A stretch of DNA of 46,861 bases from Ruminococcus sp. (GTDB lineage: Bacteria; Bacillota; Clostridia; Oscillospirales; Ruminococcaceae), in contig JAGBJO010000007.1 of NCBI GenBank assembly GCA_017934425.1, forward strand, positions 1-46,861, read 5' to 3'. Position numbers and translations under genes: made by a program. This document shows, in pieces, positions 1 through 46,861 of the stretch (position 1 is the stretch's first letter; each line of letters starts with the position of its first letter). The notes beneath the pieces are model-generated. The model worked only from the letters and a program-made list of their open reading frames with translations. It was not told the origin of the DNA and searched no databases.

Positions 1-153
1 GGAGGAAATGCCGATTTTTGCCGGGTTTAATTTGTTCCTCCCCCTTTTTCCACTTGGGTGTCCCCCTTTGGCGGAACGTCCGTAAAACAGACAAATTTAG
101 TAAAAGAAACGGGCGACTTAAATAATTCCCAAAAAGTAAATGCTGTTGCCCTG
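1..153 (+). repeat. Right-hand part of a MITE-like element (copy 1, cut by window edge)
   Basis: These bases match the right-hand 154 bases of the complete element at 5484-5853 almost base for base, with a few substitutions and small indels in the middle. The copy ends at 153 in a terminal repeat that reads, on the minus strand, CAGGGCAACAGCATTTACTT, nearly identical to both ends of the complete copy. Its left half lies outside the window, so its target duplication cannot be checked. Confidence 0.85.
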
Positions 154-175
154 TGCAATATCCACATAATAAAAA

Positions 176-237
176 TTCCCTGACAGGCATTACTGAAAGG
201 TAAGTCGCTATACTTACTTTCAAGCCCTGTCAGGGAA
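176..237 (-). terminator. Long hairpin, likely terminator of the small membrane protein gene
   Basis: A 12-bp perfect outer stem (176-187 with 226-237, TTCCCTGACAGG and its complement) encloses an inner imperfect stem built on TGAAAG and CTTTCA. On the minus strand it is followed by a T-rich run, and it lies about 85 bases past the stop of the gene at 322-696. The plus strand also has CTTTTT after the stem, so it may act both ways. Confidence 0.65.
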
Positions 238-321
238 CTTTTTCAGGAAGGAAGTGGGGGGCGTACCCTTTGAGAAAGGTTTCCCCTGATGGATCTGACG
301 TATACGCCGGTACTTTACCTA

Positions 322-696
322 TCAGTACACAGCGTATGTGTCAGATTTTTTGGCTGTAATAACATAGCCAATAGTCACGATCATTCTGAGAATAGTCATG
401 CCCTTGTTATCGCTGACGATAAGATTCACAGCATCCAGCGCCAGCAGCACGTATGCGATCTTGGTTGCAGTACCGATCTTACCCCTAAGACCGGATATGC
501 CCATAATCACGTTAACAACAGGTGTCACAAGAGCGAACAGTGCGATCAATGATACCGCACCGCCAAGAGCCTGTTCCCTTGCTGAAGCGCCGTCAACAAG
601 GCTGCCGATGCCTAATAAACCGAGCAGCAATATCAGTCCCATGATGCCCCAGAATGCAATAATTAGGATATTCCATACCTTAAAAACGGTTTTCAT
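322..696 (-). CDS. Small multi-pass membrane protein, function unknown
   Basis: This encodes a 124-residue hydrophobic protein with about four predicted membrane segments, a Gly/Leu-rich first hairpin (IIAFWGIMGLILLLGLLGIG) and a short polar C-terminus. I chose the ATG at 696 because AAGGAGG sits seven bases before it; a start six codons upstream (714) has no such site. It has its own near-consensus promoter (756-784) and a hairpin downstream, so it seems to be transcribed alone. I do not recognise the family, and the sequence gives no catalytic motif. Confidence 0.7.
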   Translation of the reverse strand: MKTVFKVWNILIIAFWGIMGLILLLGLLGIGSLVDGASAREQALGGAVSLIALFALVTPVVNVIMGISGLRGKIGTATKIAYVLLALDAVNLIVSDNKGMTILRMIVTIGYVITAKKSDTYAVY

Positions 697-755
697 AAAG
701 CCCCTCCTTATCATGTATTCAGTCCGGTTTGTTTCCCCGTCCAGACTGTGAAGAT

Positions 756-784
756 ATTATAACACACCTGGTCAAATTTGTCAA
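756..784 (-). promoter_or_regulatory. Sigma-A-type promoter for the small membrane protein gene
   Basis: On the minus strand this reads TTGACA, 17 bases, TATAAT: a perfect consensus. It lies about 60 bases before the start at 696. Between it and the terminator at 988 (about 200 AT-rich bases) I see no gene. Confidence 0.85.
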
Positions 785-987
785 GGCATAATGCACAAAC
801 TTTTTACGCATACAGTATGCAGAACTTACAAATTGATTATTTGTATACATAATGAGTTCATATGACCTTTTTCAAGGTTCACTTGTATATTTTATATAAT
901 CCAAAGAACTTTTTGAATCAAATTAGTTCACTGATTTTACCGTAAAACGCAAAAAATCTCTGATATATTTTTTTATTTTAACAATAA

Positions 988-1040
988 AAAGTGCCAAAAA
1001 ATACCGGAGTACTTTGAAATACTCCGGTATATTGCACTTT
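988..1040 (-). terminator. Terminator of nfnAB
   Basis: An 11-bp stem (1001-1011 with 1020-1030, ATACCGGAGTA) is followed on the minus strand by TTTTTT, immediately after the nfnB stop at 1042. An outer pairing of AAAGTGC with GCACTTT frames it. Confidence 0.85.
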
Positions 1041-1041
1041 T

Positions 1042-2433
1042 TTACTTGTTCTGCATATATTCGTCCATAGCAGCCGCAGCCTTCTTGCCTGCGCCCATTG
1101 CCAGGATAACTGTTGCTGCACCTGTAACAGCGTCGCCGCCTGCGTAAACGCCTTCCTTTGAGGTAAGACCGTCCTCGTCAGCGATGATGCCGCCCCACTT
1201 CTGAGTGTCAAGACCAGCAGTTGTGGACTTGATAAGAGGGTTAGGTGAAGTACCGATAGACATGATAACTGTATCAGCCTCGATCTCGATGAATGCGCCC
1301 TCCTTGGGAACAGGCTTTGCTCTGCCGGAAGCATCAGGCTCGGAAAGCTCCATTTCCTGGCAGATAACGCTCTTTACCCAGCCGTTCTCAGTGGAAGTGA
1401 TCTCGGTAGGATTTGTGAGGAACTTGAAGATGATGCCCTCCTCCTTAGCGTGCTCAACTTCCTCTGCTCTTGCAGGAAGTTCATTCTCTGTACGTCTGTA
1501 TACGATATAAACCTCAGCGCCCAGTCTCTTAGCGCAGCGTGCAGCGTCCATAGCAACGTTTCCGCCGCCTACGATAACTGCCTTTGAGCCAGCCTTGATA
1601 GGAGTAGCACTGCCCTCTTTGTAAGCCTTCATCAGGTTGATACGTGTGAGGAACTCGTTAGCGGAGTAAACGCCGTTGAGGTTTTCGCCGGGGATATTCA
1701 TAAATCTGGGCAGACCCGCACCTGAACCGATGAATACAGTCTCAAAGCCTTCTTCCTGCATCAGTTCGTCGATGGAGATAGTCTTGCCGACTACTGTATT
1801 AGTCTCGACCTTAACGCCCAGAGCCTTCAGACCCTCGATCTCCTTCTGAACGATAGTCTTGGGAAGTCTGAATTCAGGGATACCGTAGGACAGAACGCCG
1901 CCAGCAAGGTGGAGTGCCTCGAAGATCGTAACGTCATAGCCCTTCTTAGCAAGGTCACCAGCGCAGGCAAGTCCGGAAGGACCTGAACCGATGATAGCAG
2001 CCTTGTGGCCATTTGAAGCAGGCTTCTCAACCTTAGCATCAGGCTGAGCGTTATGCCAGTCAGCAACGAATCTTTCCAGTCTGCCTATAGCGACAGCTTC
2101 GCCCTTCTTGCCTCTTATGCACTTGCTCTCGCACTGGTTCTCCTGAGGGCAAACACGGCCGCATACAGCAGGAAGTGAGCTGGACTTGGTGATAACGTTG
2201 TAAGCGCCTGCAAAGTCGCCCTCTGCAACGCAAGCGATAAAGGAGGGGATATCTATCTGAACAGGGCAGCCGGTAACGCAGGGCTTGTTCTTGCAGTTAA
2301 GGCATCTCTTTGCCTCGTCGATAGCCTGCTCCTCGGTGTAACCCAGAGCGACCTCCAGGAAGTTTTTATTTCTCACATCAGGTGCCTGAACAGGCATCTC
2401 GTTTCTTTTTAAAGACATATTAGGCATGGTCAC
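1042..2433 (-). CDS. nfnB: NADH-dependent reduced ferredoxin:NADP+ oxidoreductase subunit B (glutamate synthase small-chain-like)
   Basis: This is a 463-residue flavo-iron-sulfur protein. The N-terminal part carries two cysteine groups for 4Fe-4S clusters (CLNCKNKPCVTGCP near residue 41 and CGRVCPQENQCESKC near 92). A FAD-binding GSGPSGLACAG follows near 149, an NADPH-binding GGGNVAMDAARCAKRLGAE near 290, and a C-terminal GGDAVTGAATVILAMGAGK. The architecture alone would also fit GltD. The immediately preceding ferredoxin-reductase-like gene, overlapping by four bases (GTGA), points instead to the two-subunit NfnAB/SudAB enzyme, which balances ferredoxin, NADH and NADPH in anaerobes. The start is either the GTG at 2433 (4 bases after AGGAGG) or the ATG two codons on (10 bases after it). 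The reaction assignment comes from family knowledge. Confidence 0.9.
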   Translation of the reverse strand: MTMPNMSLKRNEMPVQAPDVRNKNFLEVALGYTEEQAIDEAKRCLNCKNKPCVTGCPVQIDIPSFIACVAEGDFAGAYNVITKSSSLPAVCGRVCPQENQCESKCIRGKKGEAVAIGRLERFVADWHNAQPDAKVEKPASNGHKAAIIGSGPSGLACAGDLAKKGYDVTIFEALHLAGGVLSYGIPEFRLPKTIVQKEIEGLKALGVKVETNTVVGKTISIDELMQEEGFETVFIGSGAGLPRFMNIPGENLNGVYSANEFLTRINLMKAYKEGSATPIKAGSKAVIVGGGNVAMDAARCAKRLGAEVYIVYRRTENELPARAEEVEHAKEEGIIFKFLTNPTEITSTENGWVKSVICQEMELSEPDASGRAKPVPKEGAFIEIEADTVIMSIGTSPNPLIKSTTAGLDTQKWGGIIADEDGLTSKEGVYAGGDAVTGAATVILAMGAGKKAAAAMDEYMQNK

Positions 2434-3269
2434 TTTACCTCCTTGAACAGATTGCAGGCATCATCGTGAGCCTTGCGCTCAAAATCCTTGTACATTGCGC
2501 CTCTTGCCATAGCCTGATCGAAGTCGATAAGATGACCGTCGAACTCAGGGCCGTCAACGCAGGCGAACTTAGTCTCTCCGCCAACAGTAAGACGGCAGCC
2601 GCCGCACATACCAGTACCGTCGATCATAATGGGGTTCATGGAAGCAACAGTGGGTATCTCATACTCCTTAGTTAAACGACAGACGAACTTCATCATGATG
2701 AGAGGGCCGATAGTGATAACTCTGTCGTACTTCTCGCCGCTTTCGATGAGCTTTTTCAGAGCATCGGTAACCAGACCCTTTTCACCAGCGCTGCCGTCGT
2801 CGGACATGAGAACGAACTTGGAAGAAGCAGCACGGAACTCGTCCTCAAGGATAACCAGATCCTTATTACGGAAGCCGACGATAGAGTGTACTTCAACGCC
2901 CAGTTCGTGAAGCTTCTTGGCAACAGGGTAAGCGATAGCGCAGCCCACGCCGCCGCCTACAACAGCAACTTTCTTCAGACCCTCAGTCTCAGTAGCCTTT
3001 CCGAGAGGGCCAACGAAATCGTGGAGGCAGTCGCCTTCGTTCAGGTGGTTCAGCTTCTCTGTAGTGCCGCCAACTATCTGGAATATGATAGTAACAGTTC
3101 CGGCATTGCGGTCAAAATCCGCAATAGTCAGGGGGATACGCTCTCCCTCGCTGTCTGTTCTGAGGATAATGAACTGACCCGGCTCAGCTTTCTTAGCTAC
3201 ACGGGGAGCGTTTATCTTCATAAGGGTAACAGTGGGGTTGAGGCTTTTCTTTTCAAGAATTTCAAACAT
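2430..3269 (-). CDS. nfnA: Ferredoxin-NADP reductase-like subunit A of NfnAB
   Basis: This 279-residue protein has an N-terminal flavin-binding barrel (PGQFIILR and ERIPLTIADFD), an NAD-binding VVGGGVGCAIAYPVAKKL near residue 103, and a C-terminal 2Fe-2S cysteine set (MCGGCRL with FACVDGPEFDGH). This is the pattern of NfnA/SudB and of the dihydroorotate dehydrogenase electron-transfer subunit. Pairing with nfnB makes NfnA the better call. It is the first gene of the two-gene unit, with its own promoter about 60 bases upstream and GAGGTAAAG just before the ATG. A LysR gene lies directly upstream on the same strand but is separated by a terminator. Confidence 0.88.
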   Translation of the reverse strand: MFEILEKKSLNPTVTLMKINAPRVAKKAEPGQFIILRTDSEGERIPLTIADFDRNAGTVTIIFQIVGGTTEKLNHLNEGDCLHDFVGPLGKATETEGLKKVAVVGGGVGCAIAYPVAKKLHELGVEVHSIVGFRNKDLVILEDEFRAASSKFVLMSDDGSAGEKGLVTDALKKLIESGEKYDRVITIGPLIMMKFVCRLTKEYEIPTVASMNPIMIDGTGMCGGCRLTVGGETKFACVDGPEFDGHLIDFDQAMARGAMYKDFERKAHDDACNLFKEVK

Positions 3270-3328
3270 AACTCTTTACCTCTTTCGTTTATTTCACTAT
3301 CGCCGTTGACAGTGATACGCTATTTCTG

Positions 3329-3357
3329 ATTATACCACATTTTCCGATGATTTGCAA
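3329..3357 (-). promoter_or_regulatory. Promoter of nfnAB
   Basis: On the minus strand: TTGCAA, 17 bases, TATAAT, about 60 bases upstream of the nfnA ATG. It lies downstream of the lysR terminator, so nfnAB appears independent of lysR transcription. Confidence 0.8.
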
Positions 3358-3442
3358 GTGGTTTTCAAGGAATACAAAGGACAAATATTATCGAATTATC
3401 CCGGTGATTTCAGTTATTACCGCACAAAAAAGCGGATAAAAA

Positions 3443-3469
3443 TTTTCCCCGCCGTCTGGCAGGGGAAAA
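3443..3469 (-). terminator. Terminator of the LysR gene
   Basis: The stem TTTTCCCCTGCC / GGCGGGGAAAA has one bulged base and is followed by TTTTT on the minus strand, within five bases of the LysR stop codon. Confidence 0.8.
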
Positions 3470-3473
3470 ACAA

Positions 3474-4427
3474 TTATCTTATATCCTCGGTAAAAGCGGT
3501 ATGATTGCGTACTTCACACAGCTTATTCACAAGGGCGAGTTCGCTGTCGTCCAGGCGCTTACCGCCGGGATATATCAGCAGGTCTTTGAAGTGGTTGTCG
3601 GGGAATATGCACTTTTTCTGCACCAGACCATGTTTTCCGCAAAGGCTTTTCGGCTCAGGGGAATCCAGCATGAACGACTGGGGAACGGTAAGCAGGAAGT
3701 CCAGGGCGCTACCACGGTCGAACATGGCTATCCGGCGGACTTTGGTATCAGCCGGACGGTTCTCTGCGAAAAGTTTCTGAACGGCATTGGGCAGATATGG
3801 TATAGCATCATCGCCCTGGGTAAGTTCAGCATATCTTGCAGAAAGCTCGGCGTAGGTAAGTTCCTCACGGTCAGCAGCAGGGTGTTCAGCGGACATTACC
3901 GCAACCTGCTGGAAGTCCCAGAGAAGCTGGTGGTCGAGATTTTTCTCGCTCAGGTAGTCCATGAAGTACTTCTCATGGGCGTGATTGAAACGGATAATGC
4001 CGAAGTTGTAGCCGTTGTCACGGACATTCTCAATAGTACGCAGGGAATTAGTCTCGCAGAAGTATACCTCCATATCATAAGAAGCGTCGGAAGCGGCGAT
4101 AAATTCAGAGAATGCCTTAGAGATATATCCTGCTCTCGGCACGGATATCCTCATCATACGGTCTCTGGGCTTGTCCGGAGAACTGATAGCCTCCATAGCA
4201 TCTATCTGCATAAGCACCTGTTTTGCACAGGCAAGGAACTTCACGCCCTCCTCGGTGGGGATAACGCCCTTTGAGGTGCGGCGGAAAATGGTGATGCCAA
4301 GGGAATTTTCCAGTTCCTTGATAGCTTTGCTGAGGTTTGGCTGAGCCATATACAGATTCTCCGCAGCCTGAGTAATGGAGCGTGTTTTTTCGATCTCCAC
4401 AGCGTATCGGAAGTGAAGTGTGTTCAT
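3474..4427 (-). CDS. LysR-family transcriptional regulator
   Basis: The product has 317 residues, typical of the family. The N-terminal winged helix-turn-helix covers roughly residues 2-60 (TRSITQAAENLYMAQPNLSK followed by KELENSLGITIFRRTSKG), the classical LysR signature. The remainder is an effector-binding domain whose ligand I cannot predict. The gene lies upstream of nfnAB in the same orientation, unlike the divergent layout usual for LysR and its target, so a regulatory link to nfnAB is only a possibility. The ribosome site before the ATG is weak (AAGGG). It ends at its own terminator. Confidence 0.92.
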   Translation of the reverse strand: MNTLHFRYAVEIEKTRSITQAAENLYMAQPNLSKAIKELENSLGITIFRRTSKGVIPTEEGVKFLACAKQVLMQIDAMEAISSPDKPRDRMMRISVPRAGYISKAFSEFIAASDASYDMEVYFCETNSLRTIENVRDNGYNFGIIRFNHAHEKYFMDYLSEKNLDHQLLWDFQQVAVMSAEHPAADREELTYAELSARYAELTQGDDAIPYLPNAVQKLFAENRPADTKVRRIAMFDRGSALDFLLTVPQSFMLDSPEPKSLCGKHGLVQKKCIFPDNHFKDLLIYPGGKRLDDSELALVNKLCEVRNHTAFTEDIR

Positions 4428-4455
4428 AGTTCAGTCAGCCCTTTCTTGTGGTATT

Positions 4456-4500
4456 AATGCATAATTATCATTCGGCACATTCCCTTGATAATTATGCATT
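4456..4500 (-). terminator. AT-rich 15-bp hairpin after the acetyltransferase gene
   Basis: A 15-bp perfect stem (4456-4470 with 4486-4500) with a 15-base loop starts six bases after the acetyltransferase stop. It is AT-rich, so a weak terminator or an RNA-stabilising hairpin is possible. The AATGCATAATTAT wording recalls the ATTACGCATTA repeats elsewhere in the window. Confidence 0.5.
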
Positions 4501-4506
4501 TATATG

Positions 4507-5067
4507 TTATTTTTCGTCAACCGGTCTTATGACCTTGCAGGGATTGCCTACAGCTACTACATTATCGGGGATATCGTGAGTTACCACGCTTCCTGCGCCG
4601 ATGACAACGTTATTGCCGATAGTGACACCGCCAAGGACGGTAACATTTCCGCCTATCCACACATTATCGCCTACAGTAATAGGCTTTGCGTACTCAAGGC
4701 CCTGGTTGCGTGTCTCAGCGTCGATAGGGTGGGAAGCGGTATAGAATCCGCAGTTAGGGCCGATATATGTGTTGGTTCCGAAAGTGACCTCAGCGCAGTC
4801 GAGAATAACCAGATTGTGGTTTGAGTAGAAGTTATCACCCAGGAAGATGTTATAGCCGTAATCGCAGAAGAAATTTGCTTCTATCCAGGTATTTTCGCCC
4901 TTGAAAGCGATAAGGCGGGTAAGAAGCCTTTCCTTTTTCTGGTAGTCGTTATAGGTAGCGGCATTATACTCCATACAGAGTTTTTTAGCATTTACCCTTT
5001 CCTGCACCAGTTCAGGATCATTCGCATTATAAAGTTCTCCTGCCTGGAGTTTTTCCTTTTCAGTCAT
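4507..5067 (-). CDS. Maltose/galactoside O-acetyltransferase-like hexapeptide acetyltransferase
   Basis: This 186-residue left-handed beta-helix acetyltransferase has many hexapeptide repeats from about residue 75 on (ITVGDNVWIGGNVTVLGG then VTIGNNVVIGAGSVV). The catalytic histidine motif is visible in YTASHPID. The C-terminus VVAVGNPCKVIRP is typical of the Maa/LacA/NodL group, which transfers acetyl from acetyl-CoA to sugars. The N-terminal helical segment (YNAATYNDYQKKERLL) is the usual Maa-type domain. AGGAGGT precedes the ATG, and a perfect-consensus promoter inside the end of feoA drives it. The acceptor sugar is not known. Confidence 0.9.
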   Translation of the reverse strand: MTEKEKLQAGELYNANDPELVQERVNAKKLCMEYNAATYNDYQKKERLLTRLIAFKGENTWIEANFFCDYGYNIFLGDNFYSNHNLVILDCAEVTFGTNTYIGPNCGFYTASHPIDAETRNQGLEYAKPITVGDNVWIGGNVTVLGGVTIGNNVVIGAGSVVTHDIPDNVVAVGNPCKVIRPVDEK

Positions 5068-5105
5068 GACCGTACCTCCTTTTTTAGGATCATAATATAC
5101 TTTAA

Positions 5106-5134
5106 ATTATATCATATATTTCTGCGAATGTCAA
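5106..5134 (-). promoter_or_regulatory. Consensus promoter of the acetyltransferase gene, inside the 3' end of feoA
   Basis: On the minus strand: TTGACA, 17 bases, TATAAT, an exact consensus. Its -35 overlaps the last codons of feoA (stop at 5114-5112) and its -10 lies just beyond the stop. The acetyltransferase can therefore be expressed apart from feoA. Confidence 0.85.
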
Positions 5135-5345
5135 CCGCCACAGAAGCGGCAGTTTCCCTTCTCATGGCGATAACAGCGTCCCTTATCTGGTAGGCGCAGA
5201 TGTTTCCGGAGAGACTTTTATGCAGGCAGGCAACGGGTGTACCCTTGGCAAGCCCCAGGGCGGAAAGGCGTTGGGACATAGCCGGTTCAGCCGCAACATT
5301 TACCACATTTGCACATTCACCCGGCTTTAGCATTGACAGAAGCAC
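5112..5345 (-). CDS. feoA: FeoA-family (SH3-like) protein
   Basis: This 77-residue protein has the FeoA core: a loop-rich start (LKPGECANVV), then the helix and turn MSQRLSALGLAKGTPVACLH and a final strand pair ending in AVIAMRRETAASVAV. FeoA is a small cytoplasmic partner of the FeoB ferrous iron transporter, but no feoB is nearby, so this is a solitary copy. I use the GTG at 5345, nine bases after GGGAGG; the ATG four codons on is too far from that site. A role in iron uptake is inferred only from the family. Confidence 0.75.
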   Translation of the reverse strand: MLLSMLKPGECANVVNVAAEPAMSQRLSALGLAKGTPVACLHKSLSGNICAYQIRDAVIAMRRETAASVAVDIRRNI

Positions 5346-5483
5346 AACACCACACCTCCCTTCTGAATGAGATAATTCCGCATAACAATGTATGCGGCGG
5401 CAGAGAGAACGGTGAATAGTGAATGTATCAAAAAATCATGCCATAAGGCACACAATTAATTACGCATTATGCATTAAATCAAG

Positions 5484-5853
5484 CAGGGCAGCAGCATTTA
5501 CTTTCCGTGAAACATTTTCCGCCATACAGGAAAGCTGCCGTAGAAATGTGGACGACAAGGAGACTTCCTGGAAATAAGGAGACATAAATTTTCGACCTAT
5601 GGATTTTAGGAAGACAGTGCCGGTAAAAATCGGCAAAGGTGGGGAAAAAAAGGGTTCAGGAAAGGGGTTTCAAAGGGGAAAAACTAAGGGGAAAAAGGGG
5701 GAGGAAATGCCGATTTTTGTCGGGTTTAATTAGTTCCTCCCCCTTTTTCCACTTGGGTTGTCCCCTTTGGGAACGTCATGGAGACTAATAATAAACAAAA
5801 AAAGTAACGTGCGACTTAAATAATTCCCCAAAAAAATAAATGCTGCTGCCGTG
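5484..5853. mobile_element. Complete MITE-like element, 370 bp, with terminal inverted repeats and 10-bp target duplication
   Basis: The ends form inverted repeats of about 20 bp: CAGGGCAGCAGCATTTACTT on the left and, read inward from the right, CACGGCAGCAGCATTTATTT (18 of 20 equal). TTAAATCAAG occurs immediately outside both ends (5474-5483 and 5854-5863), as expected for a target-site duplication. The interior has no open frame but holds a hairpin with 36-base arms (5671-5706 with 5734-5769, 32 of 36 paired, innermost 17 perfect). A second copy's right half is at 1-153. No transposase is present, so it must be mobilised in trans. I cannot name the parent insertion sequence; the duplication length would suit IS4- or IS256-like families. 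Confidence 0.88.
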
Positions 5854-5872
5854 TTAAATCAAGAAGAAAGCC

Positions 5873-5901
5873 TTGATTTTTAAATAGTGCTATGTTATAA
5901 T
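5873..5901 (+). promoter_or_regulatory. Promoter of purB
   Basis: TTGATT, 17 bases, TATAAT, 53 bases before the purB ATG. The -35 begins only nine bases after the right-hand target duplication of the MITE, so everything upstream of the core promoter is element sequence. Confidence 0.85.
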
Positions 5902-5954
5902 TATACCATATGATATTCCGCAGATGCCCTGCGGAGAAAAGGAGAATACTTACG

Positions 5955-7394
5955 ATGAGCAATAACTACAAGAGCTATGAAAGCCCCTTCTGTACAAGAT
6001 ACGCAAGCGAGGAGATGCAGTATATCTTCTCCGCTGATAAGAAATTCACTACCTGGAGAAAACTCTGGGTCGCTCTGGCAAGAGCTGAAATGAAACTGGG
6101 TCTGCCTGTTACTGAGGCTCAGGTAAAACAGCTTGAGGAGCATATCAACGATATCGACTACGCTGCTGCTGAGGCAAGAGAGCGCATCACCCGCCACGAC
6201 GTTATGGCACACGTTTTCACCTACGGTCAGGCTTGCCCCGATGCTGCTGGTATTATCCACCTGGGTGCTACTTCCTGCTACGTTGGCGACAATACCGACG
6301 TTATCATCATGCGTGACGCTCTGAAGATAGTACGCAGAAAGCTGATAAACGTTATGAATAACCTGGCTAAGTTCGCTGAGGAATACAAGAGCCTGCCCTG
6401 CCTGGCTTACACTCACCTCCAGCCTGCTCAGCTTACTACAGTTGGCAAGAGAGCAACTCTCTGGCTCAATGAACTGCTTATGGACTTCGAGGACTTAGAG
6501 TACAGAATGTCTACCCTGAAACTCCTGGGCTCTAAGGGCACTACCGGTACTCAGGCTTCATTCATGGAGCTTTTCGAGGGCGACACTGACAAGATCAAGC
6601 AGCTTGAAAAGATGATCGCCGAGGAAATGGGCTTCGACGCAGTTGTACCTGTTTCCGGTCAGACTTATTCCAGAAAGATGGATTCTCAGGTGCTTTCAGT
6701 TCTCAGCGGTATTGCTCAGACTGCAAGCAAGTTCTCAAACGATATGAGACTTCTCCAGAGCTTCAAGGAAATGGAAGAACCCCGTGAGAAGAAGCAGATC
6801 GGTTCAAGCGCAATGGCTTACAAGCGCAATCCTATGAGATGCGAGAGAATCACTTCCCTTTCACGCTACGTTATGATCGACGTTCTCAATCCTGCTTTCA
6901 CAGCCGGTACACAGTGGTTCGAGAGAACTCTGGACGACTCAGCTAACAAGAGAATTTCCGTTGCGGAGGCATTCCTGGGCGTTGATGCTATCCTGAACAT
7001 CATGATGAACGTAACTGACGGACTGGTAGTATACCCTGAGATGATCCGCCGCAGAGTTATGGCTGAACTGCCTTTCATGGCAAGCGAGAACATCATGATG
7101 GACGCAGTTAAGAAGGGCGGAAACCGTCAGGAACTCCACGACCGTATCATGGACTATTCAATGATCGCAGGCGAGCAGGTAAAGGTTTACGGCAAGGACA
7201 ACAACCTTTGCGAGCTTATCGAGAAAGATCCTATGTTCATGGTAACAAAGGAGGAACTTGAAGCAGTTCTCAAGCCTGAGAACTACACCGGAAGAAGTTC
7301 TCAGCAGGTAGAGGAATTCCTGGCTGAGTACATCAGACCTATCCTTGAAGCAAACAAGGACATCTTAGGCGAAAACTTTGAAATGAAAAACTAA
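5955..7394 (+). CDS. purB: Adenylosuccinate lyase
   Basis: This is a 479-residue member of the fumarase/aspartase superfamily. It makes fumarate twice in purine synthesis: from SAICAR to AICAR and from adenylosuccinate to AMP. Visible motifs are TSCYVGDNTD near residue 106, YTHLQPAQ near 152 with the catalytic-region histidine, and the signature loop SSAMAYKRNP at about 284-293. I start at the ATG at 5955, behind AAAGGAG; an upstream in-frame ATG at 5910 lies nine bases past the -10 box and is unlikely. It stands apart from the minus-strand purine genes 15 kb away. Its TAA overlaps the first bases of a dispersed repeat. Confidence 0.96.
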   Translation: MSNNYKSYESPFCTRYASEEMQYIFSADKKFTTWRKLWVALARAEMKLGLPVTEAQVKQLEEHINDIDYAAAEARERITRHDVMAHVFTYGQACPDAAGIIHLGATSCYVGDNTDVIIMRDALKIVRRKLINVMNNLAKFAEEYKSLPCLAYTHLQPAQLTTVGKRATLWLNELLMDFEDLEYRMSTLKLLGSKGTTGTQASFMELFEGDTDKIKQLEKMIAEEMGFDAVVPVSGQTYSRKMDSQVLSVLSGIAQTASKFSNDMRLLQSFKEMEEPREKKQIGSSAMAYKRNPMRCERITSLSRYVMIDVLNPAFTAGTQWFERTLDDSANKRISVAEAFLGVDAILNIMMNVTDGLVVYPEMIRRRVMAELPFMASENIMMDAVKKGGNRQELHDRIMDYSMIAGEQVKVYGKDNNLCELIEKDPMFMVTKEELEAVLKPENYTGRSSQQVEEFLAEYIRPILEANKDILGENFEMKN

Positions 7395-7484
7395 CAAGCT
7401 GGAGTCAGCTTGACCACATATCACGGTGACGCTTGCTTCGCTCGCTCACTTTGGCAGAAGCGGTGATTTTGCTGTCGCTCAACC
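7393..7484 (+). repeat. Dispersed 92-bp repeat, copy A (after purB)
   Basis: This aligns without gaps over 92 bases to 22108-22199. The first 23 and last 30 bases are strongly conserved and the middle diverges, about two thirds identity overall. Both copies open with a short hairpin (CAAGCTG / CAGCTTG) and end ATTTTGCYGTCGCTCAACC. Copy A starts on the purB stop codon. It could act as a transcript end or be a small mobile or RNA element. The rest of the gap to the next gene (to 7601) shows nothing I can name. Confidence 0.75.
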
Positions 7485-7601
7485 GTGTTTTGCAGGGTAC
7501 AAAGTTTGCAGCTTGCGTTGTTAAATGAAAACAATAATTTCAGGGCAGGTAAGGGGATAATATCCTGTCCGGCTAAATAATATGATATAAGGGGAATTAC
7601 T

Positions 7602-8330
7602 ATGAATATTTTTTTAAAGGGTGCAGGCATCGTCCTGGGTGTACCTCTGGTACTGGCGGCTTCAGTTTTTGTATTCGTTCCCGGTCTGCCGGGTAAGTTA
7701 TATATCCAGAATAAATGCCAGAGCAAGGACATTACGATCATGGAGTATCAGCACGGCGATGTGGCTGTTCCGGAGGATTTCAAGGAACTTACCATTGAGG
7801 GCGCAACTGTTAAAGTTCCCGCTGATTTGGAAAAAAAGGGCAGCGAGGGCGATTCAGAACTGAAACAGCGTTCCTACAGTAACGATAACATAACTGTCGT
7901 ATTTATGGCAATGGACAGCGATGATACCTTTGATATGTATGAGGGCGAAACTACACCGGAGCAATGGGGAAAAATCACAAAATGCTTCAAGGGTGGCTGC
8001 GATGATAACAACTACTCCTTTTTCCATTTCGTTGCGGACTATACCCCCGACGATATCAATATCACTAAACACGGTGCGACTGTTGCCGCAATGTCCTACG
8101 CTGTCATGAAGGATACACTCTACCGCAGCGGTAATGTGTACTACGATCTGGCTACGGATAACGCTAAGGGATTTCTCATATTCATGGGCGAAAAAGACGG
8201 CAACGGCAAGTATATAATCGAGCTTTACCCTAACGATCACCTTAACCGCAAAGTCCAGATACTTGTGAATGCACCGGCAGACAGCGACACACTCTGGCAG
8301 ATAGTCAATTCCGCTGATGTGGCGGAGTAA
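7602..8330 (+). CDS. Membrane-anchored extracytoplasmic protein, function unknown
   Basis: The product has 242 residues. Residues about 6-30 form one hydrophobic segment (GAGIVLGVPLVLAASVFVFV) with a lysine before it, followed by a polar domain, so it is probably anchored with the domain outside. I see no lipobox and no known catalytic motif. The ATG follows AAGGGGAATTACT, a good ribosome site. It is followed after 15 bases by rimM in the same direction and may be co-transcribed with it, which says little about function. Confidence 0.75.
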   Translation: MNIFLKGAGIVLGVPLVLAASVFVFVPGLPGKLYIQNKCQSKDITIMEYQHGDVAVPEDFKELTIEGATVKVPADLEKKGSEGDSELKQRSYSNDNITVVFMAMDSDDTFDMYEGETTPEQWGKITKCFKGGCDDNNYSFFHFVADYTPDDINITKHGATVAAMSYAVMKDTLYRSGNVYYDLATDNAKGFLIFMGEKDGNGKYIIELYPNDHLNRKVQILVNAPADSDTLWQIVNSADVAE

Positions 8331-8345
8331 TTCTCGGAGGAAATA

Positions 8346-8849
8346 ATGAAGAAAGAATTTCTGGAAGCAGGAAAAATAGTCAATACCCACGGCATCAGGG
8401 GCGAGGTCAAGATAATGCCCTACACCGATTCCCCGGAACTCTTAGCGGAGTTCGACAGGCTTTTCCTGGGCAAAGCGCACACCGAAGTTATCATCGAACA
8501 TTCCCGTGCGTTCAAGAATATGGTCATCGCCAAGATAGAAGGCGTTAACACACCGGAAGAAGCCGATAAACTCCGCAACAAGCTTCTGTATATGCACCGT
8601 GATGACCTGGAACTCGATGAGGATACCTATTTTATACAAGACCTTATCGGCATGGAGGTCAGGGACGCTGATTCCGGTCAGGTCTACGGCAAGATCGCTG
8701 ACGTTATGCAGACCGGTGCGAACGATGTCTACGTTGTAAAGGGCGACGACCGTGAATACCTTGTGCCTGCTATCGGTGATGTGGTAGTTTCCACTGATAT
8801 TGATGCCGACATTATGACAATACGTCCTCTTGAAGGACTTTTCGACTGA
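8346..8849 (+). CDS. rimM: Ribosome maturation factor RimM
   Basis: This is a 167-residue protein of the usual size. The N-terminal RimM domain opens with GKIVNTHGIRGEVKIMPYTD and continues through LRNKLLYMHRDDL. The C-terminal PRC-barrel covers about residues 92-167 (YFIQDLIGMEVRD, GANDVYVVKG, EYLVPAI). RimM binds S19 and helps mature the 30S head. GGAGGAAATA precedes the ATG. It is followed by trmD, the classical partner, but here a hairpin separates them and the usual flanking rpsP and rplS are absent. Confidence 0.95.
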   Translation: MKKEFLEAGKIVNTHGIRGEVKIMPYTDSPELLAEFDRLFLGKAHTEVIIEHSRAFKNMVIAKIEGVNTPEEADKLRNKLLYMHRDDLELDEDTYFIQDLIGMEVRDADSGQVYGKIADVMQTGANDVYVVKGDDREYLVPAIGDVVVSTDIDADIMTIRPLEGLFD

Positions 8850-8857
8850 TACCATAT

Positions 8858-8895
8858 AGCCACCGGGGGAGGAAAACTTCCGGTGGCTTGATTTT
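8858..8895 (+). terminator. Hairpin between rimM and trmD
   Basis: A 9-bp perfect GC-rich stem (8858-8866 with 8880-8888, AGCCACCGG) is followed by TTGATTTTTA. It looks like an intrinsic terminator or attenuator placed between two genes normally co-expressed. Confidence 0.7.
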
Positions 8896-8912
8896 TACGA
8901 AAGGAAGTTACT

Positions 8913-9611
8913 ATGAAGATAGAAATTGCTACACTTTTCCCGGAAATGTGCGAGGCGGTACTGGGCGAGAGTATCGTGGGCAGGGCACGAAAAGCCGGCA
9001 AGATAGAAGTACATTGCCGCCAGATAAGAGAATACACCCAGGATAAGCACCGCCGTGTTGACGATACCCCCTACGGCGGAGGTATGGGCATGGTCATGCA
9101 GTGCGAGCCGATCTACAACTGCTACAAGGCTGTCTGTGACGAATTCGGCTGCAAGCCGCATACTATATATATGTCGCCCAAGGGTAAGGTCTTCACCCAG
9201 CAGAAAGCAGTGGAGCTTTCCCAGAAGGAGGCAATACTCATTATTTGCGGTCATTATGAAGGCGTGGATCAGCGTGTTATTGACAAGATCGTTGATGAGG
9301 AGATCTCTATAGGCGATTATGTCCTCACTGGCGGCGAGCTTCCTGCAATGGTGGTAACTGATGCAGTTGCCAGAATGTGCAAGGGTGTTCTCTCTGACGA
9401 GGTGTGCTTTACTGACGAAAGTATCTATAGCGGACTTCTGGAATATCCCCATTATACACGTCCGGAAGTCTGGGAGGGTATGACAGTTCCGCCTGTGCTA
9501 CTGTCCGGTCACCACAAAAATATAGAACAGTGGCGGCACGAACAGGCAATTGCAATAACTGCCGAACGCCGCCCGGATATGCTAAAAAAATACAATGAGG
9601 ATAAAAAATAG
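8913..9611 (+). CDS. trmD: tRNA (guanine-N1-)-methyltransferase
   Basis: This 232-residue SPOUT-class methyltransferase makes m1G at position 37 of tRNAs using S-adenosylmethionine. Its trefoil-knot landmarks are all present: VDDTPYGGGMGMVMQCEP near residue 49, ICGHYEGVDQRVID near 111, SIGDYVLTGGELPAMVVTDA near 130, and the C-terminal YTRPEVWEGMTVPPVLLSG. AAAGGAAG precedes the ATG. It is the second gene of a rimM-trmD pair. Confidence 0.96.
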   Translation: MKIEIATLFPEMCEAVLGESIVGRARKAGKIEVHCRQIREYTQDKHRRVDDTPYGGGMGMVMQCEPIYNCYKAVCDEFGCKPHTIYMSPKGKVFTQQKAVELSQKEAILIICGHYEGVDQRVIDKIVDEEISIGDYVLTGGELPAMVVTDAVARMCKGVLSDEVCFTDESIYSGLLEYPHYTRPEVWEGMTVPPVLLSGHHKNIEQWRHEQAIAITAERRPDMLKKYNEDKK

Positions 9612-9794
9612 CGATTTCATGAGGTATATAAATAAGATATAGCCATATTGTCACAGAATATAAACAATTTGTATAATTTCCAGAATTCTTTCCGTTTAGC
9701 AATTGTGACCATAATCTTCTGTGGAATTCTATGTAAGTTTAACAATTTGTTGTGTCGAATTTGTAGTGATATTAAACAAGCAAATCGGAAAAAA

Positions 9795-9823
9795 TTGACC
9801 TCCATTATACTGAAATGTAGAAT
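9795..9823 (+). promoter_or_regulatory. Upstream promoter of ptsH
   Basis: TTGACC, 17 bases, TAGAAT. It lies 36 bases before the main promoter. The AT-rich region upstream (9612-9794) has no gene; it contains two exact copies of AACAATTTGT (9663-9672 and 9741-9750), a possible regulator site. Confidence 0.55.
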
Positions 9824-9858
9824 TTGTGTGAATAAATACAATTTCATCAAAAAATCCG

Positions 9859-9887
9859 TTGACGTTTGAAAAAAATGAATGTATAAT
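9859..9887 (+). promoter_or_regulatory. Main promoter of ptsH
   Basis: TTGACG, 17 bases, TATAAT, giving a leader of about 100 bases before the ATG. This is one of the strongest promoters in the window. Confidence 0.85.
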
Positions 9888-9991
9888 TAATACAGCAACA
9901 GAAAAGCCGTCAAAAATAAATCCGGCTTGATTGTTCGTACCGATTCTGCTCCCAATCAGGGAGCTATCACAGAGAATAGGAGAGTTGTATT

Positions 9992-10264
9992 ATGTTTGTA
10001 AGAGAAGTTATGGTTAAGAATCAGGTTGGTCTCCACGCAAGACCTGCTACATTCTTCATTCAGAAGGCTAACGAGTTCAAGTCCTCTATCTGGATCGAGA
10101 AGGAAGAGCGCAGAGTTAACGCTAAGAGCCTCCTGGGTATCCTTTCCCTCGGCATCGTTGGCGGTACAAACGTTAAGGTAATCGCTGACGGTTCAGACGA
10201 GAAGGCTGCTGTAGACGCTCTCATCGAGCTGGTTGACAGCGGTTTCAGCGAGGAGAGCAGATAA
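9992..10264 (+). CDS. ptsH: HPr family phosphocarrier protein
   Basis: The 90-residue protein has both HPr phosphorylation sites: the catalytic histidine at residue 17 in GLHARPATFFIQ, and the regulatory serine in VNAKSLLGILSLG. HPr relays phosphate from enzyme I to sugar permeases and, when phosphorylated on serine by HPr kinase, serves with CcpA in catabolite control. With both residues present it can be a transport HPr rather than a regulatory Crh. No other PTS gene is adjacent. AATAGGAGAG precedes the ATG. Confidence 0.93.
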   Translation: MFVREVMVKNQVGLHARPATFFIQKANEFKSSIWIEKEERRVNAKSLLGILSLGIVGGTNVKVIADGSDEKAAVDALIELVDSGFSEESR

Positions 10265-10374
10265 TCTGACTCTTTTCTCAGTTTTTTGCATTGCTGCATA
10301 GCCTTTGTTTTCACATCGGCAGGGAGGGGCTGTATCAAACAGCTGCGGCATTGCTGCTCATCATTTGAAGCAAA

Positions 10375-10407
10375 AGGGCTGTTACAGTTGGGCTTTCGCC
10401 CGGTCTG
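10375..10407. terminator. Bidirectional terminator between ptsH and spoIVB
   Basis: A 13-bp stem with one wobble (AGGGCTGTTACAG with CTGTAGCAGCCCT) lies between two convergent genes. It has a T run on the minus-strand side, serving spoIVB, and a T-containing tail on the plus side. Confidence 0.7.
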
Positions 10408-10423
10408 TAGCAGCCCTGCTTTG

Positions 10424-11587
10424 TTATCTGGTGTACATGGTGTCTGCAAATATACCGTACCCTCTTGCAGGGTCGGATACAAATACATGAGTGACTGCGC
10501 CGATAAGCTTGCCATTCTGGATTATCGGGCTTCCGCTCATTCCCTGAACTATGCCCCCGGTGATCTCCAGCAGCTCAGGATCAGTGATGCGTATGACCAT
10601 ATTTCTCGTATCATCAGGAGACAGATCTATCTTCTCAATAACCGCAGTGTACGCTTTTACTCCCTCGCCGGTAACGGTCGAGAGTATGAAGGCTTCACCC
10701 TCGGTCACCTCCTGACGGCAGCCAAGCGGCAGTTCCGGGCAATTTTCCGACATTTCTTCCAGTGCGTCCGCAGTAAGTCTGCCATAGATCCCTGTACTGT
10801 CATTGCAGGTTATCACGCCGTAGCTGCTTCCGTGGGCGAAACTGCCGTGAAGTTCGCCGGGGATTCCACGTTCACCTTTGCGTGTGTCGGTTATAGTGGC
10901 AGGGACGGCTTCACCGCTGTGGACTGGTACTATACCTCCGGTATCGCTGTCGCAGACCGGGTGTCCAAGCCCGGCGAATTCACCGGTTTCCTTGTTCACA
11001 AAGGTAATAGTTCCTATTCCGGCAATGCTGTCACGCACCCACATTCCTCCACGGTATTTCCCAGAACCATAGGACTGCACAGGTATAAGCTCAGCCTTGA
11101 TGTCTTTGCCGTCACGGTCTATATCAAGCTGAACCGCCTCCCCTTTTGCGATCATTGCCTGTAACTGGGCGTTGGACGTTACCGCAGTACCGTCCGCATA
11201 ACGTATCACGTCGCCCACTTCTATTCCAGCGTCCTGGGCAGGGCAGCATATACCGCCGCTTCTGGTCTTTATCTGCCCCAGTTTAGTCACCATTACCCCT
11301 TCCATAAGCAGCTTTATGCCAAAGGGCTGACCGCCTGCAATGAGGGCAGTTTCTCCGGTATCCTGCACCGTAACGCTTTTGACCGGTATCGCACCAAACA
11401 GCGAAAGTGTGCTGCCGTCGCTGCACTGTATCTCTGGGTACGCTGCAAATGTCACGGAACTGCCAGCACTGGTTACGATATGGTCAGGCAGTTTTGCAGA
11501 ATAGTACCCGGCTGTACCAAAAACTACAGCCATAGCCGCAGATATGACTACTGCGGCAGTTTGCTTGATTCTTTTTATGGGCAGCAT
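10424..11587 (-). CDS. spoIVB: SpoIVB-type serine peptidase (stage IV sporulation protein B)
   Basis: This is a 387-residue S55-family peptidase. An N-terminal membrane segment (about residues 10-31) is followed by a PDZ domain around residues 100-170 (AGIEVGDVIRYADG). The catalytic domain has GLGHPVCD with the histidine at about 209 and the serine motif GGIVQGMSGSPIIQNGK near 345. In Bacillus, SpoIVB is secreted from the forespore and starts the signal that activates pro-sigma-K in the mother cell. A forespore promoter (sigma-G) would be expected, but I could not see a convincing one. AAAGGACG precedes the ATG. It suggests sporulation genes are kept in this organism. Confidence 0.93.
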   Translation of the reverse strand: MLPIKRIKQTAAVVISAAMAVVFGTAGYYSAKLPDHIVTSAGSSVTFAAYPEIQCSDGSTLSLFGAIPVKSVTVQDTGETALIAGGQPFGIKLLMEGVMVTKLGQIKTRSGGICCPAQDAGIEVGDVIRYADGTAVTSNAQLQAMIAKGEAVQLDIDRDGKDIKAELIPVQSYGSGKYRGGMWVRDSIAGIGTITFVNKETGEFAGLGHPVCDSDTGGIVPVHSGEAVPATITDTRKGERGIPGELHGSFAHGSSYGVITCNDSTGIYGRLTADALEEMSENCPELPLGCRQEVTEGEAFILSTVTGEGVKAYTAVIEKIDLSPDDTRNMVIRITDPELLEITGGIVQGMSGSPIIQNGKLIGAVTHVFVSDPARGYGIFADTMYTR

Positions 11588-11694
11588 ATATCGTCCTTTC
11601 TTGGGAACTTCTGCAAGTTCCCAGCCGGCTTTATGCCGGTAATTATATTGTACCCGGTATGACCGGAGATATGTTATGAAAGTAAGTGATAATT

Positions 11695-12180
11695 ATGAGA
11701 AGAAAAGACAGAGAAGTTACTGACAAAAAGGAAATGCTCGATTTTCTCAGCAGTCAGCAGATAATGAGAGTGGCATTTTCTGACAATGGTGATGTTTACA
11801 TAGTTCCCATGAATTACGGGTATACTATTTCCGGCGACAAGCTGACTATGTGGTTTCACGGCGCTAAAAGCGGAAGAAAATACTCACTTGCAGAAAAATG
11901 CCCGAAAGTAGGCTTCGAGGTGGACGGAAATTACCGCCTGCTGGAAGCCGAAAGCGCCTGTAACCATTCCGCTGAGTATATGAGTATCATCGGAAACGGT
12001 ACATTCAGTATCGCCGAGGATACCGCCGAGAAAATAACAGGTCTGAAAGCTGTCATGAAACAGGCTACCGGCAAAGATAACTGGGATTTCGCCCCGGAAC
12101 GTCTTAACGCCGTCGCCGTTTTCCGCCTTGATGTGGATAATATTTCCTGCAAAGCAAGAAAGCCGGTGAATAATGGCTAA
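11695..12180 (+). CDS. Pyridoxamine 5'-phosphate oxidase-like flavin-binding split-barrel protein (NimA-like)
   Basis: The product has about 161 residues. The opening MRRKDREVTDKKEMLDFL and the barrel segments VYIVPMNYGY and LTMWFHGAKSGRK are typical of the NimA/PNPOx-like family, small FMN-binding or redox proteins sometimes linked to nitroimidazole reduction. I choose the ATG at 11695 because family members begin exactly there; a GTG three codons earlier is also in frame. No strong ribosome site precedes either. The substrate is unknown. The next gene overlaps its last codons by eight bases, suggesting translational coupling. Confidence 0.85.
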   Translation: MRRKDREVTDKKEMLDFLSSQQIMRVAFSDNGDVYIVPMNYGYTISGDKLTMWFHGAKSGRKYSLAEKCPKVGFEVDGNYRLLEAESACNHSAEYMSIIGNGTFSIAEDTAEKITGLKAVMKQATGKDNWDFAPERLNAVAVFRLDVDNISCKARKPVNNG

Positions 12181-12682
12181 ACGTAAAACTCCCCTTGCTG
12201 TAACACTCATCAGAATTATTATGCTCATTCTGACCGCCGTTTATCCACTTATGATGGTGTGCCTCAGCGGGGCTGGTCTGATATACAACGGCAATAGCTA
12301 CGGCGGAGATATGAAAAAAATTGGTATGCTGCTTATCACTTCTGGTATAATTATGATTTCAGGCGCTATTTTAAGCCTTTTTCGCAGGAATATACTTTCT
12401 GTTATATCTATTACCTGTAACGTCGGCGGACTTGCACTGTGCCTTGCTATGCTTCATAAGGTCATGGCGCACGCCGATGCCGCCGGCTGGACTGATAACT
12501 ATACTATGTCACCTATCAGCGATATGTACATGGTTCGCATACTCCCCTCTATCATTCCTGCTGCCATTGCAGTTATCCTGGCTGCGGTAAACCTCGCTTC
12601 CACCGCTAAACACAACCGCCTTAAAGCCGACTCTGCCCCCGCCCCAAGTATCCTCGACGACTCTAAGAACCTGCCCACATAG
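12173..12682 (+). CDS. Multi-pass membrane protein with a repeat-derived C-terminus, function unknown
   Basis: The 169-residue protein has four likely membrane segments (about residues 12-36, 47-70, 76-95 and 125-145). I do not recognise the family. It overlaps the flavin-barrel gene by eight bases and is probably co-expressed with it. The last few residues (KNLPT) and the stop codon lie inside the left inverted repeat of the palindromic element at 12664-12882, so the original C-terminus was probably replaced when that element inserted. Confidence 0.75.
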   Translation: MAKRKTPLAVTLIRIIMLILTAVYPLMMVCLSGAGLIYNGNSYGGDMKKIGMLLITSGIIMISGAILSLFRRNILSVISITCNVGGLALCLAMLHKVMAHADAAGWTDNYTMSPISDMYMVRILPSIIPAAIAVILAAVNLASTAKHNRLKADSAPAPSILDDSKNLPT

Positions 12683-12882
12683 GGATTCATGCACGTCAGC
12701 ACAAGGCATATAGTATTGCCAGCCAAATCGAAGATTTGGGGCACTACTTATTTTCGTCAAATTTTGCCGGTGACTGCGTTAAAAATCCTTGAAGGGCGAC
12801 AGCCCGTCGGCGGATTTTTGCCTTGCCACCGACAAAATTATGCCTGAAAATCCGTACATTCACCCTATGTGGACAGGTTCTA
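12664..12882. repeat. Palindromic MITE-like element, 219 bp
   Basis: The ends are inverted repeats of about 30 bases: TAAGAACCTGCCCACATAGG on the left and, read inward from the right, TAGAACCTGTCCACATAGGG. ACTC occurs directly outside both ends (12660-12663 and 12883-12886) and may be a short target duplication. The interior is also self-complementary: ATTTTGCCGGTG pairs imperfectly with CACCGACAAAAT, and AAAATCC with GGATTTT around GGGCGACAGCCCG. There is no coding frame. It is unrelated in sequence to the element at 5484-5853. Confidence 0.75.
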
Positions 12883-12940
12883 ACTCCTGAGGTGGATCGT
12901 GGAAAAGGGCTATCCCCAATTCCTAAAACTTCTAAATAAA

Positions 12941-12994
12941 AAAATTCCCCCTGATATGGCGGACGAAAGGCTACACCATATCAGGGGGAATTTT
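12941..12994. terminator. Terminator at the 3' end of the phage module
   Basis: A 19-bp perfect stem (12941-12959 with 12976-12994; core TTCCCCCTGATATGG) with a 16-base loop is flanked by an A run and a T run, so it can stop transcription both ways. It lies 45 bases past the stop of the last phage gene. Confidence 0.88.
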
Positions 12995-13038
12995 TATGCT
13001 AAAAGTCTTTGGAAAGGGTGCCGGAAGCAAGCCCCAAC

Positions 13039-13959
13039 TCAGGAGTGAAAGTAATCGTGGTAGATGCTGAGGGAGGTAGTAATGCCGGATCTTGAGCCGG
13101 TCACAACGATACGGCATATTCTGCCGGTGATACTGCCGAATGAGGCGATGTCATAGAGATCCTCGCCTGAGTAGCCCACATAGGTACAGAAGTCGCATTT
13201 CATACCTCTGCCTGCGTAGGCAGCACGGAAGTCAAGAGCGCTGGCAGGAGAATAGAGGTACTGGCGGTCAAGTTCAAAGTATCTGTGCCGGACAATTCCA
13301 CGACTGTCGGCAGCGGCTACATGGAGATCGAAAGTACCATAGGCATCGTCCACATCAGCCATATGCCAATCACTGACGATACGCTTATCTATTGATCTGT
13401 GTCCGGATTCAAGCTGATGCGAGTTGTCGATAGTCACCTGCACCGGCTCAGTCTTGGGCGTGAACATAACGCAGTTTGTACCGCCGATATACGGGTAAGT
13501 AAGCTGCTGTTTATAGCAGAGGTTTACGATACCGTCCCACTGATCGCTGCCGTATTTTACATAGATATATCCGCTTTCGTCGGGGCTGTCCTCGTGGGTA
13601 ACATTAGGAATCGTTACGAAGCCATCCATAAGCCGGTTAAGGGAGATATGGGTATACATTCCCGGCTCAAGCTGGTTCTGCAAGAGCATTGAGGTAAAGC
13701 TGCGTGAGGTAAGTTTTCCGTGGAAGCAATCACCTTTCCGCTTTGTTTCAAAGGTATCAGACGTACCGTGGTGGACGAGCCTGCTGTCAATATACAGTTT
13801 TACTCCGGTAACCTCCCCTTCCACAACCTGTGTTGTAAGAAACGATGCACTTAGCGTGGTGTAGGGCAGGTATGCTTCCTTTTCAAAGCGGAAAGTAAGC
13901 ACCTGCTCCGAAGTTATCTCTGAGTTGTCTGATAGCACCAGAACTATCCGCACGCTCAT
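13039..13959 (-). CDS. Baseplate hub / tail protein-like protein
   Basis: The product has 306 residues. The first 120 (SEQVLTFRFEKEAYLPYTTL, then VKLYIDSRLVHHG and HGKLTSRSFTSMLLQNQ) resemble the first domains of phage hub proteins of the gpD/XkdQ kind, which sit at the tail tip. The rest is beta-rich and ends in GRICRIVVTGSRSGITTSLSIY. It overlaps the preceding gene by four bases (ATGA) and is the last gene of the module. The usual tube, sheath and tape-measure genes that normally accompany a hub are missing. The assignment is from sequence pattern only; a general tail or adaptor role is safer than a specific one. Confidence 0.6.
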   Translation of the reverse strand: MSVRIVLVLSDNSEITSEQVLTFRFEKEAYLPYTTLSASFLTTQVVEGEVTGVKLYIDSRLVHHGTSDTFETKRKGDCFHGKLTSRSFTSMLLQNQLEPGMYTHISLNRLMDGFVTIPNVTHEDSPDESGYIYVKYGSDQWDGIVNLCYKQQLTYPYIGGTNCVMFTPKTEPVQVTIDNSHQLESGHRSIDKRIVSDWHMADVDDAYGTFDLHVAAADSRGIVRHRYFELDRQYLYSPASALDFRAAYAGRGMKCDFCTYVGYSGEDLYDIASFGSITGRICRIVVTGSRSGITTSLSIYHDYFHS

Positions 13960-14342
13960 GTCTGAACCTCCTCGGTTATCGTATCAGAGGTAATGAAAGT
14001 AAGCTCTGCTGTCAGCCAGCCTTCCTCCTTTTCCTCGGCGGTGAAGTTCTGTATTGTACAGCCTGTAAACCTGTAGCCCTGGTATGAGAAGCTGAACTGC
14101 GATCTTGTACCCAGCATATCATGGAATACTGCAAGCGGCTTGATCGAGCGTTCCTCAGAATAGTAACGCAGACAAAGGGTTATCCTTGACGCACGCCTAC
14201 AGTAGTTTGTTACCGCTGTACTTCCTGAAACCGTTGGCTGCTCAGTAACGTTCATAACGCCGGAAGCCTTTATTCTGTCGCAATAAAAGGCATTTCCGCC
14301 TATGACGATGATCTCTGGTTCTCTTTCTTTAATGCCTGTCAT
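13956..14342 (-). CDS. Phage structural or tail-assembly protein, specific role unknown
   Basis: The product has 128 residues. I use the ATG at 14342, seven bases after AAAAGGAGG and overlapping the previous stop (TAATG); the longer frame to 14393 lacks such a site. It is beta-rich, with the segments VTEQPTVSGS, RASRITLCLRYYS, FSYQGYRFTGC and WLTAELTFITSD, which look like a small tail-tube or baseplate-type barrel. I cannot place it in a named family. Its position between a tail-terminator-like gene and a hub-like gene supports a virion role. Confidence 0.65.
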   Translation of the reverse strand: MTGIKEREPEIIVIGGNAFYCDRIKASGVMNVTEQPTVSGSTAVTNYCRRASRITLCLRYYSEERSIKPLAVFHDMLGTRSQFSFSYQGYRFTGCTIQNFTAEEKEEGWLTAELTFITSDTITEEVQT

Positions 14343-14749
14343 TAGTCCTCCTTTTCCGCCTTGTACATACCCTTTACAGTAAGTTCTGCACAAATGGCGA
14401 TACGGCTTATGCTGCTAACGGGCTTGACTGTGATGCTGGTGAGGAAGTGGTCAAGATCGGTAAGCGATGAAAGCCTTGTCATGATCTGCTCCTCAAAGTA
14501 GCTGTAAAGCTGGCTAAGCGGGCAGTTTTCCGGGGCTGTAACAGTCAGCTCCAGTCTCATAGTGTAAGGGATATATGCAGCGAACTGCGAGTATACCGGT
14601 CTTCCGGAAGTAAAGCCGCTGAGTCCTACTATTGTATAGTAGCTGCCGCCCTTATCGCTTACGGAAAGTGCATCAAAGGCACTGTAGATATTTCGCACGC
14701 CTGCATCGCTAAGGCGCTTTATCACGCCGCTTATTACATCTCTGAACAT
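14342..14749 (-). CDS. Tail-terminator/head-tail joining-like protein
   Basis: The product has 135 residues. It starts with an amphipathic helix (MFRDVISGVIKRLSDAG), then strands YYTIVGLSGF and YIPYTMRLELTVTAPENC, a second helix (SQLYSYFEEQIMTRLSSL) and closing strands. This alternation, and the position four genes after the portal, fit the small tail-terminator family that caps tails or closes the connector. It is linked to its neighbours by a 1-base overlap downstream and a 4-base gap upstream. The call is by pattern and position. Confidence 0.6.
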   Translation of the reverse strand: MFRDVISGVIKRLSDAGVRNIYSAFDALSVSDKGGSYYTIVGLSGFTSGRPVYSQFAAYIPYTMRLELTVTAPENCPLSQLYSYFEEQIMTRLSSLTDLDHFLTSITVKPVSSISRIAICAELTVKGMYKAEKED

Positions 14750-14753
14750 GATC

Positions 14754-15104
14754 TCACTCCTTTACTGTACTGAAATAGAAACTGCCGCCGATAAGTTCAC
14801 GGCAGAGTTCGTAGTATTCCGCAAGCAGCTTGGCGGAATAGGCTATAGCGGTATTTTTACCCATATCAGGCAGTTTTCCGGCAAAGGTATACTCCGGTTT
14901 TCCGGCGGAAGCCTTGATAAGCTGGTATCTGTGATTTGCAAGGGCGGCGCAGAGATAATCAAGCCTTACATCAGTTTTATCAGCCTCCGGAAGAAGCATA
15001 CTCTCCACCTCGCTGACTGCTGAGAGAATAAGCGGCAGAAACTTCTCCTCGGTATCCTCGCCTGAGAAAAGCCGGAAAAGTGATCTTACGCTGTCGATGT
15101 TCAT
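14754..15104 (-). CDS. Head-tail connector (gp6/gp15-like) protein
   Basis: This 116-residue, mostly helical protein carries EKFLPLILSAVSEVESMLLP early and LDYLCAALANHRYQLIKAS in the middle. These match the layout of small connector proteins that bind under the portal ring, which are helical bundles of about 100 residues encoded soon after the capsid gene. It lies 11 bases after the protease gene. Family membership is inferred from size, helical pattern and place. Confidence 0.6.
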   Translation of the reverse strand: MNIDSVRSLFRLFSGEDTEEKFLPLILSAVSEVESMLLPEADKTDVRLDYLCAALANHRYQLIKASAGKPEYTFAGKLPDMGKNTAIAYSAKLLAEYYELCRELIGGSFYFSTVKE

Positions 15105-15115
15105 ACTATCCCTCC

Positions 15116-15934
15116 TCAGACCTTGTAGCTGCCGTTTCCGGGAGTGGAGTCGCCCTCGTCAGTAAGCTGAGGGGCGGCACTTTCCGCAGCAAGGCGCTGG
15201 CAGGATTTACGGAGTTCTTCAAGTTCACCGGCAGTCTTACCCTTGCAGGCGATACTCATTGCCTGTACTGCGCTTTTTCCGCCGGCAAACCAGGCAAGGC
15301 GGCGAAGTTCACGGATAAGCTTGTGGTTATCGTCGGGAGCGAAGTTTCCGGAATGAGTGTGGGCGCAGTCAGTGAAATGCTTGGTAACTCCTGCACTTCT
15401 CTGCGCCGGGACTGCCACAAAACTCCATTCATAAGCGTCAGTTATACCGTCAAGTATAATATGGCAGACTTTACCGCCGTAGGTCTTGCCGTTTATATGT
15501 GAACACGGTGACTTTGTACGGTCAGTTCCGCATATTGAGCATACCCTCCTGGAGGCGGTGCAGGAGATACTCACCTCTTTCTTGATGCCGCCCTCTATCT
15601 CAGCGATGAGACTGCGTTTTTCGTCGGTACGTACCATATACGCACTTGCTTTCAGGTACTTGTAGGGTCTGCCGTCAGAAGTAAGGCGTGTATCGTCGGT
15701 GAGTACCTGGCAATCGTAGATACGGGAATTCTGATTGGCGGCAGCAGCGTTATGGTCGGTGATACCGGTCTTACCCAGGAAAAGTGTACTGAGAGTTTCC
15801 AGTGCCTCATCAGTAAAGCGCTCGCCGTCACGGTCGATGTCGTTATCACAAAGCACTACCGAGAAAGTGTACACCTCGTCCTCGGTAAGTTCTCTGCGGG
15901 TATAGCGGTTTATTTTATCAAGTTCAGTTTTCAT
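15116..15934 (-). CDS. Phage prohead protease-like protein with a zinc-knuckle insert
   Basis: The 272-residue product has the main landmarks of capsid maturation proteases: GKTGITDHNAAAANQNSRIY with the putative catalytic histidine (near residue 60), KEVSISC with the putative serine (near 135) and YEWSFVAVPAQ near 190. Between the last two sits a Cys/His cluster (CSICGTDRTKSPCSHINGK), known from XkdF-like proteins of PBSX-type phages. The C-terminal third is a helical tail that could act as a scaffold. Unusually, it is encoded after the major capsid gene rather than before it. A protease that has lost activity cannot be excluded. Confidence 0.75.
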   Translation of the reverse strand: MKTELDKINRYTRRELTEDEVYTFSVVLCDNDIDRDGERFTDEALETLSTLFLGKTGITDHNAAAANQNSRIYDCQVLTDDTRLTSDGRPYKYLKASAYMVRTDEKRSLIAEIEGGIKKEVSISCTASRRVCSICGTDRTKSPCSHINGKTYGGKVCHIILDGITDAYEWSFVAVPAQRSAGVTKHFTDCAHTHSGNFAPDDNHKLIRELRRLAWFAGGKSAVQAMSIACKGKTAGELEELRKSCQRLAAESAAPQLTDEGDSTPGNGSYKV

Positions 15935-15993
15935 AATATACAGGGGCAGCCCTTTCGAGCCGCCCCTCCTCCTTTCCGTGTAGTTTATCAGCT

Positions 15994-16956
15994 TCAGGAA
16001 GCGGTAATGGAAAGCGCCTTTACTGCGTCAGGAGTAAGCTTACGGAAACCGCAGGTAACGGATACAGTGATCTGGTCAAGCTGGCGCTCGATAAGCTTGT
16101 CAGTCTCCAGAACCAGGTCTGTGCTTGTGATGAACTCCAGAGCGAAGTCCTTGTCGATGCCGATGATAGTGTTATCGTCAGCGGCAGAAGTCTTTACCAG
16201 TTCTGCGCCGAAAGGAAGGATAAGTCTGCCGTCAGCGGTGGAGTTAGCTTCCTTCATCTCCTCCATTGCAGCAATAGCTGCGGCTACAGAGGGAGAAGCG
16301 ATAACGGTGGTCATACCGAAGCAGTCGAAGCTGCCGTAAAGTCTTGCCAGGTCGGCGTAGGTGAGGGAAGTGGTTGTAATGGGAGTAGTACCTGTTTTGA
16401 GGACGGTGAAAGCCTCGCCCATTACTGCTGCAGCCAGCTTCATACCGATGCTTCTGAGCATGATGCCGAAGGAGTCAAGGCGCTGTCTGCGTACTGCCTC
16501 ATAGGAAGCATTGATAAGTCTGCCGAACTTCTCCAGAGTGATAGCGTCCGTACCCTCGGTGATAGTTGCTGTGGGAAGCTGGACAGTCTGGGCAACAGAT
16601 TCATACTCAGCAGTATCACTCAGCACACAGCCAAGGTACTGACCGCTTTCGCTGATAGTCTTGACGGCGGTAACTGCGCCCAGGATAGTCTCGTCGAAGC
16701 CCTTTCTGATAGAGCGCACTACGAACTCAGGGAAAAGCACAGCAGTCTCAGTAGAACTGAAGAACTTCTCCACTCTGTCGCAGCCTGCGCCGCCTACCTT
16801 GATGTCGAATCTTTTAAGCTGTCTCTCGTAAGCGTCCAGACCCTCCAGTTCAGTGCCGATGTAGGCGGAAGTGGGGTCGAGAGATTCAAGTGCGGCGGTA
16901 AAGCTTTTGCCGCTGAGGTTGTAAAGTCCCTTTTCAAGTCTGATATCGTTATACAT
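15994..16956 (-). CDS. Phage major capsid protein
   Basis: The 320-residue product has size and composition that fit an HK97-fold coat protein. An N-terminal helical arm precedes a long alternating domain with AVLFPEFVVRSIRKGF near residue 73, VQLPTATITEG near 124, and a C-terminal FALEFITSTDLVLETDKLIE typical of the P-domain end. It lies right after the portal gene. It has a good spread of host-like codons and no frame break. I also considered an encapsulin, but linkage to terminase and portal argues for a DNA-packaging capsid. Confidence 0.8.
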   Translation of the reverse strand: MYNDIRLEKGLYNLSGKSFTAALESLDPTSAYIGTELEGLDAYERQLKRFDIKVGGAGCDRVEKFFSSTETAVLFPEFVVRSIRKGFDETILGAVTAVKTISESGQYLGCVLSDTAEYESVAQTVQLPTATITEGTDAITLEKFGRLINASYEAVRRQRLDSFGIMLRSIGMKLAAAVMGEAFTVLKTGTTPITTTSLTYADLARLYGSFDCFGMTTVIASPSVAAAIAAMEEMKEANSTADGRLILPFGAELVKTSAADDNTIIGIDKDFALEFITSTDLVLETDKLIERQLDQITVSVTCGFRKLTPDAVKALSITAS

Positions 16957-16974
16957 AATTCCTCCGTTCTGCGG

Positions 16975-18102
16975 TCAGTTGTCCGCAAGTGTCTTTTCGA
17001 TCTGAGCTGCCTGAGCATTTTTAAGCCTTGCCTCAGCCAGTGAGATCTCGTCCTGTAGGTTAATGTTCACCCATTCCACTGTGCAGTCTGCATCAATACC
17101 CTGAGAAGCCAGGAAAGCGCTTCCGATACTGCGGATAACGGGTGTGAGAAGCCGGCGGTAGTACTCCAGTTCCGAGGTGAGGATATCCGCCTGCTGGGAC
17201 GACATACGTTCCGTAGAACTCCAGTTCAGTCCCAGGAGAAAAGGCGGTATTGAAAGCTTAGCCACCAGCTGTTCGAGAATTTGTCTTACGGGAACGTTAG
17301 TATCAAAAAGCTGATTCTCCGAACCGATCACCCGGATATCCACGTCCCCTACTGTGATGAAGTCCTTGACCTGTCCCCACTTTGCGGCATTCATACCGTC
17401 CGACCATTCACGAGCGATAAGCATAGCCCTTTCACGGGACTGCGCCGGCGAAAGAGTTTCGCCCTCCGGCTTATAGGTGACGGCATAGCGGATATTTCCG
17501 GCACGGTCGTAGTTCTGACCGATACAGCGGTATATCCTGAGGAGTATACTGCTCAGGGCAGGAAGTCCACGGAGTATACTGTGACCGCCGATAAGCGAAG
17601 CGTAAACGATACGCTCCGGGTGGGGAAGTTTCTTGTCAGTGCCATCTGGCTGTTTAATGGAATACTGCCTGTCGAAAGGCTGACTTCCGGCTATGGGTAC
17701 TACTTTTGCAGGGTCGCCGTTTATAAGTCCGGCGATTCCGGAAGCGTCCGCTGCCGGGACTATCTCCCCTACTGCGCTGCCATAGGTAAGCAGGCTGTCA
17801 AGGAATATATCCGTGAACGTTCCCAGTGAACAGCCGGTAATTCCCACCGGTACTTCACTTGAAAACCTGTCCAGCAACTCCTGATACCTCTCGTCCGAGG
17901 AAATAAGCCTGTAGCCGCCGGTAAGACGTATGACTTTCATTATCGCCGCATCAATTACCGGAACGGCATACCTCAGCCTGTCGTAAAGTTCCCGTTCAAA
18001 GGGTTCAGCAGCCGCCGGAAGAATGTCGCCGTATGGCTCGCATCTGTCGGTGCTGATTATCTGGGGCTGAGTCTTTTCCCTGCTTTTTCTGAAAATGCTT
18101 AT
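16975..18102 (-). CDS. Phage portal protein, apparently starting at an ATA codon
   Basis: The 375-residue product is probably the dodecameric ring that threads DNA into the capsid. Clear portal features include IDAAIMKVIRLTGGY, LLTYGSAVGEIVP, the clip-region segment LSIPPFLLGLNWSSTERMS and the helical LTSELEYYRRLLTPVIRS. The first ATG (17940) is too far in: 54 in-frame codons upstream of it read like a portal N-terminus (SIFRKSREKTQPQIISTDR onward). Before them lies AAAGGAGG, nine bases from ATA (18102-18100). No ATG, GTG or TTG occurs in frame between the preceding stop and 17940. So the start is ATA, or a former ATG has been lost. Confidence 0.82.
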   Translation of the reverse strand: MSIFRKSREKTQPQIISTDRCEPYGDILPAAAEPFERELYDRLRYAVPVIDAAIMKVIRLTGGYRLISSDERYQELLDRFSSEVPVGITGCSLGTFTDIFLDSLLTYGSAVGEIVPAADASGIAGLINGDPAKVVPIAGSQPFDRQYSIKQPDGTDKKLPHPERIVYASLIGGHSILRGLPALSSILLRIYRCIGQNYDRAGNIRYAVTYKPEGETLSPAQSRERAMLIAREWSDGMNAAKWGQVKDFITVGDVDIRVIGSENQLFDTNVPVRQILEQLVAKLSIPPFLLGLNWSSTERMSSQQADILTSELEYYRRLLTPVIRSIGSAFLASQGIDADCTVEWVNINLQDEISLAEARLKNAQAAQIEKTLADN

Positions 18103-18118
18103 TGTGATCGACCTCCTT

Positions 18119-19363
18119 TCATCGAGATGCTGAGATAACGAAGAAGCCCTCGTCTGTGTCTGACCGCATCATATCCGCCACAAAGTAGCGCATATCGTCC
18201 ATTGCGTGGTCATTCTCCTTTACAGGTGCATCAGTGCCGGACTTCTCGCTCCAGCGGTAGAGAGTGAACTCCCTTATAATGTCCTTGCAGTCCTCATGGA
18301 AGCGGAGTTTACCTGCTTTAAGCGCAGCGCTTACGTTCCGTATCCCTGTGATGACATCGTTCTCAGCCTTTACCACTCTGAACTCGCCGTGTCTGCGGAT
18401 ACACTCGATAAAGCTGGCAGCCGAGGGGTCAACTATAACTTTGTCCACCTCAATGCCCTCTGCCAGTTCTTTCAGAGCAAGGTAATGTTCCTCGTCAGTC
18501 CGTGAGATGCCTTCCCTTTTGGAGGAATAGTAGTACTCCTTAGTCCTGTACCATATTCCTCCGGAAAGTCCCCAAAGACCGAATGAGGAGGGGTTGACTG
18601 TGCCGTAGTCGCAGGAGATAACGTATCTTTCGCACATTATTTCTCCGCTGTAGATATGCTGTTTCGGGTCAAACATGGGGTAGACCACTCCCTCAGAGGC
18701 GCACCATCTGCCGAGTATGAACCTGTCGTAGAATGAGCCGGAGTAAAGCCGCCTGTAGCGTTCCCTGACCCTTTCGGAAAGGGAGGGATTGTCCTCCATA
18801 GTGAAGTGGAGGTACAGTGCTTTTTTCTCCTGAGCCTTCTTTATCCAGGTGGTATAGAACCAGTGTGAGGGATTATCCGGGTTGCAGTTGAACCACAGTT
18901 TCGAGCCGGTCACTGAGCATCTGGCAAGCGCCTGCTCCACGAAAGAGCGTGGCATAAGGGCAACCTCGTCCAGCATAACACCAGCAAGGGTGATACCCTG
19001 GATAAGTGCCGCTGAACCCTCATCTTTGCCGCCGAAAAGGTAGTAGCGGTTAGTTCTGCCGCAAAGACTGATATCAACATAGCTTGCAGATACTCTCTCG
19101 GTGCAGGTAAAACCTATCTCCCGGAGCAGGGGCAGAAGCGGCGTTACTACATTTCTCCGGAGGGAGGTTACTGTCTTGCCGCAAAGTGCGAAACTCTGCC
19201 CGGAAAAGCTTACGCTGCCCCAGAGAATGAATCCCAGCGACATTGCAAGAGTCTTGCCGCTTCGTACAGCGCCGTCGCAAATAACAGCGTCGCAGTCACG
19301 GTAAGCCGGGTCACGCCACCAGTTCATGGCGGTGAGCTGCTTTGGGGAGAAACTGCGTATCAT
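18119..19363 (-). CDS. terL: Terminase large subunit (PBSX-type)
   Basis: This 414-residue DNA-packaging motor has an N-terminal ATPase with Walker A CDGAVRSGKTLAMS (about residues 28-41) and Walker B GVMLDEVAL (near 129). The C-terminal RNase H-like nuclease has acidic motifs in ISCDYGTVNPSSF (near 247), KVIVDPSAASF and AMDDMRYFVADMM. The length matches PBSX XtmB relatives. It starts at an ATG overlapping the terS stop by one base (TGATG). All motor and nuclease acids look present, so it could be functional. Confidence 0.93.
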   Translation of the reverse strand: MIRSFSPKQLTAMNWWRDPAYRDCDAVICDGAVRSGKTLAMSLGFILWGSVSFSGQSFALCGKTVTSLRRNVVTPLLPLLREIGFTCTERVSASYVDISLCGRTNRYYLFGGKDEGSAALIQGITLAGVMLDEVALMPRSFVEQALARCSVTGSKLWFNCNPDNPSHWFYTTWIKKAQEKKALYLHFTMEDNPSLSERVRERYRRLYSGSFYDRFILGRWCASEGVVYPMFDPKQHIYSGEIMCERYVISCDYGTVNPSSFGLWGLSGGIWYRTKEYYYSSKREGISRTDEEHYLALKELAEGIEVDKVIVDPSAASFIECIRRHGEFRVVKAENDVITGIRNVSAALKAGKLRFHEDCKDIIREFTLYRWSEKSGTDAPVKENDHAMDDMRYFVADMMRSDTDEGFFVISASR

Positions 19364-19836
19364 CAGGTTTCAGCCTCCTCCCCTGCCAGCGCCCGGATAA
19401 GGCTTTCGGCGGTGTCCTTTTCATTGATGGTACTTTGCAGTTCATGGAGTTTTTCCATAGCTTTGAGCCTGTCAGCCAGCTTTACTTCAACGCCTCCGCC
19501 CTTTACACGCTTTATCTCCGACACGCCGAACAAGTCAAGGCGGCGGATAACGTCAGGGGGAGGAAGTTCCTCGGCAAAGGCAAGGTAGACCGCATCATTG
19601 CAGTTACCAAAAGCCAGCCGCTTCAGCCCGGAAATGACGGACTGAGTATCGCTGAGGGCGGAGCGTATCTGGGATATCCTCCTTTTGTTCTGCTCCCGGC
19701 TGAGAATGGCGACTGCCTGAGCCATAGCGTCCTCTGGTGGGAATCCGGCTTTAACAGCGGCTTCCCCTGCATCGCCCAGGACTGCGTACCACAGACAAAA
19801 GCTGCGGCACATCTGGTTTTTCTGGTTCTCCGGCAT
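19363..19836 (-). CDS. terS: Terminase small subunit
   Basis: The 157-residue product has an N-terminal helix-turn-helix-like part (CRSFCLWYAVLGDAGEAAVK, AGFPPEDAMAQAVAILS), a middle RRISQIRSALSD, and a C-terminal coiled segment before EAET. This fits the small subunit that recognises the packaging site. I start at the ATG at 19836, seven bases after AAAGGAGGT; a longer frame to 19899 has no ribosome site. It is the first gene of the module. The 170 bases upstream, before the terminator, contain no promoter I trust. Confidence 0.85.
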   Translation of the reverse strand: MPENQKNQMCRSFCLWYAVLGDAGEAAVKAGFPPEDAMAQAVAILSREQNKRRISQIRSALSDTQSVISGLKRLAFGNCNDAVYLAFAEELPPPDVIRRLDLFGVSEIKRVKGGGVEVKLADRLKAMEKLHELQSTINEKDTAESLIRALAGEEAET

Positions 19837-20007
19837 AATAATGACCTCCTTTCTGAACGGTTTGGACGTGCCGTTCATAAGGGGGCAAAAATGGGGCATT
19901 TTTCAACCGAAAACAGTTGATTATTGAAAAACTTTTCCAGCACTTTGTATACCTGCACAAATGTGAACACTGTTTTTAAAGCACATCTTACAAATAAGTG
20001 CAAAAAA

Positions 20008-20043
20008 ATTCCCCCTACAGTCAAAACCAACTGTAGGGGGAAT
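20008..20043 (-). terminator. Terminator before the phage module
   Basis: A 14-bp perfect stem (ATTCCCCCTACAGT and complement) with an 8-base loop is followed by seven Ts on the minus strand. It ends the purD-side transcript and so insulates the phage genes. Confidence 0.88.
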
Positions 20044-20094
20044 CTTATTTCCCAAGCTTTTCAAAAAAGCGTGTATTTCAAGTGCCGCTGCCGG

Positions 20095-20721
20095 TCACTT
20101 TTTGTCAGTAAAAAACGTACTGCTGTACTCTGCAACTCTCGCATGATCGCCGTGGCAATCTATCTCGATCTCCTCATTGCGGATAAGGCGCTTGAGGCTG
20201 TAGAACAGGAACGCAAAGCTGACAGCGTTCACAACGATACTGAAATATACTCTTATTCCCAGGAAGTTTCCCAGCATACCGCCGAGTATCATGCCGACGC
20301 ATATGGTTACAAGTATCTCATACTTTGTATTATCCGGGTCAAGCTGGAGGAAGCTGAAGCAAGCCGCCGCCGATACTACCGCATGACCAATGGCAAGATA
20401 CAGAGAATACGGGCGATAGAATGAGAAGCTTAATTCTTTCAGTTCCAGGAACATCATCACCGCTTCAAAGACCGTGTACAGAGCGAATCCGACCTTCATA
20501 ATGTTCCTCATTCTGACGGAAGTGGCAATGCACCACTCAGCATAGGCGAGGGCTGAAAATGCGCTGAATTCGCAGATATACGCAAGCGCTTCAAATACAT
20601 TTGACAGTGTGTGGCTTATTGAAAAGGTTTTCAGCACAAGGAAAGCGAGCAGACCAAAAACGATGAACAGCACGTTCCCGATAAAGCCGAATTTTACGCC
20701 GGTATTAAGCCTTTCGTGCAT
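20095..20721 (-). CDS. Polytopic membrane protein, function unknown
   Basis: The 208-residue product has about six hydrophobic segments (VLFIVFGLLAFLVL, an Ala/Phe-rich pair, and YFSIVVNAVSFAFLFYSLKR near the end), followed by a polar tail. There is no recognisable motif. It begins 10 bases after purD with AAGGAG before the ATG, so it is probably co-transcribed. A link to purine synthesis cannot be inferred from position alone. Confidence 0.75.
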   Translation of the reverse strand: MHERLNTGVKFGFIGNVLFIVFGLLAFLVLKTFSISHTLSNVFEALAYICEFSAFSALAYAEWCIATSVRMRNIMKVGFALYTVFEAVMMFLELKELSFSFYRPYSLYLAIGHAVVSAAACFSFLQLDPDNTKYEILVTICVGMILGGMLGNFLGIRVYFSIVVNAVSFAFLFYSLKRLIRNEEIEIDCHGDHARVAEYSSTFFTDKK

Positions 20722-20731
20722 ATCCTGCTCC

Positions 20732-22018
20732 TTATTTCAGAGCAGCCAGCGCTCTCTGACCGATATCACGGCGGAAGTGAGCGCCCTCGAAGCTTATCTT
20801 GGAAACGCCATTATAAGCGGTATCAAGTGCAGCGCTGAGGTTCTCGCCACGGGCAGTAACGCCGATTACTCTGCCGCCGTTTGTCAGGAACTTTCCGTCC
20901 TCGGAAACCTTAGTTCCTGCGTGGTAAACGAAGCATCCCTCGACCTGACCCATATCGTCAAAGCCGTTCATTTCGATGCCCTTGGGATAGCTTTCAGGAT
21001 AGCCGCCGCTTGCCATAACTACGCAGGCGCAGCTTCCGTTATGCCACTTTATATCGACCTTATCAAGAGTGTGGTCATAGATAGCCTCAAAGATCTCGTA
21101 CAGGTCAGCGTCCAGCATGGGGAGAACTACCTGTGTCTCAGGGTCACCGAAGCGGCAGTTGTACTCAATTACCTTTGGGCCCTTGGGAGTGAGCATAAGA
21201 CCAAAGTACAGGCAGCCCTCGAAAGTGCGTCCCTCAGCGTTCATGGCGTTCATAGTAGGCAGGAATATCTTCTCCATGCACTCCTTAGCGATGTCCTCTG
21301 TGTAGTAGGGGTTAGGAGAAACTGTACCCATACCGCCGGTATTCAGACCCTTGTCGCCGTCCAGGGCACGCTTATGATCCATAGAGGAGATCATGGGGAT
21401 CATAGTCTTTCCGTCAGTGAATGAGAGAACGGATACTTCCGGGCCTGTGAGAAATTCCTCGATAACGATGCGTGCGCTGCTCTTTCCGAATTTCAGCTCG
21501 TCGATCATATCGTGTACAGCCTTGACAGCTTCCTCCTCGTTCTGAGCGATGATAACGCCCTTGCCCAGAGCCAGTCCGTCAGCCTTTATAACAGCGGGGT
21601 AGCTATTCTGTTCTTTAAGGTAAGCGATAGCCTTATCACTCTCGGTAAATACCTCATAGAAAGCGGTAGGGATATTGTACTTCTTCATCAGTTCCTTTGA
21701 GAATACCTTACTTCCCTCAATGATAGCAGCATTGGACTTAGGACCGAAAGTCTTGAAGCCCTCAGCCTGGAGAGCATCTACCATACCAAGTACCAGGGGA
21801 TCATCAGGAGCAACAACTACCATATCCGGCTTCAGTTCCTTAGCCAGAGCAACAACGCCGTCGATATCAGTTGCGCCAACGTTGAAGCACTCAGCATACT
21901 TTGAGATACCGCCATTTCCGGGAGTACAGTAGATCTTACCAACCTTAGAGGACTCAGCCAGCTTCATGATGATAGCGTGTTCACGACCGCCGCCGCCTAC
22001 TACTAAAACATTGTTCAT
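20732..22018 (-). CDS. purD: Phosphoribosylamine-glycine ligase (GAR synthetase)
   Basis: This 428-residue ATP-grasp enzyme makes glycinamide ribonucleotide from phosphoribosylamine, glycine and ATP. It opens with VLVVGGGGREHAI, the PurD signature. The ATP-grasp domain has YPAVIKADGLALGKGV near residue 140, IVIEEFLTGPEVSVL near 185 and YNCRFGDPETQVVLP near 285. Full length, no break. GGAGGTAATTTGAT precedes the ATG, and a promoter lies about 45 bases upstream, so purD has an entry of its own within the purine region. Confidence 0.97.
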   Translation of the reverse strand: MNNVLVVGGGGREHAIIMKLAESSKVGKIYCTPGNGGISKYAECFNVGATDIDGVVALAKELKPDMVVVAPDDPLVLGMVDALQAEGFKTFGPKSNAAIIEGSKVFSKELMKKYNIPTAFYEVFTESDKAIAYLKEQNSYPAVIKADGLALGKGVIIAQNEEEAVKAVHDMIDELKFGKSSARIVIEEFLTGPEVSVLSFTDGKTMIPMISSMDHKRALDGDKGLNTGGMGTVSPNPYYTEDIAKECMEKIFLPTMNAMNAEGRTFEGCLYFGLMLTPKGPKVIEYNCRFGDPETQVVLPMLDADLYEIFEAIYDHTLDKVDIKWHNGSCACVVMASGGYPESYPKGIEMNGFDDMGQVEGCFVYHAGTKVSEDGKFLTNGGRVIGVTARGENLSAALDTAYNGVSKISFEGAHFRRDIGQRALAALK

Positions 22019-22063
22019 ATCAAATTACCTCCGTAAAGTTCTTAGTGATTATACATCAGAATA

Positions 22064-22092
22064 AGTATACCATAAATCTCAGACTATTTCAA
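22064..22092 (-). promoter_or_regulatory. Promoter of purD
   Basis: On the minus strand: TTGAAA, 17 bases, TATACT, 45 bases before the purD start. No purine riboswitch fold is apparent in the short leader. Confidence 0.75.
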
Positions 22093-22107
22093 GCCTAATC
22101 ATCAAAA

Positions 22108-22199
22108 AACAAGCTGGAGCCAGCTTGACCGCCCACACGTTGCCGCTCGCTTTCGCTTGCTTACTTTGGTAGAACATCACATTTTGCCGTCGCTCAACC
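22108..22199 (+). repeat. Dispersed 92-bp repeat, copy B (upstream of purD)
   Basis: This is the same element as 7393-7484, equal in length, with strongly conserved ends and a variable centre. Here it lies upstream of the purD promoter rather than after a gene on the same strand, so a simple terminator role for the family is less likely. Confidence 0.75.
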
Positions 22200-22298
22200 T
22201 GGGTTGTACTGAGACTAAGTGCTATTCGTGAAATACTGTAAACTTCCGGCTTTTGGTTCTGCCGGTGAACTGCATCTTAGTGAACTTATAGCAAAAAA

Positions 22299-22323
22299 AG
22301 CCCCCGTTCGAGGAACGGGGGCT
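22299..22323 (-). terminator. Terminator of the 22.4-kb lipoprotein gene
   Basis: An 11-bp perfect stem (AGCCCCCGTTC) with a 3-base loop is followed by TTTTTTT on the minus strand, a textbook intrinsic terminator. Confidence 0.93.
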
Positions 22324-22375
22324 ATGAGGATATCGCATCTGTACTTTGGGGTATACAGACACGTCCTATACTTAA

Positions 22376-22984
22376 TTAATCATTGATGATCTCAAGCTGT
22401 TTTAAGATAACATCAACTGCATTCTTATTCTGAGTATACTTTCCAGAGTCAGTGTTGAAACGAGCCTCAAGCTTGAAAAGAGCCTTTCCTGTATCAAAGA
22501 GATAGTAGTCAACACGTTTGTGATCTTCACCAGACTGGAAGTTCTCGAACATAATGTTTTCTGACTTATAATCACGGTATGTAGCGTTCATTTCGCTCTC
22601 AAAGTGGTCAAGCTTCTTGTTCTCCTCTTTGAGTTCCTCAACGAGAGTTGCAGTAGACTTTCTTCCTCTGCTGGTATATGCAGTAATAGATACGCTAACA
22701 CCAGGGAAATCGCTGTTTGTGAATGTAACAAAATACTCATCTTCTGCCATTGCAAGCTGAGTATCCATTTTCCAGTTGTTATAATCGGAGATAGTAAAAA
22801 CAGGGCAGGAATAAGTATTAATGCCGTCCTTGTCAGTTTCGATCTTTCCCTCGAAATTTTCAACAGCAGCCATTGATGAATCCTGTGTATAAGCAGAAGC
22901 CGGATTCTCATTACTCTTTGCTGAACCGCAGCTTGTTGCCATAAGCATTGGGATCACTGCGAGAATAGCAAGATATTTTTTCAT
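22376..22984 (-). CDS. Putative lipoprotein, function unknown
   Basis: The 202-residue product has a lysine-started signal peptide ending MLMATSCGSAK, where the cysteine at about 20 is a likely lipidation site. The mature part is a soluble domain of alternating strands (YFVTFTNSDFPGVSVSITAY, FKLEARFNTDSGKY). It has its own promoter and a strong terminator, so it is a one-gene unit placed between purD and the purH group. I recognise no family. Confidence 0.78.
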   Translation of the reverse strand: MKKYLAILAVIPMLMATSCGSAKSNENPASAYTQDSSMAAVENFEGKIETDKDGINTYSCPVFTISDYNNWKMDTQLAMAEDEYFVTFTNSDFPGVSVSITAYTSRGRKSTATLVEELKEENKKLDHFESEMNATYRDYKSENIMFENFQSGEDHKRVDYYLFDTGKALFKLEARFNTDSGKYTQNKNAVDVILKQLEIIND

Positions 22985-23006
22985 AACAAAATCACCTCTG
23001 GTAATT

Positions 23007-23035
23007 AGTATATCATAGTTTGTTCATAATTTCAA
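23007..23035 (-). promoter_or_regulatory. Promoter of the lipoprotein gene
   Basis: On the minus strand: TTGAAA, 17 bases, TATACT, about 25 bases before the start codon. The stretch from here to 23207 shows no gene. Confidence 0.75.
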
Positions 23036-23207
23036 GAGTTCCGCCGATATGTAATATTGATACGGCAATTAAAATTGTATCTGGCTTATACTACAGAGGT
23101 GGACATTTTGTCAGATGACTTTTTCATTTTGCGAGATTTTGCAGTTATCTCCCAGAAGACTCAGTTCTGCCGGGGCTTCCGGAAATTTTTGGCGATATAC
23201 GGCAGTT

Positions 23208-23579
23208 TCAGCGACCCATGATCGTGTATCCGGCAGTTTCCAGAGCATCAAGCGCCGCCGGAAGGTCATTTTCCTTAACGAGGATATAGTCAGTATTGTA
23301 GGTTGAAACGGCAAATATACCAATTTTAGCATCTGCCAGCACCTTTGAAATTCCAGCCAGTATACCCGTCAGTGAGAAATCCAGCACGCCCTCCACCCGG
23401 AATCCACGCCAGCCGTCAGACCGGTGTGTGGCAGTCGCCGGGGTGTCCTCAGTCCAGCAAACGAGGGATATTTCCTCGTCAGTTACACCGATGAAGAAAA
23501 GTCCGCCGGAAGTATTTATATCCGCAAAGCTACTTACCTTGCAGACGGTCAGTTTGTCATTCAGTACTTTAAGTGTCAT
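23208..23579 (-). CDS. ACT-domain protein
   Basis: The product has 123 residues. It has a two-lobed CASTOR/ACT-like architecture: LFFIGVTDEEISLVCWTED in the first half, and in the second VEGVLDFSLTGILAGISKVL then IGIFAVSTYNTDYILVKEND, the usual ACT strand-helix pattern. Such small proteins are thought to bind amino acids and act as sensors, but the ligand is not deducible. It follows purH by about 140 bases with a hairpin between them. The ATG is preceded by TGGAG. Confidence 0.85.
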   Translation of the reverse strand: MTLKVLNDKLTVCKVSSFADINTSGGLFFIGVTDEEISLVCWTEDTPATATHRSDGWRGFRVEGVLDFSLTGILAGISKVLADAKIGIFAVSTYNTDYILVKENDLPAALDALETAGYTIMGR

Positions 23580-23633
23580 AATTTACTCCATTAATAAAAT
23601 ATTTAGCACCACTAATTATTACTGTCAATGAAA

Positions 23634-23676
23634 ATGCCATAGTACTTCTGACATTGCATCAGAAATACTATGGCAT
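23634..23676 (-). terminator. Hairpin after purH
   Basis: An imperfect stem of about 18 pairs (ATGCCATAGTA and complement, then TTCTGA with TCAGAA) is followed by TTTTC on the minus strand. It may be a weak terminator between purH and the ACT gene. Confidence 0.55.
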
Positions 23677-23722
23677 AAAGCTTCTGTATCAGTTCCGGAT
23701 ATGGGACTGAATGGGAAGTATA

Positions 23723-24904
23723 TTAGTGGTGGAACAGTCTGATTCCTGTGAATGCCATTGCGATACCATACTTATTGCAAGTCTCGATAACGTTATCGTC
23801 ACGGATAGAACCGCCGGGCTCTGCAATGTACTCAACGCCGGACTTTCTTGCTCTCTCGATATTGTCACCGAAGGGGAAGAATGCGTCAGAACCCAGGCAA
23901 ACGCCAGTATTCTGTGCCAGCCAAGCCTTCTTTTCCTCAGCAGTAAATACCTCAGGCTTTACCTTGAATATTCTCTGCCACTCGCCCTCACGGAGAACGT
24001 CCTCATACTCATCACCGATGTAAACGTCGATAGCGTTGTCACGGTCTGCACGGCGGATATCGTCAGCGAACTGGAGACCCATTACCTTGGGTGACTGTCT
24101 CAGCCACCAGTTGTCAGCCTTCTGACCAGCAAGGCGTGTGCAGTGGATTCTTGACTGCTGACCTGCGCCGATACCGATAGCCTGACCGTCCTTAACGTAG
24201 CAAACGGAGTTGGACTGTGTGTATTTCAGAGTGATAAGTGAGATAAGGAGGTCGTCCTTCTTGTCGTCGGGGATGTCCTTATTCTCGGTAACGATATTAG
24301 CCAGCAGCTCACGGTTGATATCAAGCTCATTGCGTCCCTGCTCGAAGGAAACGCCGTAAACCTGCTTAGTCTCGATAGGAGCAGGCTTGTAGTTCTCGTC
24401 GATCTTGAGGATACAGTAAGTGCCCTTTCTCTTGGATTTGAGGATCTCCAGAGCCTCAGGGTCATAGTCAGGAGCGATAACGCCGTCTGAAACCTCACGC
24501 TGGATCATCTTAGCTGTGCAAACGTCAACCTTGTCTGACAGAGCGATGAAGTCGCCGTAAGAGGACATTCTGTCAGCGCCTCTTGCTCTTGCGTAAGCGC
24601 TTGCAAGGGGAGAAAGTTCTCCCAGGTCATCTACCCAGTAGATCTTCTTGAGGGTATCGCTGAGGGGTCTGCCGATAGCAGCACCGGCAGGAGAAACGTG
24701 CTTGAAGGAAGTAGCAGCGCAAACACCTGTAGCTGCCTTGAGTTCCTTTACAAGCTGCCAGCCGTTGAGAGCGTCAAGCAGGTTGATGTAGCCGGGTTTG
24801 CCGCAGAGAACCTCGATAGGCAGTTCGCTGCCGTCAGCCATATAAACTCTTGACGGCTTCTGATTGGGGTTACAGCCGTACTTTAACTGCATTTCATTTG
24901 ACAT
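23723..24904 (-). CDS. purH: AICAR transformylase, monofunctional (PurH C-terminal domain only)
   Basis: The 393-residue product is made of the formyltransferase half of PurH. The active-site SFKHVSPAGAA has its Lys/His pair at about 68-69, and other conserved segments are YARARGADRMSSYGDF, SNSVCYVKDGQAIGIGAGQQ and the end AFTGIRLFHH. It moves the formyl group of 10-formyl-tetrahydrofolate to AICAR. The N-terminal IMP cyclohydrolase domain of ordinary bifunctional PurH (about 515 residues) is absent. The missing step is probably supplied by the PurO-like gene at 26739-27452. AAGGAGG precedes the ATG. Confidence 0.93.
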   Translation of the reverse strand: MSNEMQLKYGCNPNQKPSRVYMADGSELPIEVLCGKPGYINLLDALNGWQLVKELKAATGVCAATSFKHVSPAGAAIGRPLSDTLKKIYWVDDLGELSPLASAYARARGADRMSSYGDFIALSDKVDVCTAKMIQREVSDGVIAPDYDPEALEILKSKRKGTYCILKIDENYKPAPIETKQVYGVSFEQGRNELDINRELLANIVTENKDIPDDKKDDLLISLITLKYTQSNSVCYVKDGQAIGIGAGQQSRIHCTRLAGQKADNWWLRQSPKVMGLQFADDIRRADRDNAIDVYIGDEYEDVLREGEWQRIFKVKPEVFTAEEKKAWLAQNTGVCLGSDAFFPFGDNIERARKSGVEYIAEPGGSIRDDNVIETCNKYGIAMAFTGIRLFHH

Positions 24905-24958
24905 GATAATGTCCTCCTTATATTAATATTAACAAATTACGAATTACCTGAATTATTA

Positions 24959-25183
24959 TTACTTTTTTTTGTTAAATGGATCTAATTCTGTCAGAAGGGT
25001 ATATACCATTGGAAAATCCTTTTTAAGACCTTTATAATCCGACCAGCTCATTTCTCTCAATTTTTCATATGTCAATGTCTCGTCATCAAGACGCCTTTTG
25101 AATTCCTCAAAAGTAATTAACCCTTTTTGATACATACCAATCAAATCTTCATTTTCTTTTTGCTCAAACTGCGATTTAGACAT
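24959..25183 (-). CDS. Small charged protein, function unknown
   Basis: The 74-residue product is rich in Lys, Glu and Leu and probably helical, with the central segment GLITFEEFKRRLDDE resembling an SHOCT-like oligomerisation helix. CAGGAGGTAACAAG before the ATG is a convincing ribosome site. It lies 18 bases after the lipoprotein gene and 54 before purH, so it looks like part of the same transcript. Confidence 0.7.
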   Translation of the reverse strand: MSKSQFEQKENEDLIGMYQKGLITFEEFKRRLDDETLTYEKLREMSWSDYKGLKKDFPMVYTLLTELDPFNKKK

Positions 25184-25201
25184 TCTTGTTACCTCCTGAA
25201 A

Positions 25202-26224
25202 TTATGTGTTGTCTATTTTTTTATACTTAAATATCGCCTTGTAAGTTTGTTTGCCTTGCTCATATTCGACTATCTGATGAACGTGGTCAGGATCGTCATA
25301 AGAATACTCTATGACGTTTTTATCTGTAAGCTCGCCGTTTTCGTCATATTTTTCCGTAGTTTCACGGTGCAGAGAACCGAAACCGAAATACTCACTTTGC
25401 ACACTTTTAGTTAAATAATCGTTATAATAAACCTCAGTTAAGACTAATTTATCTTTCTCATCATATTCATAGCAAGTAGTCCATAATAGATGATCTGTTT
25501 CCGTATCATCTCCGAATGTTTCGGCACACACAAGCTGACCATTTTCATCATACTCATTTTTCATTAAGTTCATTACTTCCTTGATACCGTCTTTGAATCT
25601 GTATGTTTCCAGCAGATTACCGTGTTCATCATAGAAATATTCCCAGACAGGTTTGAGTTCACCGTCTTCCAGCTTGAGATGTTCAAACATTCCATGTTTC
25701 AGAACACCATTTTCATATGTATCAGTAACAATGGTCATATTATCGTCATGCAGGATATAATCCTTGATGATATGCCCGTCGCTGTCATACACATAGGCTT
25801 CATTGAATACCATTTCATTCTCCGGCTGTAAGATCTCGCCGATGTCATTTCCATGACTGTCTCTTATGATGTAGGTATAGCTTTTCTGCCCATACTGGAT
25901 ACCCTGTTCAAATATTCCTGAATAGGTCATCTCGTCCGGGTTTTCTATTATGGTAACAAGTTCCGCCGGTTCAAAAGCGGGAATATCATCGCCGAACTTT
26001 TGGCGCATCTGTTCGGTCTGTTCCTGTGCGACCCTAAGTATCTCAGCGGAATTATCCACAGTCTCATACTCTGCCGGCGGCGGAACGAACGCCTCAGTGG
26101 TAGTTTCAGCCTGGGTAGTCTGAGCATTAGTGATCTCTGCCGGTTCTGGTGCATCAGCAGTTCCCTGTGAACAGCCGCTAAGAAGCGCCGCCGCCAGCAG
26201 AAATGCCAGTACCCGATACCTCAT
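25202..26224 (-). CDS. Lipoprotein with YD-like repeats
   Basis: The 340-residue product has a clear signal peptide and lipobox ALLSGC with lipidation at about residue 19, then an acidic Thr-rich linker. From about residue 115 it has repeats of the form YDENGQLV or YDEHGNLLETY, resembling RHS/YD or YwqK-type antitoxin repeats that build beta sheets. It is exported and membrane-tethered; its partner is unknown. Its start overlaps the previous gene by four bases (ATGA), so it is translated with the zinc-ribbon protein. Confidence 0.8.
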   Translation of the reverse strand: MRYRVLAFLLAAALLSGCSQGTADAPEPAEITNAQTTQAETTTEAFVPPPAEYETVDNSAEILRVAQEQTEQMRQKFGDDIPAFEPAELVTIIENPDEMTYSGIFEQGIQYGQKSYTYIIRDSHGNDIGEILQPENEMVFNEAYVYDSDGHIIKDYILHDDNMTIVTDTYENGVLKHGMFEHLKLEDGELKPVWEYFYDEHGNLLETYRFKDGIKEVMNLMKNEYDENGQLVCAETFGDDTETDHLLWTTCYEYDEKDKLVLTEVYYNDYLTKSVQSEYFGFGSLHRETTEKYDENGELTDKNVIEYSYDDPDHVHQIVEYEQGKQTYKAIFKYKKIDNT

Positions 26225-26739
26225 GATATGGATACTATCGCCGCAATGACAATGCCGATCATTCCCCAGCCGATAGCTGAAAGGAGAATGCGCACGCCAA
26301 CCAATCCCCTGTTTGTCTTTACGCCGGAAACGTTCCTGCCGTTACTGTCAAGGGGGTAACGTGATGCATTTATGATAGCTTCTGTTATTGCACAAGCTAT
26401 GGTCAGAAGCCAGATCATAACGCCTGCGCCGGTATAGTTCATGTTCACCAGAATGAACACAAAGAACGTAGCGATGCAGTAAGCGATATTGAATATCCTG
26501 CGCAGAGTTTTCCACTTCTTAGACTGCTCGATGAGGGCTTCACGTTCGCTTTCAGCCTGTCTGTGCTGATAGGCACGCATTTCCAGTTCCTCAAGGCGTT
26601 TTTTGTCAACAACGCTTGCGGCGGAATTATCGTCCTCCACGTACAGAGTGGAATTGCAGTACTCGCAGACCACCGGCTCGCCGACCTTTATCTTCACATG
26701 AGCGCCGCAGCTTGGGCAGAGTATTTCTTTAACTTCCAT
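26221..26739 (-). CDS. Zinc-ribbon membrane protein
   Basis: The 172-residue product has a zinc ribbon at the N-terminus with two CxxC pairs (C8/C11 and C25/C28). A charged coiled-coil stretch follows (KKRLEELEMRAYQHRQAESE), then about three membrane segments from residue 79 on. Its ATG overlaps the purO stop codon by one base (TAATG), and it lacks its own strong ribosome site, so it depends on purO translation. The function is unknown; such ribbons often bind zinc as structural heads. Confidence 0.8.
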   Translation of the reverse strand: MEVKEILCPSCGAHVKIKVGEPVVCEYCNSTLYVEDDNSAASVVDKKRLEELEMRAYQHRQAESEREALIEQSKKWKTLRRIFNIAYCIATFFVFILVNMNYTGAGVMIWLLTIACAITEAIINASRYPLDSNGRNVSGVKTNRGLVGVRILLSAIGWGMIGIVIAAIVSIS

Positions 26740-27452
26740 TACTTGTTCTTGTTAACGATGCGAGTCTCCTCAGAGCCGTCCTCAATATTTACGAAGCGTA
26801 CAAAGAGGGAAACCTTGTTATCCTCATTCAGGTTATTCCATACCATATCGGTGAATTCGTCGATACTGCCCTTGATGCCTACCAGTTCAGGCTCGCCCTC
26901 GAAGCTGGGGAGGGGGTTGCCGTCGCCCATGTAGGTATGAATGAAGTGACCCTCACCTGCAAGGGGGTTATTGTAGGAGAAAGTGAAACGCTGGCAGGAA
27001 TCGGGGTTGCCGTTTGCGCTCTTGATAATGGACATAGCGTAGTTGAAGCCTTCCTCACCGAAGCGGAGGATACCGGAAATACGAGGAGTGTAATTAGGAG
27101 CGTCGTCCTCGAACTCTCTTGTGCGGAGAGCCTGCTCGAAGGTGTACTGCTTGTCCATAAGCTCATAGATAGTATCGGTCTGGTCGCCGTTAGTAACGAT
27201 CAGCTTGTTGCCGAGAACACGAACGGGAGAGTAGATGATAAGGTGGGGATCGGTAAGCTTAGAGGGGTCGAAAGCCTCAGTGCGGATACCCTTTCCTTCC
27301 TCAACGAAAACACGGTTACGGCTGTTTTCGCTTCTGCCCATGATGAAGTAAGCAGTAACAGCGTACTTGCCGCACTCACTTCTGCCGATGATGATACCTC
27401 TGCCGGGGTAAGCGTTAGCGCTGAGCTGCTCAGCAATGTCAAGTTTCTTCAT
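26739..27452 (-). CDS. purO: IMP cyclohydrolase, PurO-like
   Basis: The 237-residue product matches the archaeal-type PurO fold in its key segments: YPGRGIIIGRSECGKYAVTA, then YFIMGRSENSRNRVF, then LIVTNGDQTDTIYE. The enzyme closes FAICAR to IMP, the last purine step. Its presence close to a PurH that lacks the cyclohydrolase domain makes the assignment consistent. CAGGAGG precedes the ATG. It is longer than the roughly 200-residue archaeal enzyme. A small palindromic repeat separates it from purN upstream. Confidence 0.88.
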   Translation of the reverse strand: MKKLDIAEQLSANAYPGRGIIIGRSECGKYAVTAYFIMGRSENSRNRVFVEEGKGIRTEAFDPSKLTDPHLIIYSPVRVLGNKLIVTNGDQTDTIYELMDKQYTFEQALRTREFEDDAPNYTPRISGILRFGEEGFNYAMSIIKSANGNPDSCQRFTFSYNNPLAGEGHFIHTYMGDGNPLPSFEGEPELVGIKGSIDEFTDMVWNNLNEDNKVSLFVRFVNIEDGSEETRIVNKNK

Positions 27453-27475
27453 ATAAAAAACCTCCTGATTATATC

Positions 27476-27551
27476 AATTCGTAATTCGTAATATTTGTAT
27501 GCGCAGCGTAAACCTTTAATTACGCATTACGCATTACGAATTACGCATTAT
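27476..27551. repeat. ATTACGCATTACG-type palindromic repeat between purN and purO
   Basis: Thirty-seven bases (27515-27551) are identical to 41474-41510, and a shorter inverse arm (27476-27492, AATTCGTAATTCGTAAT) faces them. The repeat ends one base short of the purN stop codon. It is the same family as the pair around 41318-41509; related wording (AATTACGCATTATGCATTA) occurs beside the MITE near 5456. Confidence 0.8.
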
Positions 27552-27552
27552 T

Positions 27553-28176
27553 TTACATAACGTATGCTTTTCCGTCACGGATAGTGATCTTGTCCTGGCA
27601 GAAAAGTGATACTGCCTTGGGGAGAAGTTTCCACTCCACATTCTCCATGATACGTTTCTGGAGAACCTCCGGTGTATCATCGGGGAGTACATCAACAGTA
27701 CCCTGGAGTATGATAGCGCCCGCATCAGCCTTCTCGTTGACGAAATGGATAGTTGCGCCGCTTACCTTAACACCGTATTCCAGGACAGCCTCATGGACTT
27801 TCAGTCCGTAGAAGCCCTCTCCGCAGAACGAGGGGATAAGTGCCGGGTGAACGTTGATTATGCGGTAGGGATAAGCTGAGGTAACGCACTCGTCCAGGAT
27901 AGTCATGAATCCTGCAAGAACGATAAGATCAGCCTTTTCCTCCCTGAGAGCGTCCAGTATCGCAAGAGAATAGCTCTTGGCATCAGGGTAGTTCTTCCGG
28001 GGAATGGTACGGCTGGGGATATCGTTATTCTTCGCACGCTCCAGAGCATAAGCGCCCTCCTTTGAGGAGATGACGCAGGTGATTTTTCCGCCCTTTATTA
28101 TACCGGACTTCTGGGCATCAATAAGCGCTTGCAGATTAGTGCCGCCGCCGGAAACAAGTACGACTATATTCTTCAT
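27553..28176 (-). CDS. purN: Phosphoribosylglycinamide formyltransferase
   Basis: The 207-residue folate-dependent GAR transformylase moves a formyl group from 10-formyl-tetrahydrofolate to GAR. Motifs: VVLVSGGGTNLQALIDA at the start, catalytic Asn and His in INVHPALIPSF (near 105), and the conserved Asp in GATIHFVNEKADAGAII (near 140). AAAGGCGG precedes the ATG. It follows the TM2 gene by 20 bases on the same strand. Confidence 0.96.
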   Translation of the reverse strand: MKNIVVLVSGGGTNLQALIDAQKSGIIKGGKITCVISSKEGAYALERAKNNDIPSRTIPRKNYPDAKSYSLAILDALREEKADLIVLAGFMTILDECVTSAYPYRIINVHPALIPSFCGEGFYGLKVHEAVLEYGVKVSGATIHFVNEKADAGAIILQGTVDVLPDDTPEVLQKRIMENVEWKLLPKAVSLFCQDKITIRDGKAYVM

Positions 28177-28196
28177 TGGTATGACCGCCTTTCAGA

Positions 28197-28583
28197 TCAG
28201 TATTTCAGGTATTTGCCGTTTGAATCGGTGAATTTGCCGGTTGCGATCATTATAAGATCAACAAGAGTGCCTATATGCCAGAAACAGCCGAGCGTAAACA
28301 GCCACAAAAGCCCTGTGCCTACCTTACCCACATAGAATCTGTGCAGACCAGGCAGAAAGAAACTGCATATGCAAAGTACCAGTGCTGTGAGCTTGCTTTT
28401 ATCTGATGCTTCCGGGTCATTCAGATTGCGGTATAAATTCGCATTCTGATTAATTGTATTGAATACATTAATGGTATCCCCCGGCTTTATCTCAGGCTGG
28501 TCTACGAATATGCTGCTAAGGTCGCTGTCGCAGTACTCGCACTTTTTCTTGTTAACTTCAGCGCCGCAATAGGGGCATCTCAT
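28197..28583 (-). CDS. TM2-domain protein with N-terminal zinc ribbon
   Basis: The 128-residue product has two CxxC pairs at C3/C6 and C15/C18 and a linker to about residue 60. A TM2 domain follows with two membrane spans and the characteristic middle motif FFLPGLHRFYVGKVGTGLLW followed by WHIGTLVDLIMIATG. TM2 proteins are common but of unclear role. AAAGGAGGAAGCGT precedes the ATG. It sits in the purine transcript just before purN. Confidence 0.88.
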   Translation of the reverse strand: MRCPYCGAEVNKKKCEYCDSDLSSIFVDQPEIKPGDTINVFNTINQNANLYRNLNDPEASDKSKLTALVLCICSFFLPGLHRFYVGKVGTGLLWLFTLGCFWHIGTLVDLIMIATGKFTDSNGKYLKY

Positions 28584-28595
28584 ACGCTTCCTCCT

Positions 28596-29066
28596 TTAAC
28601 CATGCATCTGGGCGATAAGGAAAAGTATCGCCGCAATAACGCCGCCAATAATAATATACCTGAAGTAGTCCCTTGTCAGGTCATCTTCACGGTTTGCGAA
28701 ATAGAAGAACGTTGGGTTCGTCGGATCATAGCAGATCATTTCCTCGCTGTGAAGTTCATACCGTTCCTTATGGTCGGAAACGGTGTACTGAGCGGTGATC
28801 TTCCTGCCCTCCTCAGTGGTATACGTAACCACTGGATATATTCCTTTAAGACCCTGAGGTTCATGGTAATATCCGGTTATCATACCGTATACTGCCACAC
28901 TTCCCTGTATACGTTTCTTGACCATGAAGATGTGGTACATGAAAAGCAGGAACATAAGCCCATAGATCCCCACCAGACCGTAAAGCAGTTTACCATTAAG
29001 GTAGGAATTTCCGACTATGAACAATGAGACTATAGCCCATAATACGTCAGTTATATCAACTTTCAT
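28596..29066 (-). CDS. DUF3592-like membrane protein (first copy)
   Basis: The 156-residue product has hydrophobic segments at about 8-25, 30-48 and 135-153, around an extracytoplasmic strand-rich part with GIYPVVTYTTEEGRKITAQY and CYDPTNPTFFYF. This is the DUF3592 pattern. It resembles the neighbour at 29968-30435 in layout, so the two are probably diverged paralogues flanking the expansin gene. It starts three bases after the expansin stop. Confidence 0.75.
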   Translation of the reverse strand: MKVDITDVLWAIVSLFIVGNSYLNGKLLYGLVGIYGLMFLLFMYHIFMVKKRIQGSVAVYGMITGYYHEPQGLKGIYPVVTYTTEEGRKITAQYTVSDHKERYELHSEEMICYDPTNPTFFYFANREDDLTRDYFRYIIIGGVIAAILFLIAQMHG

Positions 29067-29069
29067 AGC

Positions 29070-29951
29070 TTACTCCGGAAACTGGACATGACCGGGGATT
29101 ATCTCTGTATCATCGTAGGAAAGCGGGATATTCTCGTCGATTATCTGCTCGCCGTAGATATCAGTTATCCTGAACGTGAATGGACCTTTGCCCATTTCAG
29201 CAGATTCAAAGTAGTTATAGGGGCGGCGCTTTATCTCGATGAACTCGCCGTCCTCACCCAGGTATTCCAGTTTAGTTATAGGATATCGGTGGTTACGCAC
29301 CTGAATACCGCACCAGAATTCAGTCGTACCCTCCTTGTATTTGTATGAGACAGGCGCATTCTCAGCGCTGTCAAGGGGAACTATTTTCCAGCTTACCGGT
29401 ACTCTGCCCTTTTCCACTGGTGCGATAAGCGGAAAAGCATCAGTATAAAGGTCAAGGTCGCCCTTTTTGCCCTCCGGCAGAAGGTCGGTAACGAGCATAT
29501 TTATAGTACCCAGTTCTCCGGTAACTTCCAGATAAGCGCCAGCAAGCTGAGCGTCATTGTAGTCAGCAAGGTTCATGGCGACTATCCAGTAATCAGTGGA
29601 AACAGGGTCAAGCATAGCGCAGCCGCCAACGTAGCCGCCGCCGTAGAAAGTACCGTCGCCGGTATGTACAGTACCCTTAGGCTCTAAAATAAGGCTCTCG
29701 TCGATAGTATACTCCGGCACGAAGGAAGTCTCCCCGGAGGAGGCACTTTCCTTTCCCAGGAGATAGTTACCAAGAGCGGAAAGCTGTTCCTTTCCAGCGC
29801 CCTTCGCCCTTGCTTCCGCCATATCGAAAGCGGTAACTTTTCCGTCGCCGTCATAGTCCATAGCTATCTCGCCGGCTGAGAAAGTGTGCAGTGGAGAAGT
29901 GCCGAATACTACAGCCATTGCAGCAGCCGCTGCGATAAGGTTATTCTTCAT
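29070..29951 (-). CDS. Bacterial expansin (EXLX1-like) with a dockerin-like N-terminal segment
   Basis: The product has 293 residues: a signal peptide, an EF-hand-like MDYDGDGKVTAFDMAEARA at 31-49, then a two-domain expansin. The first expansin domain has GTFYGGGYVGGCAMLDP near 100, then VTDLLPEGKKGDLDLYTDAF with Asp156 and Asp167, spaced like the key pair of B. subtilis EXLX1. The second has EFWCGIQVRNHRYPITKLEY, PYNYF and the exact family ending PGHVQFPE. Expansins loosen cellulose and wall networks without hydrolysis. The single Ca loop followed by a second helix looks like half of a type I dockerin, so cellulosome attachment is doubtful. The ribosome site is weak. It is embedded in the purine transcript between two DUF3592-like genes. 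Confidence 0.94.
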   Translation of the reverse strand: MKNNLIAAAAAMAVVFGTSPLHTFSAGEIAMDYDGDGKVTAFDMAEARAKGAGKEQLSALGNYLLGKESASSGETSFVPEYTIDESLILEPKGTVHTGDGTFYGGGYVGGCAMLDPVSTDYWIVAMNLADYNDAQLAGAYLEVTGELGTINMLVTDLLPEGKKGDLDLYTDAFPLIAPVEKGRVPVSWKIVPLDSAENAPVSYKYKEGTTEFWCGIQVRNHRYPITKLEYLGEDGEFIEIKRRPYNYFESAEMGKGPFTFRITDIYGEQIIDENIPLSYDDTEIIPGHVQFPE

Positions 29952-29967
29952 AATGTATCACTCTCAT

Positions 29968-30435
29968 TCAGATAACAAAATGTGAGTACACCAGCATAAC
30001 GCCGATGAATATTATGATACCGCCTGCAATGAATTTGTACAGTGCTTCACGGATACGAAAGCCACGTTTTGAGCCGTATACGCAGTAGTCCGGTGAAGCC
30101 GGGTCATACTTTACAGGCAGAGGTGTACGATTGTCAAAGGCGTACTTGTAGTCCTTGTACTCTGCGCTTACCGGCAGGGTAAAAGGCAGAGTCGTGCGGA
30201 CTTCGCTGCCGCCGTCTGTGCGGTAGGTAAGCACCGGGCGGAACTCAAAAGCGAACACGGGGATAAAGTTCACCATATGCACTCTGAGTTTCTTGTCCAT
30301 GAGTATTACTTCCGCATCAGCAAGCAGGAAAGAAGCATCGTTTTCCATACGCCTTCTACACTGGATAATACCGGCGGCGATAAGGGCTATACCGCCCAGA
30401 ACCGCCAGTATACCAGCAATAAGCAGCATATACAT
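29968..30435 (-). CDS. DUF3592-like membrane protein (second copy)
   Basis: The 155-residue product has a first membrane segment (LLIAGILAVLGGIALIAAGI), an outside domain with FEFRPVLTYRTDGGSEV and PVKYDPASPDYCVYG, and a last segment near the C-terminus. The YDPxxP ending of the domain matches the copy at 28596-29066. Its ATG overlaps the purM stop (TGATG), so translation is coupled to purM. Confidence 0.75.
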   Translation of the reverse strand: MYMLLIAGILAVLGGIALIAAGIIQCRRRMENDASFLLADAEVILMDKKLRVHMVNFIPVFAFEFRPVLTYRTDGGSEVRTTLPFTLPVSAEYKDYKYAFDNRTPLPVKYDPASPDYCVYGSKRGFRIREALYKFIAGGIIIFIGVMLVYSHFVI

Positions 30436-31472
30436 CAGCAGATGATAACGCCTTCCTCAGACTCGACCAGTTCGCCCAGGATATAAGCGTCCTCGCCAGC
30501 AGCCTTCAGAACTTCAACTGCCTTGTCAGCCTCAGTCTTGTCAACAGCAACGATCATACCAACGCCCATGTTGAATGTGTTGAACATATCTCTCTCCGGG
30601 ATACTTCCGCATCTTGCGATAAGGTCGAAAATAGGAAGAACCTGAACAGCGTTTCTCTCGATCTTTGCAGCCAGATTCTTGGGGAGGCTGCGGGGGATAT
30701 TCTCGTAGAAGCCGCCGCCTGTGATATGTGAGATGCTCTTTACATTAACAGCATCAAGCAGGCTGAGAATGGGCTTTACATAAATTCTTGTAGGAGTCAG
30801 GAGAGTTTCGCCCAGAGTAGCGCCCAGGTCGTCAAAATGCATATTCAGCTTTTCCTCGTTAACGTCGAATACACGTCTTACCAGAGAGAAGCCGTTTGAG
30901 TGAACGCCGCTGGACTTGATAGCGATAAGAACATCGCCAGCCTTCTGCGTATCGGGCTGGAGTATCTTGCTCTTGTCAACCACACCTACAGAGAAGCCAG
31001 CCAGGTCGTACTCGTCCTCAGCCATAAGACCGGGATGCTCAGCAGTTTCACCGCCGATAAGAGCGCAGCCAGCCTGTACGCAGCCCTCAGCTACACCTGA
31101 AACGATGTCAGCTATCTTCTCAGGGATATTCTTGCCGCAGGCGATATAATCCAGGAAGAACAGGGGCTTAGCGCCGCAGCAGATGATATCGTTAACGCAC
31201 ATAGCAACGCAGTCGATACCAACAGTATCATGCTTATCAAGGATAAAAGCGATCTTTACCTTAGTACCAACGCCGTCAGTACCGGAAACCAGTACAGGCT
31301 CAGAGATACCGGTAAGGTCGGGCTGGAAAAGACCGCCGAAGCCGCCGATACCTGAAAGAGCACCGGGGATCATAGTCCTTGCGATGTGCTTCTTCATAAG
31401 TTCAACTGACTTATAACCAGCAGTTACGTCAACGCCAGCCTTCTTGTAGCTTTCAGAAAAACTATTGTTCAT
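30435..31472 (-). CDS. purM: Phosphoribosylformylglycinamidine cyclo-ligase (AIR synthetase)
   Basis: The 345-residue enzyme closes FGAM to AIR using ATP. Family marks include [35 protein letters not shown] near residue 62, [15 protein letters not shown] near 137 and [15 protein letters not shown] near 248. GGAGGATATTATA precedes the ATG. A strong terminator-like hairpin lies between purF and this gene. Confidence 0.97.
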
Positions 31473-31503
31473 TATAATATCCTCCGTTATAGGTATTAAA
31501 AAA

Positions 31504-31569
31504 CCTCAGCCGGCAATAGGTTCGCCGGGAAATGATCTTTGAAACAGCGAAGGGACTGCCGGGCTGAGG
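31504..31569 (-). terminator. Terminator or attenuator between purF and purM
   Basis: A 12-13 bp stem with one bulge (CCTCAGCCCGGCA with TGCCGGCTGAGG) spans a 41-base loop and is followed by TTTTTTAAT on the minus strand. It comes 10 bases after the purF stop. It could reduce read-through into purM. Confidence 0.75.
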
Positions 31570-31578
31570 GGCTAATGC

Positions 31579-33003
31579 TTATTCTTTTCCGCTCCAGCAG
31601 TATGTGCAGAGGTTGCACTCAGGCAGACCGACTGCCTTTACCTTGCCGGGGAGCGACTGGAATTCCAGGGAAGTGAGTTTCAGGCGGTGGCAGATCTCGT
31701 CACGCATCTTTCTGCCACGCTCAGTGGAAGAATCGCTGTATTCTGCCAGGTACTTCACGCCCTCCTCGCCCTCGAATTCGTCGATTATCTGACGGGCGAT
31801 AAGTTCCAGTTCAGAGTGGCTGCGGGAGAAGTTCAGGTACTTGCAGCCGTACATTATAGGAGGACAGGCGGAGCGCATATGCACTTCCTTAGCGCCGTTC
31901 TCGTAGAGGAATTCTACGGTCTCACGCATCTGAGTACCTCTTACAATGGAGTCGTCCACGAACAGAAGGCGCTTGCCCTCGATAAGTTCATGTACAGGAA
32001 TGAGTTTCATCTTAGCCACAACGTTTCTCATGCTCTGGTTAGTAGGCATGAAGCTTCTGGGCCAGGTGGGGGTATACTTTATGAAAGGTCTTGCGAAAGG
32101 TATACCGCTTCTGTTGGCGTAGCCGATAGCGTGGGGAGTACCTGAGTCAGGAACGCCGCACACATAGTCAACGTCGGGGAGTCTGCCGGCAGCAATGTCA
32201 TTTTCAGCCATGATCTCGCCGTTTCTTGTACGCATTACCTCAACGTTCACGCCCTCGTAGCAGGCTGTAGGATAACCGTAGTAAGTCCACAGGAAGGTGC
32301 ATATCTTCATCTTTGAGGGGTCGCCCTCAGCCATGACTTCGCAGCCGTCCTTAGTGATCTTCACGATCTCGCCAGCCTGGAGTTCCTTGAAGGTGGAATA
32401 ACCCAGCTTCTGGAAAGCGAATGACTCAGTAGACAGGCAGAAGCCGTCCCAGCGCTTGCCGATGACGATAGGCAGTCTGCCGAACTGGTCACGGGCAGCA
32501 ATGATGCCGTCCTTGGTGAGTATGATAAGGGACATAGTGCCCTCGATCTTGCTCTGTGCGTAGCGGATACCCTCAACGAAGCTGCTTTTCTGTGCGATAA
32601 GCGCACCGATAAGGTCGCCGGAGTTGATATTTCCGCTGCTCATTGATTCAAAGTTAGCGCAGCCCTTTTCCAGGAGTTCGTCCACCAGTGCATCAGCATT
32701 TCTGATGATACCAACTGAGCATACAGCGTAAAGACCCAGTTTAGAGCGCACCATGATAGGCTGAGGGTCGGTATCGCTGATACAGCCGATACACAGCTTG
32801 CCCCTCATATTCACAACGTCTGATTCAAACTTAGTTCTGAAAGGTGAATTCTCGATACTATGGATACTTCTCTGGAAGCCCAGTTCATCGGAATAAGCGG
32901 TCATACCGCCTCTGCGTGTACCGAGATGAGAATGATAGTCAGTGCCAAAGAATACGTCGGTGATACAGTCGTTTGCGGAAGCCGCACCGAAAAATCCTCC
33001 CAT
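31579..33003 (-). CDS. purF: Amidophosphoribosyltransferase-like protein with a degenerate glutaminase site
   Basis: The 474-residue PurF homologue keeps its phosphoribosyltransferase half: the PRPP loop LLFVDDSIVRGT (347-357) and Fe-S cysteines at about 235, 387, 466 and 469 as in the B. subtilis enzyme. The N-terminal class II glutaminase half starts MGGFFGAAS where active enzymes have a Cys nucleophile (CGVFG or CGIVG), and reads CSVGIIRNA where the oxyanion Asn-Gly (HNGNLTNA) belongs. The start is fixed by GGGAG in the end of purC, nine bases before ATG, so no longer version is likely. It may use free ammonia, or glutaminase activity may come from another protein. Confidence 0.88.
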   Translation of the reverse strand: MGGFFGAASANDCITDVFFGTDYHSHLGTRRGGMTAYSDELGFQRSIHSIENSPFRTKFESDVVNMRGKLCIGCISDTDPQPIMVRSKLGLYAVCSVGIIRNADALVDELLEKGCANFESMSSGNINSGDLIGALIAQKSSFVEGIRYAQSKIEGTMSLIILTKDGIIAARDQFGRLPIVIGKRWDGFCLSTESFAFQKLGYSTFKELQAGEIVKITKDGCEVMAEGDPSKMKICTFLWTYYGYPTACYEGVNVEVMRTRNGEIMAENDIAAGRLPDVDYVCGVPDSGTPHAIGYANRSGIPFARPFIKYTPTWPRSFMPTNQSMRNVVAKMKLIPVHELIEGKRLLFVDDSIVRGTQMRETVEFLYENGAKEVHMRSACPPIMYGCKYLNFSRSHSELELIARQIIDEFEGEEGVKYLAEYSDSSTERGRKMRDEICHRLKLTSLEFQSLPGKVKAVGLPECNLCTYCWSGKE

Positions 33004-33007
33004 ACGA

Positions 33008-33727
33008 TTATTCTCCCATCAGTCTCTTCATGATTTCCTGATAAGCTTCCTCTACGCCGCCCATATCTCTGCGGAAACGGTCCTTATCAAGCTTTTCGTG
33101 AGTTGTGCTGTCCCAGAAACGGCAAGTATCAGGAGAGATCTCGTCAGCGAGAATGATAGTGCCGTCAGAAGTCTTACCGAACTCGATCTTGAAGTCGATC
33201 AGGTCGATGTTCAGACCCTTAAAGAACTTCAGCATGAACTCGTTTACCTTGAAAGCGTACTTAGTGATAGTGTCGATCTCTTCCTTGGTAGCAAGACCAA
33301 GAGCGAGAGCGTAGTAGTCATTGATGAAAGGATCGCCCAGATCGTCGTTCTTGTAGCTGAACTCAAGGATAGGGCAGAGAAGCTGCTTGCCTTCCTCAAC
33401 GCCCATTCTCTTGGAGAAGCTGCCGGCAGCAACGTTTCTTACGATTACCTCAAGGGGAACGATAGATACCTTCTTAACGATAGTCTCACGGTCGCTGATC
33501 TCCTCTACCAGGTGGGTAGGAACGCCTTCCTTTTCGAGCATCTTGAACATGAAGTTAGTCATACGGTTGTTGATAACGCCCTTACCAGCGATAGTACCCT
33601 TCTTCTCGCCGTTGAAAGCGGTAGCGTCGTCCTTGTAGTCAACGATTACCAGATCAGGGTCATTAGTAGCGTAGACCTTCTTAGCCTTGCCCTCGTAGAG
33701 CTGTTCCTTCTTTTCAATGTTTGACAT
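33008..33727 (-). CDS. purC: SAICAR synthetase
   Basis: The 239-residue enzyme joins CAIR and aspartate with ATP. Motifs: [11 protein letters not shown] at the start, [14 protein letters not shown] near 30, [16 protein letters not shown]-type segment near 95 and the substrate-binding LIDFKIEFG and [14 protein letters not shown] near 180-205. I use the ATG at 33727, eight bases after AAGGAGG; upstream in-frame starts lack a ribosome site. It is followed by purF after four bases. Confidence 0.97.
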
Positions 33728-33805
33728 TTTGAATTCCTCCTTGAGAATTTTGTTAAAATGTATATGCAACACCGCATCATTGCGGTAATTGTAGGTAATG
33801 ATATA

Positions 33806-34456
33806 TTACTGAGCCAGCAGCAGTTCTGCCGCATGGTCAGGGGTACGGGCGATATACGCCGCACCAGTAAGAGCAAGTTCCCTCTCTGAGCCATAGCCCC
33901 AGAGAACTCCCATGCACTTTATCCCGGCACTCATAGCACCGGCAACATCGTTGTCTCTGTCACCGATCATGAGAACGCTGTCCTTTTTGGGGCTTCCCAT
34001 ATTATCGAGGACATACTCGATGACCTCAGTTTTCGAGGTACGGCTGCCGTCGATACCAGCGCCGCCAATGAACTCGAAATACCGGGAAAGACCGAACTTT
34101 TCCAGTATCCTCTCAGCGAACACCTGAGCCTTGCAGGTAGCCACAGCCAGCCGGAAGCCGTTTTCTTTCAGCTTCTCCAGCATTTCCGGTATGCCTTCGT
34201 AAACATGGTTCTCGAAAAGACCTTTTGTACCGTAGCGCTCCCGGTAGACTTTAACAGCCTCCTGCGCCGTTTCGCTGTCCATACCGAAGTACTTCTCAAA
34301 GGACTCCCCAAGCGGAGGTCCAAGCAGAACGCCAGGATTTTCCGGCATATGTGCGCCCATGATATCAGCGGTATGCCGAAAGCAGTTCATTATACCCTCA
34401 CTTGAATCGGTGAGAGTGCCGTCAAGGTCAAAGAGCAGTACACTGTACCGGGTCAT
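33806..34456 (-). CDS. HAD-superfamily phosphatase (Gph/PpaX-like)
   Basis: The 216-residue product carries motif I LLFDLDGTLTDSSEG (nucleophile Asp about 10), a helical cap, and motif IV MIGDRDNDVAGAMSAG near 160. This is the phosphoglycolate phosphatase/PpaX subgroup, which removes phosphate from small molecules. Its ATG overlaps the purE stop by four bases, so the pair is coupled. A role in nucleotide clean-up is possible but not shown. Confidence 0.88.
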   Translation of the reverse strand: MTRYSVLLFDLDGTLTDSSEGIMNCFRHTADIMGAHMPENPGVLLGPPLGESFEKYFGMDSETAQEAVKVYRERYGTKGLFENHVYEGIPEMLEKLKENGFRLAVATCKAQVFAERILEKFGLSRYFEFIGGAGIDGSRTSKTEVIEYVLDNMGSPKKDSVLMIGDRDNDVAGAMSAGIKCMGVLWGYGSERELALTGAAYIARTPDHAAELLLAQ

Positions 34457-34953
34457 AAAGCGGCTATCTGTTCCTGGAGAGCCTTGTCCTTAGCGATAAC
34501 GCCCTCAGCCATAGCCTTCTTCTCAGCAGCCAGCTTAGCGGCAAGTTCCTCATCGCTTATGGCAAGCATCTGAACAGCCAGGACAGCAGCGTTCTTAGCG
34601 CCGTCGATACCCACAGTAGCAACAGGTACTCCGGGGGGCATCATAACGGTAGCCAGCAGAGCATCAATGCCTTCCAGAGCCTTTGACTTCATAGGGATAC
34701 CAATAACAGGGAGAGTAGTATGACCTGCTACAACGCCAGCCAGATGTGCTGCCATACCAGCAGCGCAGATGATAGCGCCGAAGCCATTTTCTCTCGCCTT
34801 TGAAGCGAACTCGCAAGCCTCAGCAGGGGTTCTGTGAGCGCTCATAACACGGCACTCGAACTCCACGCCGTACTTTTTAAGTTCGGTAAGAGCTGATTTT
34901 ACTACGGGGAAGTCGCTGTCGCTTCCCATGATTACTGCAACTTTCTTTGCCAT
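34453..34953 (-). CDS. purE: 5-(carboxyamino)imidazole ribonucleotide mutase (PurE)
   Basis: The 166-residue product has VAVIMGSDSDFPVV, the active-site SAHRTPAE near 43, CAAGMAAHLAGVVAGHT near 71 and GIDALLATVMMPPGVPVATV. The AHL and MPPGVPV wording fits class I enzymes, which need PurK; purK is not in this window. I use the ATG at 34953, with AAAGGAG eight bases upstream; the longer frame to 35118 overlaps the WG-repeat gene and has no support. The last 20 residues are an Ala/Lys-rich helix. Confidence 0.95.
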   Translation of the reverse strand: MAKKVAVIMGSDSDFPVVKSALTELKKYGVEFECRVMSAHRTPAEACEFASKARENGFGAIICAAGMAAHLAGVVAGHTTLPVIGIPMKSKALEGIDALLATVMMPPGVPVATVGIDGAKNAAVLAVQMLAISDEELAAKLAAEKKAMAEGVIAKDKALQEQIAAL

Positions 34954-34975
34954 TTTCCATTCTCCTTTATTAAAG

Positions 34976-36103
34976 CTAACGCCCTGCATTTGCAGCAGAG
35001 GTCGGCTGGATTTTCTGTGAATCGTCCAGTGCCGGGACTTCCTCTGACTTCTCGCTGCGGATCTCTCCGCTGCTGTCATCGGGAACAGCCGCCGGGTAAT
35101 CCGGGGCAGTTTTTTCAAATGAAGCGGATACGGCGGTAAAGTTCATATCGCTGCTTCCGCTGAATTCTATCACCGCCTTGTACTCGTCACGCAGGCTTTT
35201 GACCTTTGCGGAGTCGTCGGTGTAGGTTATCTCCGTATCAGCCACGACAGACGCTGCAAAATGCGGAATGGAGTCATCGCTGCGGAGGGAATAGATATAG
35301 ATATCGGAGATGCCCATAAGTCTCTTGGAGAGTATCTTATGGTCATCCGGGAAAAGCTGTACGAAACTGGAACGTCTGCCTGTTGTAAGCTGAGAGAGTA
35401 TCTCGTCATCGCCGGAATAGGCATACTCCAGGTAATTGCCGGTATCAAGCACGATATCCTCAAGCATCTGTGCGCTGAGTTTTGAAAGCAGCACACGGCT
35501 TGTAACGTCCAGTGTGAACCGGCGCATCATAGTCTCGCCTGAGACTGATGCCCTGCTGAGAAGCAGACCGTTCTCGCCGCAGGTATAGGTGAAGCTGCCG
35601 GTATCATTTGCGAGAGTGATATCACTTCCGCTGAAGCTGCACGAATCCCATTCACGCCGTATCACCGGTCGCATCTGCTGGCTTAGCAGCGTGAAGCTGC
35701 CATTTTCGGATCTGGCGATGTAGTAGGGATTATTACCGGCAAGCCGGATATCCTTGTATATGAATGGCAGGGTGATATTGCCCTCATAGTCGATGCAGCC
35801 GCTCAGCAATTTGCCGCCTATCATCATTGAGGCGATGCAGCAGTTATCGCCGGCAAATTCCAGCGAAGACCACTCCGGTGACACGATAGTTCTGCCGCTG
35901 CTGTCAGCGATACCGTAGCTGCCGGAATCGTCTGTGATGATGCAGTAGCCTTTATTTTCGCTGAGGACACGGTTATTCTCAGATGTGTTCCGGTTTCCGA
36001 GGGAATCGTCCTTTCCTGCCAGGAAAGAGCGTGAAATAGCCGCTGCCAGTATCAGCATAACTGCAAAAAGCAGGGTGACTATAAGTCTTGTATGCTTGTT
36101 CAA
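34976..36103 (-). CDS. Membrane-anchored WG-repeat-like protein
   Basis: The 375-residue product has an N-terminal membrane anchor (LIVTLLFAVMLILAAAIS) and a surface domain. From about residue 50 it shows WG-type repeats (YGIADSSGRTIVSPEWSSLE, then GCIDYEGNITLPFIYKDI). A Ser/Asp/Pro-rich tail closes it. Its role is unknown. It lies 11 bases after the glycosyltransferase gene and 22 before purE, so these three appear to share a transcript. Confidence 0.78.
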   Translation of the reverse strand: MNKHTRLIVTLLFAVMLILAAAISRSFLAGKDDSLGNRNTSENNRVLSENKGYCIITDDSGSYGIADSSGRTIVSPEWSSLEFAGDNCCIASMMIGGKLLSGCIDYEGNITLPFIYKDIRLAGNNPYYIARSENGSFTLLSQQMRPVIRREWDSCSFSGSDITLANDTGSFTYTCGENGLLLSRASVSGETMMRRFTLDVTSRVLLSKLSAQMLEDIVLDTGNYLEYAYSGDDEILSQLTTGRRSSFVQLFPDDHKILSKRLMGISDIYIYSLRSDDSIPHFAASVVADTEITYTDDSAKVKSLRDEYKAVIEFSGSSDMNFTAVSASFEKTAPDYPAAVPDDSSGEIRSEKSEEVPALDDSQKIQPTSAANAGR

Positions 36104-36114
36104 TTGCTGACCTG

Positions 36115-37083
36115 TCAGTTCTTAGCTGCCTTGCGCTGGCGGTATGTTTCTTCAGTTTCACCGACAATATAAACAGGGCGTTTCTTGACTTCCATATATG
36201 TCTTACCCAGGTACATACCCAGAATGCCGGTGCAGCCCAGGTTGAAAGCGCCGACAAGCAGAACAGTTGCTATGATAAGAAGCAGCGGAACGTTGAATAC
36301 TTCTGCACAAGCGCCCACGATAGCCAGTATATACATCACCAGCGAAGCACAGCCAGTGAGTATTGCCAGGAATATTGACAAAGCCAGCGGTGCAGTTGAA
36401 AACGCCATGATGCCTTCCAGTGAGTACTTGAACAGTCCCCAGAACGACCATGAAGTAGTGCCGGCAGGGCGCTCAACATTCTCATAAGGCATATACTTTA
36501 CCTTGAAGCCTACCCAACTGAAAATACCCTTTGAGAAACGGTTATACTCAGTCATTTCCAGGATAGAATCCACCATCTGCCTTGTCATGAAGCGGAAGTC
36601 CTGAGCGCCGTCAACGATCTCAGTCTGGGAGATCTTGTTCATGATCTTGTAGAACTTCATAGCGAACCAAGAGCGTATCTTTGATTCACCCTTACGGCTT
36701 GTGCGGCGTGTGGTAGCGCAGTCGTACTCGCCGTTTCTGACGTAGCTGTACATTTCGGGCAGGAAAGCCGGAGGATGCTGAAGGTCAGCGTCCATAACGA
36801 CTACGAAATCGCCCTTAGCGTTCTGGAGTCCTGCGTACATACCGGACTCCTTGCCGAAATTTCGGGAAAAAGAAATATATCTCACACGGCTGTCCTTATC
36901 GGCAAGTTCGTGGAATATCTCAAGAGTTCTGTCCTTAGAACCGTCATTTATAAAAAGGAACTCGAAATCAAGTTCCGGGAAATCCTTTTTCATCTGGTCA
37001 GTCACACGGGTGATCTCCTCATAGAACATGGGGAGTACTTCCTGCTCATTGTAGCAGGGCACCACGATCGAAAGCAGCTTCAT
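36115..37083 (-). CDS. Family 2 glycosyltransferase (GtrB/DPM1-like) with C-terminal membrane segments
   Basis: The 322-residue product has a GT-A domain opening LSIVVPCYNEQEVLP, with FLFINDGSKDRTLEI and the metal-binding DADLQHPP (near 94). Two membrane spans follow from about residue 228 and 262. Such enzymes move a sugar from UDP or GDP onto polyprenyl phosphate for wall or surface glycans. I start at the ATG at 37083, six bases after AAGGAGG. It is the first gene behind the promoter at 37133-37161 and so leads the purE transcript. Confidence 0.92.
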   Translation of the reverse strand: MKLLSIVVPCYNEQEVLPMFYEEITRVTDQMKKDFPELDFEFLFINDGSKDRTLEIFHELADKDSRVRYISFSRNFGKESGMYAGLQNAKGDFVVVMDADLQHPPAFLPEMYSYVRNGEYDCATTRRTSRKGESKIRSWFAMKFYKIMNKISQTEIVDGAQDFRFMTRQMVDSILEMTEYNRFSKGIFSWVGFKVKYMPYENVERPAGTTSWSFWGLFKYSLEGIMAFSTAPLALSIFLAILTGCASLVMYILAIVGACAEVFNVPLLLIIATVLLVGAFNLGCTGILGMYLGKTYMEVKKRPVYIVGETEETYRQRKAAKN

Positions 37084-37132
37084 GCTTGTCCTCCTTGATG
37101 CGGAAATGCCGCAAATAATAAATACACTACTA

Positions 37133-37161
37133 ATTATACTACAAATATCCCCAGACTTCAA
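37133..37161 (-). promoter_or_regulatory. Promoter at the head of the glycosyltransferase-purE-purC-purF transcript
   Basis: On the minus strand: TTGAAG, 17 bases, TATAAT, about 50 bases before the glycosyltransferase ATG. I looked for a purine riboswitch or PurR-type box here and saw neither. The stretch 37162-37433 is AT-rich with no gene. Confidence 0.8.
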
Positions 37162-37433
37162 GGGGGTTTTTAAAAAAAGTTATTTTGCACGGAAATCAGC
37201 CAGTTTTTTGCCCTGATAATGACGCTTTTAACCACCATATAGAAGCTATATATATTTGATATACATTTAAAAAGTCCGGTACACTGGTTATTGTATTCCG
37301 GGAAAATGTCCACATTTATCATTTCTTACTAACTTCTTAGGAAGTTTTTGACAAAAAAATCAATAACAATTTGTTATTTCCGCTGAAATTATAAAAAATA
37401 GTATAATTTCAATCTTTTAACATTACGAAAGTG

Positions 37434-37462
37434 TTGATTTTTTTCTCTCTATACGTTATAAT
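37434..37462 (+). promoter_or_regulatory. Promoter of the disordered-protein gene
   Basis: TTGATT, 17 bases, TATAAT, followed by a leader of about 130 bases. An in-frame start at 37431 would lie upstream of this promoter and can be ruled out. Confidence 0.85.
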
Positions 37463-37479
37463 ATACTTGTATATTGATG

Positions 37480-37570
37480 CGCCGGCAGCGGATACGTCTC
37501 CCCAATTATCTGACACCGGCGATCAGGAGAACGGTATCCCCACAGCCGTAAGTGCGGGGGCTCTGATACC
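37480..37570 (+). promoter_or_regulatory. Structured 5' leader of the disordered-protein gene
   Basis: Two hairpins follow the promoter. One pairs CGCCGG (37480-37485) with CCGGCG (37516-37521). The other pairs GGTATC (37533-37538) with GATACC (37565-37570) and has an inner CCCC/GGGG stem. It could be a cis-acting RNA; I cannot match it to a known riboswitch. Confidence 0.5.
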
Positions 37571-37598
37571 AATCTACAGAGTATGGAGGGAGATAGCT

Positions 37599-40202
37599 AT
37601 GGATGTAATTCTGATAACGGCTACTTTCAACGACCTGGTTCACGGGACGTACAACGATAAGAAAACAGGCTGCGGAATAAACCTCCTGAAGCCTGAAAAC
37701 GCTACAAAATACCGCAGAGGCACTCGTATGTCTGCCCTTGCAGAGATCACCTGCGAAAAGTGCAAGGAGCGTATTGCGAAAGAGCTTATCAAGGCTGATG
37801 CCAAGGAAATGAAGGCTCTGCTCAAGGAGGAAAAGCTCCGTGCAAAGAAAGGTCTGGACGATGAGGGCATCGTTCCTCTGGGTAATACTACAGCAAGGAT
37901 CACCGGCGAAGCTACAAGGGAAGCCGAGGAAAAGGAAGCGCAGAAACAGGCACGCCGCCACCCTGCTCCCCCTCCGCCGCCTGAGCCGGCTTACAAAGAG
38001 CCTGTATATGAAGAACCTGCACCTGCTCCCGATCCTGAGCCGGTAAACCAGAATCCCCTGATAGACGATACTATGGCGCAGTTTGCTATCCCGAAGCCTG
38101 CACAGCCCGAACCTGAGCCGGAGGACAATGTTGACGATTTCCTGGCACAGTTTGCTATACCTACTCCTGTACCCGAACCGGAACAGAAGCAGGAGGAGAC
38201 TGTTGACGATTTCTTGGCACAGTTTGCTATTCCCTCACCTGTTCAGCAGAGCCAGCCCGAACCTGAGCCTGCACCCGCAGCTGAACAGGATATTATGGAG
38301 ATGTTCTCTATCAATCCTGCACAGGAAGCTGCTCCTGCTCAGCCTGCATATGAACCTGAGCCGGCTTATCAGCAGCCTGCTGCGCCTGAGTACACACAGC
38401 CTGCCGCTCCGGAACCGGCTTACCAGCAGCCTGCATACCAGCAGCCAGTTCAGCCGGCTTACCAGCAGCCTGCATATCAGCAGCCTGCCGCACCTCAGCC
38501 TGCACCTGCACAGTCTGAGCCTCAGACTATGAGCAACTGGGACGATATTGCAAATCAGCTTTTCGGCACACCTGCTGCTCCTCAGCAGCCTGCTAAGCCT
38601 CAGCCTGCATATCAGCAGCCTGCTGCACCTCAGCCTGCATATCAGCAGCCTGCTGCACCTCAGCCTGCATATCAGCAGCCTGCTGCACCTCAGCCCGTTT
38701 ATCAGCAGCCTGTCGCACCTGAGCCTGTTTACCAGCAGCCTGTACAGCCTGAGCCCGTTTATCAGCAGCCTGCTGCACCTGAAGTTCCCCCTGTTCTTGA
38801 TGATATCTCAGCAGCCCTGGAAGCTGCTCAGAGCATAAATACCGCACCCGTTCAGCAGCCCGTTCTGGAGGATATCGCTCCTGCACCTGCACCGGTCCAG
38901 GAAGCTCCTGCTCCCCTTGAAATGGACGATCTGCCGGGTCTGGACAACTTCACAGTTCCCTCCGCTGCAAGAAATACAGTTCCCGAACTGGAAGACCTTG
39001 CTATCCCCGGAGTTCCTGCTCTGGATGAACTCGCTCCCGCACCTCAGAATTACCAGGAGTACACTGGTGAGGAAGAAGAATACGACGAAGATGACGGTGA
39101 TGTATTCGAGTACGCTAAGGAAGAATACGCCGAGGAATACGACGATGAGGAGTATGACGAGGAGGAGTACGAAGAAGCAGAGGAAGAAGAATACTACGAG
39201 GAAGAGCCTGCTGCTCCCCCTGTATTCGATGATATCTCTGCCGCTGCCGCAGCACTTGGCGGAATGAATGCCCCCAAGATCCCTGCCGCACCTGTTGCAC
39301 CTGCTCCTGTACAGATCAACCCTGCCCCTGTAATGCCTCAGCCTGTTATGACTCAGCCTGTTCAGCAGCCTACTGGTCAGATCGTTTCTGTACCTCAGCT
39401 TACCGGCTACGACGCTAATAATCAGCCCATTTATAACTATATCCAGATGCAGCTCACAGGCTACGACCAGAATGGTCAGCCTATGCTCGCTCCCCTGCCT
39501 AATCAGCCTATGCAGCAGCCTATGATGCAGCAGCCTATGATAAATGTACAGCCCATGATAACTCAGCCCATGATGCAGCCTGGCATGGTTCAGCCTGGTA
39601 TGCTCAATCAGGGCATGGTTACTCAGAGCATGATGACTCAGCCCATGATACAGCCTGGTATGATAAATCAGGGTATGCTTGGTCAGGGAATGATGGTATC
39701 TCCTATGGCACAGCAGCCTGAGAAGATGACTATCGGTCAGCGTATCGCCGCTGCCGAAGCTGCTAAGGGTGCAAGACCGGCTTCTGCAAATATCTCAAAG
39801 ATCGCCGTCAACCCCCACTCCAAATCCACTTCACAGGCTTTCGTGAACGCTATCTCAGCTTCCAAGGACCATAAGGACGAATCACTTACCGATACACAGG
39901 GTATCCATGCAGGAGTAGTTTCCAACTCTATCGAAGACGCTCTCTCCGCACTTGGTGACAACTCCATGAAGAAGCAGAGACAGCAGCAGGAACAGGCAAA
40001 GCGCAATGCTCCCAGCTATCAGGAGTATCAGGCACCTTCCAAGCCTGCACCTACAAGAAGACCGGCTTCATCAGCATCTTCATCTTCTTCACCGTCTATG
40101 CCCGACAGACCCCTTACAAAGGCTGAACTGAAGGCTAAGAAGAAGCAGGATAAGATCGATGCCAAGTTCAGAAAGGACATGGAAAAGAGAGGTCTTAAAT
40201 AA
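37599..40202 (+). CDS. Large disordered Pro/Gln/Met-rich protein with a cysteine-bearing head, function unknown
   Basis: The product has 867 residues. A folded N-terminal part of about 100 residues (VILITATFNDLVHGTY, CGINLL, then CEKC and a Lys-rich helix) may bind metal through its cysteines. The rest is low-complexity. Three copies of a DDFLAQFAIP-like motif come first, then a block of QPAYQQPAAP repeats, then an acidic Glu/Tyr stretch. After that come two LTGYDxNxQP repeats, a Met/Gln-rich run, and a basic C-terminus ending FRKDMEKRGLK. The start is the ATG at 37599 after GGGAG. No signal peptide is seen, so it is probably a cytoplasmic scaffold. It is followed by a helical-repeat protein, a possible partner. 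Confidence 0.88.
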   Translation: MDVILITATFNDLVHGTYNDKKTGCGINLLKPENATKYRRGTRMSALAEITCEKCKERIAKELIKADAKEMKALLKEEKLRAKKGLDDEGIVPLGNTTARITGEATREAEEKEAQKQARRHPAPPPPPEPAYKEPVYEEPAPAPDPEPVNQNPLIDDTMAQFAIPKPAQPEPEPEDNVDDFLAQFAIPTPVPEPEQKQEETVDDFLAQFAIPSPVQQSQPEPEPAPAAEQDIMEMFSINPAQEAAPAQPAYEPEPAYQQPAAPEYTQPAAPEPAYQQPAYQQPVQPAYQQPAYQQPAAPQPAPAQSEPQTMSNWDDIANQLFGTPAAPQQPAKPQPAYQQPAAPQPAYQQPAAPQPAYQQPAAPQPVYQQPVAPEPVYQQPVQPEPVYQQPAAPEVPPVLDDISAALEAAQSINTAPVQQPVLEDIAPAPAPVQEAPAPLEMDDLPGLDNFTVPSAARNTVPELEDLAIPGVPALDELAPAPQNYQEYTGEEEEYDEDDGDVFEYAKEEYAEEYDDEEYDEEEYEEAEEEEYYEEEPAAPPVFDDISAAAAALGGMNAPKIPAAPVAPAPVQINPAPVMPQPVMTQPVQQPTGQIVSVPQLTGYDANNQPIYNYIQMQLTGYDQNGQPMLAPLPNQPMQQPMMQQPMINVQPMITQPMMQPGMVQPGMLNQGMVTQSMMTQPMIQPGMINQGMLGQGMMVSPMAQQPEKMTIGQRIAAAEAAKGARPASANISKIAVNPHSKSTSQAFVNAISASKDHKDESLTDTQGIHAGVVSNSIEDALSALGDNSMKKQRQQQEQAKRNAPSYQEYQAPSKPAPTRRPASSASSSSSPSMPDRPLTKAELKAKKKQDKIDAKFRKDMEKRGLK
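38601..38780 (+). repeat. In-frame 30-bp tandem repeat, six copies
   Basis: The unit encodes QPAYQQPAAP. The first three copies (38601-38690) are identical at the DNA level; the next three differ by a few substitutions. Identical copies suggest recent expansion or ongoing copy-number change. Confidence 0.93.
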
Positions 40203-40213
40203 GAACCTATGAG

Positions 40214-40245
40214 CGCCGGAGGGCTATCTTCCGGCGTTCTCATTA
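40214..40245 (+). terminator. Weak terminator or hairpin between the disordered-protein gene and the next gene
   Basis: A 7-bp GC stem (CGCCGGA / TCCGGCG) is followed by TTCTCATTATATTT. The tail is a poor U-run, so read-through into the next gene is likely. Confidence 0.5.
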
Positions 40246-40286
40246 TATTTACATACCAAAAAGAAAACATGAATCGAGGAAACCAA

Positions 40287-41327
40287 ATGAATTACAAAGA
40301 TATCGTAAATCAGCTTCGTGAGCAGCTTTCCGGAGATAATAAGAAAGACCAGGAAATGCTCCAGAAGCGTGCCGAGGAATTCGCTAAAGCCGGCGACTAT
40401 GAGGGACTTAAAGCTGCCGGTGAGATAATCATGGAGATACTCCCTGCCGGTACTCAGTCTGAGGTTTACCGCCTTACTCACCTCGACGGCGAGAGACTGG
40501 ACGAGGTTCACCAGAGAATTGTCAACATGATAAAGGATAAGGATATCATCAGTGCGCTCCCGCTGGCTGAAAAACTCTACAAGAAGATAACCCTGGACTT
40601 CGGCGAGACTGATACCGCAAAGTTCGTATCTCTGCGTAATCCCTTTGAGGATAACCTCTGCCAGATACTTTTCCCCACAGAGAAAGTAATGAACCGCACT
40701 CCCTTCGACTTTTGCACATTCATCACCACTTACGCTTACCTGCTGGTTGAGAATAACGCTACTACAAACGCTATCCCCGTTCTGGAAAAGGCTATCAGCT
40801 ACAACCCCGTTGACCCCGGCCCTCGTTTTGAACTGGCTGAGATATACAAAATTAACCAGAACAAGAAAATGGTCATCGAAGTAACAAGAGATACCCTTGC
40901 TATCGCTTCTTCACCGGTAGCTATCGCAAGATGCTATGCAAACGTTGCGTATGCGCTCACTGATGTCCGTGAACTTGACGACGCAGCAGTATTCTACTTT
41001 GCAAGCGTAAGATTCGCACCCCACCCGGCTATACCTATGGAGCTGAAAAATCTGGCTGACATGAAGGGCTCACCCATTATCAACCCCACCCAGAAGGAGA
41101 TCATTGATACTGTACATAAGTATGACCTGGAGTACGGTCCTTCCAGAACAGTTATCGAGGTTGCATCATCACTTTCCAACAAGTACCTTAGCGAGGGCGA
41201 CAGAGAAAGCGGTCTGAAGTGCCTGAAGATACTGTATAACCTCACTCTCGACCCCAAGATCAAGGACACTATCCTGAAGCTTGAACCCGATGCACCAATG
41301 GTAATGCCAAGTGATAATAATGCGTAA
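40287..41327 (+). CDS. Helical-repeat (TPR-like) protein, function unknown
   Basis: The 346-residue product is mainly alpha-helical. Paired helices resemble TPR units, for example AIPVLEKAISYNPVDPGPRF with LAEIYKINQNKKMVIEVTRD, and again near the C-terminus (ESGLKCLKILYNLTLDP). I use the ATG at 40287 behind CGAGGAAACCAA; an ATG six codons upstream is possible. Downstream of the disordered-protein gene, it may bind it. The last residues and the TAA lie in a dispersed repeat (41318-41350), so the natural C-terminus may have been longer or different. Confidence 0.78.
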   Translation: MNYKDIVNQLREQLSGDNKKDQEMLQKRAEEFAKAGDYEGLKAAGEIIMEILPAGTQSEVYRLTHLDGERLDEVHQRIVNMIKDKDIISALPLAEKLYKKITLDFGETDTAKFVSLRNPFEDNLCQILFPTEKVMNRTPFDFCTFITTYAYLLVENNATTNAIPVLEKAISYNPVDPGPRFELAEIYKINQNKKMVIEVTRDTLAIASSPVAIARCYANVAYALTDVRELDDAAVFYFASVRFAPHPAIPMELKNLADMKGSPIINPTQKEIIDTVHKYDLEYGPSRTVIEVASSLSNKYLSEGDRESGLKCLKILYNLTLDPKIKDTILKLEPDAPMVMPSDNNA

Positions 41328-41509
41328 TTCGTAATGCGTAATGCGTAATTGCGCTCAACTCTTTTTAGTGCGGTAGTTTACCGCCGCAAACGTTAATAAT
41401 ACAAAAGCCGTCCGGTCAGGTACATTTGTACGACAGCCGGACGGCTTTTTATAATTCGCCGCAAGGCGACACATTTAATTACGCATTACGCATTACGAAT
41501 TACGCATTA
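41318..41509. repeat. Perfect 33-bp inverted repeat flanking a terminator
   Basis: The arms 41318-41350 and 41477-41509 are exact reverse complements made of TAATGCGTAATTCGTAATGC-type wording. They enclose 126 bases that contain a strong bidirectional terminator (41403-41449). The left arm begins within the last codons of the helical-repeat gene and gives it its stop codon. The right arm is part of a 37-base sequence identical to 27515-27551. Confidence 0.9.
41403..41449. terminator. Bidirectional terminator inside the inverted repeat
   Basis: A 13-bp perfect stem (AAAAGCCGTCCGG and complement) carries an A run before and a T run after it. It ends the transcript of the disordered-protein and helical-repeat genes. 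Confidence 0.9.
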
Positions 41510-41521
41510 TAAAAAACTTCC

Positions 41522-41550
41522 TTGCTTTTTAGAGAGATATGTGTTATAAT
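41522..41550 (+). promoter_or_regulatory. Promoter of the Asp23-like gene and fakA
   Basis: TTGCTT, 17 bases, TATAAT, 48 bases before the start at 41599. Confidence 0.75.
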
Positions 41551-41598
41551 GTATGTGTACGCTAATTATGCGATTTCCGATACAAAGGAGTGTGCTTT

Positions 41599-41955
41599 AT
41601 GGTAACTGTTGAAAATCACATCGGCAAGATCTCTGTAACTGAAAAATACCTCAACGAGATCGTCCGCCATGCTGTCTGCGACTGCTTCGGTGTCGCTGAT
41701 GTCTGCAATACTAACACTTTTCGCTCCGCCGTTTCTTCTATAACTAAAGGCAGGATATTCAGACCCAGAGGTGTCGTGATACGCACCGACAATGAGGGCG
41801 GTCTGATAATCGACCTGCATATCAAAGTGACTTACGGTACTAATATCTCTGCCGCTGTAAGCAGCATTACCCACAAGGTCACTTTCGTTGTTGAGGAAGC
41901 TGTTGATATTGAGGTTCATCAGGTAAACGTCTTTGTTGATGATATGAACTACTGA
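41599..41955 (+). CDS. Asp23/Gls24 family (YloU-like) protein
   Basis: The 118-residue product has the family pattern: KISVTEKYLNEIVRHAVCDC, then GVVIRTDNEGGLIIDLHIKV, then AVSSITHKVTFVVEEAVDIE and a closing VNVFVDDMNY. Asp23-type proteins lie at the membrane or envelope and are linked to envelope stress; YloU is paired with YloV/FakA across Firmicutes, as here. I use the ATG at 41599, eight bases after AAGGAG. It ends 16 bases before fakA. Confidence 0.93.
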   Translation: MVTVENHIGKISVTEKYLNEIVRHAVCDCFGVADVCNTNTFRSAVSSITKGRIFRPRGVVIRTDNEGGLIIDLHIKVTYGTNISAAVSSITHKVTFVVEEAVDIEVHQVNVFVDDMNY

Positions 41956-41971
41956 CAGGAGGAATTTTTTC

Positions 41972-43624
41972 GTGATAAACGGTTCTTTATTCAGGGACGC
42001 TGTAATAAGCGCAGCCATTACCCTCGCCAATAATAAAACTCAGGTGGACGAACTTAACGTATACCCCGTCCCCGATGGCGATACAGGTACTAATATGTCT
42101 ATGACTATCGGCAACTCAGTGGACGAGCTGAAACGACTGCCGGACAATACACCAATTTCCGAGGTGGCTTCTACCGCCGCTTCCGCCTTTCTCCGTGGCG
42201 CAAGAGGTAACTCAGGCGTTATCCTCTCACTTATCTTCCGTGGTATATCCAAGGGTCTTGCCGGTCTTGACAGCGCTTCCTGCGAAGACTTCGCACATTC
42301 CCTGGAACTGGGCGTTCAGGCAGCTTACAAGGCTGTTATGAAGCCGGCTGAGGGTACTATCCTTACTGTTTCACGCCTTGCCGCTGAAAAGGCTAAGGAG
42401 ATCGCCCTCTCAACTAATGATGATACTATCTTCTGGCAGGAGGTCTGTTCCGAAGCTGAGAAAGTCCTCGCCCAGACTACTGAAATGCTCCCCCAGCTTA
42501 AAAAAGCAGGCGTTGTAGATGCCGGCGGTATGGGCTTTACCATTATCATGAAGGCAATGAAGGACGTTATCTGCGGCGGCGAGATAGCAACTCCCAATGA
42601 ACCCCAGGAGTCCAGTGCTGAAACCGACGCTTTCCGCAGCGCTGCCAGCCAGTACGACGACGATATCACCTTTACCTACTGCACCGAGTTCATGCTCCAG
42701 AAGCACGAAAACTGCCCCGACCCCTTTATGCTCCGTGCTTACCTGGAAACTATCGGCGACTGCGTTGTCCTCGTTGACGATGATAAGATAATCAAGGTAC
42801 ACGTTCATACCGATAATCCCGGCAAGGCTCTCCAGAAAGCGCTGGAATTCGGCTGCTTCCTCAATGACCCTAAGCCTAAGATAGAGAATATGCGTATCCA
42901 GCATGAGAACCGTGTCAAGGAAGCCAAACAGATCGAGGAGGGATTTGCCCCCGCTCAGCCCGAAAAGGAGTTCGGCTTTGTTTCCGTGGCTGCCGGTCAT
43001 GGTCTTGAAGCCCTCTTTACCGACCTGGGCGTTGACGTGGTAGTAAAGGGCGGTCAGACTATGAACCCCTCTACCGACGATATCCTCCGGGCTATCCTCG
43101 CTACCCCCTCAAGGACTGTTTTCGTTCTGCCTAATAACAAGAATATCATCATGGCGGCTGAACAGGCTGTAAAACTCACCGACAAGAGCGTTTGTGTCCT
43201 CCAGACAAGGACAATCCCCCAGGGCATCGCCGCAATGATGGCTTTCGACGACAGCGCCGACCTTGCCCAGAACCGCATAGCAATGACCAAGGCATTTGAG
43301 AAAGTGTCCACCGGTCTTATCACTTTCGCTGCACGTAACTCCGAATTCGAGGGTCATTCTATCAAGGAGGGAGAGATCCTTGCCCTTGATAACGGTAAAC
43401 TCGCCTTCACTGAAAAGGATATCAACAAGGCTACCCTCAAACTGGTCAAAAGCCTCGCCAAGCGCAACGCCAGCTACGTTACCATGATCTACGGCGCTGA
43501 CGTTACCGAGGAAAACGCCGAGCAGATGCAGCAGCTTATCCAGTCCAAGCTCAGCGACAAGATCGAAGTAATGATGATTAACGGCGGTCAGCCCGTCTAC
43601 TACTACATCATCTCCGTAGAATAA
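41972..43624 (+). CDS. fakA: Fatty acid kinase catalytic subunit (FakA/YloV, DAK2 domain)
   Basis: The 550-residue product has an N-terminal DhaL/DAK2 kinase domain (about residues 1-200) with the ATP-Mg loop NVYPVPDGDTGTNMSMT (28-44) and FLRGARGNSGVILSLIFRG near 72. The middle and C-terminal parts hold the FakA-type domain, with CVVLVDDDKIIKVHVHTDNP near 270 and VFVLPNNKNIIMAAEQA near 383. FakA phosphorylates fatty acids bound to FakB (DegV) proteins. The start is a GTG at 41972 behind AGGAGG. FakB is not in the window. Confidence 0.94.
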   Translation: MINGSLFRDAVISAAITLANNKTQVDELNVYPVPDGDTGTNMSMTIGNSVDELKRLPDNTPISEVASTAASAFLRGARGNSGVILSLIFRGISKGLAGLDSASCEDFAHSLELGVQAAYKAVMKPAEGTILTVSRLAAEKAKEIALSTNDDTIFWQEVCSEAEKVLAQTTEMLPQLKKAGVVDAGGMGFTIIMKAMKDVICGGEIATPNEPQESSAETDAFRSAASQYDDDITFTYCTEFMLQKHENCPDPFMLRAYLETIGDCVVLVDDDKIIKVHVHTDNPGKALQKALEFGCFLNDPKPKIENMRIQHENRVKEAKQIEEGFAPAQPEKEFGFVSVAAGHGLEALFTDLGVDVVVKGGQTMNPSTDDILRAILATPSRTVFVLPNNKNIIMAAEQAVKLTDKSVCVLQTRTIPQGIAAMMAFDDSADLAQNRIAMTKAFEKVSTGLITFAARNSEFEGHSIKEGEILALDNGKLAFTEKDINKATLKLVKSLAKRNASYVTMIYGADVTEENAEQMQQLIQSKLSDKIEVMMINGGQPVYYYIISVE

Positions 43625-43740
43625 AGCAGGACTCTGCCCTGCACCCGCAAGGGGCTCTGCCCCTTGACCCCGGCAGGGCGCTGCCCTGCACCTGCACGCT
43701 TTTATGAAAAGCGTGGGAAAAAATATTTGTGTGGAATTGC

Positions 43741-43777
43741 TTTCCCCGGTACATTTTCTTGTGCCGGGAAATTTTTT
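43741..43777 (+). terminator. Terminator of the Asp23-fakA unit
   Basis: TTTCCCCGGTAC pairs with GTGCCGGGAAA (one bulge) and is followed by seven Ts on the plus strand. Confidence 0.75.
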
Positions 43778-43792
43778 TCCGTAGACAGAAAA

Positions 43793-43822
43793 ACTCCCCG
43801 TAAAGAAATACTTCCGGGGAGT
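43793..43822. terminator. Second hairpin in the inverted repeat, likely terminator of the minus-strand lipoproteins
   Basis: An 8-bp stem (ACTCCCCG / CGGGGAGT) is followed on the minus strand by TTTTTC. It lies about 100 bases past the stop of the gene at 43923-45272. Confidence 0.6.
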
Positions 43823-43922
43823 AGTCAAAACAACGTCAATTTATTTTCCCACGCTTTTCTAAAAAGCGTGCGGGTGCAGGGCAGAGCCCTGCCGGGGTGC
43901 AGGGGCAGCGCCCATGCCGGGG

Positions 43923-45272
43923 TCAAGGGGCAGAGCCCCTTGCGGGGGGAGATATGGTAGATACGGTAATAAAACCGTCGCCACGGCGGTAAATGGAGTG
44001 GTGACCGGTATCTTTGATAGAGCCATCATCTAAAACGTAGGTGTCGGAGATGTCGTCGGTGAAAGCACCGCCGTCGCTGATGCTGAGAACGCCGGAACAG
44101 ATAACCGGGTCAAGGCAGGCGTCGGGAACGTTGAATGACTGCCCCAGGTCAGGAATGAAGTAGCTCATAAAGAAAGCCCAGTCAGACTTCTGCACCATAA
44201 CGCCGTCACCAAACGGAATGACAATGTTGCCGATAGAGGAAATGTCGGATATATAGCGCTCCATGCGGTTCAGGTCGTAAGTGTAGAGGTAGGTATTTTC
44301 GTATCCGGAAAACTTTTCCTGACGAGTAACATAGACCCGGTCATCAGCGGCGGCGACGATATTTCCACGAATGGAAGTGGAGATGCGGCAGTTGTCGCTT
44401 TCCATTACTAAAGTGCGCTCCTCGGACTTACTTTGCGCCCAGAACGTTCCGCCGCCATAGCAAATATACTGACCGTCGGTGGTGAAAAAACTGTTCATTT
44501 CCCCGGTGTCCGGGTCGAACTCCCAGGCAGTTGTACCCTCATTATCCTGGCTGTTGCAGTAGATCTTATCCGTGGAAATATCGAGGAAATTCAGAACAAA
44601 AACGTCCTCGTTCAGTTTCTCGATGCCCTCAGAAGTGATACGGCAAAGGTTTCGGCGGTAGCTTGTCTCGCCCTTTTTGATGAAGCTGATAATACCGTAA
44701 AGTTCGCCCCGGCAAAGCCTTAATTCGTCTACACGAAGCCCCTCGTCGATAGATGAATAGTGGTAAACTTCCCGGACATTTTCGCCGGAGGTGTCGCAGG
44801 TATAGAAGCCCATATCGTGGCTTTCCTCCATACAAATGTTGTCGAAGTCCAGGGCGATGCAGATAGTATCACCGAATCTGGCGGCAAACTTGCTATAGCC
44901 CCAGCAGGGATTTTCGCAGAAGTCGGTGTAGTAGTCAATGTCAAACTGTGTACTGTATGCGTATTCCGGCAGGAAATCCCGGCGGACATCTTCCGCTTTA
45001 CATGGCGAAATATAGCCGTCTGTGATGAAATTATCTATCTGTATCTTCTCTATATCAAGCGGGATACTCTCCCCCTGTCCGGAACGGCGCAGGTTCACAT
45101 TTATGTCGGTGAAGTCCTGGTCGGTGTACTCCCGGAAAGGATTCTGGGCAGTAGTTTCGACAGCGGTATCGCCGCCGTCCGGGGGAATTTCCTCCTCCAC
45201 CGGCTTATTCTCGCTGCACGAAGCGGTCATAAGCAAAGCCGCCGCAGAAATTATGGTAAAAAGTTTTTTCAT
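43923..45272 (-). CDS. Lipoprotein, possible beta-propeller, paralogue of the next gene
   Basis: The 449-residue product has a signal peptide ending LLMTASCSENK with a probable lipid-bearing cysteine at about 19, a short acidic linker, then FTDINVNL. Many strand pairs follow (AWEFDPDTGEMNSFFTTDGQ, VYVTRQEKFSGYENTYLYTY), reminiscent of DUF5050-type six-bladed propellers. It follows its paralogue by 54 bases, behind AAGGAGG. Its last residues (about PPARGSAP) are encoded by the GC-rich repeat, so its C-terminus is probably altered. Confidence 0.8.
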   Translation of the reverse strand: MKKLFTIISAAALLMTASCSENKPVEEEIPPDGGDTAVETTAQNPFREYTDQDFTDINVNLRRSGQGESIPLDIEKIQIDNFITDGYISPCKAEDVRRDFLPEYAYSTQFDIDYYTDFCENPCWGYSKFAARFGDTICIALDFDNICMEESHDMGFYTCDTSGENVREVYHYSSIDEGLRVDELRLCRGELYGIISFIKKGETSYRRNLCRITSEGIEKLNEDVFVLNFLDISTDKIYCNSQDNEGTTAWEFDPDTGEMNSFFTTDGQYICYGGGTFWAQSKSEERTLVMESDNCRISTSIRGNIVAAADDRVYVTRQEKFSGYENTYLYTYDLNRMERYISDISSIGNIVIPFGDGVMVQKSDWAFFMSYFIPDLGQSFNVPDACLDPVICSGVLSISDGGAFTDDISDTYVLDDGSIKDTGHHSIYRRGDGFITVSTISPPARGSAP

Positions 45273-45293
45273 TGGCTGAACCTCCTTGTGGTA

Positions 45294-45326
45294 GTTTTCA
45301 ACACAGTTATCAGGAATGTTGAAAAC
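45294..45326. repeat. Perfect 10-bp inverted repeat between the two lipoprotein genes
   Basis: GTTTTCAACA (45294-45303) faces TGTTGAAAAC (45317-45326) with a 13-base loop, one base past the upstream stop codon. It has no U-run, so an RNA-processing hairpin or an operator is more likely than a terminator. Confidence 0.7.
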
Positions 45327-46700
45327 TTACTTATTAAACAGGTAGATAGTATCGGAGTTCTTCTGGTCGAAAGTATAGCAGGATATTGCTGTCATACCGC
45401 CGCCTGTAGCCGTATTTACGATCATAACGGGAGTGGGTTCAAGGCGGACAGCCATTCCCAGGATCGGGATAACGTAGAACCAGCCCTTGAGTTTCTCATC
45501 GCCGTTATGAAGCACGAAATTGCGTCCCACCGGCGTACTCATCATAGGCAGACCGGAGATGTCCATAATTATGCGCTGACGCTTTTCAATGTCATAGGTG
45601 TAGAGGGTAAGCGGAGTTTCGTTATTCCTGTGACAGCCGAAAATAGCGCAGGACTTATCGCCGGCAAAGTACTGGAAATTGGCTTCATCTGGCGAAATAG
45701 TATACTCATCGGTGTGTATGGTCAGGAATGACTCATAACTCTCATTATCGGCATAGCCTTCCATAATAGCCACACCGTCAGGATAATTCTCAACATAGCC
45801 GATAAGACCGTCGGTGGGATTTTCATAATCGTAGTATTCGCCGGTATAATCATATGTTTTACCGGTGTATATCAACTTTGAAGCGCCGGTCTGCGGGTCT
45901 ATCTGAGTTATCTCATACTCCGGAAAGCCATAGAAACGTCCTTCCTCATCTACCTCGGTGATAAAATGCTGAACGGTCAGCTTATCAGGAAGTGACTCAT
46001 AAACACCGCCCTCACCGATCTCATAAAGCAGTTTGGATTCTCCGCTTTCAGGGTCGATAGTTGCAAGGTAGGTGGTCTGAGTTTCGACATGAACATAAGT
46101 GCCTATCAGCTTACCGCCGCTGTAGCTAAGCTGGAACGGAATATCCTTGTTCATATCGGTGTTTGAATATATCTCCCTGCTGCTGCCGGAAGCGATATCG
46201 TAGGCAATTATCTTTTGCACTGACTCGCTGAGAACATCAAGCCAGAGAGTAGTACCGTCGGTGGCGAATGAAAAAATCTCGCCGCCTATTTCTTCTTCCG
46301 GGAAAGTGAGTTTCTGACAGCCAGGAACTTCTGTATAATCGACGATATTCAGGTTCATTTTAATGTCGGTGAACTCCTCAGTATCTACTTCCTCGCCGTC
46401 GGGTTCGGAATTAAAAGCGCCCTCAAACTCCTGCGGTTCGGAGGAAGTTTCGGTGTTTTCGGTGGTAGTTTCAGCGGAGGCGGTGGAAGATTCAGCAGCA
46501 GCAGTTGAAGACTGTGCAGTTGAAACGGCAGAAGCGTTGGTAGTTTCGGCAGCGGCGGTAGTTTCCTGTGCAGTATCAGTTTCAGCCGAAGTGGAAACCT
46601 CCGGTGCATCGGGTGTAACGCTTGAATCCTTGTTATCTCCGCAGGCGGAAAGTGACGCAAGAAGTGCAGTAGTTAAAATAATTGTCAAGAACTTTTTCAT
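45327..46700 (-). CDS. Lipoprotein with Ser/Thr/Ala-rich linker, possible beta-propeller
   Basis: The 457-residue product has a signal peptide ending LLASLSACGDN with the lipid cysteine near 20. A long low-complexity Thr/Ser/Ala/Glu linker spans about residues 28-95, typical of a wall-spanning stalk. The domain then begins FTDIKMNLNI as in the paralogue downstream and contains repeated strands (IIAYDIASGSSREIYSN, YLATIDPESGESKLLYEIGE, ITQIDPQTGASKLIYTGK) that look like propeller blades. The function is unknown. GAGAGGGATATATTT precedes the ATG. Confidence 0.82.
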   Translation of the reverse strand: MKKFLTIILTTALLASLSACGDNKDSSVTPDAPEVSTSAETDTAQETTAAAETTNASAVSTAQSSTAAAESSTASAETTTENTETSSEPQEFEGAFNSEPDGEEVDTEEFTDIKMNLNIVDYTEVPGCQKLTFPEEEIGGEIFSFATDGTTLWLDVLSESVQKIIAYDIASGSSREIYSNTDMNKDIPFQLSYSGGKLIGTYVHVETQTTYLATIDPESGESKLLYEIGEGGVYESLPDKLTVQHFITEVDEEGRFYGFPEYEITQIDPQTGASKLIYTGKTYDYTGEYYDYENPTDGLIGYVENYPDGVAIMEGYADNESYESFLTIHTDEYTISPDEANFQYFAGDKSCAIFGCHRNNETPLTLYTYDIEKRQRIIMDISGLPMMSTPVGRNFVLHNGDEKLKGWFYVIPILGMAVRLEPTPVMIVNTATGGGMTAISCYTFDQKNSDTIYLFNK

Positions 46701-46722
46701 AAATATATCCCTCTCATGAATT

Positions 46723-46861
46723 TAGGCAACACCGCACAGAGATTGTGGTGCAGATGCGTAGTCAGATTTTTCGGCAGATTGTGCATAAATTTCGCAGGCA
46801 TACTGACGTATGTCAAGAAATTTGTGTGCAAGATGCCGGAAAATATGCAAGCAGATGTGCC
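46723..46861. repeat. Palindromic repeat element at the window end (incomplete)
   Basis: A hairpin with 28-base imperfect arms (46766-46793 with 46817-46844; about 22 of 28 paired) follows a smaller palindrome (CACCGCACA / TGTGGTG). The leading GCAACACCGCA also occurs upstream of purC near 33765. It has no coding frame, and the element probably continues beyond the window. Confidence 0.6.

Follow-up and report, generated by a model that had tools for sequence, protein, structure and literature searches.

A virus-derived capsid module in Ruminococcus, probably domesticated and encoding a GTA-like particle

Nine genes in a Ruminococcus genome appear to be a domesticated, mostly vertically inherited module of viral origin that makes a GTA-like particle, a reading to which we assign a probability of roughly 70%; as part of it, the particle would carry a stub tail of a single ring. 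Judged from its genes, the module would form particles, package DNA, and transfer it. The genes lie at positions 13039 to 19836 of the window (the whole stretch of DNA analyzed, 46,861 nucleotides, from a MAG of 53.6% completeness); they are tightly packed on the minus strand and all are intact. The features of the cassette and its borders are as follows.

20008..20043, either strand: hairpin terminator upstream of terS, forming on both strands
19944..19960, minus strand: operator-like box TTGTGCANNTATACAAA, ~108 bp upstream of the terS start
19871..19881, minus strand: conserved leader motif CTTATGAACGG, possibly a −10 region or the start of a 5′ hairpin
19363..19836, minus strand: terS, small terminase, 157 aa (PF03592, 6e-10; phrog_51, 3e-11)
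18119..19363, minus strand: terL, large terminase (PF03237, 2e-14; phrog_2, 4e-45)
16975..18102, minus strand: portal (phrog_30703, 2e-116)
15994..16956, minus strand: major capsid protein, 320 aa (PF25209, 3e-13; phrog_3922, 2e-66)
15116..15934, minus strand: prohead-protease-like protein of 272 aa that contains a Cys-rich insert (phrog_16951, 1e-88, a PHROG without assigned function)
14754..15104, minus strand: probable head-tail connector, 116 aa, assigned from position
14342..14749, minus strand: probable neck or tail-terminator-like protein, 135 aa, assigned from position
13956..14342, minus strand: predicted tube-fold ring protein of 128 aa (start at ATG 14342), a relative of the gene next to the hub in contractile clusters
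13039..13959, minus strand: baseplate hub protein, 306 aa, Mu gp44-like fold (PDB profile match and model)
12930..12995, minus strand: terminator hairpin 3′ of the hub gene

Gene reading and family matches confirmed the nine packed genes described in an earlier, sequence-only reading of this DNA. terS starts at ATG 19836, preceded by the ribosome-binding site (RBS) AAAGGAGG; its frame stays open to 19899. TerL is 52 to 72% identical to 28 homologues across the order, and among its invariant columns are acidic and Walker-like residues, identified by eye. The portal probably starts at an ATA codon at 18102 rather than at the first ATG, 17940: the ATA has the RBS spacing and is also found in two close relatives (L118 and L119), while a protein read from ATG 17940 (321 aa) enters phrog_30703 only at profile position 48 and drops ~54 residues present in other in-genus portals. 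The 28 such portals that we read are all at least 374 aa, which rules out the ATG 17940 start. We take the product of 15116..15934 to be the protease from its gene position and the order of motifs, read by eye; it has no family match to that effect.

The last four cassette genes (connector, neck, ring, and hub) gave no significant Pfam or PHROG match. The connector family occurs directly after the capsid or protease-like gene in 60 of 61 loci, and this position points to a head-tail connector. The 135-aa gene was present in all 29 in-genus loci of one survey; its profile matches the same-position gene of a head-only relative (L308) at 6e-07, a profile link with the terminators of contractile relatives was not significant, and by position its product is likely to be neck or tail-terminator-like. 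A profile of the 128-aa protein found nothing among PDB sequences; modeling predicts a tail-tube or tube-initiator fold, so that the earlier claim of missing tail-tube genes needs some qualification, while its integrase part stands for the proteins scanned. The suggested hub-like protein was borne out twice, since its profile matches Mu gp44-type hubs in PDB and its model adopts a Mu gp44-type fold (VIA search).

Terminators had been proposed on both sides of the cassette, and both hairpins are far beyond chance: the downstream one scores −35.5 kcal/mol (z −8.6, over 12925-13000) and the upstream one, on the minus strand over 20000-20050, −28.6 kcal/mol (z −7.3). The latter separates the cassette from the next gene and purD. 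Of the larger flanking open reading frames (ORFs), 20 were scanned; they encode housekeeping proteins, among them purine, translation, and sporulation proteins, or have no match. Neither integrase nor lysis families were found among the ten cassette-region proteins and these 20 ORFs, as had been expected from the sequence, nor replication genes among the same flanking ORFs; the module is therefore not expected to spread itself as a phage does. PADLOC gave no match on 10 proteins. RecA matches that spanned 50 residues of a profile were disregarded.

Between terS and the upstream terminator, the box TTGTGCANNTATACAAA (≤2 mismatches) recurs ahead of terS at 18 of 29 in-genus loci, and five other matches lie in 1.1 Mb, both strands counted; in the window it is exact and is the sole match at 3 mismatches. 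It keeps company with terS although the flanks vary between loci. The leader motif CTTATGAACGG (≤1 mismatch) occurs in 16 of the 29 loci, against 17 other matches in 1.1 Mb. A σ70 promoter scan performed at chance level (7 found, 7.1 expected), and we therefore claim no promoter from it. A LexA-type box, GAACNNNNGTTC, was rejected as a candidate: the window holds 16 matches at ≤1 mismatch versus 16.5 expected, none of them between terS and the upstream terminator.

The module is nearly universal in the genus. We found the capsid gene in 116 of 125 Ruminococcus genomes, including 65 of the 68 good ones, at one copy per genome (in two pieces in four of the 116). A search of related genomes for the same nine genes, proposed on first inspection, recovered the full set in 30/30 in-genus loci (the window, 28 picked for a capsid match, and G004, where a run of N interrupts the capsid gene), and a 20-profile survey detected sheath or baseplate J in none of them. 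Among 80 loci from named genome records, which overlap the genomes above, all nine genes stand in one order in 63; of the other 17, 14 are close to a contig end under a loose criterion and three lack only a detectable 135-aa gene. Sheath, J, or gp25 was found in none of the 80. Of 14 Ruminococcus genomes tested, 13 gave no match to the J of contractile relatives. The module is dispensable, because one Ruminococcus cassette (G010) has an internal deletion and another genome (G105, 96% complete) yielded neither capsid nor TerL.

Purifying selection acts on all nine genes. The median dN/dS ranges from 0.12 to 0.41, with terminase, portal, and capsid the most constrained (0.12 to 0.14). For each of the nine, dN is smaller than dS wherever a pair gives a finite estimate; many other pairs are saturated. 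The open frames noted at the outset as unlike a prophage ruin are intact and not under relaxed selection. Inheritance is mostly vertical and host congruent: across 30 genomes, the head-gene tree and the RpoB tree have 15 of 27 splits in common, whereas 300 shuffles reach at most 4, and the correlation of their distances is 0.84, compared with at most 0.34 in 2,000 permutations. Twelve of the 27 splits disagree with RpoB. Genus-wide single copy, tree congruence, and selection together support the original suggestion of a domesticated gene-transfer-like device.

Outside the genus, relatives are patchy. They occur in 71 of 394 genomes of the order and in 3 of 398 from a phylum-wide sample, all three within the order; within the family, the capsid matched in 179 of 396 genomes and 63 of 126 genera, counting two prophages and four weak matches. 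Over 89 loci we distinguish grades of tail loss: contractile forms, forms that keep a baseplate but no sheath, those with just a hub (Ruminococcus), and those with a head alone (L308, L309, and L288, the last adjoining a ribosomal protein operon). The sheath gene occurs in 18 of the 89, all in relatives and most with baseplate genes; both are absent from the Ruminococcus module, which supports the proposed tailless or short-tailed particle. Full tailed prophages in close relatives had been named as evidence against domestication. None was found in the 30 in-genus loci; contractile-tail versions do exist in other genera, and the one read gene by gene (L074) lies between glycolysis-type and ribosomal protein genes, identified by eye, with no integrase or lysis genes.

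As a working model, the module would be expressed once its own promoter is activated, the TerS/TerL terminase would move host DNA through the portal into a small capsid that the protease matures, and the connector and neck proteins would close the portal. The stub tail, one ring of tube-fold protein and a trimeric hub, would plug the capsid and serve release or delivery. Several points count against the GTA-like reading: no lysis genes turned up among the flanking proteins scanned, leaving release without explanation; the module is dispensable, as G010 and G105 show; it is patchy outside the genus and differs from RpoB at the 12 splits mentioned above; and for DNA delivery the particle would have a hub while lacking baseplate, spike, and tape measure.

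RcGTA and BhGTA particles have tails. PMC9662315 defines GTAs by particle proteins derived from caudoviricetes, encapsidation of mostly random host DNA, full endogenization (often at several loci), a gene set of their own too large to be packaged whole, mostly vertical inheritance with congruent host and GTA trees, and delivery of DNA to other cells. Our terminase, portal, capsid, and hub matches indicate caudoviricetes derivation, and the core chromosomal flanks of the window, the position of L288, and split loci in five small genomes indicate endogenization; the shared splits described above speak for vertical inheritance. According to PMC9662315, RcGTA (Rhodogtaviriformidae) and BhGTA (Brachygtaviriformidae) are likewise caudovirus derived, chromosomal, and codiversifying with their hosts, and their genes are sometimes divided among several loci, which here holds for genera g68 and g87; they belong to other hosts and have demonstrated packaging and transfer, whereas our module is likened to them by description and known from genes only.

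The host of FpGTA I/II, Faecalibacterium prausnitzii, belongs to Ruminococcaceae, as does ours (PMC12946183). That paper places FpGTA I at 2536737-2546346 of CP030777. Like the module, FpGTA comprises about ten genes, including terS, terL, portal, head scaffolding, and capsid, and no replication genes. Its particles lack identifiable tails, and those of the Ruminococcus module would have almost none; FpGTA also has a second locus (baseplate, fibre, holin, and endolysin), in contrast to the 13 of 14 Ruminococcus genomes without J. By description, the two also differ in that Ruminococcus has its capsid gene ahead of the protease-like gene. TerL had no match in five of five genomes of genus g54, whose assignment to Faecalibacterium is a guess based on weak matches to a phage marker. 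PMC12946183 (2026) reports GTA-like packaging in R. callidus, Faecalibacterium, Gemmiger, and CAG-115; for R. callidus, it describes host fragments of 4.6 kb, compared with 6.8 kb for our cassette, and names no genes. The cassette is a candidate source of that particle, by relatedness alone. We found no earlier description of the module in Ruminococcus in the open-licence literature.

A broader reading seems to us about evenly balanced between true and false: that this is an ancient GTA family, patchy in the order and newly recognized there at gene level, which underwent stepwise domestication, and that Ruminococcus retains the smallest DNA-delivering or DNA-releasing tail, explaining the 4.6-kb packaging in R. 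callidus. The series would run from contractile forms through baseplate without sheath and a single tube-fold ring with a Mu gp44-type hub to head-only forms and operons dispersed yet kept. If this holds, no smaller tail with either role is known to us.

Four other explanations were weighed. PBSX of Bacillus subtilis keeps a contractile tail, whereas the Ruminococcus module has none, and the two are likened by description. The module could nevertheless encode a PBSX- or tailocin-like killing or defence particle that packages DNA incidentally: PBSX, too, is a phage-like particle that has become fixed in a Gram-positive lineage, and PMC12946183 raises a PBSX-like role for FpGTA. The sheathed relatives, most with baseplate genes, could puncture cells. 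We consider this unlikely for Ruminococcus, where the contractile sheath, tube stack, and baseplate of such particles are wanting, sheath and J being absent from the cluster (0/30) and J from nearly all genomes tested, and where the DNA-handling genes terminase and portal, with capsid, are the most constrained.

Capsid-forming phage satellites of the cf-PICI type make small capsids and borrow tails from a helper phage; they are mobile and carry an integrase and a replication module beside the capsid genes. Modules with few tail parts resemble such helper-tail users, and head-only versions exist. The satellite remnant first suggested is highly improbable, however: integrase and replication genes are absent among the flanking proteins scanned, and the module is single copy and coinherited with the host. 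Use of helper tails is conceivable all the same.

A storage or protein compartment, in which an encapsulin-like shell is under selection for something other than DNA transfer, has a similarly slim chance. In five genomes of 0.7 to 0.9 Mb the operon is split, and the capsid and protease-like genes lie away from the rest, as such a compartment might have it; TerL is retained at another place in all five, in four of them next to a detected terS, and a shell-only reading of these genomes was dropped. An encapsulin is a shell without terminase or portal, whereas in Ruminococcus the portal and both terminase subunits are present and constrained.

Last, a decaying prophage, a formerly integrated phage reduced to its late head genes, is barely credible: the missing integrase and lysis genes, the decayed G010 copy, and real prophages with related genes would suit it, but it is contradicted by the identical gene set in 30/30 loci, by purifying selection, and by the host-congruent tree.

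Those prophages (L298/L299, with capsid at 4e-29 and 3e-28 and the protease-like gene at 6e-78 and 4e-80; L300, with TerL at 4e-190) and the phages of phrog_3922, phrog_30703, and phrog_16951 have capsid, protease-like, portal, or terminase genes homologous to ours. Read by eye, the prophage regions hold further tail genes, and L300 also a lysozyme-like gene, which the Ruminococcus module lacks.

Ruminococcus species are common fibre degraders of guts and rumens. If nearly every one makes a DNA-packing particle, gut gene exchange would have an inherited, built-in route with a defined gene set, open to knockout and measurement. A series of tail losses in which terminase, portal, and capsid are kept makes it possible to ask which phage parts a host needs and whether a GTA works with almost no tail. 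One "viral" database fragment of the module's kind proved to be bacterial chromosome, which suggests that many such fragments are.

The cassette in the window, which lies between housekeeping genes and is closed at both ends by strong hairpins, fits a gene transfer agent (GTA)-like device and consists of nine adjoining genes, listed here from terS to the hub gene:

13039-19836, minus strand: terS, terL, portal, major capsid protein, prohead-protease-like protein, connector, neck, 128-aa protein, 306-aa hub

The first five genes, terS through the protease-like gene, match phage families; the sole family match of the protease-like gene is a PHROG of unassigned function. One flank encodes adenylosuccinate lyase, RimM, TrmD, HPr, a SpoIVB peptidase, and a pyridoxamine-oxidase-like protein; the opposite flank encodes PurD, a PurH-type protein, and IMP cyclohydrolase-like and AIR synthase-like proteins. 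No integrase or lysis families were found among 20 of the larger flanking proteins in the window. The portal start codon is apparently ATA (18100-18102), with an RBS, AAAGGAGG, nine bases ahead; ATA is kept in two relatives (98.6% and 90.9% DNA identity), and ATG is found in most other species.

The capsid protein is encoded in 116 of 125 Ruminococcus genomes, as a single copy in each (the gene is in two pieces in four), and in 65 of the 68 of good quality (completeness ≥90%, contamination ≤5%). Of the three good genomes lacking a match, G004 does carry the cassette, its capsid gene being interrupted by a stretch of N; G010 carries a rare decayed copy, in which an internal deletion begins inside terL and ends inside the tube-fold gene, leaving the hub gene intact; and in G105 both capsid and TerL are absent. 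Median dN/dS values, from pairs among 29 Ruminococcus loci with dS of 0.02 to 1.5, were 0.14 for terS, 0.12 for terL, 0.12 for the portal, 0.14 for the capsid, 0.19 for the protease-like gene, 0.25 for the connector, 0.29 for the neck, 0.41 for the tube-fold gene, and 0.195 for the hub. For all nine genes dN was below dS in every finite pair, with many pairs being saturated. The Ruminococcus-type cassette also occurs in two records titled Alistipes (L280 and L284), and the title of L280 is probably wrong; because one Ruminococcus genome in our set (G084) corresponds to a record titled Alistipes, titles of metagenome-assembled genomes are not wholly reliable.

In the family, the capsid matched in 179 of 396 genomes (63 of 126 genera), a tally that takes in two g3 genomes with prophages and four weak matches (genera g30 and g66) and therefore becomes 173 genomes and 60 genera when these are set aside. 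Across the order, it matched in 71 of 394 genomes (42 of 168 genera, six families), one g3 prophage included, and the three matches among 398 genomes sampled from the phylum were the window's own genome, one family member, and one order member. Some genera with a match (g44 and g112) also include complete genomes that lack the capsid. For 30 genomes of 18 genera, picked among capsid-positive genomes, we concatenated the TerL, portal, capsid, and protease-like sequences; the resulting tree had 15 of 27 splits in common with that of RpoB, versus a mean of 0.25 and a maximum of 4 in 300 shuffles; some transfer or noise may remain, since 12 splits disagree. Cassette and RpoB distances were correlated at 0.84 (maximum of 0.34 in 2000 permutations).

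To compare architectures, we searched profiles for 20 gene families against 89 loci of 11 to 20 kb, nearly all chosen by capsid match. Head genes plus the hub, without sheath or baseplate J, were found in 53 loci, 30 of them from Ruminococcus; two from outside the genus (L072 and L107) still carry a tube gene. A sheath gene is present in 18 loci, most of which also have tube, J, gp25-like, and gpI-like genes, and these 18 are predicted to encode a short contractile tail. Seven loci have baseplate genes without a sheath. At L074, one of the loci of the contractile type, Baseplate_J (2e-35) and GP46 (6e-4) matched, with the sheath C-terminal domain reaching only 0.012 and the hub family GPD only 0.036. 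Five loci, from genomes of 0.7 to 0.9 Mb, have the protease-like and capsid genes alone; the rest comprise three without a detected hub, two cut by contig ends, and G010. All five small genomes have TerL elsewhere. The second locus in G191, 126 kb away, contains terS, terL, connector, a tube-fold-type gene, hub, and baseplate genes; those in G210, G282, and G296 have only terS and terL as recognized genes. In these genomes (L359-L361, L369, L370, and L379-L383) the operon is thus retained but dispersed, its capsid and protease-like genes lying apart from terL; two of the five also have, ahead of the protease-like gene, a small gene that by eye looks decoration-like. At L308 and L309, from one genus of another family (f24), the clusters contain head genes only (terS to neck) and lie next to host genes; J was not found elsewhere in five of five genomes of that genus. 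Of 14 Ruminococcus genomes searched for the relatives' J, 13 likewise gave no match and the other gave a partial one (3e-17), so this search, which covered J only, gives no sign that the missing baseplate moved elsewhere in the genome.

By the GTA definition of PMC9662315, the module has three of six features, the remaining three being experimental. In the part available, PMC12946183 describes packaging of a GTA-like kind for several bacteria, among them Faecalibacterium, Gemmiger, CAG-115, and R. callidus (4.6 kb); genes of the packaging device are named there for Faecalibacterium only. The cassette of Ruminococcus is a natural candidate source of the R. callidus particle. Against a GTA-like device stand the two good Ruminococcus genomes in which the module is broken or missing, its patchy presence outside the genus, and its lack of known release genes. 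The ultimate function of the module may be to transfer genes, to kill, or to allow repair through DNA uptake.

The capsid matched only five of 50,697 phage records, every one an uncultivated fecal scaffold. The longest (MT835508.1), deposited as "Bacteriophage sp.," is bacterial chromosome, carrying a head-only cassette and an operon for ribosomal proteins. In IMG/VR, 365 of 387 candidate stretches were relatives; the 80 that we kept are all on contigs of <18 kb. Three prophage regions, two in which the capsid and protease-like genes are homologous (L298 and L299) and one in which TerS/TerL are (L300), are possible phage cousins of the module.

PurD or its neighbor is encoded within six genes of the cassette, in both orientations, in 9 of 31 Ruminococcus loci, and in 10 of 31 a small FeoA-like gene (read by eye) is the immediate neighbor on the hub side. 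Neighborhoods thus vary but recur, with the cassette located at a small number of repeatedly used chromosomal sites instead of a single one. One flanking gene block, common to three genera (L072, L073, and L074), adjoins clusters that are contractile or partly reduced. The window's final 116 bases (46746-46861) match the start of an IMG/VR contig (L118:1-117) at 94%, and that contig holds purD and a cassette 91% identical to the window's; the match suggests a rearrangement or repeat near purD.

The leader between terS and the upstream terminator contains a box (TTGTGCANNTATACAAA; 19944-19960 in the window), an A/T tract, a dyad, and CTTATGAACGG. At ≤2 mismatches, the box lies upstream of terS in 18 of 29 Ruminococcus loci, versus five other matches in 1.1 Mb; the count in the Ruminococcus loci is biased upwards, as they served to define the box. 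Among loci from named records, other genera included, 24 of 65 have it at ≤3 mismatches; outside the genus, 2 of 45 loci have it at 3 mismatches. The box also stands ahead of a few other genes; in three Ruminococcus loci (L059:15745, L261:17421, and L283:658) it precedes a lipoprotein-like gene, hinting at a small regulon.
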